Shown here one piece after another: positions 1 to 64,000 of a stretch of DNA of 64,000 bases. The position numbers and the translations under genes were made by a program. A model generated the notes under the pieces. It saw nothing but the letters and a program-made list of their open reading frames with translations, did not search any database and had not been told where the DNA came from. The stretch is from Rhodocytophaga rosea (GTDB taxonomy: Bacteria > Bacteroidota > Bacteroidia > Cytophagales > 172606-1), in contig NZ_CP048222.1 in the NCBI RefSeq assembly GCF_010119975.1, forward strand, positions 5,804,501-5,868,500, written 5' to 3'. Every line of letters starts with the position of its first letter. Within the stretch, counting starts at the first letter, position 1.

Positions 1-11
1 GTTCATTTTTA

Positions 12-812
12 TCAATGCCCGCTAATGAATGACTGCTCACCTACTTCTATAGTTCCTTCGTATACTTTTTGAGCCGGGCCAATCAGATAAATATTGGTAA
101 ACTGTTCCGGAGAGCTGGATTGAAAGGCAACCTGTAAATTACCACCCAGCGTTTTGATATTTACCGGGCTTTGTAAATGCCGGGCACTGGCGGCTAATGC
201 GCAGGCTGTTACACCCGTTCCGCAGGAATAAGTTTCGTCTTCTACGCCCCGCTCATACGTGCGTACAAAAAGGGTATTATCACTTAGTTGTTCTACAAAA
301 TTGACATTAGTGCCGCCTGGAGCAAACACTGAATCATAGCGTATGGCTTTGCCTTTACCAACTACATCCAGTTCAGAAAGTTTATCTACAAAGGCTACAT
401 AGTGAGGAGAACCGGTGTTGAGAAAATCGTAGGCAGGCATATGTTTTACCTGATGTACATCTCCCATTTTCAGGTGGATCAGGCCGTCTTTTACATGAGC
501 TTCATGTCTGCCATCTGCAGCCTCAAAGGTAGTGCTGTCTGCTATTACTCCCAGGTCTTTGGCAAACTGCACGGTGCAGCGTCCGCCATTGCCACACATG
601 CTGCCTTTTTTCCCATCGGCATTGAAGTATACCATCCTGAAATCATATTCAGGGTGGTTTTGTAATAAAATCAGACCATCGGCACCAATGCCAAAACGCC
701 GGTGACATAGCTTGGCTACCAGTGTAGTATCCTGAGGAAAAGTTTCAGAGCGGTCGTCGATCATTACAAAATCGTTGCCGGTTCCCTGATATTTATAAAA
801 ATGAATCAGCAT
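12..812 (-). CDS. dapF: Diaminopimelate epimerase DapF
   Basis: A 266-residue protein that interconverts LL- and meso-diaminopimelate in the cytoplasm, the step supplying meso-DAP for peptidoglycan and lysine. Both catalytic cysteines are visible: Cys73 in MCGNGGRC and Cys197 in SCGTGVTA. The N-terminal FYKYQGTGNDFV is the usual start of the family, and the length is normal. The stop lies 12 bases from the window edge. It is downstream of rplS on the same strand, but a hairpin terminator lies between them, so it is probably transcribed separately. Identification is secure from motifs. Confidence 0.97.
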   Translation of the reverse strand: MLIHFYKYQGTGNDFVMIDDRSETFPQDTTLVAKLCHRRFGIGADGLILLQNHPEYDFRMVYFNADGKKGSMCGNGGRCTVQFAKDLGVIADSTTFEAADGRHEAHVKDGLIHLKMGDVHQVKHMPAYDFLNTGSPHYVAFVDKLSELDVVGKGKAIRYDSVFAPGGTNVNFVEQLSDNTLFVRTYERGVEDETYSCGTGVTACALAASARHLQSPVNIKTLGGNLQVAFQSSSPEQFTNIYLIGPAQKVYEGTIEVGEQSFISGH

Positions 813-863
813 AGTGCAAAAGTAATTTTCTGTTTCTTCCTGACAGGTTGCAATTTAAATGAA

Positions 864-889
864 AAAAGCCATCCAAACAGACGGCTTTT
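864..889 (-). terminator. Terminator after rplS
   Basis: A 7-bp stem, AAAAGCC with GGCTTTT, closes a 12-nt loop and on the minus strand runs into a T tract. It lies 24 nt past the rplS stop and 52 nt before dapF. Confidence 0.65.
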
Positions 890-912
890 GATGAAAATAT
901 CTGAAATACAGA

Positions 913-1269
913 TTATGATTTGTTTTCTTTGATACGAGCAGCTTTTCCGGATTTGCCTTTCAGGTAATATAGCCTGGCTCTTCTCACGATACCTTTACGT
1001 ACCAGTTCGATTTTTTCGATGTTGGGTGATAAAATCGGGAAAATTCTTTCAACACCTACACCATTGGATACTTTACGGACAGTAAAAGTTTCTCCGTTGG
1101 TATTCAGATTTTTACGCTGAATAACGGTGCCCTGGTATTGCTGAATTCTTTCTTTGTTTCCTTCGCGGATTTTTACGTGAACATTCACTGTATCGCCTGA
1201 TTTAAATTCAGGAATACCACCTCTTTTTTCCTTGCTTTCCGCTTCTATCATTCTGATTATCTCGCTCAT
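913..1269 (-). CDS. rplS: 50S ribosomal protein L19
   Basis: A 118-residue ribosomal protein bL19 of the 30S-50S interface. It is recognised from [25 protein letters not shown] in the N-terminal half and the basic C-terminus ([21 protein letters not shown]). The length is standard. It stands alone here, whereas proteobacterial rplS follows rpsP-rimM-trmD. A TATATTTG promoter element lies about 60 nt upstream and a hairpin follows the stop, so it looks monocistronic. Confidence 0.97.
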
Positions 1270-1328
1270 GATCTGTATGTATTATCAATATCTTTGTGTA
1301 TAAATTGCCTGCCGGCTTAAAAGGAGTG

Positions 1329-1336
1329 CAAATATA
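1329..1336 (-). promoter_or_regulatory. Bacteroidota -7 element of rplS
   Basis: TATATTTG on the minus strand matches the Bacteroidota -7 consensus TAnnTTTG and would give a leader of about 50 nt. A TTTTC about 19 nt upstream is a weak -33 candidate. Both elements are read from sequence only. Confidence 0.5.
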
Positions 1337-1566
1337 GAAATTGTTTTTCAATTTGAAAATTTGAGATTTATAAATATTTAATTTATTTAATAAACTGCCT
1401 GACAGACAAGTATCATTATGTCAACAGTTTAAAAAGAGCAGACAGTATTATTATATGGATTATTGTAAATTTTGCCACAATTTTACCGGCGGTCAAACTA
1501 AACATTAGGTATAGGGGTTAAAAAGCAAGAGGCATATAGTTTAACCTGCTTAAGAAATTATTATAC

Positions 1567-2610
1567 ATGGAGATAGTAGACGTACTTATTGTAGGCGGTG
1601 GTCCCTGCGGGCTAGCTTGCGCTATTGAGGCAGCCCAGCATAATTTATCACATATTGTTCTGGAAAAGGGCAGCATTACCGAATCCATACGGAAATATCC
1701 CAGCCGGATGCGGTTTTTCTCTACAGCGGAAAATATAGAAATAGGAGGAATCCCTTTTCCCACTGCAACCGGAAAGGCATCCAGAGATGAAGCCCTCCAA
1801 TATTACCGCAAGGTAGCAGCTTATTTCAAACTAAACTTGAGGCTATTTACCGAAGTAACACGTATAGAAAAAACGGAAGACCTACTGGAAGTGCATACCA
1901 AAGGCGGACAAGTGTTCTATGCCCGGAATGTAGTGATTTCTACCGGTTATTTTGATTTTCCCAGAATACTCAATATTCCTGGTGAACCACTGCCGCATGT
2001 ATCTCATTATTATGATGAGCCTTTTAAATATGCATTTTCAAAAGTGGTAATAGTAGGCGGAGGTAATTCTGCTGTGGAAGCGGCGCTGGAACTATACCGC
2101 AATGATGCCGATGTAACGATTGTGCATAAGTTTGAAGATTTTACCCCGGCTGTAAAATACTGGCTTACCCCAGATATTAAAAACCGGGTGAAGGAAGGAA
2201 AAATCAAAGTTCATTTCAATACAGAAGCTAAGGCCATAGAACCTGGACGCGTTACCGTTGAAAATAATCAGACTGGTGAGCGGAAAGATCTCCCGGCTGA
2301 TTTTGTGTTTTTGTTGGTGGGTTATTTGCCAGATTCCCGTTTACTGGCTAACTCCGGAATTACGCTTACCAAAGATACCTTAATTCCAACCTATGATCCT
2401 CAAACGTATGAAACGAATGTAAAAGGATTGTATCTGGCAGGCACTGTTATCGCCGGAATTTATACAGAAAAAGTATTTATTGAGAATGGTAAACTTCATG
2501 CCCACACCATTATAGAAGATATAGCTGCTAAATCAGGTAAAAAGCTGGTGAGAGAAAATGGAAGAACAAAACCGGACGATCAATTTAAGGTCGTAGTAAA
2601 TGACGGATAA
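1567..2610 (+). CDS. ypdA: YpdA-family bacillithiol-disulfide-reductase-like flavoprotein
   Basis: A 347-residue two-dinucleotide-binding flavoprotein. The FAD-binding GGGPCG is at residues 11-16 and includes Cys14, the residue important in YpdA/Bdr enzymes. A second Rossmann motif GGGNSAVEAA at 164-173 would bind NADPH. Family members reduce bacillithiol disulfide, and several Bacteroidota encode bacillithiol synthesis, but no bsh gene is in this window, so the substrate is inferred. Gene orientation is opposite to rplS, with a 297-nt AT-rich divergent spacer. The family call is strong and the reaction moderate. Confidence 0.85.
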   Translation: MEIVDVLIVGGGPCGLACAIEAAQHNLSHIVLEKGSITESIRKYPSRMRFFSTAENIEIGGIPFPTATGKASRDEALQYYRKVAAYFKLNLRLFTEVTRIEKTEDLLEVHTKGGQVFYARNVVISTGYFDFPRILNIPGEPLPHVSHYYDEPFKYAFSKVVIVGGGNSAVEAALELYRNDADVTIVHKFEDFTPAVKYWLTPDIKNRVKEGKIKVHFNTEAKAIEPGRVTVENNQTGERKDLPADFVFLLVGYLPDSRLLANSGITLTKDTLIPTYDPQTYETNVKGLYLAGTVIAGIYTEKVFIENGKLHAHTIIEDIAAKSGKKLVRENGRTKPDDQFKVVVNDG

Positions 2611-2704
2611 GAATTATTCCTGATATAGCCTTTTCTATACCTCCCAATCATACAACCCTTCCAGCTAAACCCTGCGTATAAGCTGTAAATTTACAAACAA
2701 ACGT

Positions 2705-3052
2705 ATGGAAGGCGAAAAATCAATCAACGAACAGACACTGGAAGCCACTATTACTTATCTCGAAGGTCTGCCAACCGGCACTTCTACAGATTCTGCCATT
2801 GCTAATGTGGATGCCTGGGAACAAAAACTCCGCAGCGAAAATAAACCGGAATGGACTGATATTGCTGATGAACTCAAAAACCTGAAAGGCTTTCTTACTG
2901 CTGGCAGGCTTGATGGACGTGCTATCAGCCAGTCTTTATTGCGATTAGGAGAATTAACTACAAAATCTGCCTCTGGTGCTGATACCTCTATTGCCAATGA
3001 TCTGAGAAAACTAGGTAAATGGCTCACTAAACTTGGAGAATCCTTACAATAA
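2705..3052 (+). CDS. Conserved small hypothetical protein
   Basis: A 115-residue soluble protein with no signal peptide or membrane segment. I do not recognise a family. It appears mostly helical and acidic in the middle, with a repeated polar-leucine pattern (LKNLKGFL, LLRLGELT, LRKLGKWLTKLGESL) suggesting a small helical bundle. The ATG lies 94 nt after ypdA. Codon use resembles its neighbours, which supports a real gene. No function can be assigned. Confidence 0.7.
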   Translation: MEGEKSINEQTLEATITYLEGLPTGTSTDSAIANVDAWEQKLRSENKPEWTDIADELKNLKGFLTAGRLDGRAISQSLLRLGELTTKSASGADTSIANDLRKLGKWLTKLGESLQ

Positions 3053-3144
3053 GTTTAGAATATTTTTTTATAAGTATAATAATAGCTTAGCGTAACTATT
3101 GGAAATTTGCCAGGCAAACCTGCCTCCTGGTTAGTACATTGTAT

Positions 3145-3152
3145 TATATTTG
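3145..3152 (+). promoter_or_regulatory. -7-like element before pyrD
   Basis: TATATTTG fits TAnnTTTG and lies only 4 nt before the chosen pyrD ATG, so a transcript from it would be nearly leaderless. No well-spaced -33 TTTG is seen, so this may be a chance match. Confidence 0.35.
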
Positions 3153-3156
3153 CGGG

Positions 3157-4194
3157 ATGTACAAACATATTCTGCAGCCCATTTTATTTGGAGTTGATGC
3201 TGAAAAAGCCCATCATTTTACCTTTAACTTAATCAGGAGTACGTTTAAACTGCCAGGTGTAGCGGCTACCTTTAAAAAGCTATATGCCTTCGAGCATCCA
3301 TCTCTGGAAAGAAAACTGCTTGGATTAACATTTAAAAATCCGGTTGGATTGGCAGCAGGTTTTGATAAAAATGCAGAACTAACGGACGAGTTGAGTGCAA
3401 TGGGGTTTGGCTTTATTGAAATAGGTACGCTTACGCCCCGTCCGCAACAAGGCAATCCTAAGCCCAGAATGTTCCGCTTGAAACCAGATGAGGCATTGAT
3501 CAACCGGATGGGATTTAATAACCAGGGAGTAGAGGTAGCTGCCCACCGGCTCAAAAAGCGTAAATCTGGCATTATCATTGGCGGAAACATTGGTAAAAAT
3601 AAGGATACGCCAAACGAACAGGCTTTAGCCGATTATCTGTTTTGCTTTGATGCGCTTTTTGATACCGTAGATTATTTTGTGGTGAATGTAAGTTCGCCCA
3701 ATACACCGAATCTGCGGGATTTGCAGGAAAAAGAACCGCTCACTCACTTGCTCCAAAGTTTGCAAAATCATAATCGTTCCAAGCCTGCTCCTAAACCCAT
3801 CTTGCTCAAAATTGCACCTGATCTTACCAACGGCCAGTTAGATGATATTATCGACATTGTAAAAACTACCGGGATTGCCGGTGTGATTGCTACTAATACT
3901 ACCATCAGCCGGGAAAATCTACAAACAGACAGGGCTATTGTACAAGCCATAGGCGCAGGTGGACTGAGCGGACAACCACTGAAAAAACGGGCAACCGAAG
4001 TAATCCGGTATTTACATGAAAAATCAGGAAAGGCTTTTCCTATTATCGGGGTAGGAGGAATAGCTTCTCCGGAAGATGCTATCGAAAAACTGAACGCAGG
4101 TGCTTCGTTGGTACAACTTTATACCGGATTTATTTATGAAGGCCCTGGTATTGTAAAGCAGATAAATCAAGCAATTATTCAACAAATTTTATAA
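3157..4194 (+). CDS. pyrD: Dihydroorotate dehydrogenase (quinone), class 2
   Basis: A 345-residue FMN enzyme that oxidises dihydroorotate to orotate and passes electrons to quinone at the inner membrane. The N-terminal amphipathic helix ([20 protein letters not shown]) is the class-2 membrane-association segment. The active-site serine lies in [17 protein letters not shown] phosphate-binding glycines are in [18 protein letters not shown]. An in-frame TTG at 3139 would add six residues (MYYICG); I prefer the ATG at 3157 because it starts the family-typical helix. pyrF, a later step of the pathway, lies 3.5 kb downstream. Confidence 0.96.
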
Positions 4195-4292
4195 TTTTGG
4201 TAAATGCCCACAATATCCAGAACAGCATTTTCGGTTTAGTATAAGGGAGCGTTTTCTGGAATTTTTATTGACCTTTCATTTGAGTTGCTCAC

Positions 4293-6794
4293 ATGGCAAA
4301 AAATACGTTTAAAGAAAATACATTTAAAAAAGACAATGATGTAAAAAAGCCTGCTGATGCTGGTTCTGCGACTGTAGCGCCAAAAGTGAAGCGTACTATT
4401 AAACTCAAGCCCGACAGACGCCTGGAATTAACAGGAGGTTTTTTACTGATGTTTATTTCGTTGTTTCTGGCTGTTGCGTTTATTTCTTATTTATTTACCG
4501 GCAAGGCTGATCAAAGTGTAGTTGATGCTGTATTTGATACAACCGTGCGTGAATCCGGGGCGGAAGCCGAAAACTGGATGCGTTTAACCGGAGCGGTGGT
4601 TTCACATATTTTTATTTTCAAATGGTTCGGTATTGCCTCTTTTTTGTTTGTGCCTGTATTTTTCTTTGTAGGCTATAAAATTGTTTTCAAAAGAGAGCTG
4701 TTTCCTGTCAACCGGTTAACCAAATTTTCTCTGTTTTCTATTATCTGGCTTAGCTTGTTGTTAGGCTATCTGGTACTGAGTCTGGATGGAGAAAGCAGTT
4801 TAGGGTTTATCTCCGGAGGAATCGGGTATGAAATAGCTGCCATTTCAGATGGACTCATGGGTTGGGGAACAATGCTGCTGATTATATTCTCGCTTCTGGT
4901 TTTTACTATTTATTTTTTTGACATTACTACTGTTAAGGCATTTAACCGGAAAATCAACGAAACTATTCAGGAAATAGAAACCGCTACTCAGGAGCAAGTA
5001 AAATTTGTTCCCAAAAACGAGCCAGTAGCCTATGAGCATGAACCAGTACTGAAACCGGCGAAGCCTATGCCAGTCGAAGAGGAAATACTGGTTCCTTCCT
5101 TAAAACCAGCTACCAGCAATGGAAGCCCTGCCCTATCTATTCAGCGAACCAATGGGAATAATGGCAGCAGTAAAAAGGCTGATGTCGAGTTCAGTATCGA
5201 AGAAAGGCCTGCTCCGGAAGAAACTGAACTGGAATTAGAAAACATTGCCGATGATCCGGTTCCTTTCATCAAAAATATGGGCAATTACGACCCCACCCTG
5301 GATCTGCCATCGTACCAGTATCCGCCGGTGGAATTGCTCAATGAATATTCTACAGATAAAGTACAGGTAAGCGTAGAAGAACTCGAGGCAAATAAAGACA
5401 AAATTGTAGAAACGCTGGCTAATTACAGTATTGGCATTGCTTCAATCAAAGCTACTATTGGCCCAACTGTTACCTTATATGAGATTATTCCCGAAGCTGG
5501 TATCCGGATTTCCAAGATCAAGAACCTGGAAGATGATATTGCACTAAGTTTATCTGCTTTAGGTATACGCATTATTGCACCTATTCCTGGCAAAGGTACC
5601 ATAGGGATTGAAGTTCCTAATAAAAACCGGGAAATGGTAGCCATGCGTTCGGTACTGGCTACAGAAAAATTCATGAAAAGTACGATGGAACTGCCTGTGG
5701 TGCTGGGAAAAACGATTGCTAATGAAATCTATGTAGCTGATCTGGCCAAAATGCCTCACCTGCTGATGGCTGGTGCTACCGGGCAAGGTAAATCGGTAGG
5801 TTTAAATGTGATTCTTACATCGCTCATTTACAAAAAGCATCCTTCTCAACTAAAATTTGTACTGGTTGACCCGAAAAAAGTAGAACTTACGCTGTTTAAT
5901 AAAATCGAACGTCATTTTCTGGCCATGTTGCCGGATGGACAGGAGCCTATTATTACAGATACAAAAAAGGTAGTAAATACTTTGAACTCGTTGTGTATTG
6001 AGATGGATATGCGGTATGATTTACTCAAAGAAGCTGGATGCCGGAATCTGAAAGAGTATAACCATAAATTTGTGGAAAGAAGGTTGAACCCTGAAAAGGG
6101 ACACCGGTTTATGCCATATATCGTACTTGTGATTGATGAGCTGGCAGATTTAATGATGACAGCCGGAAAAGAAGTAGAACAACCTATCGCCCGGTTAGCG
6201 CAGCTGGCTCGTGCCATAGGTATCCATCTGGTTGTAGCGACTCAGCGACCTTCTGTGAATGTGATTACAGGTATCATTAAAGCAAACTTTCCAGCCAGGT
6301 TGTCTTTTAAAGTGACTTCAAAAATAGATTCCCGCACGATTCTGGATACTGGTGGTGCCGATCAGCTGGTCGGACAAGGCGATATGCTGTTGTCGAATGG
6401 ATCAGATATTATCCGCTTGCAATGTGCTTTCCTGGATACCCCAGAAGTAGACCGTATTTGTGAATTTATTGGCAATCAGCGGGGCTATGATTCAGCCTAT
6501 ATTCTGCCAGAGTATGAGGGTGATGAGAGTGGCGAAGAAAAAGCCGATTTTGATCCATCTAACCGGGACCCTTTATTTGAGGAAGCTGCCAGAGTGATTG
6601 TAACGCATCAGCAGGGGAGTACTTCCTTACTGCAACGTAGGCTGAAATTAGGATATAACCGGGCAGGCCGCCTCATTGACCAATTGGAATCTGCTGGTGT
6701 AGTGGGTCCTTTTGAAGGAAGTAAAGCCAGAGAAGTGCTTATTCCGGATGAAAATAGTTTGGAACAATTATTGAATAAACTGAATAATAACTAA
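4293..6794 (+). CDS. ftsK: DNA translocase FtsK/SpoIIIE family
   Basis: An 833-residue septal DNA pump for chromosome dimer resolution and segregation. Four transmembrane segments lie within about residues 45-215, followed by a short Pro/Glu-rich linker to about 350. This is much shorter than the E. coli linker and typical for Bacteroidota. The RecA-like motor has Walker A GATGQGKS near residue 493 and Walker B VLVIDELADL near 611. The C-terminal gamma winged helix (LLQRRLKLGYNRAGRLIDQLESAGVVG) would read KOPS-like sites. It is followed by lolA on the same strand after 79 nt. Confidence 0.96.
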   Translation: MAKNTFKENTFKKDNDVKKPADAGSATVAPKVKRTIKLKPDRRLELTGGFLLMFISLFLAVAFISYLFTGKADQSVVDAVFDTTVRESGAEAENWMRLTGAVVSHIFIFKWFGIASFLFVPVFFFVGYKIVFKRELFPVNRLTKFSLFSIIWLSLLLGYLVLSLDGESSLGFISGGIGYEIAAISDGLMGWGTMLLIIFSLLVFTIYFFDITTVKAFNRKINETIQEIETATQEQVKFVPKNEPVAYEHEPVLKPAKPMPVEEEILVPSLKPATSNGSPALSIQRTNGNNGSSKKADVEFSIEERPAPEETELELENIADDPVPFIKNMGNYDPTLDLPSYQYPPVELLNEYSTDKVQVSVEELEANKDKIVETLANYSIGIASIKATIGPTVTLYEIIPEAGIRISKIKNLEDDIALSLSALGIRIIAPIPGKGTIGIEVPNKNREMVAMRSVLATEKFMKSTMELPVVLGKTIANEIYVADLAKMPHLLMAGATGQGKSVGLNVILTSLIYKKHPSQLKFVLVDPKKVELTLFNKIERHFLAMLPDGQEPIITDTKKVVNTLNSLCIEMDMRYDLLKEAGCRNLKEYNHKFVERRLNPEKGHRFMPYIVLVIDELADLMMTAGKEVEQPIARLAQLARAIGIHLVVATQRPSVNVITGIIKANFPARLSFKVTSKIDSRTILDTGGADQLVGQGDMLLSNGSDIIRLQCAFLDTPEVDRICEFIGNQRGYDSAYILPEYEGDESGEEKADFDPSNRDPLFEEAARVIVTHQQGSTSLLQRRLKLGYNRAGRLIDQLESAGVVGPFEGSKAREVLIPDENSLEQLLNKLNNN

Positions 6795-6873
6795 TATCAC
6801 TGTTTGCTTAATGTAAACAAAATCAGACCAATATCGTCTGTTATATATCACTAAAAGACATTTACTGTAATCT

Positions 6874-7515
6874 ATGAGAAAACTATTGTATTTACTTGTA
6901 TTTCTATTCGTTTGTGTAGGTTCAGCCTTTGCGCAGAAAGAGAAAAGAGCTGCTGAAATCCTGGATGCCATGAGTCAGAAATATAAAACTATTCCTGCGT
7001 TTAAAGCACAATTTTCGTATACATTGGAAAGCCCAACTACCGGTGTAAATGAAACATATAAAGGGGATCTGGCTGTAAAAGGAGCTAAGTATCATCTGAA
7101 TATGGGAGAACAGGAAATTATCAATAATGGCTCAACGGTGTGGACATATCTGAAAGAAGCGAACGAAGTAAACATTTCGGATTACGAGCCGGATGAAGAT
7201 GAAATCAGTCCGAGTAAAATATTTACTATTTATAAACAGGGATATAAATATGCTTTCCTGGAGGAGACCAAAGAAGCCGGGCAGATCTATGAGGTAGTAG
7301 AATTAACACCGGAAGATAAAACCAAGCAGGTGTTCAAAGTAAGACTAACTGTCAATAAGAAAGATAAGTCTATGCGAAGTCTGAAAGTGTTTGAGAAAAA
7401 TGGCAACCGTTATTTATATACCGTGCAAAAGTTTACCCCAACTGAGATAGATGATAATTATTTTGCTTTCGATAAATCAAAGTATAAAGGCGTAGAAGTA
7501 ATTGACCTGAGATAG
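6874..7515 (+). CDS. lolA: LolA-like outer-membrane lipoprotein carrier
   Basis: A 213-residue periplasmic protein with a clear signal peptide (MRKLLYLLVFLFVCVGSAFAQ). It fits LolA of Bacteroidota: an N-terminal helix (AAEILDAMSQKYKTIPAFKAQFSYTLES), a half-barrel of beta strands, and a NGSTVWTYLKEANEV segment. LolA ferries lipoproteins from the inner to the outer membrane. The ftsK-lolA order is common in bacteria, which supports the call. The stop codon lies inside the first copy of a 17-bp tandem repeat, and a strong terminator follows. Confidence 0.85.
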   Translation: MRKLLYLLVFLFVCVGSAFAQKEKRAAEILDAMSQKYKTIPAFKAQFSYTLESPTTGVNETYKGDLAVKGAKYHLNMGEQEIINNGSTVWTYLKEANEVNISDYEPDEDEISPSKIFTIYKQGYKYAFLEETKEAGQIYEVVELTPEDKTKQVFKVRLTVNKKDKSMRSLKVFEKNGNRYLYTVQKFTPTEIDDNYFAFDKSKYKGVEVIDLR

Positions 7516-7573
7516 TTTTAAACCTGAGATAGTTTTAAACCTGAGATAGTTTTAAACCTGAGATAGTTTTAAA
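7506..7573 (+). repeat. Four perfect 17-bp tandem repeats
   Basis: CCTGAGATAGTTTTAAA occurs four times without mismatch or gap. The first copy contains the last codons and TAG stop of lolA; the other three lie in the 3' untranslated stretch before the terminator. The arrangement looks like recent slippage duplication of the gene end. Confidence 0.97.
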
Positions 7574-7598
7574 CTAGTATAATTAGATATACTATATG

Positions 7599-7630
7599 AA
7601 TCCGGTGATAACGCTATCACCGGATTTTTG
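7599..7630 (+). terminator. Rho-independent terminator of ftsK-lolA
   Basis: A perfect 12-bp stem (AATCCGGTGATA with TATCACCGGATT), a 4-nt ACGC loop and a short T tract. An in-frame ATG at 7596 touching the hairpin would extend pyrF by 25 residues, which the hairpin argues against. Confidence 0.9.
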
Positions 7631-7670
7631 TTTATTTGCATTTCCTAACCGGAAAACCGCAAATCATCGT

Positions 7671-8489
7671 ATGACCAAAGAAGAAATTTTTAATCAGATT
7701 AAGCAGAAGCAGTCCTATTTATGTGTGGGTTTAGACACAGTCCTTCAGAAAATCCCCAGACATCTACATTCAGAGAAAGATCCGGTTTTTGAATTTAACA
7801 AGCAAATCATTGATGCAACAGCCGATTTTTGTGTGGCTTATAAACCAAACACGGCATTCTATGAAGCTTTAGGTTCGAAAGGCTGGGAAAGTCTGCAAAA
7901 GACACTCGAGTACATCCCTGATACTTTTTTCAAAATTGCAGATGCCAAAAGAGGGGATATCGGTAATACCTCGCAATTATATGCAAGAGCTTTTTTTGAA
8001 CAGATGCAGGCCGATGCTATTACGGTTGCTCCATATATGGGCAAAGATTCAGTAACCCCTTTTCTTGGTTTTCCTGACAAATGGGTTATTTTACTGGCAT
8101 TAACCTCGAATCCTGGCAGTGCCGATTTCCAGACTACTGCTTTAACATCTGAGGAAATGCTATTCGAGAAAGTAATTTCAGTTTCTTCAAAGTGGGCTGA
8201 TGCTTCGCAGTTAATGTATGTAGTAGGCGCAACAAAGGCAGAACAATTCAAACATATCCGGAAACTTATTCCTGAACATTTCCTGTTGGTACCGGGCGTA
8301 GGTACGCAGGGTGGAGATCTGGCGCTACTTTCCCAATTTGGGATGAACAAGTACTGCGGACTTCTGGTGAATGCCTCCAGATCTGTAATTTATGCCTCAA
8401 ATGGAAAAGATTTTGCTGTTCAAGCGGCTAACGAAACCAAACGCATGCAAGAGGAAATGGCCAAATATCTGGAAAAATACCTGGTTTGA
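7671..8489 (+). CDS. pyrF: Orotidine 5'-phosphate decarboxylase, type 2
   Basis: A 272-residue enzyme making UMP from OMP. The DAKRGDIGNT motif carries the catalytic Asp-Lys pair, and CVGLD near the N-terminus and LLVPGVGTQGG near the C-terminus are typical. The sequence matches the longer type-2 family. I chose the ATG at 7671 (MTKEEIFNQI) over the in-frame ATG at 7596 because the latter abuts a perfect terminator hairpin. The pathway partner pyrD is upstream in the same direction, although not in the same operon. Confidence 0.95.
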   Translation: MTKEEIFNQIKQKQSYLCVGLDTVLQKIPRHLHSEKDPVFEFNKQIIDATADFCVAYKPNTAFYEALGSKGWESLQKTLEYIPDTFFKIADAKRGDIGNTSQLYARAFFEQMQADAITVAPYMGKDSVTPFLGFPDKWVILLALTSNPGSADFQTTALTSEEMLFEKVISVSSKWADASQLMYVVGATKAEQFKHIRKLIPEHFLLVPGVGTQGGDLALLSQFGMNKYCGLLVNASRSVIYASNGKDFAVQAANETKRMQEEMAKYLEKYLV

Positions 8490-8546
8490 TTTTAAAGAAG
8501 AGATTAGAATTAGATTCAATCATGCATCGGTTACACTTCTAAATCG

Positions 8547-8554
8547 TATCTTTG
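8547..8554 (+). promoter_or_regulatory. -7 element before the ferredoxin gene
   Basis: TATCTTTG matches TAnnTTTG and lies 26 nt before the ATG at 8581. No clear -33 box is seen. Confidence 0.45.
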
Positions 8555-8580
8555 CCCTCAGGAAGAACAAAGTTATCGAT

Positions 8581-8850
8581 ATGAGTAAATTTCATGCCCC
8601 AGAAAAAGCAATATATGTTTGTGTAGGTAGCAAATGTGGTAAAAGAGGAGGGAAGGATATGTGTAAAGAACTGAAAGACCTGATAAAAGAAAAAGGCTTA
8701 AAGGATGAAGTGGAGATTGTGAAAACCGAATGTACTGACCGCTGTAAATTCGCGCCCATATTATCTGTGCAGCCTGCCAACGTATGGCTTAGGGAGTATA
8801 GTGAAAAGGACGCTCCCAGAATTTTAAAACTCGCTTTTCAGGATAAATAA
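8581..8850 (+). CDS. (2Fe-2S) thioredoxin-like ferredoxin
   Basis: An 89-residue cytoplasmic electron carrier of the thioredoxin-like [2Fe-2S] family. Cysteines fit the cluster pattern: CVGSKC near residues 14-19, a further Cys in KDMC, and CTDRC before KFAPILSVQP. I chose the ATG at 8581 because the reading frame upstream overlaps pyrF and has no family similarity. A TATCTTTG promoter element lies just upstream and a strong bidirectional terminator follows. Confidence 0.9.
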   Translation: MSKFHAPEKAIYVCVGSKCGKRGGKDMCKELKDLIKEKGLKDEVEIVKTECTDRCKFAPILSVQPANVWLREYSEKDAPRILKLAFQDK

Positions 8851-8861
8851 ACTTACGTTTC

Positions 8862-8904
8862 AAACAAGAAAGGCTGCCTATTATCCAGGCAGCCTTTCTT
8901 GTTT
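8862..8904. terminator. Bidirectional terminator between ferredoxin and lon
   Basis: A perfect 18-bp inverted repeat (AAACAAGAAAGGCTGCCT and its complement) with a 7-nt loop, T-rich on both strands. It serves two convergent genes. Confidence 0.93.
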
Positions 8905-8919
8905 AAGAATACATTGTAA

Positions 8920-11451
8920 TTAGTTTTTTTCCAACGTAGCACTTGTAATAACCGGATTACCATATGCTGGAGCTGGAACATTATTTTCTATTACAGATAA
9001 GTTGAAAGGATTTTTTACTTTTTCTTTCAGCAAGGCAATGGCCAGTACTTCATCTACATGATCTACATAGTGAACAGTCAGGTCTTCGATGTAGGATGAA
9101 TTAATTTCTTCAATATCTTTTTTATTTTTTGAACACAGAATAATCTCTTTGATGCCAGCCCGTTTAGCGGCGAGAATTTTCTCTTTAATACCACCTACCG
9201 GTAATACCCGGCCTCTGAGCGTAATTTCACCAGTCATAGCCAGGCGGTCTTTTACTTTACGCTGGGTAAATACGGAAGCCAGAGAAGTAAACATCGTAAT
9301 ACCTGCAGAAGGGCCATCTTTAGGAACAGCACCAGCTGGTACATGTATGTGCAGATCAAACTGGTCGAATACCCGGTAATCGATATCGAGGGCCTCAGCA
9401 TTCGCCCGCAAATAAGACAAAGCAGCAATGGCAGATTCTTTCATCACATCTCCCAGTTGTCCGGAAAGAGTTAGTTTACCTCTGCCCCGGCTCAAACTAG
9501 ATTCAATGAACAGAATTTCACCGCCCACTTGTGTCCAGGCCAGGCCGGTAACCACACCAGGAGCTTCGTTGCTTTGATATAATTCTTTGTCGAATATTTC
9601 ACTGCCGAGCAATTTAGCCACATCTTTTGCCTGTATAACCTTATTATAAGGTTCTTCCATAGCTATTGATTTGGCAACTTTCCGGATAACAGCTCCTATT
9701 TTGCGTTCCAGATTCCGCACACCAGATTCTCTGGTATAATCATCAATAATTTTTACAATGGCTTTAGTATCGAAAGTTACATCTTTGGTTCCCAGGCCGT
9801 GTTCTTTTTTCTGCTTAGGAATCAAATGGCTTTTAGCAATTTGTACTTTTTCTTCCAGGGTATAGCCATTAATCTCTATTATTTCCATCCTGTCCCGTAA
9901 AGCCGGATGAATGGTTTCCAGAGAGTTAGCCGTGGCAATGAATAATACTTTGGAAAGGTCATATTCCACTTCCAGATAATTATCCATAAAGGCAAAATTC
10001 TGCTCCGGGTCTAATACTTCCAGTAGTGCAGAGGAAGGATCACCCCGGAAATCTGAAGAAACTTTATCAATCTCATCTAAAATAAAGACTGGGTTAGAAG
10101 ATTTTACTTTCTTAATATTCTGAACTAGCTTTCCTGGCATAGCTCCTACATAGGTTTTGCGGTGCCCTCTGATCTCCGCTTCATCATGCACCCCGCCTAA
10201 TGACATTCTGACATATTTACGATGCAAGGCTTTGGCAATAGAGCGGCCCAAAGAAGTTTTACCTACGCCGGGAGGTCCATATAAACAAAGAATAGGACCT
10301 TTCATGTTGTTTTTTAATTTCAACACGGCCAGGTATTCAATAATGCGTTCTTTTACCTTATCCAGCCCATAATGATCTGCATCCAGAATCTTTTTTGCTT
10401 TTTTTAGGTCAAAATTATCTTTAGTATATTCTCCCCAGGGCAGATCAGCCAGTAGTTCCACATAATTCATAGCTACCGGATATTCGGCAGCTGCCGGATT
10501 CATGCGGGTGATCTTGTCTACTTCTTTGTTGAAATGTTTGGCAACTATTTCTGGCCACTTCTTTTTTGCACCTTTTGCCCGCAGGTTTTCTATTTCCTGG
10601 TCCTGGCTTTCATACCCTAATTCATCCTGTAATACCTTGATTTGCTGGCGGAGATAATAATCACGCTGCTGCTGGTCAATATCAGAGTGCACCTTACTCT
10701 GAATTTCATGTTTTAATTCCAGTAATTGTATATCCTTCAGCATAAATTGCAACAAGGTTGTAGCCCGTTGCATGCCGTCATTAGTTTCCAGAATACGCTG
10801 CTTATCCGCTACATCTGCATTAATATTCGATGAAAGGAAATGAGTAAGAAAGCTGGGGCTCTCGATATTATCCAGGGCAATCTGCGCTTCCTGAGGAATT
10901 TCAGGATTGAGTTTCAGAATCTTGGAAGCTGCATCTTTCAGAGACCGTACCAATGCCTTGGTTTCCCGCTTGCTGCTATCAGGAAAGTTTTCATGAATAA
11001 GCGTTACTTTGGCTGTAATATAAGGTTCTTCCTGAATAAAGTTGGTTACTTCAAAACGCCTTTTTCCTTGAATAATAATGGTTGTATTGCCATCTGGCAG
11101 CACAAGCATCTTGAGAATATAGGCTACAGTACCAATCTTATAGAGATCTTCAGTACCTGGTTCTTCTCTAGACGTATTTGCCTGGGCAATCACTCCAATA
11201 ATGCGACTCCCTTTATATGCTTTTTTCACCAGGCGTATCGATTTCTGGCGGCTTACAGTAATGGGAATTACTACACCAGGAAATAATACTGTATTTTTAA
11301 CAGGCAGAATTGGCAGTTCGTCAGGGATTTTATACTTATCCATTTCTTCCTCTTCTTCCGGCGACAACAGGGGAATCATCTCAACAGCATCATCATCAGC
11401 GGCTTCGGGCAATAATACAGTCTGATACAATTTATGATTTTTATATTTCAT
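8920..11451 (-). CDS. lon: ATP-dependent protease Lon
   Basis: An 843-residue AAA+ serine protease for damaged and regulatory proteins. The N-terminal substrate domain starts near [18 protein letters not shown]. Walker A is GPPGVGKT near residue 392. The catalytic Ser is in [10 protein letters not shown] near residue 711, with the partner Lys a little downstream. I chose the ATG at 11451 ([10 protein letters not shown]), preceded by an AACGAG purine stretch. An in-frame start at 11583 would add 44 hydrophobic residues that do not resemble Lon. Confidence 0.95.
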
Positions 11452-11685
11452 CTCGTTAATTAGCAGGAAACATCTTATGCCATACTGGCACGTATTCCTG
11501 AAGTGTAAATGGTTTCGTAATAAATATGGTAAAGTTGCAAGTCCTATGCCAGAAAAGGCTACAAATGAAAGCATTACTTTCACCTATATGATCAGTATAA
11601 TTTTATTTTAATTATACTTATACTAATTTTCTGACTAAATTTTGTATACATAACTGAATATGCACATACCAAAAACAGTAATTAT

Positions 11686-13662
11686 ATGAAAGTCAGTAAA
11701 TATGTAATATTACTTTTCACTGCTGCTGTTTTATATAGTTACACCCCAGCTATGTGTCAGCAATATACTAAAGCAAAGTACAGAACCAAAGCAATAAAAA
11801 GTGCAGCAAGGGATAGCTTAGCAAGAACCGCTCAAACTCAGTTTGAATTTACGAATATTAACAAGATTCCTTACTATCAGGATGGCAAAATATTAGAGCA
11901 GATTGATAAGCTGGAAAAGAAGAAAGAATGGGAAAAAGCCTATGCCATGCTAACAAATTATGTAAAGAGTTTTGGTATACAGAACTTTTACCGCGATACC
12001 CCTTTATTGTGGCGGCTTGCCAAATTAGTAGAATTATTAGATGATATAGAAAAAGCCAAATACCTATACAGGCTTGTATTAAAGCATCACCGGGGTGATA
12101 TCCGCAAAGTGGAATTGTATTATGATTCTCTGTCTAAATATGATACCGATTATTTCGTTCCGATAGAATATTATTATGAATTAGTTGAGTACCGTAAATC
12201 AATTGATACGCTTCGTCCGCCGGTAGGAGTACTGCTGAATATGGGCTATGGAGTAAATTCTGAATATGCCGATTATGGCCCGACATTGAGTAAAGATAAC
12301 AACTCATTGTTGTTTACATCCAAAAGAAATGTGAAAAAGGTAGGGGTAAATACAGTAGTTAACGAAGATATTTATTACACCCGTAAGGTAGACGACATTT
12401 GGGAAGATGCTCAGTCTTTAAGCACCATCAATACCCGTTATAACGAAGGTTCAGCGAAAATCAGTAAAGATGGACGCACTTTGTTTTTCTCACGGTGTGC
12501 CAGTCCGGAGAGTTATGGTAATTGCGACATTTTTGTAGCCCAACTCCAGCCTGACAGTACCTGGGGCAATGTCCGGAATCTGGGGCCGCAGGTGAACAGT
12601 ACTGCCTGGGATTCTCATCCGGCTCTCTCTCATAATGAAGATACCTTATTTTTTGCTTCCGACCGGTTAGGTGGATTTGGCTTGTCGGACTTATATTTTA
12701 CATTCAAACGGGCAGATGGCAGCTGGGCACCTGCACAGAATATGGGTCCGGTTATTAACACAAGACAAAGTGAAGTAAGTCCTTTCTATCATCCGCAGTT
12801 CGATGTGTTGTATTTCAGCTCAAATGGACAATTGCTCAATTTTGGCGATTTTGACATATATAAGTGTTACAAGATTGAAGGCATGTGGCAAGAACCCAGA
12901 AGCATTGGTCCTCTGGTAAATGGCAGAGGAAGTGAGTATTATTTTACTATTGACTCCCAGTCTAAAGATTTATTTTATGCCCGGTCCGAACATGACGATA
13001 TTAAAAATATGGACCTGTTTTCTTTTCCACTACCCATGGAAGCTCAGCCGGGAGCGATCACTAAGTTTGAGGGTTCTGTAAAAGATTCTATTTCAGGAGC
13101 TGCTTTTACTGGCATTGTTTCCATTATAGATCTTACTAATAATATTGAAGTTGCCCCCAAATTCCTGCGTCCGGATGGGTCATATGATTTTGATCTGATC
13201 CGGAATAATGATTACCTGGTAATTATTACCGGAGAAGATTTCTTCCGGATTGAACGTACCTTCAGGCTGGTAGGAGATACGGCTATTCATATCGAAACGC
13301 CTCATATCGATCTGAAAAAATGGGAGTTTGCTTCTCTTGAATTCTCAGAGAACAGCGCTGAAATTAAGCCCGGCATGATGAAGGATCTGAATAAAGTCGT
13401 AGAATTTTTGCTGGATCACCCAGACTTTAAGTTAAAAATATCAGGACACACCGATTCACAGGGAGATGCCAATTCGAATATGAAACTTTCACAACGCCGG
13501 GCAGAATCAATAAAGAGCTATGTCATTAAGAAGGGCAATATGGAAGATAATCGGATAGAGGCTAAAGGTTATGGAAATACGATGCCTATTGTAGAGGAAA
13601 AAACAGATGCAGATAAGAAAATCAACCGAAGGGTAGAATTTGAGATATTCCGTCCTAAATGA
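11686..13662 (+). CDS. PorE-like OmpA family protein with PD40 propeller
   Basis: A 658-residue exported protein. In order: signal peptide (residues 1-25), TPR-like helices (about 60-150), PD40/WD40-like beta-propeller repeats (about 170-440, with repeated DG..LFF and SD..GG motifs), a carboxypeptidase-regulatory-like beta domain (about 445-530) and an OmpA peptidoglycan-binding domain (about 545-655, ISGHTDSQGDANSNMKLSQRRA). This order matches PorE, the T9SS-associated component of Porphyromonas gingivalis that links the machine to peptidoglycan. PorE is a lipoprotein; here the TPAMC segment is a poor lipobox, so anchoring is uncertain. A role in T9SS or gliding is inferred. Confidence 0.82.
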   Translation: MKVSKYVILLFTAAVLYSYTPAMCQQYTKAKYRTKAIKSAARDSLARTAQTQFEFTNINKIPYYQDGKILEQIDKLEKKKEWEKAYAMLTNYVKSFGIQNFYRDTPLLWRLAKLVELLDDIEKAKYLYRLVLKHHRGDIRKVELYYDSLSKYDTDYFVPIEYYYELVEYRKSIDTLRPPVGVLLNMGYGVNSEYADYGPTLSKDNNSLLFTSKRNVKKVGVNTVVNEDIYYTRKVDDIWEDAQSLSTINTRYNEGSAKISKDGRTLFFSRCASPESYGNCDIFVAQLQPDSTWGNVRNLGPQVNSTAWDSHPALSHNEDTLFFASDRLGGFGLSDLYFTFKRADGSWAPAQNMGPVINTRQSEVSPFYHPQFDVLYFSSNGQLLNFGDFDIYKCYKIEGMWQEPRSIGPLVNGRGSEYYFTIDSQSKDLFYARSEHDDIKNMDLFSFPLPMEAQPGAITKFEGSVKDSISGAAFTGIVSIIDLTNNIEVAPKFLRPDGSYDFDLIRNNDYLVIITGEDFFRIERTFRLVGDTAIHIETPHIDLKKWEFASLEFSENSAEIKPGMMKDLNKVVEFLLDHPDFKLKISGHTDSQGDANSNMKLSQRRAESIKSYVIKKGNMEDNRIEAKGYGNTMPIVEEKTDADKKINRRVEFEIFRPK

Positions 13663-13723
13663 TATACTTCTAAATTAATTACTCCTCGTTTTACTTATCC
13701 CTCAGATTTATTAGAAAATTAAG

Positions 13724-14212
13724 CTAATTTCCTACATCTTGTACCGTCTGCCCATTTTTAAATAAATAGGTAGACGTTTTCCGCAGATAATTCAGGTTTA
13801 CAATATTTACTTGGTCATCAAATAACTCTGTCAGAATCGTATTCTGTATACGCAGACCTCCCAGGTCATCAGTAGCTGATACTTCAACATATATCCAGGT
13901 TACATCTACTTCAATTTCTTTTCCTACAAACGTCATTTGCTGTTTATGGCCCTGTTTTGTATGAATGAGCAGATGTTTATTTATATACTTTTCAATGAAT
14001 GGATCTGCAAGTTTGGTATCTGAAATACTTACCTTCTGATTGTTATTTTCTCTGGTCAGTGCTGCTTCGAGGTCGTCAGTAAACACACGCAGGCTTACCT
14101 CAAAGGATTTTGTAGTTGTATTGTATTGAATCTGTGCCAGACTGGTGTGAAACTCATGTGCAGGCTCTGCCAATAAATAAATCCAGGATAGGAAGGAAAT
14201 AAACGATAACAT
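13724..14212 (-). CDS. DUF6702 family protein
   Basis: A 162-residue protein resembling the Bacteroidota DUF6702 family: HEFHTSLAQIQYNTTTKSFEVSLRVFTDDLEAALT after a short hydrophobic N-terminus (residues 1-16, probably a signal sequence). Family members are predicted periplasmic beta-rich proteins of unknown function. It lies downstream of recG on the same strand, 66 nt apart. Family recognition is from the N-terminal motif. Confidence 0.75.
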   Translation of the reverse strand: MLSFISFLSWIYLLAEPAHEFHTSLAQIQYNTTTKSFEVSLRVFTDDLEAALTRENNNQKVSISDTKLADPFIEKYINKHLLIHTKQGHKQQMTFVGKEIEVDVTWIYVEVSATDDLGGLRIQNTILTELFDDQVNIVNLNYLRKTSTYLFKNGQTVQDVGN

Positions 14213-14278
14213 GCTATACTAAATCAATTTATTAGCAAAAGGTTTCCGAAGATAAAATTTACCCTTTTTATACAAAAC

Positions 14279-16372
14279 TTAACTGATACGGCTCCAGTTG
14301 GTTTCGTCTTTCCGGAGTGAAAGGATATGATTTTTAATCACCGCATTCTGGGCATCTTCAAGTTCAGGATCGGCTTCCAGCATGGCCTGTGCTGCTTCCC
14401 TGGCTTGTTGAACAATAGCTCCATCTTTGGCTAAATCGGCGATTAATAAATCTAGCACGCCGCTTTGCTGGGTACCAGCCAGATCGCCAGGACCGCGGAG
14501 TTTGAGGTCCATGTCAGCTATTTCAAATCCGTTATTAGTTTTTACGAGCGATTCTATCCTGGTTCTTCCCTCGGTGGTGAGTTTATAATCTGTCATCAAT
14601 ATACAATACGACTGATCGGCTCCCCGGCCAACCCGCCCACGTAACTGGTGTAATTGCGCTAACCCGAAACGTTCTGCATTCTCAACTACCATTACAGAGG
14701 CATTGGGTACGTTTACGCCAACTTCTATTACGGTAGTAGCCACCATAATCTGCGTTTCGCCTTTTACAAAACGCTGCATTTCATAATCTTTGTCTTTTGC
14801 CTTCATTCGGCCATGCACAATACTGAGCTGGCATTCCGGAAATGCCCTGGCTACACTTTCGTAGCCGTCCATCAGATCTTTATAATCCAGTTTTTCTGAC
14901 TCTTCAATCAACGGATACACAATATATATTTGCCGGCCCTGTTGAATTTGTTCCCTTAAAAATCCAAATACCCGTAAGCGGTGCGCATCATAGCGGTGAA
15001 CAGTGCGTATAGGTTTTCTTCCGGCTGGAAGCTCATCAATAACCGATACATCCAGGTCGCCATATAATGTCATGGCCAGTGTACGGGGAATAGGCGTAGC
15101 AGTCATCACCAGAATATGCGGATAGACATCTTCATTTTTACTCCAAAGTTTTGCACGTTGTGCTACGCCAAACCGGTGTTGTTCATCAATAACACACAAT
15201 CCTAAATTTTTGAATTGTACTTTATCTTCCAGTAAGGCATGTGTTCCGATAATAATTTTAATATCGCCGGATAGTAAGTATTCGTGGGTAACTTTCCGGT
15301 GACCCATGCTGCTGGAGCCAGTTAATTTATCAATGGTAATCCCCAGTTGATCGGCATATTCTTTTAAGCCATAATAATGCTGATCAGCTAAAATCTCGGT
15401 AGGTGCCATCAAACAGGCTTGTGCCCCATTATCCAGTGCCATCAGCATACAAATAAAAGCAACGATGGTTTTGCCGCTTCCTACATCACCCTGCAATAGC
15501 CGGTTCATTTGCTTACCCGAGCAAAAATCTTTATAAATTTCCTTAATTACCCGCTTCTGGGCATTAGTTAAGTCAAACGAAAGATGGTCATTGTAGAAAG
15601 TAGTAAGTGTAGGAACCTGCTTGAATATCTGGCCTTTATAAACCGTTTTACGGATAAATTTAGTTTTGATCAGTTTGAGCTGGGTATAGAACAATTCCTC
15701 AAACTTGAGCCGGTATTTTGCTTTATCCAATAAATTATAGCTGCCCGGAAAGTGAATATTTTCCATGGCCTCTTTCTTTGACAGCAAATGATGGGAATGA
15801 ATCAACTCTGGAGTTAATGTTTCACGGATATGATTTCCGGCCTGGTCGAGCACCTGGCGCATCATTTTAGCAATGGCTTTACTATCTATAAACTTTTTAC
15901 GCAGCTTTTCAGTCACATTATATACTGGCTGAAGAAAACCTACTGAATTTTGTCCCTCTTCAAACAGTTCCATTTCCGGGTGTGGAATACTGATCTTGCC
16001 ATTAAAGAACTGAGGTTTTCCGAAAATAAGATAATCGGTGTTTTTCTTCAGATTCTTGCTCACCCAGGCAGCTCCCTGAAACCATACTAATTCCATTTCC
16101 TCATCTCCATCTGTGAAATAGGCTACCAGGCGGCTTTTATACCCTTCACCCACCGTCTCGTGCTGGTATATCTGTCCTTTAATCTGGACAAAAGACATAC
16201 TCTCGGAGATCTCACTAATGGCATAAATTTTTGTACGGTCTTCATGGCGGAAGGGATAACGCTGGATAAGATCGCCATAAGTAAAAATCTGTAGTTCAGT
16301 ATTAAGTAAGGCAGCTTTTTGTGGACCTACCCCTTTTAGAAATTCTATCCTGGTATCAAAAAAGTTACTCAT
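14279..16372 (-). CDS. recG: ATP-dependent DNA helicase RecG
   Basis: A 697-residue superfamily-2 helicase that remodels stalled forks and D-loops. An OB-fold wedge domain lies at about 60-150. Walker A GDVGSGKT is near residue 296 and the DEQH box (VIDEQHRFG) near 394. Motif V-VI QLRGRVGRG and the C-terminal GPGDLAGTQQSG follow, and the length is typical. It lies between gldD upstream and the DUF6702 gene downstream, all on the minus strand. Confidence 0.97.
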   Translation of the reverse strand: MSNFFDTRIEFLKGVGPQKAALLNTELQIFTYGDLIQRYPFRHEDRTKIYAISEISESMSFVQIKGQIYQHETVGEGYKSRLVAYFTDGDEEMELVWFQGAAWVSKNLKKNTDYLIFGKPQFFNGKISIPHPEMELFEEGQNSVGFLQPVYNVTEKLRKKFIDSKAIAKMMRQVLDQAGNHIRETLTPELIHSHHLLSKKEAMENIHFPGSYNLLDKAKYRLKFEELFYTQLKLIKTKFIRKTVYKGQIFKQVPTLTTFYNDHLSFDLTNAQKRVIKEIYKDFCSGKQMNRLLQGDVGSGKTIVAFICMLMALDNGAQACLMAPTEILADQHYYGLKEYADQLGITIDKLTGSSSMGHRKVTHEYLLSGDIKIIIGTHALLEDKVQFKNLGLCVIDEQHRFGVAQRAKLWSKNEDVYPHILVMTATPIPRTLAMTLYGDLDVSVIDELPAGRKPIRTVHRYDAHRLRVFGFLREQIQQGRQIYIVYPLIEESEKLDYKDLMDGYESVARAFPECQLSIVHGRMKAKDKDYEMQRFVKGETQIMVATTVIEVGVNVPNASVMVVENAERFGLAQLHQLRGRVGRGADQSYCILMTDYKLTTEGRTRIESLVKTNNGFEIADMDLKLRGPGDLAGTQQSGVLDLLIADLAKDGAIVQQAREAAQAMLEADPELEDAQNAVIKNHILSLRKDETNWSRIS

Positions 16373-16490
16373 CCGGTATTGAAGGCTTTTCTGTTATATG
16401 GCTCAAATCAAACTAATTGCTTGAATGTAATGAGCCATTATTCAACAAATAAACAAGTCTTCTTTTAATAAAATTAGAATTACAAAAATT

Positions 16491-17090
16491 TTATTCCCTC
16501 CATTCCAGCGTATTCAACATATGAAGCACGTCCGATTTTACATACTCAATCACTGGTGCCAAAGAATCATTTTTGGTAGCCGTCCGGAAATATAAAGCGC
16601 CCCGGAAGAAATGTGTCGTAGAATCGGACACATAAAACTGAAACTGGCTGGGTACTTCTCCTTCCAGTTCAAAGATATTGGCTGTTTTACCAGTAGGCGT
16701 TTTAACAACCGTTTCTTCAATGGAAGCGGCTTTAATCTGATGCTTTGAGGTAAGCTTATAAGAATCATTAATGTATTCCTGAAATTTTTTAGGGTCCTGG
16801 TTGATAGATTTATAGGTAATCTGCACATTGGCTTTCAACTGGGGATAATACACATAAATCCAGTGGGGTTCGGAAAGCGCAAACGTATCTTTTAAGATTT
16901 TGGCGTGAGCCGAATATTCAAAAAAGTAAGGATGCTTCTCCTGCAAAGGAATATAGGCTGGCTTTGGCAGATCAATCCGGTTGTATCCTTTGGGTTTGGG
17001 AACATACGCTTCTTCCTCGCAAGCGGTAAACAAAAATAATCCACCGCAGGATATGAATATCAAGAATAACTGACCTTTACGCAAAAGCAT
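16491..17090 (-). CDS. gldD: Gliding motility lipoprotein GldD
   Basis: A 199-residue lipoprotein. The lipobox FTAC places the lipidated Cys at residue 24, followed by an acidic stretch and [16 protein letters not shown], which is typical of GldD. GldD is required for gliding and T9SS-dependent secretion in Flavobacterium johnsoniae. I chose the ATG at 17090 since it gives a compact signal peptide; an in-frame start at 17159 adds 23 residues and would nearly abut gldE. It follows gldE as in Flavobacterium. Confidence 0.92.
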
Positions 17091-17171
17091 AGTACTGAAT
17101 AATAGATTGTATATTGAATTGAATATAGTAGCTGGTTTATACAGATAATTCACCCGCATTTTTATGGTGAC

Positions 17172-18524
17172 TCAGGCACTTATTTTGGTAACACTATCCT
17201 TCTGCTTAGGTTCAATAGCTACTCTTACTTTTTTGATCCGTTTGGCGTTTACAGATACAATGGTAAATAAAAACTTATCGTAACTGGTTTTTTCGCCAAC
17301 CCTTGGCAGGCGTTCGAACAATTCGAGTAATAAGCCGCCTAATGATTCACTATCTCCCTTTACTTCATCAAAAACTGTATTATCCGCTTCCATCACTTTG
17401 CAAAAGTCATTTAATAAGGTTTTCCCTTCGAAGATATAAGTAGAATCATTCAGCTGGGTATATAAATCATTTGCCTCATCAAATTCATCATTAATTTCTC
17501 CTACAATTTCCTCAATGATATCTTCCAGGGTAATTAAACCAGCTGTACCTCCGTATTCATCTACCACAATGGCCATGTGCACCCTTTTCTCCTGAAAATC
17601 CTCCAGCAGGTCGTCAATTTTTTTGTTTTCCGGAATGAAATAGCCAGCTTTTAGCCATTGTTGCCAGCGGAAATTTTCGTCTTTATCAATATGCGGAAGT
17701 AAATCTTTGATATAGAGAATGCCTTCAATTTTATCGATGGTTTCTTTGTAAATAGGAACACGAGAATATCCAGACTTATTGATTTTATCCATGAGTTCAT
17801 GAAAATCCAGGTCCGCAGAAAAAGCGGTAATGTCCATCCGGGGCTGCATAATTTGCCTGGCAGATATATTACCAAAATTGACAATTCCTCTTAATATATC
17901 CCGTTCTTCTTCTGTTGCTTCCATACCGGTAGTGATTTCGAGGGCATAGTTTAAATCCTCTACTGATATTTTGTATTTCTTTTGCTCACTCCGGGCATCT
18001 ATCAGATTACCAATGCCGATCAGAATCCAGGAAAGTGGCCTGAACAAATAGCTGCTTATGTATAATAACAGGGCAGTGCTACGGATAAAAAAGAGTTTAC
18101 GTTCATGTACATATACCCTGGGCATAATTTCCCCAAAAAAAGCTATGCAGAATGTAGTAATTAAAATCAAAAATATTAGAGTGGTACCTGTAATTTCTCC
18201 ACTTATTTCCCGGGTAAGGTAGACTGTGAATACAATTATAGATATATAAAGAAAATAATTGACTATCAGAATAGTAGCTAATAATAGTTTAGGCGCATCA
18301 AATAATTTATTAATGATTTTCTGCAGCCTTCCGGAATTCTCTCTGATTTGAACTTGCTCCTGGGCGGACAATGAGAAAAAACTGGCTTCTGCACCTGAAA
18401 CCAATGCAGAAAGTAAAAGAAGAATAAATAAAAATACCAGATAGATTATAAGGGAGGTGCCTGAGACTATAGTCAAAAGCAACCATCCCGAAAGAGGGTC
18501 TCCTGGATCAAGGTGGGTTTGCAA
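17172..18524 (-). CDS. gldE: Gliding motility-associated protein GldE
   Basis: A 450-residue inner-membrane protein with an N-terminal CNNM/DUF21-type membrane domain (about 20-200, four hydrophobic segments), a CBS domain pair (MQPRMDITAFSADLDF onward, about 225-345) and a CorC/HlyC C-terminal domain (about 355-440). GldE is paired with GldD in gliding Bacteroidota and can partly compensate for GldB defects in F. johnsoniae. It sits between ssb and gldD, and the four-gene order mutY-ssb-gldE-gldD suggests one operon. Confidence 0.92.
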   Translation of the reverse strand: MQTHLDPGDPLSGWLLLTIVSGTSLIIYLVFLFILLLLSALVSGAEASFFSLSAQEQVQIRENSGRLQKIINKLFDAPKLLLATILIVNYFLYISIIVFTVYLTREISGEITGTTLIFLILITTFCIAFFGEIMPRVYVHERKLFFIRSTALLLYISSYLFRPLSWILIGIGNLIDARSEQKKYKISVEDLNYALEITTGMEATEEERDILRGIVNFGNISARQIMQPRMDITAFSADLDFHELMDKINKSGYSRVPIYKETIDKIEGILYIKDLLPHIDKDENFRWQQWLKAGYFIPENKKIDDLLEDFQEKRVHMAIVVDEYGGTAGLITLEDIIEEIVGEINDEFDEANDLYTQLNDSTYIFEGKTLLNDFCKVMEADNTVFDEVKGDSESLGGLLLELFERLPRVGEKTSYDKFLFTIVSVNAKRIKKVRVAIEPKQKDSVTKISA

Positions 18525-18551
18525 AGCAAAAAAGCTTAGTGAAACAATAAG

Positions 18552-19019
18552 TTAGAAAGGCAAATCATCGCCTCCCGAATCGTCACTCGTTTGTAAAGGA
18601 GGAGCAACCTGCTTGGTAGAAGAAGCAAATGTATTAGACGCCTGCCCGGAGGAGGAAGAATTATAGTTAGTTCCGCCCTCATCACTTGGCCTGCCTCCCA
18701 GCAAAGTCAGTTCAGTGCCTAACACTTCTAATGAGTATCTTTCTTTGCCATCCTTATCAGTATAGGTCCGCACACTCAATCTCCCTTCTATGTACACCGG
18801 ATTTCCTTTCTTGAGATATTTTTCTACCACATCTGCCTTCTGGTTCCAGAATGATACCCTGAACCATTCGGTTTTTTCCTGCCTCTGACCAGTTTTATCG
18901 GTATAAGCATCAGTTACAGCCACAGAAAAATCAGCTACTTTTCTGTCTGCACTGATACTGCGTACTTCAGGGTCTCTGCCTAGGTTGCCAATGATGGTAA
19001 TTTTATTATAGCTAGCCAT
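18552..19019 (-). CDS. ssb: Single-stranded DNA-binding protein
   Basis: A 155-residue protein with an N-terminal OB fold (MASYNKITIIGNLGRDPEVR to about 110), a flexible Ser/Gly/Gln linker, and the acidic DDLPF tail that recruits repair proteins. It starts 61 nt after mutY and ends 27 nt before gldE on the same strand. Confidence 0.97.
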   Translation of the reverse strand: MASYNKITIIGNLGRDPEVRSISADRKVADFSVAVTDAYTDKTGQRQEKTEWFRVSFWNQKADVVEKYLKKGNPVYIEGRLSVRTYTDKDGKERYSLEVLGTELTLLGGRPSDEGGTNYNSSSSGQASNTFASSTKQVAPPLQTSDDSGGDDLPF

Positions 19020-19080
19020 AACTGATTGATTTTGGGATAGAATAAAAATGTAAAACTACGTAATGTTTTCTTAAAAATAC

Positions 19081-20145
19081 TTAAAAAAAGTATTCGTGCA
19101 AATATTTATTTATCAAAACAGGCTTGGGCAAATCCTGTATTTCATCAAGTGAATAAAAGGAAATTCCAAGCCTGGAGGCAATTTCGCTGCTTTTCTCTGA
19201 TGATATGGCTAGGTGCCAGAATCTTGCATATACCTTCTGGTGGGTGAGAATATGGGTGTATGTTAGCGACTCTTTTTCTAAAGTAGCTTCCCCAAAAAGT
19301 TCTGTTAAATCATGTTTTAGCAGTAATGTTTCCAGAGAATAAAATTCTTTTTCCTCCAATAAATAAAAGTCATATAGGCCGCTCCAGATGTCTTTCATGT
19401 TACGTTCTTTCATGGCCAGTTTATCATCCGATTTTAGAATGAGGTAATGAAAGTATCTTTCTTTGCTATTGTTTTTTTTTGCTTTTACCGGCAATACTTC
19501 CTGCCTTCCGGTAAGATTTGCAATACACTCATTATTAAAAGGGCAGAACATACACTGGGGTGAAACCGGTGTACATAGCAAGGCACCAAATTCCATTATA
19601 CCCTGGTTAAACAGATCAGGATTTTCAGCTGGGATTAATTCATTGGCAAGTTTAGTAAATTGTTTTTTGCCTTCGTTGCTTGAAATGTCAGTATCGATGC
19701 CGAACAAACGGGAAAGTACCCTGAATACATTTCCATCGAGTACTGCTACCTGTTCCTGGAAGGCAAAAGAAGCAATGGCAGCGGCTGTATAAGGACCAAT
19801 ACCTTTCAGGGTAAGAAGGTTAGAATAGGTTTCGGGAAACGTGCCCTGGTGTTGCTCATGCACAATTTTGGCAGTTTTATGCATATTTCTGGCGCGGGCA
19901 TAATAACCTAATCCCTGCCACAAACGTAATACCTCTCTTTCATCTGCCTGGGCTAAGTCTTGTACCGTTGGGAATTTTTCGGCAAAAGCCAGATAGTAAG
20001 GCATACCTTGTTTTACACGGGTTTGCTGGAGAATAATTTCGGACAGCCAGATCAGATAAGGGTTTCGGGTGTGCCGCCAGGGAAGGTCACGCTTATGACG
20101 TAAATACCATTCTATAAGTTTACTGGCGAAAAAATGTTTGTTCAA
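19081..20145 (-). CDS. mutY: A/G-specific adenine glycosylase MutY
   Basis: A 354-residue DNA repair glycosylase that removes adenine opposite 8-oxoguanine. The catalytic Glu36 is in SEIILQQTRV and Asp137 in VLDGNVFRV, after the helix-hairpin-helix LKGIGPYTAAA. Four cysteines (191, 198, 201, 207) bind the 4Fe-4S cluster. The C-terminal NUDIX-like domain from about 230 recognises 8-oxoG. It is the first gene of the apparent mutY-ssb-gldE-gldD operon. Confidence 0.97.
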   Translation of the reverse strand: MNKHFFASKLIEWYLRHKRDLPWRHTRNPYLIWLSEIILQQTRVKQGMPYYLAFAEKFPTVQDLAQADEREVLRLWQGLGYYARARNMHKTAKIVHEQHQGTFPETYSNLLTLKGIGPYTAAAIASFAFQEQVAVLDGNVFRVLSRLFGIDTDISSNEGKKQFTKLANELIPAENPDLFNQGIMEFGALLCTPVSPQCMFCPFNNECIANLTGRQEVLPVKAKKNNSKERYFHYLILKSDDKLAMKERNMKDIWSGLYDFYLLEEKEFYSLETLLLKHDLTELFGEATLEKESLTYTHILTHQKVYARFWHLAISSEKSSEIASRLGISFYSLDEIQDLPKPVLINKYLHEYFF

Positions 20146-20361
20146 AACGTTGGTTACTATACAATAATATGAATGAAGTATCGTATAAGGTTAACAAGTA
20201 AATGTTCAAAATTGTTGATGAAAGAGGTAAAAATTAATCAAAAATAAGTATTCCAATAACAGAACAGAATGAACAATTTTAAATACTTTTTTGTCATATA
20301 TGCTTAAAGGTTATTGGATTATATTTTTGGATAATTGTTTTTAATTTAAAAAATCAAAATT

Positions 20362-20369
20362 TACCTTTG
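20362..20369 (+). promoter_or_regulatory. -7 element of the HU gene
   Basis: TACCTTTG matches TAnnTTTG exactly and lies 65 nt before the GTG start. A G-T-rich stretch at 20335-20342 is a weak -33 candidate. Confidence 0.5.
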
Positions 20370-20434
20370 TAGTCCAAAAAAAGTACCCTTTTATAATTCA
20401 TTAAATAATACAAACTTTTTAAATTTTTATTAAA

Positions 20435-20734
20435 GTGACTAAAGCAGAAGTAATTGCTGAAATAGCAGAAAAGACTGGTATTGACAAAGCCGATGTGCAG
20501 CATACCATAGAGGCTTTCTTCAATGTAGTGAAGAGTTCGATGGCCAAAGGCGATAATATTTATGTAAGGGGATTTGGCAGCTTTGTGAATAAAAAAAGAG
20601 CAAAAAAGATTGCCCGGAATATCTCCAAAAATACAGCGATTGTGATAGATGAGCATTATGTGCCAAGTTTTAAGCCTGCCAAAGTTTTTATTGAGAAAAT
20701 AAAATCAAGCGAAAAACTAAAGGTAGTTAGCTAA
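20435..20734 (+). CDS. HU family DNA-binding protein
   Basis: A 99-residue HU/IHF-type nucleoid protein starting with GTG. KAEVIAEIAEKTGIDKADVQ forms the dimerisation helices and IYVRGFGSFVNKKRAKKIARN is the conserved beta-arm base. It belongs to the multi-copy HU-like group in Bacteroidota. It opens a co-directional set with a TPR gene, the 29-residue basic protein and RNase G. This order is familiar from other Bacteroidota. Confidence 0.93.
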   Translation: MTKAEVIAEIAEKTGIDKADVQHTIEAFFNVVKSSMAKGDNIYVRGFGSFVNKKRAKKIARNISKNTAIVIDEHYVPSFKPAKVFIEKIKSSEKLKVVS

Positions 20735-20776
20735 ATCTCCACATTGTAATTAGGGGTTTTAGGATATCTAAAACTT

Positions 20777-21598
20777 ATGCAAAAATCACAGATTATTATA
20801 GTAACTCTTGCTATTGTCCTGATAGGAGGCATGTATAGTCTTCCGAAGGTACTAGTAAGTAATAAAGAGAAAGTACTGGCAGCTAACAATACGGCTGCCA
20901 GTAAAACTCCATCCGCTAATGAAACACATGCTACTAAGCTTTCACAGGCACAGGTTGTAGTTATTGATAAATTAAGAGATAATTTTCTGCATGCTACGGA
21001 TCAACAAAAAAAGCGTACATTTGCAGACTCACTGGCTGTAGTATTCAGGCAGGCTTCTCAATATGATAGTGCCGCTTTTTATACAGAAAAAATAGTAGAA
21101 TTAAATCCGGGTGTAGAAACCTGGACAAAAGCCGGAAATGCCTATTATGATGCCTTCAGCTTTTCGGCCGAAGGTTCAAAAGCTGGCCAGATGGGTGAAA
21201 AAGCCAGACAATACTATGAGAAAGTGCTGGCCGCAGATCCGAATCAGCTAGCTGTAAAGGCAAATATGGCCATGACGTATGTGGCTACTGCTTCGCCAAT
21301 GCAGGGAATTACGATGTTGCGGGAGATATTAAAAGCAGATCCGCAAAATGAACTGGCAATTTTTAACTTAGGATTGTTATCCATGCAATCCGGGCAGTAT
21401 GATAAATCCATCGAAAGGTTTGAGCAGATACTCAAACAGAATCCTGGCAACGATCAGGCTAAGTTTTATTTAGGCGTAAGCCATGCAGAAGCTGGTCATG
21501 CAGCGGAAGCTAAAAAAATATTAAAAGAAGTGAAAGCTTCCAATCCAGACCCTGTAGTTCAGTCAACTGTAGACGAATATTTAAAGAAATTAAAGTAA
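20777..21598 (+). CDS. Membrane-anchored TPR protein
   Basis: A 273-residue protein with one N-terminal transmembrane or signal-anchor segment (residues 6-26), a Thr/Ala-rich spacer and then four to five tetratricopeptide repeats (about 85-270), for example AIFNLGLLSMQSGQYDKSIERFEQILKQNP. It probably acts as a periplasm-facing scaffold; the partner is unknown. It lies 42 nt after the HU gene and 28 nt before the small basic protein. Confidence 0.85.
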   Translation: MQKSQIIIVTLAIVLIGGMYSLPKVLVSNKEKVLAANNTAASKTPSANETHATKLSQAQVVVIDKLRDNFLHATDQQKKRTFADSLAVVFRQASQYDSAAFYTEKIVELNPGVETWTKAGNAYYDAFSFSAEGSKAGQMGEKARQYYEKVLAADPNQLAVKANMAMTYVATASPMQGITMLREILKADPQNELAIFNLGLLSMQSGQYDKSIERFEQILKQNPGNDQAKFYLGVSHAEAGHAAEAKKILKEVKASNPDPVVQSTVDEYLKKLK

Positions 21599-21626
21599 GT
21601 TTCACACAAACAAAATTATTACAATT

Positions 21627-21716
21627 ATGCCTTGCGGTAAAAAAAGAAAAAGACACAAAATCTCTACTCACAAAAGAAAGAAACGCCTAAGAAAAAATAG
21701 ACATAAGAAAAAATAG
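21627..21716 (+). CDS. 29-residue AURKAIP1/COX24-domain basic protein
   Basis: A tiny protein beginning MPCGKKRKRHKIS and made largely of Lys, Arg and His. It matches the small Bacteroidota proteins annotated with the AURKAIP1/COX24 domain. That domain is found in mitochondrial ribosomal protein mS38 and the mycobacterial small protein bS22. A role as a small-subunit ribosomal protein is therefore likely but inferred. It sits between the TPR gene and RNase G and is followed at once by a terminator. Confidence 0.85.
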   Translation: MPCGKKRKRHKISTHKRKKRLRKNRHKKK

Positions 21717-21728
21717 CGTAACTCATTA

Positions 21729-21760
21729 ACTTCCTGGCACATCGTCAGGAAGTCTTTTTA
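21729..21760 (+). terminator. Terminator after the small basic protein
   Basis: An 8-bp stem (ACTTCCTG with CAGGAAGT), a 9-nt loop and a CTTTTTA tail. It ends the HU-TPR-basic protein transcript just before the RNase G promoter. Confidence 0.8.
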
Positions 21761-21792
21761 TTGTTTATACGCTCTAACATGTTTTACATTTG
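21761..21792 (+). promoter_or_regulatory. Promoter of the RNase G gene
   Basis: TTG at 21761-21763, a 21-nt spacer, then TACATTTG at 21785-21792. This fits the Bacteroidota -33/-7 pattern (TTG, 19-21 nt, TAnnTTTG). The leader would be about 43 nt. Confidence 0.65.
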
Positions 21793-21840
21793 TTAGCTTA
21801 ACAAAGTGTGTCTATTTTATAACAAAATCGTACGATAACC

Positions 21841-23412
21841 TTGAGTAACGAATTAGTAATCAATTCTACTCAAAAAGGTGGGAGAATAGCCCTTTTACAG
21901 GACAAAAGGATTGTAGAGTACCATCTTGAAGAAAGTGAAAGCAGTTTCACAGTAGGAGATATATATTTAGGTGTGGTCAGGAAACTGGTTCCGGGTTTAA
22001 ATGCGGCTTTCATAGACATTGGTTATGAGAAAGATGCATTTCTGCATTATCTGGATTTAGGGCCCAATATTAATTCCCTGAATAAATTTACCAAAGAAAC
22101 GATAGCCAAACGCAATAATACCCACAAGCTGAATGGCTTCCAGTTAGAACCTGAAATTGACAAACTCGGCAAAATTTCCCAAGTTTTAAGTAAAAATAGT
22201 CCTATTTTGGTACAGGTAGTAAAAGAACCTATCTCTACCAAAGGCCCCCGTTTGTCCTGCGAGATCTCTATCGCCGGCCGCTATATCGTTTTAGTTCCCT
22301 TCTCAAATACCGTTAATATTTCCAAGAAGATTACGGATAAAGAAGAAAGACAACGTTTGTTGCGCTTGTTATCTTCTATCAGACCGCAAAATTTTGGAAT
22401 TATTGTACGTACGGTAGCAGAAGGAAAAGATGTAGCTGAGCTGGACAAAGATCTAAGTAACCTGGTTGAAAAATGGGAACAGGGCTATAAAACGCTGAAA
22501 AATGCCAAGCCTAAAGAGAAGATTATCGGCGAAATGGGCCGGGCATCTTCTATGTTGCGTGATATGCTGAACGAAAGTTTCGACAGCATTACGGTAGATG
22601 ATAAAGATATATACGATGAAATAAAGTTGTATATCCGTACCATCGCTCCGGATAAAGAGAAAATCTTAAAATTATATAACGGCAAAACCAAAATTTTTGA
22701 AAGCTTTGGAATCGAAAAACAGCTGAAATCTATTTTTGGCCGGTCAGTAAGCTTGCCAGGTGGAGGATATGTAATTATTGAACATACTGAAGCTCTGCAC
22801 GTAATTGACGTAAATAGCGGAAATAAATCTAATTCTGAATCTGACCAGGAAACGACAGCGTTTAATGTGAACATGGAAGCTGCCAAAGAAATTGCCAGGC
22901 AGCTCAGGGTACGTGATATGGGAGGAATTATAGTGGTTGACTTCATTGACATGAAAAAGGCAGACAATAAGCGCCTGATTTATGAGAAAATGAAGGAAGA
23001 AATGAAAAACGACCGTTCCAAATTTACCATACTTCCCCTCACTAAATTTGGCCTTATGCAGATTACCCGACAACGGGTGCGGCCAGAACTCAACATTACT
23101 ACCGGAGAAAATTGTCCAACTTGCGGTGGCACTGGTAAAATCACGGCCAGTATTCTTGTCGCCGATCTGGTAGAAAATAACCTGGATTATATACTCACCA
23201 AGCAGAACGAAAAAGACCTTAGCATTGTACTCCATCCGTATCTGCATGCTTATTTTGTAGCCGGCTTTCCTTCCAGAAGAATGAAATGGTTTTTCAAATA
23301 TAAGCGTTGGGTAAAAATTGTAAAAGATACATCTCTGGGTATTACAGAGTACAAATTCAAAAACCATATGGGGGAAGATATTGAAATGTCACCCGCCGAA
23401 GTAATCGTTTAA
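21841..23412 (+). CDS. rng: Ribonuclease E/G family protein
   Basis: A 523-residue endoribonuclease for rRNA maturation and mRNA turnover, with a TTG start. The S1-like region begins near VGDIYLGVVRKLVPGLNAAFIDIGYEKDAFLHY. The catalytic DNase-I-like part has IDVNSGN and VVDFIDM, supplying the metal-binding aspartates. CPTCGGTG is the zinc-link. It lacks the long C-terminal scaffold of RNase E, so it is RNase G-like. A clear promoter precedes it and a strong hairpin follows. Confidence 0.95.
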   Translation: MSNELVINSTQKGGRIALLQDKRIVEYHLEESESSFTVGDIYLGVVRKLVPGLNAAFIDIGYEKDAFLHYLDLGPNINSLNKFTKETIAKRNNTHKLNGFQLEPEIDKLGKISQVLSKNSPILVQVVKEPISTKGPRLSCEISIAGRYIVLVPFSNTVNISKKITDKEERQRLLRLLSSIRPQNFGIIVRTVAEGKDVAELDKDLSNLVEKWEQGYKTLKNAKPKEKIIGEMGRASSMLRDMLNESFDSITVDDKDIYDEIKLYIRTIAPDKEKILKLYNGKTKIFESFGIEKQLKSIFGRSVSLPGGGYVIIEHTEALHVIDVNSGNKSNSESDQETTAFNVNMEAAKEIARQLRVRDMGGIIVVDFIDMKKADNKRLIYEKMKEEMKNDRSKFTILPLTKFGLMQITRQRVRPELNITTGENCPTCGGTGKITASILVADLVENNLDYILTKQNEKDLSIVLHPYLHAYFVAGFPSRRMKWFFKYKRWVKIVKDTSLGITEYKFKNHMGEDIEMSPAEVIV

Positions 23413-23424
23413 GAATATATTATG

Positions 23425-23460
23425 AACAAAAAAGCCTCTTTTTGAAGAGGCTTTTTTGTT
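23425..23460. terminator. Bidirectional terminator after RNase G
   Basis: A perfect 16-bp stem (AACAAAAAAGCCTCTT and its complement) with a TTTG loop and T tracts on both strands. It lies between the convergent rng and YfiR-family genes. Confidence 0.93.
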
Positions 23461-23477
23461 TGACAGAACTAAATTGA

Positions 23478-23993
23478 TTATGCACTGATAGCCATTTGGG
23501 CTAATTCTTTAGATACTTTCAGACCGGCACTCTGGGTAGCAGATTCATTGAGTTCAAATTTCCATTTGTTGTCTTGCATCACGAAGTTGATGCCACTGCC
23601 TTTCTGAGCCATTCCCGTTTTTTCTGTGATTACTAAAGTGGATTTACCTCTCAGTTTGCCTTGTATTTCATCAAAATTACCGCTTCCTGAGCTAGGTAAA
23701 TACAGAATATGGCAATCGCTGATTTCACTAACTGATTTGAATCTTTTTACTACAATTTTTTGTGAACCTACCACTTTATTGGATGTAATTTTCTCTAACT
23801 CAGCCGCAATAGGTGAATTGCCAATCACCGCGATAACAAAATCACCAGACTGTTGAGAGGCAGGCCATTGAATATATTTTGTGAAATTGTAGATAAAAAT
23901 TGAGTGAAATTTATAATCTTGAGTCTGAGCACTTAATTGAAATTGAAAGCCTGCTAATAAAATAAACGAAAGTGTGAGTATGTTTTTTTTCAT
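23478..23993 (-). CDS. YfiR family protein (DUF4154), copy 1
   Basis: A 171-residue periplasmic protein with a signal peptide (about residues 1-22). It fits the YfiR/DUF4154 family: FTKYIQWPASQQSGDFVIAVIG, CHILYLPSS, GKSTLVITEKTGMAQKGSGINFV. In Pseudomonas, YfiR restrains the diguanylate cyclase YfiN; no such partner is visible here, so its job is unknown. The last 57 residues are nearly identical to those of the neighbouring copy, while the N-terminal halves differ more. Confidence 0.85.
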   Translation of the reverse strand: MKKNILTLSFILLAGFQFQLSAQTQDYKFHSIFIYNFTKYIQWPASQQSGDFVIAVIGNSPIAAELEKITSNKVVGSQKIVVKRFKSVSEISDCHILYLPSSGSGNFDEIQGKLRGKSTLVITEKTGMAQKGSGINFVMQDNKWKFELNESATQSAGLKVSKELAQMAISA

Positions 23994-24035
23994 GGTTTAA
24001 TTAAAGAATTAGGTTAAACAAAAAAATAATTGATT

Positions 24036-24551
24036 TTAAACGTGAATTGCCAGCTTGCTTAGTTCTTTAGATACTTTCAGACCGGCACTCTGGGTAGCAG
24101 ATTCATTGAGTTCAAATTTCCATTTGTTGTCTTGCATCACGAAATTGATGCCGCTGCCTTTCTGAGCCATTCCTGTTTTTTCTGTAATCACTAACGTGGG
24201 TTTGCCTCTTAGCTTAGCTTGTATCTCATCAAAGTTATTGCTGTTATTGGAGGGTATAAACAATATATGACAGTTATTAGCCTCATCAAGTGATTTTATT
24301 CTTTTGATAATCATCTTTTGTGAGCCAACCGTTTTATTTTCAGCCATCTTCTCAAGCTCAGTGCCAATAGGCGAATTGCCAAGTACAGCAATTATAAAAT
24401 CGCCGGATTGTTGGGAAGCAGGCCATTGAATATATTTTGTAAAGTTGTAAATGAATACAGAGTGAAACCTGTAATCATTGTTTTGGGCATATAATTCAGT
24501 TTGATAAACAGAACAGATTACAAGCAGTAAATAAAATATTGCTTTTTTCAT
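24036..24551 (-). CDS. YfiR family protein (DUF4154), copy 2
   Basis: A 171-residue paralog of the adjacent gene, upstream on the same strand with a 42-nt gap. It has a signal peptide of about 22 residues, the FTKYIQWPASQQSGDF motif, and the same C-terminal block (GMAQKGSGINFVMQDNKWKF). A run of about 77 bases near the 3' ends is identical in both genes, suggesting recent duplication or gene conversion. The function is unknown beyond the family. Confidence 0.85.
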   Translation of the reverse strand: MKKAIFYLLLVICSVYQTELYAQNNDYRFHSVFIYNFTKYIQWPASQQSGDFIIAVLGNSPIGTELEKMAENKTVGSQKMIIKRIKSLDEANNCHILFIPSNNSNNFDEIQAKLRGKPTLVITEKTGMAQKGSGINFVMQDNKWKFELNESATQSAGLKVSKELSKLAIHV

Positions 24552-25024
24552 ATAGAGCTTTTATGTTTCTTAATTAGCATATATCAAACTTATAGAGTAT
24601 TTCAATGAGATATCTTGTAAGCACCACTGAAATCCTACATCTAGTAGAATAAAGGTGTTTTTAAACCGATTTAAAAGCTTTGCCAGAAGGAATGTTTAAA
24701 TAACTGCCATATTTTTAGGCAATTGCATAGCCTGATTTTAACCGCTATGAAAGAAATGTGTAAGGATCAGATTGAAATAAATTCTTGTGCTTTGTTTCTT
24801 TAAGATAGAGCCTTGCAGTTACTATTAATTTTTCGACTTCGATAACGACCTTCGTATTAATAATCTGATCTTGGTTTTCAACGATCCCATTTTCCGTTTA
24901 TAACCAAGACATCCATGTTGCTCTTGTTACCCCTATTAAAAAGGTATTCAATTCCTGGGTCGGATGAATAAGTAAATGTAAGCTCTATTTACTACCTTTG
25001 CAGATAAGTAGAAATTAATTCTGT
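24552..25024. other. Non-coding spacer with an imperfect hairpin
   Basis: A 473-nt divergent spacer between the YfiR-like pair and prfA. I see no gene. An interrupted inverted repeat at 24869-24909 has TCTTGGTT pairing with AACCAAGA and an inner AACG/CGTT. The prfA -7 element lies at its right end. Confidence 0.6.
24993..25000 (+). promoter_or_regulatory. -7 element of prfA
   Basis: TACCTTTG, an exact TAnnTTTG match 24 nt before the ATG. No good -33 box is seen. Confidence 0.55.
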
Positions 25025-26095
25025 ATGTTAGACAAGTTAGAAGCCATTAAGCAGCGTTTTGAAGAAGTAGGCCACCAGCTGGTTCAGCCTGAGACTATAA
25101 TGGATATGAAGAAGTACTCTAAATTGGGTAAAGAGTACAAAGACCTTGAAAAAATAGTAAAACAATACCTCGAATACCGGGATATACTCAGCAATATAGA
25201 CAATACCAAAAAGATACTGGAAACGGAAAAAGACCCTGATTTCCGGGAAATGGCCAAAATGGAACTGGATGAATTATATCCTAAACGCGACCATTTGGAG
25301 GAAATTATTAAGGATATGCTGATTCCTAAAGATCCCAACGATAGTAAAAATGTGATTTTAGAGATTCGTGCCGGTACCGGCGGAGATGAAGCAGGTATTT
25401 TCGCGGGAGATCTGTTCCGTATGTACCAGCGTTTTGCTGAAAAACAAGGATGGCGTATGGAACTGCTCGATTATATGGAAGGTTCTTCAGGCGGCTATAA
25501 AGAAATTACGGCTATGGTTTCCGGCGAAGATGTGTACGGCATGATGAAGTATGAGTCGGGTGTACACCGGGTACAGCGGGTTCCGGCCACCGAAACACAG
25601 GGTAGGGTTCACACATCTGCGGCCAGTGTAGTGGTCTTGCCTGAAATGGAAGAAGTAGATGTTGAATTGAATTTGAACGACATCCGGAAAGATACCTTCT
25701 GCTCCTCTGGCCCCGGTGGACAATCTGTAAATACTACTTATTCTGCCATACGGCTTACCCATATTCCTACCGGAATCGTGGTGCAATGCCAGGACGAAAA
25801 ATCGCAGATTAAGAATTATGAAAAAGCATTACGTGTATTGCGGTCTCGCTTATATGAAATTGAGGTAGAGAAACACAATGAAATAGTGGGCGCTCAACGT
25901 AAGCTAATGGTGGGTAGCGGTGACCGTGCTGATAAAATTCGTACCTATAATTATCCGCAAGGGAGGGTAACTGACCACCGGATTGGGTACACTGTATATA
26001 ATTTGCCAGTTGTTATGGATGGCCAGATTGATGATTTTATTGAGCAGTTGCGGATTGCTGATAACGCTGAAAGGATGAAAGAAGGAACTTTCTAA
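25025..26095 (+). CDS. prfA: Peptide chain release factor 1
   Basis: A 356-residue release factor for UAA and UAG. The GGQ catalytic loop is in SSGPGGQSVNTTYSAIRLTH, and the PAT tripeptide (RVPATETQGRVHTSAA) identifies RF1 rather than RF2. An N-terminal coiled region runs to about residue 100. It is a full-length, single-gene unit with a good -7 element upstream. Confidence 0.97.
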   Translation: MLDKLEAIKQRFEEVGHQLVQPETIMDMKKYSKLGKEYKDLEKIVKQYLEYRDILSNIDNTKKILETEKDPDFREMAKMELDELYPKRDHLEEIIKDMLIPKDPNDSKNVILEIRAGTGGDEAGIFAGDLFRMYQRFAEKQGWRMELLDYMEGSSGGYKEITAMVSGEDVYGMMKYESGVHRVQRVPATETQGRVHTSAASVVVLPEMEEVDVELNLNDIRKDTFCSSGPGGQSVNTTYSAIRLTHIPTGIVVQCQDEKSQIKNYEKALRVLRSRLYEIEVEKHNEIVGAQRKLMVGSGDRADKIRTYNYPQGRVTDHRIGYTVYNLPVVMDGQIDDFIEQLRIADNAERMKEGTF

Positions 26096-26161
26096 GGGTT
26101 TGTCAACATAAGTGAGTAAGTTAAGAAGTGTTTATTACACGCATAAAGGATATTACTCTAT

Positions 26162-27592
26162 TTGCTCAGGGAAAATCTCCTGCGTTTGTGCCGTATCAAT
26201 GAAAAATCTGGTTTGAGTGTGCATACAGAAAAAATATGTTTGTTTATTTTCATGCTTATTTCTGTATGGGCATGTACGCCTGATGAAGAAATAATTACAA
26301 CAGATGCAAATGCCCGACTTACCTTTTCGGAAAATGCTGTAGTATTTGACACGATTTTTTCAGGAATTGAAACGATTACAAGGCGCCTTACCGTATACAA
26401 TCCCAACAAAAAAGCCCTCTCCATTGACCAGATTTATATTGGCAATTCTTCCGAATCATCCTATGATATTATTATAAATGGCCGCCCTTTAGCAGATGCC
26501 GGAAATATACGTCTGTTAGGTGGCGATAGTCTGCTTGTTCTGGTAAAAGCGCGTATTACTCCCCGTAATGATACGCTTCCTTTTGTGGTATACGATTCCC
26601 TAATGTTTGAGACGAACAGCAATGTTCAAAATATAAAATTGCTTGCCTGGGGACAGGATGCTCATTTTATCAGGTACAAAGATACTTTCAATTGTAATAT
26701 TACCTGGGTTCCGGGTAAACCTTATGTATTGCTCGATTCTATGGTAATAAAACCTGGGTGTACACTTACTATTAATCCAGGTACACAGGTATACAGTTTT
26801 ACCAAAGCACACCTTATTATACAAGGTACTTTAGATGTTCAGGGAACACCTCAACAGCCTGTAATTTTTGCTGATTTTCAGAAGCTAAAGGAGAATGCTC
26901 CCGGACAATGGGGAGGAATTGTGTTTGAGCCTTCCAGTACAAATAACCATATATATGGTGCTGAAATCAGAAATGCAACTATTGGGCTGGATGTCAGAAT
27001 ATCGGATGCAGATACATTGCCAGATATAAAGGTGGAGAACACCATTATCAAAAATATGCTTGAAACAGCGGTTTCCGCACTGAATTCTGATATTAGCCTC
27101 ACAAATGTAGTACTTACTAATTGTATTAATACATTATTTGCCGGGCAGGGGGGAGGTAATTACTCATTTAGGCATTGTACACTTGCCAATTATAATTATG
27201 AGTTTGGAAGAGAATTGCCCGCTATTGTAATGAACAATACGTACCGAGCCAATGATAAAGAAATTACCAATCCGCTTAAATGGAATTTGCAAAACAGTAT
27301 TATCTGGGGAAATCTGCTGGGAGAAATTTTGTTTTCTATAAACCCAGCTATTGATTTCGAAGTTGCCAGCTCACACAATATATTAAAAACGCAAATCCAA
27401 ACTATTTTTCAGGGAAACAACAATTTGTTAAATGTAAAGGACAAGCCCTTATTTGCCGACCCTACTATTCTGGATTTTATGCCTGAACCACTTTCTCCGC
27501 TTATTGATGCCGGTCGTAATATTGGTGTTGTCAATGACGTTACCGGAAAAGAACGAGATGAAACCCCAGATATAGGTGCTTATGAACTGTAA
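26162..27592 (+). CDS. Beta-helix surface or periplasmic lipoprotein
   Basis: Up to 476 residues. A hydrophobic stretch ends in VWAC, a usable lipobox, followed by acidic residues. An N-terminal immunoglobulin-like part (about 50-165) precedes a right-handed parallel beta-helix with repeated NTIIKN- and DISLTNVVLTN-type rungs (about 180-400). The C-terminal PLIDAGRNIGV...DETPDIGAYEL is the choice-of-anchor Q-type ending common in Bacteroidota. No ATG precedes the signal; the TTG at 26162 or GTG at 26219 is the likely start. Ligand and role are unknown. Confidence 0.8.
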   Translation: MLRENLLRLCRINEKSGLSVHTEKICLFIFMLISVWACTPDEEIITTDANARLTFSENAVVFDTIFSGIETITRRLTVYNPNKKALSIDQIYIGNSSESSYDIIINGRPLADAGNIRLLGGDSLLVLVKARITPRNDTLPFVVYDSLMFETNSNVQNIKLLAWGQDAHFIRYKDTFNCNITWVPGKPYVLLDSMVIKPGCTLTINPGTQVYSFTKAHLIIQGTLDVQGTPQQPVIFADFQKLKENAPGQWGGIVFEPSSTNNHIYGAEIRNATIGLDVRISDADTLPDIKVENTIIKNMLETAVSALNSDISLTNVVLTNCINTLFAGQGGGNYSFRHCTLANYNYEFGRELPAIVMNNTYRANDKEITNPLKWNLQNSIIWGNLLGEILFSINPAIDFEVASSHNILKTQIQTIFQGNNNLLNVKDKPLFADPTILDFMPEPLSPLIDAGRNIGVVNDVTGKERDETPDIGAYEL

Positions 27593-27671
27593 AATACCTA
27601 AACTTCACTTTTAGGTGGATAAACATTTATACCTAATCCTCGTGAGTATTCTTTTACCAGACTAGATTTTC

Positions 27672-28373
27672 ATGTTTTCACTGCGGTTTATTAAAGAGAA
27701 CACTCGCTCCATCCTATTTTTGTTGATTATTGGCATACTGGCGTTGGTAGTAAGTACAGCTATTACCGTTTATTCTATTCGTTATGAGCCCCAAATCAGG
27801 CAATTTGGTATGGAACAGTGGCTGATTTTTTATGTTTGTACCTGCTTCACAATGGCATTTGCACTTACGCCAACTACGTTTATTGCCTTATTCAGTGGAT
27901 ATTTTTTGGGGTGGGCCTCACTTCCCTTTATGGGCATATCATATATGCTCGCTTCCTGGATTAGTTATAAAGCAGGCAGCTTAGTTGATCAAGGTAAATT
28001 TATGAATACCTTACAATCTTATAGAGATACAAGCGACTTGGTAACTCAATTAAAAAAAGGGCAAATGGGAATAATAATACTATGCCGGTTATCTCCTGTA
28101 CTTCCTTTTGCTGTTATGAATATACTTTTTTCTATGCTGAAAGTAGATTTGAAAAAATACATCTGGGGTAGTTTTGCGGGAATGTTACCCCGTACAATCA
28201 TTGCCATTGCTGCTGGTACACAGGCACAAACCATTCGTTTATTATGGGAAAAAGGGGAGGATAGCACGCTGGTACAAGTGAGTTTTACGATTTTATTAAT
28301 TATTTCTATTGCTGGCATTGCCTACTATTTAAAGAAAGCCCTACAAAAAACAGTAAGCAGCGAATCCAAATAA
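27672..28373 (+). CDS. VTT-domain (TVP38/TMEM64 family) membrane protein
   Basis: A 233-residue inner-membrane protein of the DedA/VTT superfamily. Five hydrophobic segments lie within residues 12-225. The conserved core is FIALFSGYFLGWASLP followed by GIIILCRLSPVLPFAVMN and FAGMLPRTIIA. The Arg and Pro residues in these motifs are typical. Such proteins act in membrane lipid transport or scrambling; the substrate here is unknown. Its last codons form the left arm of a strong terminator. Confidence 0.88.
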   Translation: MFSLRFIKENTRSILFLLIIGILALVVSTAITVYSIRYEPQIRQFGMEQWLIFYVCTCFTMAFALTPTTFIALFSGYFLGWASLPFMGISYMLASWISYKAGSLVDQGKFMNTLQSYRDTSDLVTQLKKGQMGIIILCRLSPVLPFAVMNILFSMLKVDLKKYIWGSFAGMLPRTIIAIAAGTQAQTIRLLWEKGEDSTLVQVSFTILLIISIAGIAYYLKKALQKTVSSESK

Positions 28374-28394
28374 TTGATTTCGCTGCTTACTGTT
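28349..28394 (+). terminator. Terminator overlapping the VTT gene end
   Basis: A perfect 16-bp stem (AACAGTAAGCAGCGAA and its complement) with a 14-nt loop. The left arm lies inside the last coding codons. A CTGTTTTTT run follows within 15 nt. Confidence 0.75.
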
Positions 28395-28419
28395 CAGATT
28401 CTGTTTTTTATAAAGATAC

Positions 28420-28849
28420 CTACCTTATAAGTACTACTTTCTGATGTTTTACCTGATTCAAAGTACCTAATCTGCTAATGTATACACCTTCGTTCATTTG
28501 ACTTGTGTTTACTTTTAATTCATAGCGTTTATTTGCCTGTGCTTTTCCATCAAACAAAGTATGCACTAATATTCCATGTGTATCATACAAGCGCAGGTTT
28601 ACATCCTGATCCACTAACACTTCAAAGGAAATCGAAAGCTCATTTGTAAATGGATTGGGCTGAGCATTAAAATGACTAATTGTGGCAGTTGTTTCAGATA
28701 AGTCTGTTAAATTAACTGTTGCTGTCTTACCCAAAGGACTAGTAGCAGTCCCAGCATTGGTTTTTACTATCCAGTAATCCCAGTTGCCTTTACTAGCTTC
28801 TGTTTTGTCGCCACTGATATCTGACCTTGACCTGCCTCCCAGTAAATAG
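28420..28849 (-). pseudogene. Detached C-terminus with T9SS type A sorting domain
   Basis: This is the end of the sugar-dehydrogenase-like protein in the -1 frame. From the GGGG run at 28850-28853 the frame stays open: it continues the last 60-residue repeat and then encodes a classic T9SS type A tail (FNAQPNPFTNELSISFE, LRLYDTHGILVHTLF, GVYISRL, KVVLIR). One missing G in the run (four instead of the expected five) separates it from the main gene. If real, the protein would lose its secretion signal for the outer membrane. Confidence 0.85.
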
Positions 28850-31800
28850 CCCCATCAGAGGTTTGCATTAGTGAGTGCATGGTTTCTATATAAGAGCCAC
28901 CAAAACGTTTATCCCATTGTTTAGTACCACTGCTATTCAGTTTTACTATCCAGAAGTCAGCATATCCCCTTGTATCTTCTGTTTTATCTCCGCTAATCAC
29001 AGAATTAGAATTTCCACCCAATAAATAGCCTCCATCTGTTGTATGTATAATTTTGCTAAATTCATCAGAAAAACCTCCACCAAAACCTTTATCCCATTGT
29101 TTAGCACCAGCACTGCTGATTTTTACAATCCAGTAGTCATATTCTCCTTGATTGCTCTGAGATTTATCTCCACTAATTCCAGATTTAGATTTTCCTCCTA
29201 CTATATAAGCGCCATCTGCTGTTTTAGTTAGGGAATAAGATTCATCATCAGAAGAGCCACCAAAACGTTTATCCCATTGTTTAACACCAGTACTGCTAAT
29301 TTTTACTACCCAGTAGTCCAGTCCCCCTCTCCCTGCTTCTGATTTGTCTCCACCGCTTGCTGAAAGATTAGTACCTGCCAATAAATATCCTCCATCTGTG
29401 GTAGATATTAAAGAGGAAAGAACATCTTTGTTGGGACTACCAAAACGTTTATCCCATTGTTTAACACCGGTACTGCTGATTTTTACTACCCAATAGTCCT
29501 CAAGACCTCTGCCAGCTTCCGATTTATCTCCACCTGCCCCGGAATTACTATACCCACCTAGCAGGTAACCTCCATCCGAAGTACGGATTAGAGATATCAA
29601 CTCATCAGTACCTGAGCCGCCAAAGCGTTTATCCCATTGTTTAACACCGGTACTGCTGATTTTTACTACCCAATAGTCTCTACCACCCCTGGTTCCTTCT
29701 GTTTTATCACCTCCAACGCCAGAAAGAGTCGAACCACCAAGTAGATAACCTCCATCAGAAGTTTGAATAGCTTCATTCAAGTTTTCATGTCCTGAGCCGC
29801 CAAAGCGTTTATCCCATTGTTTAACACCAGTACTGCTAATTTTTACTACCCAATAATCATCCCCACCCCTGGTTCCTTCTGTTTTATCACCTCCAACACC
29901 AGAACTTGAATAACCTGCTAATAAGTAACCGCCATCAGATGTAGGAACAGCACTATTATATACATCCAGGTTTCCACCTCCATATACTTTATTCCATACA
30001 GCTTCCAGTACCAAAGCTTTAGGCACCGCAATTATCTCTTCTCCCGACGACCAATAAGTTGATTTTCTGGTAAATACTTTAAAATGATAGATTGTATTAT
30101 TAGTGAGATTTGTAATAGTTTGTGGAGAAACCTTACCTTTATATACCACTTTGCCGCCATCAAAACTACTTCCTGCACCCGTAAAGCTCAGATTAGCTGT
30201 ATAGGCAGTGCCATTTCCTGAAGGGGTCGCATTAATTTCTGAATTTGCTTTTGCTACAATCATTACTTCATCAAAAGTACTGCTTGGATTTGTCCAGCTA
30301 AGGCGAACAGTTCCATTACCGGCATCTGCTGCAAGGTTTGTAATATTGGCTGTAACTGAATTACAATCCGGATAGAGTGTAACAAATTTGGTAGTACTTA
30401 ATCCGGCAGCATCAGTAACTTTTAGTGTAATAACAAAGAAAAATGTTTCTCCATTGCAGCCTCCTTCTGGTGAGACTATAGAAGTAGTTTGCGGATGAGT
30501 ATCTAAAGGGCCAGGGTGAGTATGATCCTCATGGTGCTGTACAGTTTGCCATTGATACGAAAGTGCTGTGCCGCTGTGTTCAGCATCCGTTACTGTTGCT
30601 CTTAAATTATAAGTAGTTTCTGTATTTACAGAATATAATGTATTATTAGCCGGACTTGTGATCGTTACAACCGGAGGCGTATTATTTACAGAGACAAACA
30701 GAGAACTATACGTATTGGAAAGCCCATGGCTATTGGTGACTGTTAGTTTTACATTATAGCGAACAGGCGCTGTAGTAGAAGTGGTATAAGTTTTAGAAGG
30801 ATTTGCTGCCGTACTGGAAGTGCCATCACCGAAATCCCATTTATAAGTTAAGGCTAAACCTTCCGGATCAGTTGAGTTGCTGCCTGTAAACTGTACGGTA
30901 AGCGGACTTTTACCGTAGATTTTATCTACTGATGCTACAGCAACAGGCGGCCTTGTGCTGCCATAGGTAATCTTTTTAATCTCTGCCCCATAATTTATAT
31001 AATAGAATCCTTCTTCAGTGGGATGCATCGCCATTGCCACTACACTGGCGCCAGATGTAATAAAATTTCGAACAGATTTGGGTTTGTTATTCGCATCCAA
31101 GGTTATATTCCTGATCCAGCCCTTGGCATAGTCTCCAAAAAACAAAGTATTTCTATATTCAGCTGGGAAATCAGTTCTTGTATACCATATACCAGCTACA
31201 GCTGCATTCCCTCCAAACTGTGGACCAGTTACAGGAGAACCAGCAGCACCAATATTAGCAATTGTTGCTGCACCAGCCGCAGAAAATGTTCCCGTACGTG
31301 AAGGCCCGGTGGTTGAATGTTTCCAGTCTATAATAGGACGGGTATGTTTGAATGTTTTGATGCTAGCTGGAATAGTTTGTGAAGTATTGCAAGGGTTAGT
31401 GAAAACCGGATTAGTCGTGCTTTCTTGCTTTAATAAATTACTAAACTTAAAGTATCTTTGTGTACACCCATTCACACCATATAAAGGATTAGGCGCATGG
31501 AAATTAAAGGTATCTTTTGCTTGGTAAGCAGGATATCCGGAATAAGCTGCATTCAAATCTAATCCTTCATACAAAGGCCAGCCAAAATTCTGCCCTTTCT
31601 GAGTAGCTACATTTAACTCTTCCCATTGCAAAAAGCCTACATCGCCTATCATAAGTACCCCCGGATTACCTTGGGTCGGATCGGTGCTTCCTGTGCCAGG
31701 TTTTACAAAAACCCTGAAAGGATTCCGTAAGCCTAACAGGAATACTCTGGAGCGTGCAGAACGAGGTCTTGCTGATTCATAAAAAGGATTGCTGGGAATT

Positions 31801-32690
31801 CCATCGCCAGTTTCAGGATTAATTCTAAGAACTTTTCCATTTAAGGACTCGAGTAATTGCGAACGAAACGCTCCTACATCCTCTTGAGTGGTGATAATTC
31901 CATCTGCTCTGGCTTGTACAGCATAACTTCCAGGAGCATTTCCTCCATTGTCAGTGGCTGAAGGACTAGCTCCATCTCCACTAGCAACGAGTAATGTGCC
32001 ATCAGTACCAAAATTTAAACTTCCAACTCCATGTGTTTTGGAGAGCAAGGGTATTCCGGTACTCCTGGATTCTCCTATTAAAATTTTTCTGGTGGCTTTA
32101 TTTACTGAATAATCGCCGCTTGCATTTTTTGTAGCCGTATATCTGGTTACCCGCCCAATAGAGGTTTTAAATTCAAGGCTGGTAGTAGGGCTGTAGCTAC
32201 TTGTACCAAAATACAGTAAGTGATGGCGGTCTACAGCATAAGATAAATAAAAATAGCCATTAACATCGAAATTGGGATGTAAAGCAAAACCTAGCATTCC
32301 ATGATCATGCCAGTTTCCAACTTCTTCACTAATATCAACTATTAGTTTTTTTGTTCCATTTCTCACGACCCAAACTTTTCCTCCCTTTTCCCATACAAAC
32401 ATGTACTTTCCATCTTTACTGAAAATAAGCCCAACAGCTTCATCCCAATCGTTACTAATAGTAGCCGAAGAAAAACCAACGGGTGGTGTTTGTGCAACAT
32501 TTTCAAAACCGATGAGCAGAAGCGTAGATACTATTAATAAACTACACACAGATTTAATAGACAAACTCACACTTCGGTATTTCTTGCGGTGAGAAAAAGA
32601 ATAATAAAGTTGGTAATGGATAAGAAAAACATAACAATAAGAAGCTATTAGGCTCATAATAAGCCTAACTCTTGTGTTGAGAAGTTTCAT
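28767..32690 (-). CDS. Secreted sugar-dehydrogenase-like multidomain repeat protein (frameshifted)
   Basis: 1307 residues as read. After a hydrophobic N-terminus (signal ending near ENVAQ; the start may be the ATG at 32690 or the GTG at 32570) comes a glucose/sorbosone dehydrogenase-like beta-propeller (about 65-590; HDHGMLGFALHP, GLRNPFRV, GQNFGWP). Next is a PKD domain (about 600-690; YKWDFGDGTSS), an Ig-like region, a fibronectin-III-like domain, and then seven 60-residue repeats (YWVVKISSTGVKQWDKRFGG). A one-base deletion near 28850 replaces the natural end by a short out-of-frame tail, and the T9SS domain continues in the next frame. It was probably surface-exposed or secreted. Confidence 0.85.
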   Translation of the reverse strand: MKLLNTRVRLIMSLIASYCYVFLIHYQLYYSFSHRKKYRSVSLSIKSVCSLLIVSTLLLIGFENVAQTPPVGFSSATISNDWDEAVGLIFSKDGKYMFVWEKGGKVWVVRNGTKKLIVDISEEVGNWHDHGMLGFALHPNFDVNGYFYLSYAVDRHHLLYFGTSSYSPTTSLEFKTSIGRVTRYTATKNASGDYSVNKATRKILIGESRSTGIPLLSKTHGVGSLNFGTDGTLLVASGDGASPSATDNGGNAPGSYAVQARADGIITTQEDVGAFRSQLLESLNGKVLRINPETGDGIPSNPFYESARPRSARSRVFLLGLRNPFRVFVKPGTGSTDPTQGNPGVLMIGDVGFLQWEELNVATQKGQNFGWPLYEGLDLNAAYSGYPAYQAKDTFNFHAPNPLYGVNGCTQRYFKFSNLLKQESTTNPVFTNPCNTSQTIPASIKTFKHTRPIIDWKHSTTGPSRTGTFSAAGAATIANIGAAGSPVTGPQFGGNAAVAGIWYTRTDFPAEYRNTLFFGDYAKGWIRNITLDANNKPKSVRNFITSGASVVAMAMHPTEEGFYYINYGAEIKKITYGSTRPPVAVASVDKIYGKSPLTVQFTGSNSTDPEGLALTYKWDFGDGTSSTAANPSKTYTTSTTAPVRYNVKLTVTNSHGLSNTYSSLFVSVNNTPPVVTITSPANNTLYSVNTETTYNLRATVTDAEHSGTALSYQWQTVQHHEDHTHPGPLDTHPQTTSIVSPEGGCNGETFFFVITLKVTDAAGLSTTKFVTLYPDCNSVTANITNLAADAGNGTVRLSWTNPSSTFDEVMIVAKANSEINATPSGNGTAYTANLSFTGAGSSFDGGKVVYKGKVSPQTITNLTNNTIYHFKVFTRKSTYWSSGEEIIAVPKALVLEAVWNKVYGGGNLDVYNSAVPTSDGGYLLAGYSSSGVGGDKTEGTRGGDDYWVVKISSTGVKQWDKRFGGSGHENLNEAIQTSDGGYLLGGSTLSGVGGDKTEGTRGGRDYWVVKISSTGVKQWDKRFGGSGTDELISLIRTSDGGYLLGGYSNSGAGGDKSEAGRGLEDYWVVKISSTGVKQWDKRFGSPNKDVLSSLISTTDGGYLLAGTNLSASGGDKSEAGRGGLDYWVVKISSTGVKQWDKRFGGSSDDESYSLTKTADGAYIVGGKSKSGISGDKSQSNQGEYDYWIVKISSAGAKQWDKGFGGGFSDEFSKIIHTTDGGYLLGGNSNSVISGDKTEDTRGYADFWIVKLNSSGTKQWDKRFGGSYIETMHSLMQTSDGAIYWEAGQGQISVATKQKLVKATGITG
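28791..30000 (-). repeat. 180-bp in-frame tandem repeats
   Basis: ATCCCATTGT recurs at 28911, 29091, 29271, 29451, 29631 and 29811, and a diverged copy is at 29991, so the period is exactly 180 bp. Each unit encodes a 60-residue propeller-like blade. The repeats differ enough to be old, except for blocks that are almost identical between neighbours. Confidence 0.95.
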
Positions 32691-33765
32691 AGTGGTTGTA
32701 ATCGTTTTTTATATATAATCCTATTTTAATGTATATCAATTACTATTAAGAGATAAGAATTCTTGAATGTGTTTACAAAACCCGTAAAAAAGATTGTTTG
32801 TAAAGCATATAAATTAACTATGTTAATTCTAAGATGGTATTAACCTGGATACATCGGTTAATTGGAAGGCGTTTTCAATGGCAATTTAAAATTTGTTTGC
32901 AAGAATACAAATAATATTACATGATTTTTATTTGAGATACTACTTATATAGTAGAATAAATATCATATAGTAACACAAGATTTTCGAAGGTCCATATAAT
33001 CAATAGGATATATCTTTTGAGTATAATCTGTTTTATAATTCAATAGATATAATTGTTTGATTATCAATAATATAATTAATTTATTTTTCGCTTTTATCAG
33101 TTGTTTAAACCTGATGGAATCGTTGGTGCAATAGAATTATCTAAGGAATAAGAAATAAAATAAAACACCATTTTAAAGGTAAAAATACAGATTAATAAGG
33201 TAAAAAGGGTGTTTTTTGTTACATGGTTACAAGCATGAGAATATATTTTATACAGAAATAGAATGCAGTTATGATAATAAATATTAAATATAAATTTTCC
33301 TATACCTTTTATTTTAGTGGTACTCATTTTTTCTGCTTTCGTGGATAAGTACTGATTGATGGTTGTTAATCACCTTTTAACTGGAACTATAATTTTTCTG
33401 TTAAAGTGGTGTTGATAAAGTTTGCTACTCCCAAGTTGAGCAACCTTCATGCTGATTTATAATGAGGTTTTCTTCATTGTCTTGATAGCTTGAAGCTCTT
33501 AAATTAAGGCTACACTACCGCTTCTATAAAATCAATATAACTATCTTGGGGCAGTATACCTCCGGCATAATCGGTTTGATAAGCCTGAAATGGATAAATC
33601 AAGTTTGAAAAGATTTTATCTGCTCACTTTTACCAGTTGTATTTTTACCATTTAATTTTCAAATGGCAGCTTGTGAGAAAAAAATACTGGCTTTGGCAGC
33701 TATGGAATTGATAAGTGCAGTCAAGTAAACGCAGCACTCAGAAGTTGATTGTTCTATAATAAAAC
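32691..33765. other. AT-rich non-coding spacer, about 1.1 kb
   Basis: Very AT-rich DNA between two large minus-strand genes. A 76-codon frame at 33097-33327 on the minus strand has hydrophobic stretches but low-complexity, AT-driven composition, and I do not call it a gene. I see no tRNA, clear terminator or repeat. Confidence 0.5.
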
Positions 33766-36723
33766 CTACTTCCCGGTAATTACAAAAGCCCCCCAATAAT
33801 AAGGATGGCTATGTTGCTGTTTAAGTTGCAATTGTGCCTGCCGGAAGGCAACATGCGGACTTCCTGACCGCATCCAGGCCTGGTAGAATCTGGTCATTAA
33901 TTCCTGGGTAGTCTGGTCGTTTACTTTCCATAAACTCATAATGAGAGACTGGGCACCAGCTACTTTAAAAGCCCTTTGCAAGCCATATACTCCCTCACCA
34001 TTCTTCACTTCACCGAGGCCAGTATCACAAGCGGAAAGTACCACCAGATCTGTATGATCCAGATCCAGGTTCATCGCCTCATAAGCCGTAAGGATGCCAT
34101 CTTCTACGGTTTGCTCTTCCATGGCATTCAGCGTAGGATTTTTCAACGTGTGTGCAGCCCCAGCCATCATCAGTCCGGAGCGTAATAAGGGATTTCTGGC
34201 AGAAGCAGACGCAGGATCTATATCTTTTTCAAAGTATCCATGTGTAGCAATATGTAACACTTTCGGACTATGCAAGGCTTTTATGTGTTCTTCCAATGCT
34301 TGTTCTTCTACAAATACATCATTTTTCCATTGCTGCTCAGAAGTAATCTTATGAATATTATCAATTTCCATTTTTGTACCCGGCAATATCACTAGGTTAT
34401 CACTCCGTTCCAGATTCAAGGCATATAAAACCGGATCTGTATTCTGAATAGCATTACTCTTTACCTGTTGAGCCAGCACTTCCCTTTTACCTGGTTCTAT
34501 ATTATAATCCGGACTACCGAACAAAGAAGCAGTTTTATTATCTATAGTCCCGGCCTGCCCGGTTGCCAACAAGTCTTTGGTATTGGTTACCGACTGTACA
34601 TCTATTTCTTCAATAAGATACTTTTGGGTTTTCGGGTTGAGTAAGGTATTAATATTGATCTGGTTATATACGCCATCCGGAGACAAATATACCTTTCGGA
34701 TTCCTTTTAAAGCTTTGGCAATATCCTGCCAGTAATAGGGATAAGAGGTAGAATCTGTCTGGCGCAGCAGCATGGTATTGCGGTAATAATTTAAGCGGCG
34801 GCCTTCAAGCTCATTTCCGTTTTTCAGCAGAATAAGTTGGGGATGATTCTTGGTTTTTCTGGAAACCAGGAGAGCAGCATAATAAACTGTATCCGAAAAT
34901 TCACCTATACTACTGAAATTAAAGGTGCGGAAACGGATGAGTTCTATAGCTGCTTCTTTCTTTTTAAGTGTTTTTTGAATGGACTGCCAGTTGGGTTGAA
35001 TTTGCTCACTGCTTTGGGCAAAAACAGCCGAACGCCGGGAAAGTTCTTTTTCCAGGGTATTGGCATGCTGTTCCAGGCTATCAAGGTTAATCTCCTGTTT
35101 GTCAATTTCAGCCTTTGGCAGTTTATAAATTTTAACCAGATTTTCTTTTTCACTCAACCACTGCCGGTAGGTCTTAATTAAACTGGTATCATTGCTGTTG
35201 AGGATACGCTGCTTTACCTTACTGGAAGCATTTAGCAATAAGGCTTTTGTCGAAAGCTGGTTATTATACATATCTCCCAGAATTGCCGGATTTTGCTCGT
35301 AGCGCATCAGGGCGAAGGTGTTGAACTTTTCAAAATAGTTTTTAACTGTATTGTTGAATTGTTCTTTTTCTCTGTCACTTAAGGCTGGAAAATAATTCTC
35401 AATCTGGCGGAGTGAATTTGAGATAGATTGGTGGATCAGGGTTTCAGCTTCAGGCAAACGTCCGGAAGCCACATACATAAAGGCCAGATTGTCAATCATC
35501 CGGGTGTAGCTAGGATGCCGCTCGCCCAGCACTTCTTTATTAATGGCAATGGCTTGTTTGAAAATGGGTTCCGCCTGGTCGTACCGCTTCATTAATTTGT
35601 AGGAAAAAGCCAGGTTATTCAGAGAAGACGCATAGTCGCCATGTTTTTCGCCAACGGCTTCTTTATATATAGCAAGGGCTTGCTGCTGCAAAGGAATCGC
35701 TTCCTCATATTTATTTAACTGATTATAGAGCAAAGCCAGATTGTTGAGCGACCTGGCATAATTGGGATGTTTTTCGCCCAACGTAGCTTTGGTAATTGCA
35801 AGTGCTTGTTTCAGTAAGGGTTCCGACTTTTCATATTGCTTCATAGACTTATACAGAAAAGCCAGGTTATTCAGGGAAATGGCATACTGGGAGCTTTGCT
35901 CTCCTACAGATTCTTTTTTTATAGCAAGTGCCTGTAAATTAAGTGCCTCTGCCTGAGGATACCGGCCCATATATTCATACATCACGGCTATATTACTTAA
36001 GGTAGTAGCATAGTACTCATGTTTTTCACCTACGGTTTCCTTCAGAATGGCCAGCACCTCTGTATATAAAGGTTCGGCCAGTTCATAATAGCCAGTAGCT
36101 TCGTATACCATAGCCGTATTATTAAGCACCGCTGCATAATTAACATCTTTTTCACCCAGCGCCTCTTTATAAATAGGTAAGGCTTTTTTAAACTGCGAAA
36201 TTGCCTGTTCGTAGCGGCCCATTTGTTCGTAAGCCTGAGCCAGATTGTTCAGACCTACCCCATAATGATAATGTTTTTCGCCATATACCGTTTTATAAAT
36301 GTCCAGCGCCTGCTTATATAAATCTTCGGCCAGAGCATATTTGCCGGTATCCCGGTATAAGTTAGCCAGATCTCCTACCGTAACGGCATAACTATTACTG
36401 TTTTTTCCAAAGGATTTTTCTTTAACCGTGAGGGCTTGTTTAAAATAGTCTTCTGCTTTAGAATAATCACCCGATTGCATGTGAATGTATCCAAAGTCGG
36501 CTAGGCTGACGGCATATAGCGTATCTTTTGGATTACTGGCATAGTTTGTTTTTGAGACCGCAAGCGCCTGTTCCATCGTAGAAATAGCTTGCTTAAACTC
36601 ACCCCGGTTGAGATGCGCAAACGAACTATCGTATAAAGCTTGCCATTGTTGGGCTTTTATTGGAGTGAAAGTAAAAAGTAAAAACAGCAGAGAAATGTAT
36701 ATAACCAGCCTCTTTCTCATCAA
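33766..36723 (-). CDS. Exported TPR-CHAT protein
   Basis: A 985-residue protein with a signal peptide (about 1-24). About nine to ten 42-residue kinesin-light-chain-like TPRs cover residues 30-440 (repeated YA..LNNLA..Y...G.Y..AE). A helical linker leads to a C-terminal CHAT caspase-like peptidase domain. The catalytic His is in HIATHGYF near residue 828 and the Cys in VVLSACDTGLG near 898, so the dyad is intact. Some cytoplasmic TPR-CHAT proteins are type III-E CRISPR effectors (Craspase), but no CRISPR gene is near, and the signal peptide places this one in the envelope. The substrate is unknown. Confidence 0.9.
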   Translation of the reverse strand: MMRKRLVIYISLLFLLFTFTPIKAQQWQALYDSSFAHLNRGEFKQAISTMEQALAVSKTNYASNPKDTLYAVSLADFGYIHMQSGDYSKAEDYFKQALTVKEKSFGKNSNSYAVTVGDLANLYRDTGKYALAEDLYKQALDIYKTVYGEKHYHYGVGLNNLAQAYEQMGRYEQAISQFKKALPIYKEALGEKDVNYAAVLNNTAMVYEATGYYELAEPLYTEVLAILKETVGEKHEYYATTLSNIAVMYEYMGRYPQAEALNLQALAIKKESVGEQSSQYAISLNNLAFLYKSMKQYEKSEPLLKQALAITKATLGEKHPNYARSLNNLALLYNQLNKYEEAIPLQQQALAIYKEAVGEKHGDYASSLNNLAFSYKLMKRYDQAEPIFKQAIAINKEVLGERHPSYTRMIDNLAFMYVASGRLPEAETLIHQSISNSLRQIENYFPALSDREKEQFNNTVKNYFEKFNTFALMRYEQNPAILGDMYNNQLSTKALLLNASSKVKQRILNSNDTSLIKTYRQWLSEKENLVKIYKLPKAEIDKQEINLDSLEQHANTLEKELSRRSAVFAQSSEQIQPNWQSIQKTLKKKEAAIELIRFRTFNFSSIGEFSDTVYYAALLVSRKTKNHPQLILLKNGNELEGRRLNYYRNTMLLRQTDSTSYPYYWQDIAKALKGIRKVYLSPDGVYNQININTLLNPKTQKYLIEEIDVQSVTNTKDLLATGQAGTIDNKTASLFGSPDYNIEPGKREVLAQQVKSNAIQNTDPVLYALNLERSDNLVILPGTKMEIDNIHKITSEQQWKNDVFVEEQALEEHIKALHSPKVLHIATHGYFEKDIDPASASARNPLLRSGLMMAGAAHTLKNPTLNAMEEQTVEDGILTAYEAMNLDLDHTDLVVLSACDTGLGEVKNGEGVYGLQRAFKVAGAQSLIMSLWKVNDQTTQELMTRFYQAWMRSGSPHVAFRQAQLQLKQQHSHPYYWGAFVITGK

Positions 36724-36867
36724 AGTTCAATTTTAAGGTAAATAGCAATTTACTAAAAATGAACGAAGGATGTAGGAAAAATACATAAACGGATAAAGAG
36801 TTTTTTCAAAATTACTACTTACGCTTGTTTGCAAATAAAACATAGACTGACATCCGTAGACTGTCGA

Positions 36868-38595
36868 CTAAAATACGATCTTCTCCGCCCATTCCAGGCT
36901 ATTCGGTAGGTCAGCAGCCGTAAATTCCATATGAATGACTCGCCGGTGTTTTTGATTGACGGTTTTGGAAGAAGCATGCAGCAGCAAAGGTTTCATTAGG
37001 TGAATGCCCCCACAACCCACTTCGCAGGTAAAGGGCATACTATTCTGGGTGATGAGCGTAATCTCATCATCACTTAGCTTTTTGTTATGCGAACCAGGAA
37101 TCACTTTCAAAGCGCCGTTTTTCTCGTCGGTATCATCAAGGTGAATGCGCAGGGTAAAGGTGTTCTTCAGAATTTCTTCCGGCGGACAAACGCCCACTAT
37201 ATTCTCTTTCTTCGTCCACCCGAAATAGCCTTTGGTTTCTATTTTTTCCTTCACACTAATTGTAGTGTCCTGATGCCAGGCTACATACCAGTTGGATTGA
37301 GGCGGCTTATCAAAATAAATAGCTTTGGACAAAAAAAGCCGTGGATTGATGGCTGAAAGGATAGTTTTCAGGTTCTGGTTGAATAATACCTGTTGTAATC
37401 CTGGTATGGCTTGCAGAAAATTCCGGATGGCATACACTGGCTTGTTATCCTGCGTGGGAGGGAAGTGTTTGGAAATCTGTGTTTTTACATGGTTCATCTC
37501 TTTTCGGGTGTACACATGTTCCAGAATCGAAAAACCATTATGAGTAAGCTTTTTGATCTGATTTTCCAGCCGGGCATTATGAATTTCATAGTTATACTGA
37601 TCCATGGCATCGGTCAGCGTTTCTTTGATGCATCGTTTCAGGCTTTCAGGAGCCAGTACTTTTACAGAATCGCCAAAACCCAGTATTTCTCTCTCCAGTT
37701 CAAAATTATGCTGCACATGAAGAGAAATAACAATGCCATTGCTGTGTGTTTCAACCAGCTTTTGTGAGTGGTGAATCGGTTTGGTAAGTACATAAGGCGC
37801 TGTATTCTGGTTGAAAAACAATACTACATCTACCGGAGCTTGATTTACATTCACAGTAACCCCAATCACATGCTTAAAATATTGCGAAAGATCAATGTCT
37901 ATGCAGGGAATAAAAGTATTGTCGGTTTCTTCAATGCTGATGATCCGGTCTAAAGCCAAAGTAAGCAGAGGTTCTTTTTTGCTTTTGCAGCCCATCACAA
38001 ACCAGCGGTTGCGGTATTCTTTCAGGTAATAGGGATGGAATACAAAACTGCTGGCGGTTCTGGCTTTAAACGACTGGTAGGAGAGGAGCAAGGTCTTTTT
38101 CTTTTGAATCGAGCTATACAGCGTAGTGAGATGCTCAAGTCCTTTGAGGTTGTCGTTTTTTTCAAAATCAATAAAGGTTTCCTGATGTGTTTTAGAAGTG
38201 TAAATTTTGTCTTCCAGCCGTTGCACCATTTCGCCTAGATCTTTAAAATGGCTGAATCCCTTAAATTGCTTGAGTATATCCACTACTTCTGATAGTTTAT
38301 GCAAATCCTGGTCGGTAAGGGGAATATTGGTGATGCTGTAGTCTGAGTCTTCGTAGGCATAGTATTTTTTGTCAATGACAATAATGGGTGCATTGTAGCC
38401 CAGTTTATCGCTGCGCATCATTTGTAAATCGGCTTGTACTGTCCGGCGGCTTACGCCTTTGTCTATGCCTTCATATTCGTAGAGTGCTTCTGAGCAGGCT
38501 TCGATCAGGTCTTCAAGGGTATATTTCCGGTATTTGTTCCGCAGGCAGTTGTCGAGGGTGCGGTAGCGGATGAGGGCATTGCGGTTAACAGGCAT
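36868..38595 (-). CDS. WYL-domain regulator fused to a PhyH-type dioxygenase
   Basis: A 575-residue fusion. The N-terminal part resembles a helix-turn-helix (about 1-85, SRRTVQADLQMMRS), followed by a WYL ligand-sensing domain (about 140-330). From about 350 the sequence is a phytanoyl-CoA-dioxygenase-like Fe(II)/2-oxoglutarate fold. WHQDTT near residue 438 supplies His-X-Asp, LLLHASSKT near 540 the distal His, and HRRVIHMEF the 2-oxoglutarate Arg. WYL proteins often sense nucleic acids or nucleotides. It is divergent from the Ro60 gene across a 486-nt spacer, so it may regulate it; that is inferred. Confidence 0.85.
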   Translation of the reverse strand: MPVNRNALIRYRTLDNCLRNKYRKYTLEDLIEACSEALYEYEGIDKGVSRRTVQADLQMMRSDKLGYNAPIIVIDKKYYAYEDSDYSITNIPLTDQDLHKLSEVVDILKQFKGFSHFKDLGEMVQRLEDKIYTSKTHQETFIDFEKNDNLKGLEHLTTLYSSIQKKKTLLLSYQSFKARTASSFVFHPYYLKEYRNRWFVMGCKSKKEPLLTLALDRIISIEETDNTFIPCIDIDLSQYFKHVIGVTVNVNQAPVDVVLFFNQNTAPYVLTKPIHHSQKLVETHSNGIVISLHVQHNFELEREILGFGDSVKVLAPESLKRCIKETLTDAMDQYNYEIHNARLENQIKKLTHNGFSILEHVYTRKEMNHVKTQISKHFPPTQDNKPVYAIRNFLQAIPGLQQVLFNQNLKTILSAINPRLFLSKAIYFDKPPQSNWYVAWHQDTTISVKEKIETKGYFGWTKKENIVGVCPPEEILKNTFTLRIHLDDTDEKNGALKVIPGSHNKKLSDDEITLITQNSMPFTCEVGCGGIHLMKPLLLHASSKTVNQKHRRVIHMEFTAADLPNSLEWAEKIVF

Positions 38596-38676
38596 AAAGA
38601 TTAGTAAATGGATAATCGAAGTAAGTTGAGGTATTAGTGTGTAAAATAGATTTTCTTATATGTTCTTGGGCCGTCT

Positions 38677-38710
38677 TTACTTTTCTTTTGCTTGCCCAAA
38701 AGAAAAGTAA
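38677..38710. repeat. 14-bp perfect palindromic element
   Basis: TTACTTTTCTTTTG, a CTTGCC loop, then the exact complement. A further similar run (AACAAAAGAAAAAGGC) follows. I have seen similar elements repeated between genes in other Bacteroidota, so this is probably an extragenic palindrome; the copy number here cannot be judged. Confidence 0.75.
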
Positions 38711-39004
38711 CAAAAGAAAAAGGCAAAATGAAAAACGCTTCCCCGCTTAAGGCTTCCGCTCACCCCGCTTTTCATTTATACACTCGCGCATGGAATTTTT
38801 TTAATTTTTTGTTGTGGACTTTGCATTACTGTTTTTAGATACATGTATACTGCCTAATAGTATAGATTACTACATTCCCCCTTATCAAAGGGGTAGGGGA
38901 TGTTCTTATTTTTTCTACACAAATATGTTGAGTATAAAGCTACACAATCATGCTTTAGGTGGCTTCTGAAAATATTTTTAAGAAAAATAAAAAAAAGTTT
39001 TTAC

Positions 39005-39042
39005 TGCGCAAAAAGACTGCGCACTGGGCTTGCAACTTTGAA
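39005..39042 (+). promoter_or_regulatory. Putative Ro60 promoter and operator
   Basis: CAACTTTG at 39035-39042 resembles a -7 element with one mismatch (C for T). Just upstream ACTGCGCA occurs twice, at 39005 and 39018, 13 bp apart; each contains the palindrome TGCGCA. These could be sites for the divergent WYL regulator. Confidence 0.4.
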
Positions 39043-39081
39043 TCATCAAATGAAACAAAAGCACAAGTAAACACTACGATC

Positions 39082-40656
39082 ATGAAATTTAATACACTTT
39101 TTAGTAAGGCAAATGAAACAGTGAACTACATGGGCGGAAAAGCTTATATACTTACGCCTGCTTTGGAATTGTATACAACGGTAGTAAGCACCATGCTGGA
39201 TAATTCTTACTATGAAAAGGCTGATGACCGTCTGGTCCGGATCAAGAATCTTGTGCCATTGGTTGATCCTGTTTTTGTAGCAAAGCTTGCTATATATACC
39301 CGTGAAGAAATGTACCTGCGAACTGTTCCATTGGTACTAGTAACCGAATTGGCAAAGGTGCATAAAGGTGATAATCTGGTAAGCCGTACTGTGGAGCGTA
39401 TTGTGCAACGGGCAGATGAAATCACAGAACTGCTGGCGTATTATGAGTTGTCCAATGAAAGAAAAGGAGTTAAAAAACTTAACAAACTTTCCAAACAGAT
39501 ACAGAAAGGCTTAGCAGGCAGTTTTAATAAATTTGATGCCTATCAGTTAGCTAAATATAACCGTGATGCGCATGTAAAGCTAAAAGATGCATTATTTTTA
39601 ATTCACCCAAAAGCTAAAAGTGAAACGCAACAGGAAATATTTAATCAGTTAGTAGCCGATACCTTACCGGTACCTTATACCTGGGAAACAGAATTGTCAA
39701 AGTTAGGACAAATGCCGTTTGGTTCAGAAAAGGAGAAACAAGAGAAAAAGGCTGCAAAATGGGAAGAACTGGTGTTGAGTGGAAAGATAGGCTATATGGC
39801 TTTGTTACGCAACCTTCGCAACATTACTACACAGGGAACAGATCTGGCCGTACAGGCAGCTTTGCAGGTGATTACTGACCGTTCGCGGGTAAAAACTTCT
39901 AAACAATTGCCTTTCCGTTACCTATCAGCCTATGCTGAGCTGGAAACTGAACTGAAAAGCCAGGTTCATGCAGAAAAGGAAAAGAACAGAATCCAGGCTG
40001 CTTTACAGGCGCTTGAAAAGGCAGTAATCATGGCGTCTGATAATATTCCTGTAGCTGATGGAATTACCTTAATTCTTTCTGATAATTCGGGCAGCATGTA
40101 TGGAGATGCTGGAGGCAAGTCTGTAGTATCTGCTATGAGCAAACGTACCACAGCTGATATAGCCAACTTGTTTGCTGTATTGTATTGGATGCGGGCACAA
40201 AACACAATCGTTGGCTTATTTGGCGACAGACTTATTACACCTGAGCTACAGCGGAATAAAAATGTTTTTGAAAACTTTGCCATTGTGAATACAGCTGCAA
40301 AAAAATGTGGAGCCTCTACAGAGCAAGGTATTTTCGATATGATGGAGCAGTTAATAGACACTAAAAAAATGGTAGACCGTATCGTTATTTTCTCCGACTG
40401 CCAGGTGGGTAGCAAATGTAACTGGTATGATCATAAACGCCGGGTAGGAAATGATTTTAATAAATTATTCCAGCACTACCGTAAAATGAATCCGCATGTA
40501 GTTACCTACAGTGTAGATTTAAAAGGGTATGGCAATACATTGTTTGACAAAGGTGTGATGACCATAGGTGGGTGGAGTGAAAAACTGTTTGATATGATGG
40601 TGGCCCTGGAAGAAGGAGAAAGTGTTGTATCCAGCATTGAAAGCATACACTTGTAA
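39082..40656 (+). CDS. rsr: Ro60/Rsr TROVE-vWA RNA-binding protein
   Basis: A 524-residue ring-forming RNA chaperone. The TROVE HEAT-repeat domain covers about 1-330 (NYMGGKAYILTPALELYTTV near the start; LLRNLRNIT near 240). The von Willebrand A domain has a complete DxSxS MIDAS motif (Asp334-Asn-Ser-Gly-Ser338) and a Thr in GASTEQG. Bacterial Ro60 binds Y RNAs and, through them, partners such as PNPase in RNA turnover. I chose the ATG at 39082; an in-frame GTG at 38959 would add 41 basic residues and include the -7 element. Y-RNA-like elements start 11 nt after its stop. Confidence 0.95.
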   Translation: MKFNTLFSKANETVNYMGGKAYILTPALELYTTVVSTMLDNSYYEKADDRLVRIKNLVPLVDPVFVAKLAIYTREEMYLRTVPLVLVTELAKVHKGDNLVSRTVERIVQRADEITELLAYYELSNERKGVKKLNKLSKQIQKGLAGSFNKFDAYQLAKYNRDAHVKLKDALFLIHPKAKSETQQEIFNQLVADTLPVPYTWETELSKLGQMPFGSEKEKQEKKAAKWEELVLSGKIGYMALLRNLRNITTQGTDLAVQAALQVITDRSRVKTSKQLPFRYLSAYAELETELKSQVHAEKEKNRIQAALQALEKAVIMASDNIPVADGITLILSDNSGSMYGDAGGKSVVSAMSKRTTADIANLFAVLYWMRAQNTIVGLFGDRLITPELQRNKNVFENFAIVNTAAKKCGASTEQGIFDMMEQLIDTKKMVDRIVIFSDCQVGSKCNWYDHKRRVGNDFNKLFQHYRKMNPHVVTYSVDLKGYGNTLFDKGVMTIGGWSEKLFDMMVALEEGESVVSSIESIHL

Positions 40657-40666
40657 TTTCTTAACT

Positions 40667-40820
40667 AACAGAGAAGGTGCCGTAGAAAAGTATTTCTTCG
40701 CTTTGGGTGCTAGTGTTCGCAAGAACGTGCAGGTTCGAGTCCTGCTTCCGGTTACTAACCGGAATGGTGGAATGGTAGACACGCTATATAGAGACTTTTC
40801 GCTCATCGCCCTTCTCTGTT
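40667..40820 (+). ncRNA. Y-RNA-like 1 with permuted tRNA-Leu-like domain
   Basis: 154 nt. The outer stem is AACAGAGAAGG with CCTTCTCTGTT (11 bp), the inner stem GAAAAG with CTTTTC. TGCCGTA at 40678, CTTCG 11 nt later, and GCTCATCGC on the 3' side are the shared Y motifs. Inside lies a permuted tRNA module: a variable arm GTTC-GCAA-GAAC, TPsiC arm (40729-40745, TTCGAGT loop), an 8-bp acceptor-like stem TTCCGGTT-ACT-AACCGGAA, then TGGTGGAATGGTAGACACGC, the D-arm sequence of tRNA-Leu. The long variable arm also fits class II tRNA-Leu. It is probably co-transcribed with rsr. The structure is by eye, not computed. Confidence 0.85.
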
Positions 40821-40837
40821 TTATCTGATAAAAGCTT

Positions 40838-40910
40838 AACAGATGCCGTAGGATAGCGTTCCTTCGCAAACTTTAACTTTGAAAACACGCTATCTGCTTG
40901 TTGCTCTGTT
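40838..40910 (+). ncRNA. Y-RNA-like 2, minimal, no tRNA domain
   Basis: 73 nt, 17 nt after element 1. Outer stem AACAGA/TCTGTT, internal loop TGCCGTAG against TGCTTGTTGC, inner stem GATAGCG/CGCTATC (7 bp), then a loop that starts with TTCCTTCGC. The same TGYCGTA-N11-CTTCG spacing is kept, but there is no TPsiC or D arm. It shows what the core Ro-binding module alone looks like. Confidence 0.8.
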
Positions 40911-40927
40911 TTATAAAATAACTGAAT

Positions 40928-41338
40928 ATGGCAAAGCGGAGAAATCTAAATGGTCTTCCTAATATTCTGACACAAAGCTATTTTAGCGCTATGTGTTATT
41001 ATGATAAAGGATTTATGGCAGACTGGATAATTCTGATGGCCAATAGTAAAGGCATCCGGGATGTTGAGATTGATATTTTTAGAGAAGAAGTGAAGCCGAT
41101 TGAATTGCAAGTCCTTCCTATGTTGTATTATCTTCCCAAAATGCGGGAAATCATTATCAAAACCCTGGAAAGTACCGGATTTGAAAAGGATTTTATTACG
41201 GAAGCCGTATTTGATATATATGTTTCTCAAAAATACCGAGCCCTACGGTTGCTTACTTGCCAGTGTACCATTCAAGATAAAGAGGGCCATAGGTATATTG
41301 GAAAAATTTATACAGAAGATGCGTATGAAATAAAGTGA
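40928..41338 (+). CDS. Unknown 136-residue protein inside the Y RNA array
   Basis: A soluble 136-residue protein beginning MAKRRNLNGLPNILTQSYF. I do not recognise a family. It has a central LQVLPMLYYLPKMREIIIKTLESTG helix pair and a C-terminal beta-like stretch with two cysteines (LLTCQCTIQD). No signal peptide or membrane segment. The ATG lies 17 nt after Y element 2 and the stop 11 nt before element 3, so it is embedded in the RNA block and probably part of the same transcript. A role in Y RNA or Ro60 function is only inferred from place. Confidence 0.75.
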   Translation: MAKRRNLNGLPNILTQSYFSAMCYYDKGFMADWIILMANSKGIRDVEIDIFREEVKPIELQVLPMLYYLPKMREIIIKTLESTGFEKDFITEAVFDIYVSQKYRALRLLTCQCTIQDKEGHRYIGKIYTEDAYEIK

Positions 41339-41349
41339 ATTAATTAAAA

Positions 41350-41497
41350 TATAATGGGTGTCGTAGGAAAGCAATACTTCGCTATACTCATTCATGGGTC
41401 GCAGGTTCGAATCCTGCCTCCAGGCAAAAGTCGGGAGTAGCTTAGTAGGTAGAGCAATGAAAAGAAGGCTTTCTGCTTGTAACCCCAAAAATTATAG
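41350..41497 (+). ncRNA. Y-RNA-like 3 with permuted tRNA-like domain
   Basis: 148 nt. Inner stem GAAAGC/GCTTTC; TGTCGTA at 41359, CTTCG 11 nt on, and GCTTGTAAC at 41476. The outer stem is weaker (TATAAT..ATTATA plus GGG/CCC). The tRNA module has a TPsiC arm GCAGG-TTCGAAT-CCTGC, an acceptor-like 8-bp stem CTCCAGGC/GTCGGGAG (one mismatch) closed by AAAA, and a D arm TAGCTTAGTAGGTAGAGCA. ATGAA after the D arm pairs with TTCAT before GGGTC, so even the anticodon stem is intact; the Y stem opens where the anticodon loop would be. Confidence 0.85.
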
Positions 41498-41515
41498 GTC
41501 TAATAAGTAACAACT

Positions 41516-41648
41516 TAGAGTGTCGTATATAAGTCCTGCTTCGACTTTTATTGGAAGGTACAGGTTCGATTCCTGTATCTGGCTTTCCCAAATCTGGCCT
41601 GGTGGTTATGCAAGGTGAGCCAATAGACTTGTAGCTTTTACCTCTAAC
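41516..41648 (+). ncRNA. Y-RNA-like 4, degenerate tRNA-Lys-like domain
   Basis: 133 nt, 18 nt after element 3. Outer stem TTAGAG/CTCTAA, inner stem AAGTC/GACTT. TGTCGTA at 41522, CTTCG 11 nt on, and CTTGTAGC on the 3' side. The TPsiC arm ACAGG-TTCGATT-CCTGT is perfect. TTCGA-CTTTTAT-TGGAA resembles an anticodon arm with a UUU-containing loop. The acceptor-like stem is not convincing and the D arm is unclear, so this copy looks partly decayed. Confidence 0.75.
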
Positions 41649-41655
41649 AATTACT

Positions 41656-41792
41656 ATAAGGTGCCGTAGAACAGCGTTACTTCGCCATCCACGCCGGAGG
41701 TTGTGGGTTCGATTCCCACGCTTTGATGAAGGTCAAAGTTAGTTCAATGGTAGAACGCCGAATATGTACGCTGTGCGCTTGTAGCCCTTTTA
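41656..41792 (+). ncRNA. Y-RNA-like 5 with permuted tRNA-Gly-like domain
   Basis: 137 nt, only 7 nt after element 4. Inner stem ACAGCGT/ACGCTGT (7 bp), a weak outer stem (TATAAGG against CCTTTTA), TGCCGTA at 41663, CTTCG 11 nt on, and GCTTGTAGC at 41777. TPsiC arm GTGGG-TTCGATT-CCCAC; acceptor-like stem GCTTTGA-TGAAGG-TCAAAGT; D arm TAGTTCAATGGTAGAACG, which is typical of tRNA-Gly. ATCCA before the variable loop would contain a Gly UCC anticodon. The isoacceptor link is inferred. Confidence 0.83.
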
Positions 41793-41800
41793 AAATGGTG

Positions 41801-41849
41801 AATGAGTGATTGAGTGAATAATATACGCTGACTTACTCAACCACTCATT
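41801..41849. repeat. Inverted repeat after Y element 5
   Basis: AATGAGTG and TTGAGT pair with ACTCAA and CACTCATT across an 18-nt loop, with one A/C mismatch. A relative with the same AATGAGTGAT core follows Y element 7. Confidence 0.75.
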
Positions 41850-41931
41850 AAATTCTCAGAAAAATGTTGTAAACGGTGTTTACTTTATGTTGCTGGCAAC
41901 ATAAACAATAAACTCTCAAACATAAACCAGT

Positions 41932-42534
41932 ATGTTTACCAACCAGAAACAACTTGATCTCGACATAAATCCAATGTTAGAAAAGAAATACAGACTTTGG
42001 ACATTTCAGGCTACAGAAGCAATAGAGGAACTGAAAACGAAAGGAATACTTCAGATACGTTGGGATGAGTATTCACCCAAAAATAATTTCGTGCCGGCTT
42101 ACCAATGGATGGCGAAACAAATGGAGACAAGGAACATATCTTGTAATAATCATGCGCCTGTATGGGCATGGCATTCTTGCACAACATATGAAAAGGCTCC
42201 CACTTTAGTAGATGCAAGGTGTTTGTTGAGTGACATGCAAATAGAATTTGGCATACAAACCATAGAATTCGAGTGCCCGGCAGAATTGGTGCTTCTATCC
42301 AGATATGGTGAATGGAATGTGATATTTTTCGATTTTTTTCCCTATGATAAAGCTCCCATTGACATTGATAAGAAAACAGAGAACAGGCTATTTGCAACAG
42401 AAAGGAAACAGTTCAGAAAATATGATTCTATTCAGGCCTCCCTGCCTTATTTAAAATTAGAGTGGGTAAAAGACATCAGAGATCTGAATTTGAAACCCGG
42501 AGACCGTACTTATAATAAAAAAGAACTGGTATAA
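41932..42534 (+). CDS. DUF3841 domain protein within the Y RNA array
   Basis: A 200-residue soluble protein. YRLWTFQATEAIEELKTKGILQIRW near the start and AYQWMAKQMETRN...PVWAWHSC fit the DUF3841 family, whose function is unknown. The length is normal for the family. It lies in the same direction between Y elements 5 and 6, separated by 139 nt holding a hairpin and by 31 nt. It is probably expressed with the Ro60 locus; any functional link is inferred from position. Confidence 0.82.
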   Translation: MFTNQKQLDLDINPMLEKKYRLWTFQATEAIEELKTKGILQIRWDEYSPKNNFVPAYQWMAKQMETRNISCNNHAPVWAWHSCTTYEKAPTLVDARCLLSDMQIEFGIQTIEFECPAELVLLSRYGEWNVIFFDFFPYDKAPIDIDKKTENRLFATERKQFRKYDSIQASLPYLKLEWVKDIRDLNLKPGDRTYNKKELV

Positions 42535-42565
42535 CAAAGCGTAATTAACAGCGCATATACCATAC

Positions 42566-42703
42566 AGAAGGATGTCGTAAACATTGAGATACTTCGCTGC
42601 CATTAGGGGAGGAATATCATAGCTGCCACTGTGCAGCAAAGGTATCCGGGTTCGACTCCCGGCAAGCGCTGCCCCGAACCTCAGGTTGCCTGTTACTCCT
42701 TCT
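42566..42703 (+). ncRNA. Y-RNA-like 6, TPsiC arm only
   Basis: 138 nt, 31 nt after the DUF3841 stop. Outer stem AGAAGGA/TCCTTCT (7 bp), inner stem TTGAG/CTCAG. TGTCGTA at 42573, CTTCG 12 nt on (all other copies have 11), and GCCTGTTAC at 42688. The TPsiC arm CCGGG-TTCGACT-CCCGG is perfect, but I find no D arm; instead there is a GCTGC/GCAGC hairpin and a short GGCA/TGCC hairpin. This is a diverged member of the set. Confidence 0.78.
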
Positions 42704-42818
42704 TTATCAAGATATTCAACAATTTACTGTCACATTTATGAAAAAGGAAGATAAGAAACGTAAATATTGTCTGTAGCAGCCATCCAGCTGGGTACTATGG
42801 GCAAACAACAGAAGTTTT

Positions 42819-42892
42819 GTGCCCGTAGCTCAGTTGGTGGTAGCACCTGCCTTTTAAGCAGGGGGTCGGGGGTTCAAGTCCCTCCGGGCATA
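42819..42892 (+). tRNA. tRNA-Lys (anticodon UUU)
   Basis: Cloverleaf in normal order: acceptor GTGCCCG/CGGGCAT (7 bp including one G-U), D arm GCTCAGTTGGTGGTAGC with one mismatch, anticodon arm CCTGC-CTTTTAA-GCAGG, variable loop GGGTC, TPsiC arm GGGGG-TTCAAGT-CCCTC, discriminator A. CCA is not encoded. The imperfect D stem makes a tRNA mimic or a decaying gene possible. Confidence 0.75.
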
Positions 42893-42903
42893 CAACAAAT
42901 AAA

Positions 42904-43042
42904 ATAGGTGTCGTACAATTGTCTTACTTCGACTTTTAATCGGTAGGTCGCGGGTTCGAGTCCCGCTTCCGGCTCTCATTTTAACGTATGCCGGAATAGC
43001 TCAGCGGATAGAGCAACATAGACATTTGGCTTGTTACCCTAT
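42904..43042 (+). ncRNA. Y-RNA-like 7 with permuted tRNA-Lys-like domain
   Basis: 139 nt, 11 nt after tRNA-Lys(UUU). Outer stem ATAGG/CCTAT, inner stem CAATTGTCT/AGACATTTG (one mismatch). TGTCGTA at 42909, CTTCG 11 nt on, and GCTTGTTAC at 43029. The TPsiC arm GCGGG-TTCGAGT-CCCGC is perfect. The acceptor stem TTCCGGC/GCCGGAA is a perfect 7 bp closed by a 16-nt linker, and the D arm is TAGCTCAGCGGATAGAGCA. A CTTTTAA loop identical to a tRNA-Lys anticodon loop lies just after CTTCG. This is the clearest permuted tRNA of the set. Confidence 0.88.
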
Positions 43043-43048
43043 ATAAAT

Positions 43049-43194
43049 GGTGATTAAGCGAATGAGTGATCGTCTGGAACCTGGATATATCAAATTCTAG
43101 GATTGTCAGGATTAAGATGTTGAAAGTATAGGAGTCAATTCTCAGGTTATACACTAAATTTTCACTCACTCCATCACCCAATCACTCATTCACC
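43049..43194. repeat. Long inverted repeat after Y element 7
   Basis: GAATGAGTGAT at 43060-43070 pairs perfectly with ATCACTCATTC at 43181-43191, with GGTG/CACC outside and AACCTG/CAGGTT nested inside. The 110-nt interior holds a GGATTGTCAGGATTAAG stretch like interspersed repeats I recall from other Cytophagales. It shares its core with the repeat after Y element 5. Confidence 0.75.
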
Positions 43195-43199
43195 TATTC

Positions 43200-43389
43200 G
43201 CCTCTGTAGCTCAATCCTGGAAGAGCGGGGAAAAAAGCCTGATATCGCCTGTCGCAGACTCGGGGTTGCGGAAGCACCTATAGCGGCTTCGCTTTGGCGG
43301 AGCGGTGACCCAACTAGCAAGGGAAGCACATTATCCCTGGAGTCATGCTAACCCAAAAGGGAGTGCCGGTTCGAGTCCGGTCAGAGGAA
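43200..43389 (+). ncRNA. tRNA-like RNA with 138-nt insert in the anticodon region
   Basis: Here the tRNA parts are in normal order: CCTCTG (acceptor), GCTC..GAGC D arm, then 138 nt, then TPsiC arm GCCGG-TTCGAGT-CCGGT and CAGAGG closing the acceptor (6 bp). The insert begins GGGG and ends CCC before a variable-like stretch. It contains GACTC/GAGTC flanked by TGTCGCA and GCTAAC, which loosely resemble the Y motifs, and a GCTTCGC-TTTG-GCGGAGC hairpin. It may be the unpermuted counterpart of the Y elements. It is not a normal tRNA, and I find no group I intron core. Confidence 0.65.
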
Positions 43390-43396
43390 CAATCAT

Positions 43397-43427
43397 AGCC
43401 TTAATCTAAAAGAATTAAGGCTTTTTT
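43397..43427 (+). terminator. Terminator of the Ro60-Y RNA block
   Basis: A 9-bp stem AGCCTTAAT/ATTAAGGCT, an 8-nt loop and TTTTT. It lies 8 nt after the tRNA-like RNA. Confidence 0.9.
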
Positions 43428-43540
43428 GCTTTACGGACAAAGAAGTGATAAAGTAGAACACTTAGAAATGAGATTAAATAGATTAAAAACTTGCTTAAAT
43501 TGTAATATTAAGTTTTCTTATCCTCTTTATTACTATATAT

Positions 43541-43613
<73 letters not shown>

Positions 43614-43690
43614 CTACCAAAGAATGGGAGCACAATAACAATAGGATCTTGACGTGTAAAAGAACGCACAATTTGTGTTAATCATAAAAC

Positions 43691-43784
43691 AAAAAGCCTC
43701 AGCAGAGCTGAGGTTCTTTGTGAATGAACCAGGCCAGCTGGCTGGTTCATTGTTGATGATTTGACATAGAATAGATTCTACTAT
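43691..43784 (-). ncRNA. Candidate small RNA with two hairpins
   Basis: Read on the minus strand: a TAACTTTC -7-like element at 43790-43797, then a 10-bp hairpin (AATGAACCAG and its complement, 43723-43751), then CCTCAG-CTCTG-CTGAGG followed by CTTTTTGTTTT, a standard terminator. No gene is evident. A TTTAAT array lies upstream in the right orientation. On the plus strand the same hairpins could end tRNA-Lys transcription, so this call is tentative. Confidence 0.4.
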
Positions 43785-43818
43785 CACAGGAAAGTTACCC
43801 GCTTTTGAGGGAAGAGGT

Positions 43819-43867
43819 ATTAAAATAGGATTAAATAATGAAGGGGTTGGATTAAAATTTAATTAAA
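43819..43867 (-). promoter_or_regulatory. TTTAAT repeat array upstream of the candidate small RNA
   Basis: ATTAAA (TTTAAT on the minus strand) starts at 43819, 43830, 43851 and 43862. The spacings are 11, 21 and 11 bp, close to the 11-bp arrays of sulP and dabA with one site missing. From the nearest unit to the -7-like element is 21 nt, which is the 10-nt spacing of sulP and dabA plus one 11-bp step. Confidence 0.45.
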
Positions 43868-44020
43868 CTTTTTTTGATATACACTCCATTTAAGAAACAC
43901 CCAAAATTTTGAATACAAAAATTAGTAAAAAATGAAAATGGTCTAAATCTGTTAAAGGTTTCCTTTTCGGCTGATGGAAGATATATGCATACAAAATGCT
44001 AAGTGTATTTTGTAAAGTGT

Positions 44021-44050
44021 AAAAGGCCTCATCCGTTGGAGAGGCTTTTT
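44021..44050 (-). terminator. Terminator of the secreted unknown gene
   Basis: GCCTC/GAGGC stem with flanking A and T runs and one bulged G, overlapping the gene end at 44049. Confidence 0.65.
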
Positions 44051-44801
44051 ATTTTGCACTTAACTGACTGCAAAAAGCCAGAAGTCCTTGCATATCATTT
44101 CTATGGTTAAAATCAGGCTTATATTCCTTGATGTAGGCATTAATGGCTTTTTTGTACCTGGGAAATAATTTTATCACGGTAGCTTTAGTAGCCTCGTAAA
44201 AACGGTCATTCTTATCTACAATAAAATACGTATCTTTTTTAGCCAGTTGTAAATCTCCGGGGGCTTTCCGGGTATATAATTCCCTGTAACTAAAGCCAGA
44301 AGAATAGGAAGAGCCTTTACCGGGACCATTCATATTATTCCCAGGGCCACCTGCAAAAGTACCACCTGAACCACCTACTAATTTAACAGCGCTTTTTTTA
44401 ATTTCCAGGTTTAGTTTCCTGGCTAATTTTAACTGTGAATAGCTTGATAGTATTTCCAAAAAGCCTACTTTATAGGCATAAAAAAACAGATGCTTGCCCA
44501 CTGTAATGTGTTTAAGTTTATAATCTTCAGTTAAAGCAAGAGTATCTCCCTGATGGTTGATAAACTGCATCTCTCCGTACAGCAGATTATAATTGAGCGT
44601 AGCTCTGATAAAGGTATTGTCCCGGAAATGCACTTCTCCCTTCTCAAACTGCGGAAAGCGGTATTGGGCTTCAGATGGGATTATTTCAGTGGCTACTTCT
44701 CCTGCATTAATTATAAAATCGCTTGTAGATTGTGCAAGCACATAATAGCTGGTTGCCAGACAGTTTATGAGGAATGGCAATATTATTTTGATAGAACTCA
44801 T
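44049..44801 (-). CDS. Secreted unknown protein, paralog A
   Basis: 250 residues from the ATG at 44801 (MSSIKIILPFLINCLATSYY), which gives a proper signal peptide ending near VLAQ; the frame extends 36 codons further upstream without family-like sequence. The mature part contains FIRATLNYNLLYGEMQFINHQGDTLAL and a C-terminal helix pair (KATVIKLFPRYKKAINAYIKEY), with a Gly-rich loop (about 150-175) absent from its neighbour. Similar sequences seem common in Bacteroidota, but I know no function. It is tandem with paralog B, same strand. Confidence 0.75.
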   Translation of the reverse strand: MSSIKIILPFLINCLATSYYVLAQSTSDFIINAGEVATEIIPSEAQYRFPQFEKGEVHFRDNTFIRATLNYNLLYGEMQFINHQGDTLALTEDYKLKHITVGKHLFFYAYKVGFLEILSSYSQLKLARKLNLEIKKSAVKLVGGSGGTFAGGPGNNMNGPGKGSSYSSGFSYRELYTRKAPGDLQLAKKDTYFIVDKNDRFYEATKATVIKLFPRYKKAINAYIKEYKPDFNHRNDMQGLLAFCSQLSAK

Positions 44802-44925
44802 ATATTTAAATGATCCAATTATAAAGATTAGCTGATTGCAGGCAGATATTGAGATTTTAAGATGTATATAAAGTGATAGTAGTGATTGATTATGTGTTCT
44901 CTGGCACAAAAGCTATATAGGTATG

Positions 44926-44961
44926 GCAGGATATTGACTTTTTCTTTGCTCAATATCCTGC
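44926..44961 (-). repeat. 11-bp inverted repeat between the paralogs
   Basis: GCAGGATATTG pairs with CAATATCCTGC across 14 nt, 9 nt after paralog B. There is no clear T tract, so it may be a weak terminator or a 3'-end stabiliser. Confidence 0.65.
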
Positions 44962-44969
44962 TATACATT

Positions 44970-45719
44970 CTATTGTGCATCTAACTGACTGCAAAAAGCA
45001 AGCAGCCCTTGTACATCATTTCTCAGGTTAAAATCAGGATTATATTCATTGATGTAGGCATCAATGGCTTTTTTATGTTTAGGAAATAATTTCAACACCG
45101 TAGCTTTAGTAACTTCATAAAAACGGTCGTTTTTATCTATAATGATATACGTTGTCTTTTTCTCAAAATATAAATCTCCGGGCGCTTTCTGGGTATAAAG
45201 TTCCAGTAAATTCCAGTCTTCGCCTTTTAGTACAGAGCCGGGGCTTCCATAACTTTCAAGGCCGGTTATAAGGGGTGCATCCATAGAATAGCTTTTTAGA
45301 GGCACTTCACTTCCGGTTAATTCCATAGTTTGTTTCTTAGCTAACTTTACCTGTGGATAGCTTGACACTACTTCCAGATACCCTGTTTTATAAGCATAAA
45401 AGAATACGTGTTTGCCAATAGTAATAAGCTTTGTTCTGTATTCTCCTTTTAAAGCAAGAGTATCTCCCTGATGATTGATAAATTGCATTTCTCCGTACAG
45501 TAGATTATAATTAAGTGTAGCCTTAATAAAAGTATTATTGCGGAAATATACTTCTCCAGGCTCAAATTGAGGAAAGCGGTACCGCTCCTCTAGAGGAATC
45601 ATCTGGATCACGACTTCTCCTTTATTAACTACAAAATCGGATTTGTTTTGTGCCAGACCACAAACGCTGATGGTCAGCCAAAATATGAGTAATGGCAGGA
45701 TTTTTCTGGTGGCGCTCAT
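44970..45719 (-). CDS. Secreted unknown protein, paralog B
   Basis: A 249-residue protein with a signal peptide (about 1-23, ending CGLAQ). It is closely related to the downstream neighbour: the FIKATLNYNLLYGEMQFINHQGDTLAL core, YTQKAPGDLYFEKKTTYIIIDKNDRFYEVTKATVLKLFPKHKKAIDAYI, and the final LLAFCSQLDAQ. The central region (about 145-180) differs completely. It probably arose by tandem duplication. The function is unknown. Confidence 0.78.
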   Translation of the reverse strand: MSATRKILPLLIFWLTISVCGLAQNKSDFVVNKGEVVIQMIPLEERYRFPQFEPGEVYFRNNTFIKATLNYNLLYGEMQFINHQGDTLALKGEYRTKLITIGKHVFFYAYKTGYLEVVSSYPQVKLAKKQTMELTGSEVPLKSYSMDAPLITGLESYGSPGSVLKGEDWNLLELYTQKAPGDLYFEKKTTYIIIDKNDRFYEVTKATVLKLFPKHKKAIDAYINEYNPDFNLRNDVQGLLAFCSQLDAQ

Positions 45720-45902
45720 TTCTGAAATATTAGCTACACAATATAAAAAAATATCTCAAATGAGTACAGTTAAATCTTGAAATGGTTTAAAATGTTAAAA
45801 TTGCAGGGCTTGCAGGTTTGGTATGTTATACACAGCCATACTTTGAAAAGTGTACCAATAGTTACTGTTGCTATTAATTATCCATAAAGGCAAAACTTGC
45901 TT

Positions 45903-46379
45903 ATGAATCCTTCTTCTGTATATGTGCGCAAAACAAAGCCCACCTTTGCTAATGCATTAATACCAGCTATCGCTTTAATTATCGTGGGTATAGTGGTTTT
46001 AACAAAGATAATCCTGTTGGGGCTTTTACTGATTGTGCTGGGTGTTTTTGCGCTTACACTAACTGAAGGCCTCGAAATTGATTTTACCAGGCGAAGGATA
46101 AGAATATTTTTTGGGGTATTCGGCCTGCGGTTCGGGAAATGGGATATGCTACCTGAGATGGGTAGAATTACCCTGGTTCCGGTACAGGTAAAAAACCTGA
46201 TGACAAGCAGCACCAACCTTACCACCGAAGCTACAGCCACTTACTTTCAAATACGGTTATATCCGCAAGGATCTGCAGAGTATTACATTGCTTCGATAGG
46301 AAAACTTAATTCCTGTCAAACAGATGCAACTTTATTATCCGGGTGCTTTGGTTTAACATACGAAGATTATACCAACTAA
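45903..46379 (+). CDS. Small membrane protein with PH-like domain
   Basis: 158 residues from the ATG at 45903. Two hydrophobic segments (about 17-50) are followed by a soluble part beginning EGLEIDFTRRRIRIFFGVFGLRFGKW, which resembles bacterial PH-like membrane proteins. No close family is recognised. It stands alone between divergent and convergent minus-strand genes. Confidence 0.65.
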   Translation: MNPSSVYVRKTKPTFANALIPAIALIIVGIVVLTKIILLGLLLIVLGVFALTLTEGLEIDFTRRRIRIFFGVFGLRFGKWDMLPEMGRITLVPVQVKNLMTSSTNLTTEATATYFQIRLYPQGSAEYYIASIGKLNSCQTDATLLSGCFGLTYEDYTN

Positions 46380-46469
46380 AGCACAGAATAATAAGTACAA
46401 ACAGATTTACTCATCTGCGCCTGGCTATGATTACTCCCTGTTACCTATTTGATACCCATAAAATATCTT

Positions 46470-48588
46470 CTATTCACTCTCCAGCGCAAACGCTACATAT
46501 AGGTCGCCGGATTTGGATTTGAGTTTTCCGCCACCACAGGCGATTACAATAAACTGTTTGCCATTTACCGAATAAGTAGCTGGCGAGGCATAACCGGCGG
46601 CAGGTAAGGTAGTTTGCCAGAGGGTTTTTCCGGTCTGTTTGTCAATAGCCCGGAATTTTCCGTCTTTGCTGGCGGCAATAAACAGCAGGCCGCTTCCGGT
46701 TACCAGTGGACCCCCATAATTATCGGTTCCGGTAGGAGGGATACCTTGTTGGGTCAGCTCTGCGTATTCTCCCAAAGGCACTTGCCATTTGTGTTCGCCA
46801 GTATTCAGGTCAATAGCCGTGAGGGTGCCCCAGGGAGGCGTACTTACCGGATACCCTTTACTGTCGTACCAGCGGTTATAGCCGGTATGCTGATAAGGAA
46901 CTTCGCCTTGCTGAACTTGTAAAGTAGGTTCGGATGTCTCTTTGTTCAGCAGAAAATCCACAATAGCCTTGCGTTCCGCTTCCGGCAAGTGCGAAAAAGA
47001 AGGCATCATACCCTGGCCTTTTAGCAGTATCTGGTGAATATTTTCAACCGAAAGCCGCTTTTCAATCTCCAGCAAGGAAGGATACGAACCATCATGATTA
47101 CCCCGCCTATCAGCACCATGGCAGGCGCCACAATTAGATTGATATAATTGTGCATTGGTTACCGGCAATGTTGAGGCAAGCGTTTCCCGCAGCACTAAGC
47201 TTGAATAAACCGGATTTTGTTTGGCAGGAATATATATAGTTCCTTCCGGATCAGTTGCGGCTCCGCCCCATTGAGCACCTCCGTCGGTTCCCGGGAAGAA
47301 AATAGTCGTTTCTCCGGTAAGCGGAATGTAAGGACTGCCGGTCCGGGCTTTGCGCAGCATTTCTGCAATCGCTGGTTTATCAGCCGCCCAGGGATTTATA
47401 TCTTGCTCAGTAAAAGTTTGTTTTGTAAACGGAGCTGGTTTGAGGGGAATAGGTTGTGTCCGGCTGGGTTGCTCGCCAGCAATAGCATCGGTAGGAAAAG
47501 CTTTTTCTTCTACCGGAAACAAAGGTTTTCCACTCATCCGGTCGAACACAAATACATGGCCTTGTTTGGTGATCTGAGCTACAGCGTCTATGCGTTTTCC
47601 TTCATGAGTTACGGTGAGTAAATTTGGTGGCGCAGGCGGATCACGGTCCCAGATGTCGTGGTGTACAAACTGGAAATGCCAGAGCCGCTTGCCGGTACTG
47701 GCATCCAGGGCCAGTAAGCAATTGGCAAATAAATTGTCGCCGATGCGGTTGCCTCCGTAAAAATCGTATGCCGCCGAACCAGTAGGCGCATATATAATCC
47801 CCTTTCCCGGTCAATGGCCATTCCTGCCCAGGTATTGGCACCACCTAAGCGTTGCCGTGGATTAGCTGGTTTCCAGGTATCGTAGCCAAATTCGCCTTCA
47901 TCTGGAATGGTATGAAATGTCCACACCAGATTACCGGTCCGCACCTGATAGGCCCGTATGTCGCCAAGCAAAGCTGTTTCACTTTCCGATACCCTGGTTC
48001 CTATAATAATTAAATCTTTGTAAATCGTACCTGGGGTATTTGCCCGCACATAATTGTCTGCCCCGGCCGTTCGATACCTTCTTTCAGTTGAATGCGCCCA
48101 GCCTGCCCAAACGAGGGAATAACTGCTCCGCTTGTGGCATCCAATGCATATAATCCATCTCCGGCTCCAAAGAAAATACGCTTGTCTGTACCATCTGTCC
48201 AGTAAGTAAGTCCCCGGCTGGTCGTACCTTCGGTATTGGCTATATTTGTTTTCCAGATTTCTTTGCCGGTCGCAGCATTTAATGCAAAAGCCTGTGTATT
48301 GGCCGAAACGCCATATAAAATGCCTTCTATAATAATGGGGTTACACTGAATCTGGGTGCGGTTGCCCACTGTATCGGCGCCTCCCGAAGCATAGGCCCAG
48401 GCTACCTGTAATTGTGCTACATTGGCTGGCGTAATCTGATCCAGAGGTGAATGATGGCTTTTTTGCCCATCGCCGTTGTATTCCGGCCAGTTTGTATCTG
48501 ATTTCCGGCAACTATAAGACAGGCTCAACAAGCTTAAAATGCATAATGCAAGTAAGAATGCTCGGAAAAAAGGAAGTCGGCAGGACAT
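46470..48588 (-). pseudogene. PQQ-dependent dehydrogenase with cytochrome c domain, two frameshifts
   Basis: About 706 residues if the two breaks are repaired. A lipoprotein signal (LSYSC) precedes a quinoprotein glucose-dehydrogenase-like propeller ([46 protein letters not shown]). A cytochrome c insert with CGACH binds heme. The frame shifts by -1 at the GGGG runs 48061-48064 and 47799-47802 (minus-strand sense); adding one G to each restores a continuous protein ([25 protein letters not shown]). The enzyme would oxidise sugars in the periplasm with electrons to heme. It is either a decaying gene or a sequencing artefact. Confidence 0.88.
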
Positions 48589-48688
48589 GGCACCTGAGCG
48601 GATTGTAGATGTAAACTAAAGTAGTCAATAGATATCCAATATAGGAAATAGCTGTTAAATGCCTGTATGTTTGCTAAAAAATCAGCCT

Positions 48689-48877
48689 TTATCCTTCTGT
48701 TTTTCTGAGCGGCCTTCCGATTACTACACATATAATTCCAAATTTGAATTGTACCAGCATACTTCCGTTTTTTCCACGGATACATTTTCCGTTGGATACC
48801 CCTATGGCCAGGCAGGGCTGGTGTTTCAGTTCTGCTAAGGTGTACTTGTCTCCTAAATAGAGGTAATCGGCTTTCAT
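48689..48877 (-). CDS. Small conserved hypothetical protein
   Basis: 62 residues beginning MKADYLYLGDKYTLAELKHQ. The C-terminal part (NGKCIRGKNGSMLVQFKFG..VVIGRPLRK) looks like a small beta-barrel fold and resembles short Bacteroidota proteins I have seen, but I cannot name a family. It overlaps an alternative frame that looks less protein-like. Confidence 0.55.
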   Translation of the reverse strand: MKADYLYLGDKYTLAELKHQPCLAIGVSNGKCIRGKNGSMLVQFKFGIICVVIGRPLRKTEG

Positions 48878-48973
48878 GCCCTTACATTGGGATTAGCAGA
48901 AGATATGCGTTTTATTCATGAGGAATACTATATTATTCCTGTCAAAAAATAAGAGAACAACTTTCTTTAACTC

Positions 48974-49156
48974 TTACTGGCGTACTTCCTGTATCATATC
49001 AGCTTTTACATTGAGCCTCTGGCAAAAAAGGCATTTCTGTTTGCCTGCCGTTCCCTGTCTTTTATGATTCACCTGAATTGTACGGGCATCCGGACAGTTG
49101 GTGTCATCATGGTAGATCTTCTGCATGATGGAATGAAAAGGAGGAATTTTGGCCAT
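48974..49156 (-). CDS. Small possible zinc-binding hypothetical protein
   Basis: 60 residues, MAKIPPFHSIMQKIYHDDTN at the start. One Cys (CPDARTIQ) and a CLFC pair (KCLFCQRLN) with nearby His residues could bind a metal. Composition is protein-like and the ATG is clear. No function known. Confidence 0.5.
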   Translation of the reverse strand: MAKIPPFHSIMQKIYHDDTNCPDARTIQVNHKRQGTAGKQKCLFCQRLNVKADMIQEVRQ

Positions 49157-49350
49157 GGTTACAGTTGATGTATTAAAATAAACGAAGAATAATAGTGTAA
49201 GAATGTTTAAAACAGGGTATTCTGTAGCACGTACAAAAAAGCTGTTCTTCCAGAATTGTTTTGGGCTTTGGGTGAGCTTTAAAGATTCACTTACAGATAA
49301 TGGTTTTACGCTGAACTTATAGTATGTAATGTGATAGTGTATATCCGGAG

Positions 49351-49384
49351 AAAAATCAAGCCATAAATAAGATCTATGGCTTGA
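49351..49384 (-). terminator. Terminator of the porin gene
   Basis: A 10-bp stem TCAAGCCATA/TATGGCTTGA followed on the minus strand by TTTTTC, about 50 nt after the porin stop. The 49157-49433 spacer otherwise holds nothing I recognise. Confidence 0.85.
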
Positions 49385-49433
49385 CTGAAATTAAAATAAG
49401 TATGAAGATTAACCTTTTTACCTTATACAATCT

Positions 49434-50816
49434 CTAAATAAATATCTGGTATTGTAAAACGACACTTCCTCTTCGGGCGGAGCTTACAGTAGCCCCACTC
49501 GCATCGGCGTTGTACACCGGACGGTTCTGATAATCCAGTGAAAACTTACTCGTATGCCCTTTCATCAGCCAGTTAATGCCTATGTTAAATACAGCCATCG
49601 GATCAGCTAAGCGTTCAAAGTCGGCATACATCAGCGAAGCATAGGGCTGCAAAGTGCCATTTCCTTCACCTAACATATCCTTGGGAAACAAATACCCCAG
49701 CTGGCTGTATACAATGCTGCCAGTTCCAAACATTGGAAAAGCATTGCCTTGTGTATTGGCTATGCCGGAAATGGGCAGACTAGTACCATTCGCCGGATTC
49801 ATACTTCCATTATAGCGGATGTAGCCCGGACCAAAATCATAATTAAAATAACCGGCATAGGCTGAAAGCGCCGTACCTTTGTCTGTGTTTAAAGGAGTAT
49901 CCAGAAAAGCTGCTACCGACCACAAATTCATGGCAGTATACACAGTATCAATCCCTTCTGATATATGCCACATGGCTTTTGCTTGTGTAATAAATCCGGC
50001 TTCCAGATTGAATACTTTCTTGGCACCCAGATAAGTTCCGGTCATATAAGGTGTAGTATGGGCTTCTTTATCCAGAAATTGCCAGGTAAAAAATCCCTGA
50101 TACTGCTTGTGATGACCTCTCTGGGCAAAACTGGAATTGGCAGAAATGGCTGGTGGGGTGGTTCCGTTGGTGGTGATTGGAAAAGGATCGCTTATGGCTA
50201 GCCGATAATCGAGCTTTCCTACCTGCCCCCGGGCAAATACGCTCAGTTTTCTGGAGAATTCATCTGTCTGGTCTACAGTGGCCTGGGCAAATACCGGTAC
50301 ATCCATGGTCAGAATACTTCCGATGCTGGGCTGGCTAAACCTGGAAAGGCCATTGGTAATAGTTAAGCCACCTCCCAGTTTCAGGTAATTCTTGCCTTTA
50401 AATACAGTATATTCTGTTAATGCATCATGGAAAAAAGCTTGTAATTTCCGGTTCCCTGCATTCTGGCTCAGAAAGTTAAAATTGTTCTGGCCGAATTGAA
50501 AATAGATAAAGGCCCGGTCTGTAATCTGTCCATATAGCTGTATCCTGGTGCGGCGTAATCCAATGTCAAATGTTTCACTGGCCGGTTCGCCCATCACGGT
50601 AGTACCCGGATTACTCTGGTTATAGCGCAGCCATGTCTGGTTAAGAAAAGTAACTTTAAAATAGTGAGAACCGCTTTCGTTCAGATTGTACTTTAATTCA
50701 TTTTTATCCGGCGCTGGTTTAGGTAATTTTACATTACTGCTGTCAGGCAGTGTTTGTCCGATGGCTGGCAGCACTACGCCTTGCAGCCATACGAAAATAA
50801 TAATCAGTTTTTTCAT
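49434..50816 (-). CDS. Outer-membrane porin of the carbon-uptake cluster
   Basis: A 460-residue beta-barrel with a signal peptide (about 1-20) and the Bacteroidota OprP-like porin layout: GLRRTRIQLYGQITDRAFIYFQFGQNNF near the N-terminus, many alternating strands and a C-terminal aromatic VLQYQIFI. I chose the ATG at 50816 (MKKLIIIF), 11 codons inside the longest frame. It lies directly upstream of nothing but is next to sulP on the same strand, separated by the sulP terminator. A role in passing anions such as bicarbonate or phosphate is inferred. Confidence 0.8.
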   Translation of the reverse strand: MKKLIIIFVWLQGVVLPAIGQTLPDSSNVKLPKPAPDKNELKYNLNESGSHYFKVTFLNQTWLRYNQSNPGTTVMGEPASETFDIGLRRTRIQLYGQITDRAFIYFQFGQNNFNFLSQNAGNRKLQAFFHDALTEYTVFKGKNYLKLGGGLTITNGLSRFSQPSIGSILTMDVPVFAQATVDQTDEFSRKLSVFARGQVGKLDYRLAISDPFPITTNGTTPPAISANSSFAQRGHHKQYQGFFTWQFLDKEAHTTPYMTGTYLGAKKVFNLEAGFITQAKAMWHISEGIDTVYTAMNLWSVAAFLDTPLNTDKGTALSAYAGYFNYDFGPGYIRYNGSMNPANGTSLPISGIANTQGNAFPMFGTGSIVYSQLGYLFPKDMLGEGNGTLQPYASLMYADFERLADPMAVFNIGINWLMKGHTSKFSLDYQNRPVYNADASGATVSSARRGSVVLQYQIFI

Positions 50817-50877
50817 GGAAATATACTGGGTAAAAGTTAACCCGGCCAATATAATGGAAGTAATAGACTTGTGAAAA

Positions 50878-50908
50878 AAAAGGGGTAATGTTTAGCATTA
50901 CCCCTTTT
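50878..50908 (-). terminator. Terminator of sulP
   Basis: A perfect 13-bp stem AAAAGGGGTAATG/CATTACCCCTTTT with a 5-nt loop and a long T run on the minus strand. It begins 4 nt after the sulP stop. Confidence 0.93.
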
Positions 50909-50911
50909 ACT

Positions 50912-53149
50912 TTATTGCTGTGCAGATAATTTGAGTTTCAGCAAACTTTCGATAAGTTGCTGGCTGAAGGAGATCATCTCTTTGTACCGACTTGCATCCA
51001 GGACTTGTCTGTCGCTGTGTACCAGTAATACATTATTTTTGCATTCAATATAATATTGCAGATTACTTTCCAGGAGAGAAATCAGGTTGCTGTCAAATAC
51101 AGTTCTTACTCTGGCTTCTTCTTTTCCTTTAAGTAAATAATGGGAAGAGAATCTGGGGTGATCCTTGAAGTCAATATCCTTGTATCCGGCAAGTTCTGTA
51201 AAGGCATCAAAAATATATTCTTTCTCCAGAATAAAGTCTGGCAACCGTACTGGTAATTTTGAAATCAGCATGACAGTTTCTTCCAGATTTTTCTCAGACA
51301 AATGGGTAAGCTGGGTGCCGGCCACATCCGTCACTTCTATTTTTACCTCATCTACCAGTTTGGTTACAGTATTTTCGCGGTAACGGATTTTGGCACCTGT
51401 AAACAATGGAAACTGGCGGAAAATAGCTACAGATGATTCTTTAGATGGATCGAACGTAGCTCCAATTTGCATAGCAGCTTTCTCGATGGCTACCTGTCTT
51501 TTGTTGAGAACGATGCCTACCGATTCAATCGCAGAAATTCTTCTGGCGGCCATTGGATGTGCCGAAACCGGTTTGTGTTTATCCATCCCTCTGATTTCTA
51601 CGGTGCCTCCACTTAATTGATAATCATGCTCGAAATGGTGCAGGTTTTCCATAAAGGTATGGTCGATCATGCGGGTGCCGGCAAAATCAAGTACCACATG
51701 TTTGCCATGAGGAAGTTTATCCAGGTATTTTTTAAATCCTAAATAGTTAGAGAACAGGGCAGAGTTTTTTACAAACAGCTCAATGGTGTCTTTACCATTT
51801 TCCCGAACATCTACACTCGCTTTGAACAAGTGCTTAACAGGGGCACCGGAAATGATATGAATAATAAATTTGGTAACAATACCGGCGGCAATACCTACCA
51901 GCAAGTCAGTAGCCAGGGTAGTAATAACCGTTACAACAAAGATTACCAGTTGTTCTTTACCAATTTTGAAGGTAGAAGTAAACTGACGGGGCGAAGCCAG
52001 GCGATACCCGGTGAATACCAGCATTGCAGCCAGAGCAGCTAATGGAATCTGGTGAATCAGGAACGGAGCAAAGGCTACAAATATCAGCAGGAATGCCCCA
52101 TGGAAGAAGTTAGCCCAGCGGGTTTGAGCGCCATTATTTACGTTGGCCGAAGAACGAACTACTTCAGAGATCATAGGCAAACCACCGATCAATCCCGCAA
52201 GGGTGTTTCCAATACCCACGGCTACCAGGTCTTTATTGTAGTTTGATTTTCTTTTATACGGATCGAGTCCATCAATGGCTTTTACTGTCAGCAGAGATTC
52301 AATACTTCCCACCAATGCAAACATCAAAATATATTTGATCGATTCGAAAGTAAGTAGTTTGGAGAAATCCGGGAAAGTGACACCATCCATGATACTGGCA
52401 GGCAGGGTAACCAGGAATTTTGGTCCCAGGGTGTATTCATGTCCGTCCAGGAACAGGTATTTGTGCTCATGTTCTAAGTCAAATAAATGACCCAATGGAA
52501 TCGCTACCAGAATAACCAGCATGGGCGCCGGAATCATTTTTACATATTTGTTTTTAATCAGCGGCAGAACAATCAATATACCTAAGCTTACCAGTCCAAT
52601 AATGGCAATCTCGGGATTCATATTTACAATAGTTTTCGGAATTTCAGCAAGCAATGCCAGGGGTTCTTTTGCCTCAGGTTTTACGCCAAATATAGAGTGT
52701 ATCTGTTTGGCAATGATGATAATACCAATAGCAGCCAGCATCCCATGCACAGCAGCCGCCGGAAAAAAGTCGTTAAGCTTACCGGCTTTAATAAGCCCAA
52801 ATATGATTTGAATAATGCTGGCAACTACAATGACAGCCAGGGTTAAACGGTAACCTGCCATCGCATCTCCACTGCCTAAGGCTTCCACAGAACCTACGGC
52901 AATAGCAATTAAACCTGCGGCTGGCCCTTTAATGGTTAGTCTGGAGCCACAAATAGGTCCTACAATCAACCCGCCAATAATGGCTGTAAAAATGCCCCCA
53001 ATGGGTGGGAAACCACTGGCCAGGGCTATGCCCAAACACAGGGGTAAAGCAATTAAAAATACGAGAAAGCCTGAAATCATATCCTGCTTCCAGTTCTGGC
53101 GGAGGCCCTCCAGGCCGTCAGCAGGTATATGGGATGTGCTGTTTTTCAT
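50912..53149 (-). CDS. SulP-family anion (likely bicarbonate) transporter
   Basis: A 745-residue inner-membrane protein. The SLC26/SulP transport domain has about 12-14 hydrophobic segments (about 25-430; GLIAIAVGSVEAL, GGLPMISEVVRSSANVNNGAQTR). A STAS domain follows (about 450-550). The C-terminal 190 residues are an added soluble domain with DHPRFSSHYLLKGKEEARVR, somewhat like DUF3137, instead of the carbonic anhydrase often fused to SulP. Divergent dabA and a shared control region make bicarbonate the likely substrate; sulfate remains possible. Confidence 0.88.
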   Translation of the reverse strand: MKNSTSHIPADGLEGLRQNWKQDMISGFLVFLIALPLCLGIALASGFPPIGGIFTAIIGGLIVGPICGSRLTIKGPAAGLIAIAVGSVEALGSGDAMAGYRLTLAVIVVASIIQIIFGLIKAGKLNDFFPAAAVHGMLAAIGIIIIAKQIHSIFGVKPEAKEPLALLAEIPKTIVNMNPEIAIIGLVSLGILIVLPLIKNKYVKMIPAPMLVILVAIPLGHLFDLEHEHKYLFLDGHEYTLGPKFLVTLPASIMDGVTFPDFSKLLTFESIKYILMFALVGSIESLLTVKAIDGLDPYKRKSNYNKDLVAVGIGNTLAGLIGGLPMISEVVRSSANVNNGAQTRWANFFHGAFLLIFVAFAPFLIHQIPLAALAAMLVFTGYRLASPRQFTSTFKIGKEQLVIFVVTVITTLATDLLVGIAAGIVTKFIIHIISGAPVKHLFKASVDVRENGKDTIELFVKNSALFSNYLGFKKYLDKLPHGKHVVLDFAGTRMIDHTFMENLHHFEHDYQLSGGTVEIRGMDKHKPVSAHPMAARRISAIESVGIVLNKRQVAIEKAAMQIGATFDPSKESSVAIFRQFPLFTGAKIRYRENTVTKLVDEVKIEVTDVAGTQLTHLSEKNLEETVMLISKLPVRLPDFILEKEYIFDAFTELAGYKDIDFKDHPRFSSHYLLKGKEEARVRTVFDSNLISLLESNLQYYIECKNNVLLVHSDRQVLDASRYKEMISFSQQLIESLLKLKLSAQQ

Positions 53150-53227
53150 AAAAAATCTGTTAAAAGGATAGCGTAATTTTTCTTCGGTATAGGTGTGGAA
53201 TCAATTGTTTTATAAAATTCACGATAC

Positions 53228-53284
53228 CAAAGTTGGCATGCTCCAATTAAAAGGGAATTAAAGTGAGATTAAAAGGGGATTAAA
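53228..53284 (-). promoter_or_regulatory. sulP promoter with four 11-bp-spaced TTTAAT sites
   Basis: On the minus strand TTTAAT ends at 53279, 53268, 53257 and 53246, exactly 11 bp apart. Ten nt after the last unit is CAACTTTG, a -7-like element (53235 down to 53228). The array covers the -33 position, so an activator is expected to replace a -33 box. Direct repeats at one helical turn fit OmpR/PhoB-family binding. Confidence 0.75.
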
Positions 53285-53537
53285 AAATGATGGGCAGCGA
53301 AAAAGATGAAATCCGGATCAACTTGTGGCATCATATTTCCTGCAAAAGTGTTGAGATAAATTAAATACAGCTACTACCTTTTTGGGCGTCTTTATACTTG
53401 AAATAAACTAGGAGACATACTGGTATGGGAGAAGTAACCTTTAGTAAATTTGTATAGAAGCGAAATGGGCAAATAAGATTTCCTGAAAATTGTATTTTTT
53501 AAACTTAATAATCTCTCAAAAAACAACCTTTACTACA

Positions 53538-53596
53538 TTTTTAATTGCTTTTTAATCTGGGTTTAATACGCTTTTAATTGCAGGAAGCCATCTTTG
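53538..53596 (+). promoter_or_regulatory. dabA promoter with four 11-bp-spaced TTTAAT sites
   Basis: TTTAAT starts at 53540, 53551, 53562 and 53573, exactly 11 bp apart. Ten nt after the last unit is CATCTTTG at 53589-53596, a -7-like element. The spacing is identical to that of sulP. The leader to dabA would be about 48 nt. Confidence 0.75.
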
Positions 53597-53603
53597 AGAT
53601 AAA

Positions 53604-53631
53604 GTTTAAAACTGTACATAGGTTTTTAAAC
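53604..53631 (+). promoter_or_regulatory. Near-palindrome in the dabA leader
   Basis: GTTTAAAAC and GTTTTTAAAC form an imperfect inverted repeat with a 9-nt centre, just downstream of the likely dabA start point. It could be an operator or a leader hairpin. Confidence 0.35.
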
Positions 53632-53651
53632 AGTATTTTTTACTATCCCTC

Positions 53652-56195
53652 ATGAAAACAGTACCTTCTCTTATACATGAGCACGAGTTGCTTGCCGAAC
53701 AAAAATCTACAAATACTTTATTCAATGCTCATGATGTAATCCACGATCTCAAACATTATCTGCCGGCACAGGCGCCTTTAAAAGATTTTATCCACCATAA
53801 TACGCTGCATGCTTTTCAGCATAAGCCGTTTCACCAGGCTATTCATGAGGCATCTACCATATTCGGTTATAAAGTTTCCCTTACAATCGATGAATACCGT
53901 GAATTTTACCAGTCGGGCCGTATCCGGGAAGATATTCTGGAAAAAGTGATTGAGCAGAGAAAAGGAACGAAACAAGCAAAGGAATGGAAGGAAAAATTGC
54001 TCACCTGGAAGTACAATGCTTCTGATAGTCCAAGAATAGGTTTTTTAAGGGCCAACTGGAAAAAGTATTATAAAATTGACCTGGATTCTCTGGTACATCC
54101 CATTTTGTTTAGGATTTTGTGCAGTTATCTGGATCAGGGAATCGCCATGTGGAACTTTCCGGTATGGCAGAATGGATTTCTGGCTTCTCTGAAAGAAATG
54201 GAGCGCAACAGTTTTACGAGCTTTTTTAGAAAAGACCGCGCTAAAAAAATGTTGCTGAATGATGAATGTGCCATCGATTCCCTGCTGGAAATGGTCGTAG
54301 GCGATGAAACACTCTACACACAATATCTATACGACCAGCAATTTGCCCACCAGGGATGGTCAGGGATGGTTTCGGCCATCGAAGACCAGCCGCAAACCCT
54401 GGTTGATCCTAGAAAAATATCCCTGCACGACTTAATTGTATTTGAGCTTTTACTGGAGATAGATGCCCTTGATTTTCAGTTTGGAAACGATTGGAAACCA
54501 TTGCGTAGCCGTTTGATAACTCACCCCACCGATCTGTTTGCCCCTGTTCCTTTCACGAGCTATGATGAAGCTATCGCTATCTGGCAGGAAGCCTTTGAAT
54601 GGAGCTATTATGACCAGGTACTTGCCGGTATAGGTTTGCAAAAACAAACACACAAAAATATATCTCCCAAAAGTTTCCAGGCCATGTTTTGTATCGATGA
54701 TAGGGAATGCTCTTTCCGGCGGTACCTGGAAAAGTTTGATCCCGCTTGCGAAACATTTGGTACACCAGGTTTCTTTGGGGTGGAATTTTTCTTTCAGCCC
54801 GAACATGGAAAAACCTATACCAAACTATGCCCGGCACCAGTTACACCCAAATACCTGATCAAGGAAGCCGGCACCAAAGGAAAACGGCAGAAAGACGTCC
54901 ATTTTACCAAACATACTCATTCTCTGTTCAGGGGATTGCTTATTACCCAGACACTGGGCTTCTGGTCTGCCTTCAAGTTATTCCTGAATATTTTCCGGCC
55001 GTCTATGAATCCGGCTACAGCTTCTTCCTTTAGGCACATGGACAAATATTCGCTGCTTACCATTGAGAACAAAGATGCCAGCCACCGGGAAAATGAGTTG
55101 CAGATCGGCTTTACAGTAGAGGAGATGGCGATCCGGGTAGAAAATCTTTTGAAAAGCATCGGTCTGGTAAAAGATTTTGCTCCTGTTATTTATGTGATCG
55201 GACATGGTTCCAGCAGTATCAATAATCCTCATTATGCGGCATATGATTGCGGCGCTTGCTCTGGAAGGCCAGGTTCGGTGAATGCGAGAGTGATTTGTTA
55301 TATGGCCAACCATCCGGAAGTAAGAGCGATATTGCGTTCCAGAGGAATGGAGATCCCGGCAGAAATTCAGTTTTTGGGAGGCTTACATGATACTACCCGT
55401 GACGAAGTAGCTTTCTATGATGAAAATTCTCTTTCTTCGAAGAATCAGGAAATTCACCGAAAAAACGAAACGGTATTTAATAAGGCGCTGGATCATAATG
55501 CGAAAGAAAGGTCCAGGCGTTTTGAGTCTATCAATTCGAAAGAGAGCCCGGCCTATATTCATAATAAAGTAAAAAGAAGATCTGTTTCTCTGTTCGAACC
55601 CCGCCCGGAATTAAACCATGCTACCAATGCCTTATGTATTGTAGGCAAGCGGGAATTATCTAAAGGCTTATTTTTAGACAGGCGTTCGTTTATGAACTCA
55701 TTTGATTACCAGGTAGACCCGGAAGGCAAATATTTGTTCAATATCCTGAAAGCCGCTGCTCCGGTTTGCGGTGGTATCAACCTGGAATATTTCTTCTCCA
55801 GGGTAGATAATCATAAGCTGGGTGCTGGCACCAAACTTCCGCATAATGTAATGGGACTTTTTGGTGTGGCTAATGGGATAGATGGAGATTTACGGCCAGG
55901 GCTTCCCAGCCAGATGATAGAGGTACATGATCCGGTCCGCCTGATGATCATCGTAGAACATTTTCCGGATGTGGTATTAAAAACTATTCAAAAATCACCG
56001 GAAACCTATGAGTGGTTTATTAATGAGTGGGTGCATCTGGTAGCCGTACATCCGGAAACACGGGAGTTCTATGTATTTAGAGAAGGAAACTTTACACCTT
56101 ACCAGCCCATTACTCAAAAACTGGAGGCTGTAGCTGATATAACACCGATTATTGAAGTGCAACAGGACAATTTACCAGTTTATTTACTTTCATAA
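53652..56195 (+). CDS. dabA: DabA, inorganic carbon accumulation subunit
   Basis: An 847-residue cytoplasmic peripheral protein (DUF2309/UPF0753). DabA is a carbonic-anhydrase-like zinc protein that, with DabB, drives vectorial CO2 hydration to trap bicarbonate in the cell. Zinc and active-site residues are visible: Cys347 and Asp349 (MFCIDDREC), His518 (VIGHGSSS) and Cys533 (YDCGACSG), matching the Cys-Asp-His-Cys set of the characterised enzyme. It is followed by dabB after 79 nt. Expression is probably controlled by the TTTAAT array upstream. Confidence 0.95.
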   Translation: MKTVPSLIHEHELLAEQKSTNTLFNAHDVIHDLKHYLPAQAPLKDFIHHNTLHAFQHKPFHQAIHEASTIFGYKVSLTIDEYREFYQSGRIREDILEKVIEQRKGTKQAKEWKEKLLTWKYNASDSPRIGFLRANWKKYYKIDLDSLVHPILFRILCSYLDQGIAMWNFPVWQNGFLASLKEMERNSFTSFFRKDRAKKMLLNDECAIDSLLEMVVGDETLYTQYLYDQQFAHQGWSGMVSAIEDQPQTLVDPRKISLHDLIVFELLLEIDALDFQFGNDWKPLRSRLITHPTDLFAPVPFTSYDEAIAIWQEAFEWSYYDQVLAGIGLQKQTHKNISPKSFQAMFCIDDRECSFRRYLEKFDPACETFGTPGFFGVEFFFQPEHGKTYTKLCPAPVTPKYLIKEAGTKGKRQKDVHFTKHTHSLFRGLLITQTLGFWSAFKLFLNIFRPSMNPATASSFRHMDKYSLLTIENKDASHRENELQIGFTVEEMAIRVENLLKSIGLVKDFAPVIYVIGHGSSSINNPHYAAYDCGACSGRPGSVNARVICYMANHPEVRAILRSRGMEIPAEIQFLGGLHDTTRDEVAFYDENSLSSKNQEIHRKNETVFNKALDHNAKERSRRFESINSKESPAYIHNKVKRRSVSLFEPRPELNHATNALCIVGKRELSKGLFLDRRSFMNSFDYQVDPEGKYLFNILKAAAPVCGGINLEYFFSRVDNHKLGAGTKLPHNVMGLFGVANGIDGDLRPGLPSQMIEVHDPVRLMIIVEHFPDVVLKTIQKSPETYEWFINEWVHLVAVHPETREFYVFREGNFTPYQPITQKLEAVADITPIIEVQQDNLPVYLLS

Positions 56196-56274
56196 ACCAT
56201 ACTTTCTCTGAGGGAATATGCTTCAGATGATGCATTTTACCAATTAATATTTTTATCTGTCATCTCATTTTTAT

Positions 56275-58146
56275 ATGACGCTCTTTCTTTTATTTCTGAT
56301 CAGATTCATTCCGCTCATTGGCTTCATTATCAGTTTATTGATACCCCGGCGAAAGGAAAATACTATATCCTGGGCGGCCTATCTAACGGTTGGGCTTCAC
56401 TTACTCAGCTTTCTTTCCTTTATGTTCTTGTGGTTGATCGGAAACCAGCCGGTGATCAATATGAAGGATCTGGTCCTCTTCCAGACCAGTGGCTATGAAT
56501 TCTTTCTGGCCTTCCAGTTTGATAAAATAAGTGCAGTATATCTCTTTGTAGGTGCTTTTCTCACTTTTCTGGTAACGGTTTACAGCCGGTATTATCTTCA
56601 CCGGGAACATGGGTACAAACGTTTCTTTAACACTATTCTTTTTTTCTACCTGGGCTACAATATGGTGGTTTTTTCAGGCAATCTGGAAACATTGTTTGTA
56701 GGCTGGGAAATTCTGGGTGTTTCTTCATTCCTGCTAATTGCTTTTTATAAAGACCGTTATTTACCAGTAAAAAATGCCGTAAAGGTATTTTCTATTTACC
56801 GGCTTGGAGATGTGGGGTTGATTCTGGCCATGTGGATGAGCCATCATTTATGGCACGAAAATATTACGTTTGCCAAACTCGCTAACTATGAGCTGGTGCA
56901 TACACATTTGGAAAGCCACAGCCTGGTTGGAATATTTATTTCAGTAATGATTCTGATATCGGCTGCTGCTAAATCTGCCCAATTGCCTTTCTCTTCCTGG
57001 TTGCCCAGGGCTATGGAAGGACCTACACCATCCAGTGCTATATTTTACGGTTCCTTATCGGTGCATTTGGGAGTATTTCTGTTATTAAGAACATTTCCTT
57101 TCTGGGAACAGCAGATTTCTGTACGGATATTAATAGGTGTTTTAGGGCTGGCTACAGCTATTGTTACAACTGGTATTGCCAGGGTACAATCTTCCGTAAA
57201 AAGCCAGATCGCCTATGCTTCTATTGCCCAGATCGGATTGATATTTATTGAAGTAGCTGCCGGCTTTACTACCCTTGCCTTGATTCACTTTGCCGGAAAT
57301 GCCTTTTTAAGAACGTATCAGTTGCTGGTTTCTCCTTCTGTGGTGAGTTACCTGATTCGTGAACAGTTTTACAATTATACACCCAGACAACATACCTTTG
57401 AGGATTCCTTACCTAAGAAGCTTGAAAATTCTCTCTACATCCTGTGTCTGAAAGAGTGGAACCTGGATTCTATTATGTATCGCTTTTTGTGGAATCCGCT
57501 TAAGTGGGCAGGTAATAAACTAGGCTTTTTATCAGTGAACGGGGCGCTTCGTTTCTTTGTGCCAGTATATTTGCTTGGGCTTATAAGTTTGTTCTATGAA
57601 GAGTTTATTCCGGCACAAATCCATGCAGTGTTACCAGTTATATTCTCTTTTATGGGTTTGATTATGGTGTTTAAATCTTTCACCGAAAGAAGAAACGTAC
57701 AGATGAGCTGGATACTGGTAATCATGAACCATTTCTGGATCGCCCTGGCTATTTCATTTAACGAACATTTTAAATACGATCAAACTTTATTTTACCTGAG
57801 CGGCATTGTTATCAGCGGAATTATAGGATTTATATGTTTGAACAGGCTGCGCTTATATGAGGAAAGCATCGATTTAAATCAGTTTCATGGATATTCCCGT
57901 ATCTATCCTAAGCTTGCTGTGGTATTTCTGTTGGCCTGCTTGGGCGTATCTGGCTTTCCTATTACTCCAGCCTTTATCGGAGAAGATTTATTATTCAGCC
58001 ACATTCATGAAGACCAGGCTCTGCTGGCATTTTTTGTAGCCTTAAGCTTTATTCTGGATGGGCTCTCCATTATCAGGATATATGCCAGGGTGTTTATGGG
58101 TCCTCATGCAAAATCTGTATACGAAATGGCCTACAGGTCATCGTAA
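56275..58146 (+). CDS. dabB: DabB, proton-conducting NuoL-like subunit
   Basis: A 623-residue integral membrane protein related to complex I subunit NuoL/Mrp antiporters, with about 15 hydrophobic segments. NLETLFVGWEILGVSSFLLIAFYKDRYLPVKNAVKVF and AAKSAQLPFSSWLPRAMEGPTPSSA are the classic proton-channel helices with the key Glu and Lys. Paired with dabA it couples the proton gradient to CO2 hydration. A strong hairpin ends the dabAB transcript. Confidence 0.93.
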   Translation: MTLFLLFLIRFIPLIGFIISLLIPRRKENTISWAAYLTVGLHLLSFLSFMFLWLIGNQPVINMKDLVLFQTSGYEFFLAFQFDKISAVYLFVGAFLTFLVTVYSRYYLHREHGYKRFFNTILFFYLGYNMVVFSGNLETLFVGWEILGVSSFLLIAFYKDRYLPVKNAVKVFSIYRLGDVGLILAMWMSHHLWHENITFAKLANYELVHTHLESHSLVGIFISVMILISAAAKSAQLPFSSWLPRAMEGPTPSSAIFYGSLSVHLGVFLLLRTFPFWEQQISVRILIGVLGLATAIVTTGIARVQSSVKSQIAYASIAQIGLIFIEVAAGFTTLALIHFAGNAFLRTYQLLVSPSVVSYLIREQFYNYTPRQHTFEDSLPKKLENSLYILCLKEWNLDSIMYRFLWNPLKWAGNKLGFLSVNGALRFFVPVYLLGLISLFYEEFIPAQIHAVLPVIFSFMGLIMVFKSFTERRNVQMSWILVIMNHFWIALAISFNEHFKYDQTLFYLSGIVISGIIGFICLNRLRLYEESIDLNQFHGYSRIYPKLAVVFLLACLGVSGFPITPAFIGEDLLFSHIHEDQALLAFFVALSFILDGLSIIRIYARVFMGPHAKSVYEMAYRSS

Positions 58147-58217
58147 AATGGTCTTTGGCCAGTTGGGATAGGCTATTTGGTACTGGCCAAATTTGTTAGC
58201 AATAACAATATCTATTA

Positions 58218-58268
58218 AACAAGGAATAGTGAATAGAGCTTAATCTATTCTATTATTCCTTGTTTTGT
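58218..58268 (+). terminator. Terminator of dabAB
   Basis: AACAAGGAATA/TATTCCTTGTT (11 bp) with an inner GAATAGA/TCTATTC stem, separated by a small internal loop, followed by TTTG. It lies between convergent dabB and the kinase gene. Confidence 0.88.
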
Positions 58269-58330
58269 TTGTATGCTAAATCAACCCCGATCAATTACCG
58301 CAAATTGTTTATATCACACCTCTTGGCTGC

Positions 58331-59704
58331 TCACTGTTCCAGCAAGTTGGGAAGTTCTACAGTCATAATAGTGCCTTTGCCTAGCTCGGAGTTTACATAC
58401 AAATTACCACCATGTAATTCAATAACTTTAAGCGTTAAGGCCAGACCTATTCCATGCCCGTATACATGGCGGGTGCGTTCGGAACGGTAGAAAGGTTCAA
58501 AAATATGGCTGATGTCTTCCCGGTCTATCCCTACACCTTCATCTTCAAAGCGGATAGAAATGGTCCGGGGTTTGATATGCAGCAGGATACGCACCTGTTT
58601 ATTTTCGGAGAATTTGCATCCGTTTTCCATCAGGTTCATCAGCGCCCGTTTCAACAGCGATTCATTTCCTGACACTATTAATGCCTGTTCATCTTCAGGC
58701 TGCTCCTGAAAATCAATGGAGATCTGGTACTCTGGTTTCTTTTTCGAAAGTTCGGTTTGTGCCTGCCAGAGAATTTCATCAATGCGTATCATTTCAAATG
58801 AAATGGCTTTGGCATCAGAATTAGCTCTGGCCAGTTCCAGCAGGCCGTTGGTAAGCTGGCTCATACTTTGTATTTCTTCCAGAATAGATTCAAATTTTTT
58901 CCGGTATTTCTCTGAAAGTTTATCTTCCATCAGTTCTACTTCCAGCTGGCTGGTTAAAATAGCCAGAGGCGTGCGGAGTTCATGAGAGGCATGCGAGACA
59001 AATATTTTCTGTGCCGCAAACGCTTCATCCAGGCGGGCTAACATTTCATTAAAGGTACGGGCCAGCTGCGTAAGTTCGTCCTGGCTGTTGTTGGTAATTA
59101 ACCTGGCCGAAAGATTAGAAGCTGTAATATCTTTTACTTGTTTTACAATGGTTGCCACCGGTTTCATAGCATTCCCAGAAAAAAACCATCCGGCAATGAA
59201 TACCAGTCCTACACTGATAATCCATCCGACAATGAGGATATTGGTAAGAATTTCAACTTTACTGAAACCATATTTATCCACGGCGGAAATTACGACTACC
59301 AGTTGATCCTCGCCTCCAGCATACCTGATGGCCAGTATTTCTTTCTGGCCATTTCGCAACTCGTAGGTTTTTCCATCCCGTACTTTCCTGATAAAATCGG
59401 TTGAAACCGGCACCGGCGTATTACCACTGTCGTAGATGATAACATCTTGCTCATTATAAATGGTTACTTCTTCATCGTACAGCGAAGTGATTTCATTGCG
59501 GTCGATGGTTTGCAGCATTTGTGCATTAATGCCATTTACTTCCTTTAACAGATGTACCGTAGTAAAGGCTTTTTCCTGCAGGCGGTTGTAAAATTCGTTT
59601 TTGCGGTAAAGGGTATAAAAATAGTAGATAGAAAGCGAGAACAGCAGCAGAATGGTGGCTACCAGAAATGTAAATAAGAAGGTAAGTTTATTTCTGACTT
59701 TCAT
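58331..59704 (-). CDS. Sensor histidine kinase
   Basis: A 457-residue two-component kinase. Transmembrane segments at about 8-30 and 153-175 enclose a periplasmic sensor of about 120 residues. HAMP follows (about 176-230), then the HisKA box with His241 in ASHELRTPL and a HATPase domain (NLMENGCKFS, DEGVGIDREDISHIFEPFYR, GHGIGLAL). It is the second gene of a pair with the response regulator; a 129-nt gap separates them. The signal is unknown; proximity suggests inorganic carbon or a related anion. Confidence 0.95.
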   Translation of the reverse strand: MKVRNKLTFLFTFLVATILLLFSLSIYYFYTLYRKNEFYNRLQEKAFTTVHLLKEVNGINAQMLQTIDRNEITSLYDEEVTIYNEQDVIIYDSGNTPVPVSTDFIRKVRDGKTYELRNGQKEILAIRYAGGEDQLVVVISAVDKYGFSKVEILTNILIVGWIISVGLVFIAGWFFSGNAMKPVATIVKQVKDITASNLSARLITNNSQDELTQLARTFNEMLARLDEAFAAQKIFVSHASHELRTPLAILTSQLEVELMEDKLSEKYRKKFESILEEIQSMSQLTNGLLELARANSDAKAISFEMIRIDEILWQAQTELSKKKPEYQISIDFQEQPEDEQALIVSGNESLLKRALMNLMENGCKFSENKQVRILLHIKPRTISIRFEDEGVGIDREDISHIFEPFYRSERTRHVYGHGIGLALTLKVIELHGGNLYVNSELGKGTIMTVELPNLLEQ

Positions 59705-59833
59705 GGGAGGGTTAAAGACTACTGGGCCGTAGTAAATGAGTGAATGTAGAATTGAGGGAGTTTTGGGATAAGAATTACAGAATTACAATTATTACAGCTT
59801 CATTAAATCTGTAATTACATTAATTCCTTCCAG

Positions 59834-60511
59834 CTACTCCTCCTTTAAAATATATCCCATTCCCACTACGGTATGAATCAATTTAACCGGAAAATCCTTA
59901 TCTACTTTTTTTCGCAGAAAATTCACATATACATCAATCACATTGGTGCCGGTGTCGAAATTAATTTCCCAAACTTTTTCGGCAATATCTACCCTGGAAA
60001 CCACCCGGCCTTTGTTTCGCATAAAATACTCCAGTAAAGAAAATTCTTTAGCAGTCAGGTCCAGTTTCCTGCCGGCACGTTTTACAGTTTTCTCATCCAG
60101 ATTCACTTCCAGGTCTGCAATTTTAAGGTAGTTAGCCTGAATGGGGCCTTCAGAACTGCGTTTATGAAGAGCCCGCAAGCGAGCCAGTAATTCCCTGAAC
60201 TCAAATGGTTTTACCAGGTAATCATCAGCCCCCGAATCGAACCCTGTCAGTTTATCCTCCATCGTGCCTAGGGCCGTAAGCATCAGAATAGGGGTTTTTG
60301 ATTTTTCTTCCCGGATGGCTTTGGCTACATCAAATCCATTCATATGCGGCAGATTTACATCCATCACAATTACATCATAATGGCCGCTTAAGGCCATCCG
60401 TTTACCCATAGCTCCGTCGTAAGCTATTTCTACTTCATACGTTTGTTCCTCCAGCCCTTTTTTTACATAAGCTGCTAGTTTAGGTTCATCTTCTACAACT
60501 AAAATTTTCAT
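59834..60511 (-). CDS. OmpR/PhoB-family response regulator
   Basis: A 225-residue regulator. The receiver domain has Asp51 as phospho-acceptor (VIVMDVNLPHMNG), the acidic pair Glu7-Asp8, and Lys in YLVKPFEF. The C-terminal winged helix (about 130-225; LTAKEFSLLEYFMRNKGRVVSR, TVVGMGYILKEE) is the OmpR type, which binds direct repeats about 11 bp apart. That fits the TTTAAT arrays at sulP and dabA and upstream of this gene. It is probably the activator of the cluster, by inference. Confidence 0.95.
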   Translation of the reverse strand: MKILVVEDEPKLAAYVKKGLEEQTYEVEIAYDGAMGKRMALSGHYDVIVMDVNLPHMNGFDVAKAIREEKSKTPILMLTALGTMEDKLTGFDSGADDYLVKPFEFRELLARLRALHKRSSEGPIQANYLKIADLEVNLDEKTVKRAGRKLDLTAKEFSLLEYFMRNKGRVVSRVDIAEKVWEINFDTGTNVIDVYVNFLRKKVDKDFPVKLIHTVVGMGYILKEE

Positions 60512-60606
60512 AGGGATATTTTATAATAATGATCAGAACCATGATGATAAAAAATTGAGGCGATCTTGTCATGGCTATAGGAACGCACATTGATTGGAAT
60601 AAGGTA

Positions 60607-60653
60607 GAAATATAGGAAGTTACAAGCTTAAATTAGATTAAAACCCAATAAAA
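60607..60653 (-). promoter_or_regulatory. Possible autoregulatory TTTAAT-like array
   Basis: On the minus strand TTTTAT, TTTAAT and TTTAAG occur 11 and 10 bp apart (plus-strand starts 60648, 60637 and 60627). Twelve nt further is TATATTTC, a -7-like element with one mismatch. It lies about 100-140 nt upstream of the response regulator. The match is weaker than at sulP and dabA. Confidence 0.4.
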
Positions 60654-60769
60654 AATCGTTATATCTCCAATGCCTGCCCAAAAAGGTGTATTTCTGCTTC
60701 CTGATAGCAATGGATTTTCAACAGCTAACCCAAACTACGTGAATAAATAAAGCTCAGATGGTATGAAAA

Positions 60770-60799
60770 TTGTAAAATCTTACTTCGCCTGTAAATTTG
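60770..60799 (+). promoter_or_regulatory. Promoter upstream of the AsmA-family gene
   Basis: TTG at 60770-60772, 19 nt, then TAAATTTG at 60792-60799. It fits the Bacteroidota -33/-7 pattern well. The leader to the ATG at 61006 would be about 200 nt. Confidence 0.6.
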
Positions 60800-60890
60800 C
60801 GCCATTTTGAACTTAATAAAAATTAGTAAACTTACATGTTTAACAGATACATAGATTCTAGAATTTCAGACCTTAGCTGATTTTGAGATT

Positions 60891-60964
60891 TCGAAAATAA
60901 ACAGGCAGTATCTGACTGAAAACAATTGAGAATATAATGCCTGTAGCTTTTCAAAAATAAACAG
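60891..60964 (+). repeat. Direct repeat in the asmA leader
   Basis: A 14-bp motif TCGAAAATAAACAG at 60891 recurs with one change at 60951, exactly 60 bp apart; each is followed by a TCTGAC within 12 nt. Confidence 0.6.
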
Positions 60965-61005
60965 TCTGACATTCTGTACGTTATACAAACAAAACAATAT
61001 ATATT

Positions 61006-64000
61006 ATGAAAAAAGCAATCCTGATTATTCTGGGAATATTTGTAGTATTACTGGGAGCCGCCTTTATTCTTCCGGTTGTCTACAAAGACGAGATTAAGGC
61101 AAAGATTGATAAAGAAATAGCAAAAAAGGTAGACGCCAACGTGTACTTTGATGCCGATGATTTCAGCGTAAGTTTATTTAAACACTTTCCGAATATTACA
61201 GCCTCTATGGAAAATTTTGGGGTGGTGGGAAAAGGTGTTTTCAAAAGTGATACCCTGGCTGCTATCAAGTCATTTGAGGTTACAGTAAATATTATGAGTG
61301 TGATCAGCGGCGATAAGATACAGGTGAAAGCCATTGATCTGGATGAACCCCGGATTCACGCCAAAGTATTGAAAGATGGAAAAGCCAACTGGGATATTTA
61401 TATCGCTGATCCTGCTGATACTGCCACCGTAGCCGATACTACTTCTTCTGAATTTGCCTTTGGTGTAGACAATTGGGCCATTAACAATGGCTATGTGGTA
61501 TACGACGACAGAACGATGCCTATGTATGCTCGAATTGTAGACCTCGACCATAGTGGCAGCGGCGATTTTACCCAGGATTTATTTGACTTAGTTACCCGTA
61601 CCCATGCAGAAAGAGTTACCGTATCTTATGATGGCGTAGAATACCTGTCTGATAAAAAGATAGATGCCGATATGACCCTGAGCATGAATCTGCCTGAGTC
61701 TAAATACACCTTCAAGGAAAATACAGTAAAGCTCAATGATTTTGCCTTTGGGTTTGATGGGTATGTAGCCATGCCGGATACCAACATCAACATGGATATT
61801 ACCTATAAGACCAAGGAGAGCACGTTCAAAAGCCTGTTGTCTCTGGTACCTGGTGTATACACCGAAAGTTTTAAAGATGTAAAAGCTGAAGGAACCATTG
61901 CCTTCGATGGGATGGCGAAAGGAACCTATAATGCCGTGCAAATGCCTGCTTTTATGGTAAATATTCTGGTAAAAGATGGCATGATGAAATATCCGGATCT
62001 GCCTACAGCTGTTAATAATATTAATGTGGATATGAAGGTGGATAATAAAGACGGTGTGATCGATAATACCATAATTGATATCAAGAAATTCCATGCTGAC
62101 CTGGGCAAAAACCCCATCGACGGACGTATTCTGGTAAAAGGGCTGACCAATTATGATGTAGATGCCAACATTCTGGCTAAACTCAACCTGGCTGAACTTA
62201 CCCAGATGTTCCCCATTGAAGGCTTAACGCTGAAAGGATTGTACAACCTGGATCTGAAAGCCAAAGGTGTATACAGCGAAGCGCAGAAACGTATGCCTGC
62301 TGTAAATGCCAGTATGAGTTTGCAGAACGGCTATGTAAAATCTAAGGATTTTCTGGCTCCGCTCGAACAAATGAGTTTTTCGTCTACTGTTCAAAACCAG
62401 TCCGGACAAATGGCAGATACCAAAATCCATGTGAAGGACTTTAATATGATGCTGGAAGGGGAACCGTTACACGCCAATGCTTATATCGAAAATTTAGACG
62501 ATTATACCTACGATGTGCAGGTAAAAGGTGCTGCTGACCTGACCAAAATGACCAAGATTTATCCGCTGGAAGGAATGACGTTGACTGGAAAAATCAAAGC
62601 AGATATTTCGACCAAAGGAAAAATGTCGGATGTAGAAGCAGAACGGTATGACCAGTTGCCGACCAGTGGCACGATGGAGATCAGCAATTTTACCTACAAT
62701 AGTGCTGATATGCCGCAGGGAATGAAAATCACCCATGCAGCGATGAACTTTACGCCGCAATACATCAACTTAACCGATTTTAGTGGATTTGCCGGAAAAA
62801 GCGACATTGCCATGAGTGGTACACTTTCCAATTATATTGCCTATCTGTTTAAGGAAAACCAGACCATTAAAGGCAATATGAATTTTGCTTCTAAGCAGTT
62901 TGATGTGAACGAATGGATGACCGAAGACCCGAATGCAGCTGCTACTACCACAGAGGAGCCATTAACGGTATTTGAAGTACCTAAAAATGTAGATTTTACA
63001 CTGGTTTCTACCCTCGGCAAAGTGCTATACGACAACATGTCTATGACCGACATGAATGGAACTATCATTGTGCGGGATGGAACTGTACGGATGGATAAAC
63101 TGGCTTTCAATAGCTTAGGCGGTAATTTTGTTACCAATGGAACCTACGATACAAAAGACATCAAAAATCCGAAATTCGATTTCGACCTCAATATCAACAA
63201 TGTAGCAGTTGCTGAGGCATACAAAACCTTCAATACCGTACAGGCGCTGATGCCACTGGCTAAAAATATTACCGGTAATTTTTCAACCGACTTTAAAATT
63301 GGTGGTGGCTTAGGCCAGGATATGATGCCATTGTATAATAGCTTAACCGGAGGCGGATTGATCAAATTAGCCAATGCGGTAGTGAAAGATGCGCCCATTC
63401 TGAGCAATCTGAGCAGTTTTACTAAACTGAATGATCTGAAAACCATTCAACTGAAAGATGTGTTGCTGCAAGCCGAAGTAAAAGACGGACGTATTCATTT
63501 CAAACCGTTTGATGTAGCAAGCGGACCTTATAAAATGAATATTGGCGGAAGTAATGGCATAGATGGTACCATGGATTACAAAGTGAAAATGGATATTCCA
63601 GCCGGACAATTGGGAGCAACTGTAAATAATGCCCTGGCTTCTCTTACCGGAAAACCAGCTGCTAATGCACAGAACATTAAATTAGACCTTAACATTGGTG
63701 GAACGTACAACCAGCCTAAAATCGGGCTAGCCGGAAGCAGTGCCAGTGGTACGGTGAAAGAAGCGGTAACCGAAGTAGTAAAAGATAAAGTGAATGCCGA
63801 AGTGGATAAAGCCAAGGCTGAAGCGGAAGCTAAGGCTAAGGCCGAAGCCGACCGTCTGAAAACTGAGGCAGAAGCCAAAGCAAAAGCAGAACAAGACCGT
63901 TTACAGAAGGAAGCTGAAGCTAAAAAGAAACAGCTGGAAGATGAAGCCAAAAAGAAAATAGAAGAAGAGAAGAAGAAGCTGAAAAACAAAATCTTCGGTG
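61006..64000 (+). CDS. AsmA-family protein (runs off the window)
   Basis: At least 998 residues with no stop before the window ends. An N-terminal membrane anchor (MKKAILIILGIFVVLLGAAF) is followed by a long beta-rich periplasmic part with AsmA/TamB-like repeats (LDEPRIHAKVLKDGKANWDIY near residue 110; MDKLAFNSLGGNFVTNGTYD near 695). From about 925 there is a charged Ala/Glu/Lys coiled coil (KAEAEAKAKAEADRLKTEAE). AsmA-like proteins are linked to phospholipid transport between membranes. No upstream operon partner; a good promoter lies 200 nt before the ATG. Confidence 0.9.
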   Translation, partial: MKKAILIILGIFVVLLGAAFILPVVYKDEIKAKIDKEIAKKVDANVYFDADDFSVSLFKHFPNITASMENFGVVGKGVFKSDTLAAIKSFEVTVNIMSVISGDKIQVKAIDLDEPRIHAKVLKDGKANWDIYIADPADTATVADTTSSEFAFGVDNWAINNGYVVYDDRTMPMYARIVDLDHSGSGDFTQDLFDLVTRTHAERVTVSYDGVEYLSDKKIDADMTLSMNLPESKYTFKENTVKLNDFAFGFDGYVAMPDTNINMDITYKTKESTFKSLLSLVPGVYTESFKDVKAEGTIAFDGMAKGTYNAVQMPAFMVNILVKDGMMKYPDLPTAVNNINVDMKVDNKDGVIDNTIIDIKKFHADLGKNPIDGRILVKGLTNYDVDANILAKLNLAELTQMFPIEGLTLKGLYNLDLKAKGVYSEAQKRMPAVNASMSLQNGYVKSKDFLAPLEQMSFSSTVQNQSGQMADTKIHVKDFNMMLEGEPLHANAYIENLDDYTYDVQVKGAADLTKMTKIYPLEGMTLTGKIKADISTKGKMSDVEAERYDQLPTSGTMEISNFTYNSADMPQGMKITHAAMNFTPQYINLTDFSGFAGKSDIAMSGTLSNYIAYLFKENQTIKGNMNFASKQFDVNEWMTEDPNAAATTTEEPLTVFEVPKNVDFTLVSTLGKVLYDNMSMTDMNGTIIVRDGTVRMDKLAFNSLGGNFVTNGTYDTKDIKNPKFDFDLNINNVAVAEAYKTFNTVQALMPLAKNITGNFSTDFKIGGGLGQDMMPLYNSLTGGGLIKLANAVVKDAPILSNLSSFTKLNDLKTIQLKDVLLQAEVKDGRIHFKPFDVASGPYKMNIGGSNGIDGTMDYKVKMDIPAGQLGATVNNALASLTGKPAANAQNIKLDLNIGGTYNQPKIGLAGSSASGTVKEAVTEVVKDKVNAEVDKAKAEAEAKAKAEADRLKTEAEAKAKAEQDRLQKEAEAKKKQLEDEAKKKIEEEKKKLKNKIFG

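Follow-up and report, generated by a model that had tools for sequence, protein, structure and literature searches.

A Ro60 Locus with an Array of tRNA-Like Y RNA Elements in Rhodocytophaga rosea: Predicted Composite Anticodon Arms and a Possible Decoy Role

The Ro60 locus of Rhodocytophaga rosea carries seven Y RNA elements, and comparison with homologous loci predicts that a large class of such elements is a complete permuted tRNA with a composite anticodon arm. The arrays of related bacteria and phages suggest that these RNAs are tRNA look-alikes, perhaps decoys for tRNA-cutting enzymes; more specifically, they may be Ro60-held decoys for anticodon-cutting nucleases, a function to which a probability of about 0.43 is assigned. 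The window means here the whole analysed stretch of 64,000 nt (assembly GCF_010119975.1, NZ_CP048222.1, positions 5,804,501 to 5,868,500 of the forward strand).

The Ro60 Locus and Its Array

The preliminary description of a Ro60 locus with Y-RNA-like, YrlA-related elements is borne out by the rsr gene (39082..40656, plus strand), which encodes a TROVE domain (PF05731, E 4.8e-27), and by the matches of three elements to the YrlA family RF02553 (34.5–35.2 bits, E 4.7e-5 to 7.5e-5). At the gathering score of 69 this family was found neither in the window nor in 17 further stretches; with a best score of 35.2 bits, assignment to an ordinary Rfam family at the gathering score was rejected.

The elements share TGYCGTA, starting at 40678, 40844, 41359, 41521, 41662, 42573, and 42909; all seven had been described previously, the fourth and fifth one base too high (41522 and 41663). 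As had also been noticed, CTTCG follows 11 nt later (12 in element 42573), a T arm is present in six of the seven elements (it was looked for in element 40844 and none was found), and a GCTTGTWRC-like 3′ motif is assigned in all of them: GCTCATCGC in element 40678, GCTTGTTGC in 40844, GCTTGTAAC in 41359, GCTTTTAC(C) in 41521, where the automatic rule had not caught it and it was assigned manually, GCTTGTAGC in 41662, GCCTGTTAC in 42573, and GCTTGTTAC in 42909. The tRNA-like domain with T, D, and acceptor arms was confirmed in five of the seven, and the claim that most elements are permuted holds for five as well (40678, 41359, 41521, 41662, and 42909), 42573 being not permuted.

In the whole R. 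rosea genome (8.98 Mb) the pattern TGYCGTA-N9-14-CTTCG has 11 matches and the reversed control pattern 23 (11 + 12 by strand), so that the total itself is not above chance; a chance motif was rejected by the clustering, since seven of the 11 matches fall in 2.2 kb on one strand. The covariance model R1, built from 29 elements of which three come from the window, finds all seven (E 1.4e-7 to 4.8e-33), the best match other than these being at an ordinary tRNA near 43570 (E 5e-4). Folding of 43198-43396 gave no excess structure (z −0.25).

All features of the array lie on the plus strand. Y RNA 1 (40670..40817; R1 E 6.5e-21) is a permuted tRNA with a Leu-like body, a variable arm, and a composite 5-bp anticodon stem with the loop TTTGGGT at 40702-40708. 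Y RNA 2 (40836..40912; E 1.1e-10) is minimal, lacks the T arm, and folds into the hairpin CAAA-CTTTAAC-TTTG. Y RNA 3 (41351..41491; E 2e-27) and Y RNA 4 (41513..41649; E 1.4e-13) are permuted tRNAs with no anticodon hairpin; the former has a continuous D-side anticodon stem ATGAA/TTCAT (at least four pairs computed, five by eye), and the latter a weak D arm, a continuous stem CCAAT/ATTGG (by eye), and only three pairs of the composite stem. Y RNA 5 (41654..41793; E 1.4e-30; Rfam YrlA 35.2 bits) is a complete permuted tRNA with an Asp-like D arm and a composite 5-bp stem, whose loop CATCCAC (41686-41692) is without U33. Y RNA 6 (42565..42704; E 1.4e-7) has a T arm and a GGGG...CCCC closing helix (by eye). 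Y RNA 7 (42901..43045; E 4.8e-33) is again a complete permuted tRNA with a composite 5-bp stem (outer strand 43016-43018) and the loop CTTTTAA at 42933-42939 (anticodon TTT, Lys), which is identical to the host tRNA-Lys(TTT) loop. The composite stem is present in three of the seven elements, one of them without U33. An ordinary-order tRNA-Lys (anticodon TTT; ARAGORN; Rfam 63.5 bits) stands within the array at 42819..42893, and in general ordinary tRNAs occur inside and close to such arrays.

The array size, previously thought to be the unusual part, is not so, because 22 of 24 Ro60-picked loci carry at least two elements (at least three in 19, maximum 11). Its mixture with protein genes is local to the window: a 136-aa open reading frame (40928..41338, no Pfam match at E 1) and a DUF3841 protein gene (41932..42534; PF12952, E 2.9e-11) lie between the elements, and tblastn detected no counterpart of either in 83 related stretches. 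Both were rejected as parts of the system.

Predicted Structure of the Elements

The basal stem common to the Y RNAs, in which TGNCGTA faces GCTTGTNRC, would be the predicted Ro60-binding site. Compensatory changes, whose absence the preliminary description had named as evidence against it, are abundant in homologous elements: in alignment A1 (29 sequences) both basal stems (1 and 2) show covariation, and TGYCGTA pairs through its Y with the R of NRC (CG 21, UA 8, n = 29).

What had been overlooked is that many elements contain a complete permuted tRNA whose anticodon arm differs from element to element. In this main class the tRNA is complete except that the Ro60 stem interrupts its anticodon stem on the 5′ side, between positions 28/29 and 30, and that a loop closes the acceptor. 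The anticodon stem is consequently composite, with outer pairs formed by bases 3′ of the D arm and inner pairs by CTTCG. The full arm, a 5-bp stem with a 7-nt loop, is present in 32 of 47 right-spacing elements from Ro60-picked loci (48 of 115 qualified, one being left aside), where the outer pairs form in 75 of 94 cases against a shuffle mean of 38.9. In a held-out set the composite stem was found in 48 of 79 elements (nulls 4.1 and 9.0), and among non-redundant right-spacing elements the arm is present in 76 of 119 and absent in 43. In A1 both outer anticodon pairs are standard in 29/29 sequences with 18 and 17 double changes, and the whole structure is 92.8% paired versus 64.5% when shuffled and 38–47% when slid. 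The inner pairs of the drawn structure are standard in no more than 61.8% of cells, the register being variable there, and in the A1 consensus computed by RNAalifold the anticodon region stays unpaired; both results count against the decoy reading with its composite arm.

Elements with a long variable arm, the type of Y RNA 1, have the composite stem in 10 of 44 cases against a null of 7.2; as this is not above the null, the stem was rejected for the class. Three of these ten are elements of the 23S-copy type.

Anticodon Loops and tRNA Bodies

The 76 loops carry U33 in 67 and purine 37 in 72 cases and show 32 different triplets, including the stop-reading TTA and CTA; 30 of them match one of 35 host tRNA loops exactly (null 5.2). 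The anticodon is the fastest varying part of the elements (67/192 sites versus 45/507 in the T loop and 100/1246 in the D arm). Diversity per locus does not exceed expectation (of 35 pairs compared, 2 are equal against an expected 1.9), and a non-redundant anticodon set per genome was rejected on this count.

These loops bear on the view that the tRNA-like domain serves to bring PNPase, or some other effector, to Ro60, as happens in the RYPER complex, with the anticodon arm as a structural passenger. A Ro60-Y RNA-PNPase machine is published (PMC8394870), and the anticodon loop is missing from many elements and the T arm from 66 of 357; a passenger, however, would hardly retain 7-nt loops with U33 and R37 matching real tRNA loops, and would hardly vary most at the triplet. 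This explanation is considered unlikely, if a serious one.

Judged by sequence likeness to the tRNAs of the R. rosea genome only, the bodies seem to track isotype weakly: the best body match has the isotype of the anticodon in 3 of 71 cases (null 3.8), while this isotype is within the three best matches for 21 of the 71 bodies (null 12.5), a count that 13 of 5000 shuffles attained. The weak trace fits an origin from particular tRNAs and counts against the decoy reading. It could be taken to mean that the elements are relics of tRNA genes recurrently captured by recombination, without selection for anticodon display, and both the degenerate elements and the ordinary tRNAs inside or near arrays agree with that; the failure of the best match to share the isotype and the compensatory change that maintains the composite stem make it improbable.

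Distribution among Bacteria and Phages

Of the 69 genomes with strong R1 matches, 67 encode a TROVE protein, as do 3 of the 222 without them; strong means here E ≤ 1e-12, a threshold chosen post hoc with the table already known. The count at any strength (252 of 291 genomes) is too wide because weak matches resemble ordinary tRNAs. In stretches with a Ro60 match all 362 of 362 elements lie on the Ro60 strand; 9 of 60 model-picked stretches have no Ro60 match.

The RNA ligase gene rtcB is absent from the window and present elsewhere in the R. rosea genome; RtcB is encoded in 39 of the 83 related loci (with three loci retrieved a second time), mostly of one family, and on the same strand in the 35 loci that keep distinct elements. 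RlaP RNA-repair proteins are also encoded near some arrays. The elements could also be permuted pre-tRNAs that are excised and joined, for example by RtcB, to give functional tRNAs, in the manner of red algae: the permuted order is identical, excision of the Ro60 stem would leave a 5-bp anticodon stem, RtcB is encoded in the loci just counted, and the bodies bear their weak isotype trace. This is very improbable, since the best-matching R. rosea tRNA differs in isotype from the anticodon, some triplets would read stop codons, at least 40 ordinary tRNA matches already exist in the R. rosea genome, and closing loops of at most 6 nt (53 of 134, including GCAA, GAAA, and TTCG) leave little space for a discriminator and CCA. 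On the isotype and loop counts the candidate was rejected or at least weakened.

Among Caulobacter jumbo phages, CcrColossus and CcrPW each show seven matches, and in one orthologous pair of phage elements the triplet is CTG in one and TAG in the other, with GTG in a Brevundimonas counterpart (by eye). In five of 11 Ro60 phage stretches no array was found.

A rarer element type, found in a few genomes, copies part of 23S rRNA (a hairpin region), and it alone matches the two R. rosea rRNA operons below E 1e-4. Such copies fit a mimicry broader than anticodons and count against the decoy reading in its anticodon form. They would also suit a role of the elements as sponges or quality-control substrates: the enzymes concerned, which modify or bind RNA, would recognise both anticodon loops and the copied 23S part, helix 69 being a known pseudouridylation site. 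DusA and TruB modify YrlA (PMC8394870), but the sponge explanation alone leaves RtcB and RlaP beside the arrays and the rapid change of the triplet unexplained, and it is quite unlikely.

Proposed Function

The decoy reading draws on what the elements and their loci display: their anatomy with its compensatory changes, the mimicry of tRNA loops, the association with Ro60 and, in some families, with RtcB, and the phage copies. Weighing against it are also the 43 of 119 elements without the composite stem, the anticodon diversity within loci that does not exceed expectation, the presence of that stem in three of the seven elements of the window, the absence of RtcB from the window and its link mostly in one family, and the five phage stretches with no array. 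The elements would be transcribed from the Ro60 operon and bound by Ro60, which would stabilise them; their anticodon arms, of which many copy real tRNA loops, would occupy or absorb nucleases that cut at the anticodon, and the closed acceptor would exclude the mimics from aminoacylation and translation. RtcB, beside the arrays of many relatives and elsewhere in the R. rosea genome, would reseal the cut tRNAs and might possibly cut the decoys.

Among possible roles of bacterial Ro60 and Y RNAs, tRNA decay and anticodon-nuclease inhibition have been named, and YrlA has been proposed to inhibit an anticodon nuclease competitively (PMC7790460); according to the same source, no fragments of Salmonella YrlA were detected upon tRNA cutting, which counts against decoys, although this RNA is without the loop. 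Specific anticodon loops make the inhibition idea testable for each element, as each Y RNA predicts the tRNA that it should protect and hence the nuclease. Phage copies with differing anticodons would link Ro60 to phage-host conflict, and the 23S copies suggest that Y RNAs may display other targets as well. In a wider and more tentative form, which is somewhat doubtful, the Ro60 loci of Bacteroidota and some jumbo phages may encode a changeable library of protein-bound RNA decoys showing ribotoxin sites, namely anticodon arms from many tRNAs and, in a few genomes, a 23S hairpin region; the fastest change at the triplet is as expected of an arms race under such a reading, and the arrays adjoin RNA repair genes in some families.

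Relation to Known Systems

The elements resemble YrlA (RF02553; Salmonella) in the Ro60 neighbourhood, T arm, closed acceptor, D arm, and permuted order, and the RF02553 consensus also contains the 3′ strand cUuGucGcc and the outer anticodon-stem pairs cgcc/ggcg. YrlA, with a Salmonella structure available (PDB 6CU1), is described in PMC8394870, in the parts covered, with D, T, and acceptor arms only, whereas the elements studied here add an anticodon hairpin, conserve CTTCG, and mostly come in arrays of two or more. In the literature searched, which is incomplete and has the original YrlA descriptions outside it, no report of anticodon display by Y RNAs was found.

As in the Salmonella rsr-yrlBA-rtcBA operon (PMC7790460), Ro60 and Y RNAs are joined by RtcB in many relatives, though not in the window; the differences from the operon as presented there are a divergent WYL-type gene and many Y RNAs with anticodon arms. 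Phage tRNAs that allow escape from retrons and other defences (PMC11555353) would be similar in supplying an anticodon target; those in that report are specific tRNAs, while the elements have a closed acceptor and a Ro60 stem. The circularly permuted tRNA genes of algae and archaea (PMC3978253, PMC3218864) share the order in which the 3′ half precedes the 5′ half; here, in contrast, there is no sign of maturation, the acceptor is often closed by a short loop, and the bodies are mostly not of the isotype of the anticodon.

Leader and Divergent Gene

Ro60 translation probably starts at ATG 39082 rather than at GTG 38959, because a conserved leader occupies the intervening stretch. The leader contains an inverted repeat, CTGCGCA-AAAAGAC-TGCGCAC (39004..39024, plus strand), a candidate operator with the consensus CT.CGCAAAAAGacTGCGcA among 27 aligned sequences (the window and 26 blastn matches from 24 loci). 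A divergent gene (36868..38595, minus strand) encodes a WYL/WCX protein with a PhyH-like domain (Pfam WYL 1e-10, WCX 5.5e-12, PhyH 3.5e-11), a candidate regulator of the Ro60 locus that may bind the inverted repeat; homologues are present in 12 of 83 related loci. Downstream of the repeat, CAACTTTG at 39033..39040 (plus strand) resembles a Bacteroidota −7 promoter box, and this site is kept in the leader alignment as cAaCTTTG.

The Ro60 locus and its array

In the 8.98 Mb genome containing the window the Ro60 gene is recognized by its TROVE domain (E 4.8e-27), and it is followed on its 3' side by seven elements with TGYCGTA, CTTCG 11 or 12 nt further on and then a GCTTGTNRC-like strand. All seven are present as in the preliminary description, which was also right about the T arm in six of them and had exact coordinates for five elements and coordinates one base too high for two. 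With a loose gap the TGYCGTA and CTTCG pair occurs 11 times genome-wide, seven of them inside the array, and a reversed control pattern 23 times; thus the clustering, not the total number, exceeds chance. On the upstream side of Ro60 is a divergent gene of WYL type, whose homologues occur at 12 of 83 related loci, and the Ro60 leader contains an inverted repeat (39004-39024), alignable in 27 sequences from the window and its relatives as CTRCGCA-N7-TGCGYA. At two related loci (L036 and L037) a second leader copy was seen about 3.2 kb off. At 43198-43396 an insert of about 130 nt separates two tRNA-like ends that keep the ordinary order (GCCTCTG, D arm; T arm, CAGAGGA), and this stretch had no folding energy in excess and no blastn match among the 83 related stretches.

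Composite anticodon stem

Inspection by eye, followed by pairing tests, identified CTTCG as the 5' strand of a predicted anticodon stem. The element at 42909 is a permuted tRNA in the order CTTCGA, CTTTTAA, TCGGT, AGGTC, T arm, acceptor strand, loop, acceptor strand, TA, and D arm, with exact tRNA spacing from position 32 on. Two or three bases that follow the D arm supply the outer anticodon pairs, and CG(N) of CTTCG supplies the inner ones, which places the predicted Ro60-binding stem inside the anticodon stem's 5' strand.

In the alignment of 29 elements, from which the covariance model was built, every sequence has standard pairs at two outer positions (18 and 17 double changes), and the third outer pair fails in 11. 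Inner pairs, in the register drawn, are standard in only 61.8% of cells because the register shifts by one base among elements, and unconstrained RNAalifold formed neither outer nor inner anticodon pairs on this alignment. Scoring was then element-wise: among 115 elements from 25 loci 48 had CTTCG and a T arm 20–25 nt on, and all five pairs were found in 32 of the 47 scored (one was skipped). In this set, which is independent of covariance-model picking, 75 of 94 outer pairs formed versus a mean of 38.9 (maximum 59 in 10,000 shuffles) when the D side was shuffled among elements irrespective of relatedness. Over all loci, 60 of them chosen by a model that itself contains the anticodon arm, five pairs were present in 76 of 119 non-redundant elements (null 6.2, maximum 13), and held-out elements unlike the alignment had the full stem in 48 of 79 (null 4.1, maximum 14; with the D side alone shuffled, null 9.0, maximum 20), the shuffles again ignoring relatedness. 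Among the 43 elements lacking the composite stem a raw count gives 12, that at 41359 included, in which the D side alone supplies four or five consecutive pairs, the arrangement of the YrlA consensus.

Anticodon loops and tRNA bodies

U33 is found in 67 of the 76 full-stem elements and a purine at position 37 in 72; together they display 32 triplets, most commonly TTT (n=12). Thirty of their loops are identical to one of 35 tRNA loops of the window's genome (column-shuffle mean 5.2, maximum 13). The bodies track the anticodon isotype only weakly: compared with tRNAs of the window's genome, the best match had that isotype in 3 of 71 elements (null 3.8; five were dropped without a comparable host isotype), and the three best matches included it in 21 of 71 (null 12.5; reached by 13 of 5000 shuffles). 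Between 73 nearest-neighbour pairs of full-stem elements from different loci, where pairs share members and rates are descriptive, differences were found at 67/192 sites of the anticodon triplet, 59/254 of other anticodon-loop positions, 305/1148 of stem 1, 128/556 of the acceptor loop, 100/1246 of the D arm, 45/507 of the T loop, and 1/362 of CTTCG. Anticodon diversity within single loci was not above expectation, which counts against a tidy library.

Distribution and neighbouring genes

Ro60 relatives were taken from a set of 39 genomes, 12 with a Ro60 match, and from a single scan of named genomes, which gave 11 contigs (eight Hymenobacter or Hymenobacteraceae, one Dyadobacter, and two other MAGs). 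Among the 24 Ro60-picked loci, window included, 22 have at least two elements and 19 at least three; the two exceptions are L033, where the available stretch stops inside Ro60, and L035. A 25th locus scanned, the short stretch L019, had no elements. With 60 further loci chosen by the model the total is 84 (three being duplicates of a contig already included), and 81 carry 1 to 11 elements each, 381 in total, of which 357 are distinct. Ro60-matching stretches hold 362 elements, every one on the strand of Ro60; a Ro60 match is absent from 9 of the 60 model-picked stretches. At order level TROVE accompanies strong model matches: both occur in 67 genomes, the RNA alone in 2, TROVE alone in 3, and neither in 219, at a cut-off of 1e-12 fixed after the table was seen. 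Across a sample of the phylum, 32 of 395 genomes had a match of 1e-10 or better, which in some covers only the tRNA-like part.

RtcB is encoded at 39 of 83 related loci (three being duplicates), mostly of one family including Hymenobacter; L030 (Dyadobacter), L119, L156, and L168 lie outside that family. It is on the array's strand in all 35 loci retaining distinct elements and at most 600 bases from the nearest element in 30 of them; in the window's genome RtcB is encoded elsewhere, outside the window. PARG-like and PcfJ-like proteins were found near arrays at eight loci each, and two kinds of RlaP at four loci each.

Ro60 matches occurred in 93 phage records; from these, 11 stretches were examined, and six (CcrColossus, CcrPW, Brevundimonas phage Domovoi, crAss-like csAssE-Sib, Microcystis phage Mvi-JY20, and Bacillus phage G) match the model at E ≤1e-13, the other five having no match at that level. 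CcrColossus and CcrPW have seven matches each, upstream of Ro60; by eye, the two members of one orthologous pair have different anticodons (CTG versus TAG), and their Brevundimonas counterpart has GTG. An anticodon loop could not be accommodated in the csAssE-Sib element. Of 30 pattern-found putative viral-contig stretches 10 match at 1e-6 or better.

Possible decoy function

A review (PMC8394870) describes YrlA as having D, T, and acceptor arms, as bound by Ro60, and as forming RYPER with PNPase. In a jumbo-phage survey (PMC7824862) TROVE proteins are treated as an RNA repair platform whose partner is tRNA-like. The literature searched, which lay outside the main YrlA papers, made no mention of anticodon arms on Y RNAs. 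The displayed anticodon part is present, varied, and fast-changing, its carriers have a closed acceptor end, and such RNAs occur in bacteria and phages and adjoin RNA repair genes in some families. Together the varied, fast-changing part, closed acceptor, repair-gene neighbours, and phage copies favour a decoy role, in which Y RNAs would display the nuclease-read part of tRNA, the anticodon arm; this reading is tentative, with a probability of slightly above 0.4. Ranked below it are recruitment of PNPase, then mimicry of modification-enzyme substrates, then tRNA relics, and last pre-tRNAs.

Other element shapes and tRNA-like sequences

A hairpin of 5 bp with a 7-nt loop, U33, and R37 is present in 8 of 55 non-redundant elements lacking a T arm (null 2.3, maximum 7), with a host tRNA loop in three (null 0.04), and in 12 of 78 whose T arm lies further than 25 nt away (null 3.0, maximum 9), with a host loop in four (null 0.05); none of 32 elements with shorter T-arm spacing has it. 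In long-variable-arm elements with all arms the composite stem did not rise above the null (10 of 44 versus 7.2). Three minimal Y RNAs near RtcB (L026:12400, from Hymenobacter; L131:2068 (-); L134:3546 (-)) have a 5-bp hairpin with the loop CTGTCAC, the anticodon loop of host tRNA-Asp.

Four elements of 245–254 nt, at L153 2820 (-), L159 2899 (-), L174 1041, and L175 1995 (-), copy 23S rRNA, as does a fifth place, L145 near 5930, whose 3' end was not located by script. L159 and L174 have no Ro60 match within the available stretch. The insert begins TAACTATAACGR, its hairpin starts with CTTCG or CCTCG, and 24–33 nt match the 23S rRNA of the window's genome at 92–97%. Rfam places the matched stretch within LSU rRNA, and by 23S numbering it is taken to be the helix 69 region.

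In the window's genome, the anticodon region of one tRNA-like gene, L084 (G000:C1:3904935-3905050), seems to be interrupted by an insert; the gene scores 50.4 bits as tRNA in Rfam, and ARAGORN found no tRNA there. Also in this genome, L074 (G000:C1:3897501-3897650) holds two tandem host tRNAs with ARAGORN four-base anticodons cgag and ctta, that is, 8-nt anticodon loops. In the L020 array the element at 1312 (-) is directly followed by a tRNA-Tyr-like sequence with, by eye, an apparent T-loop insert.
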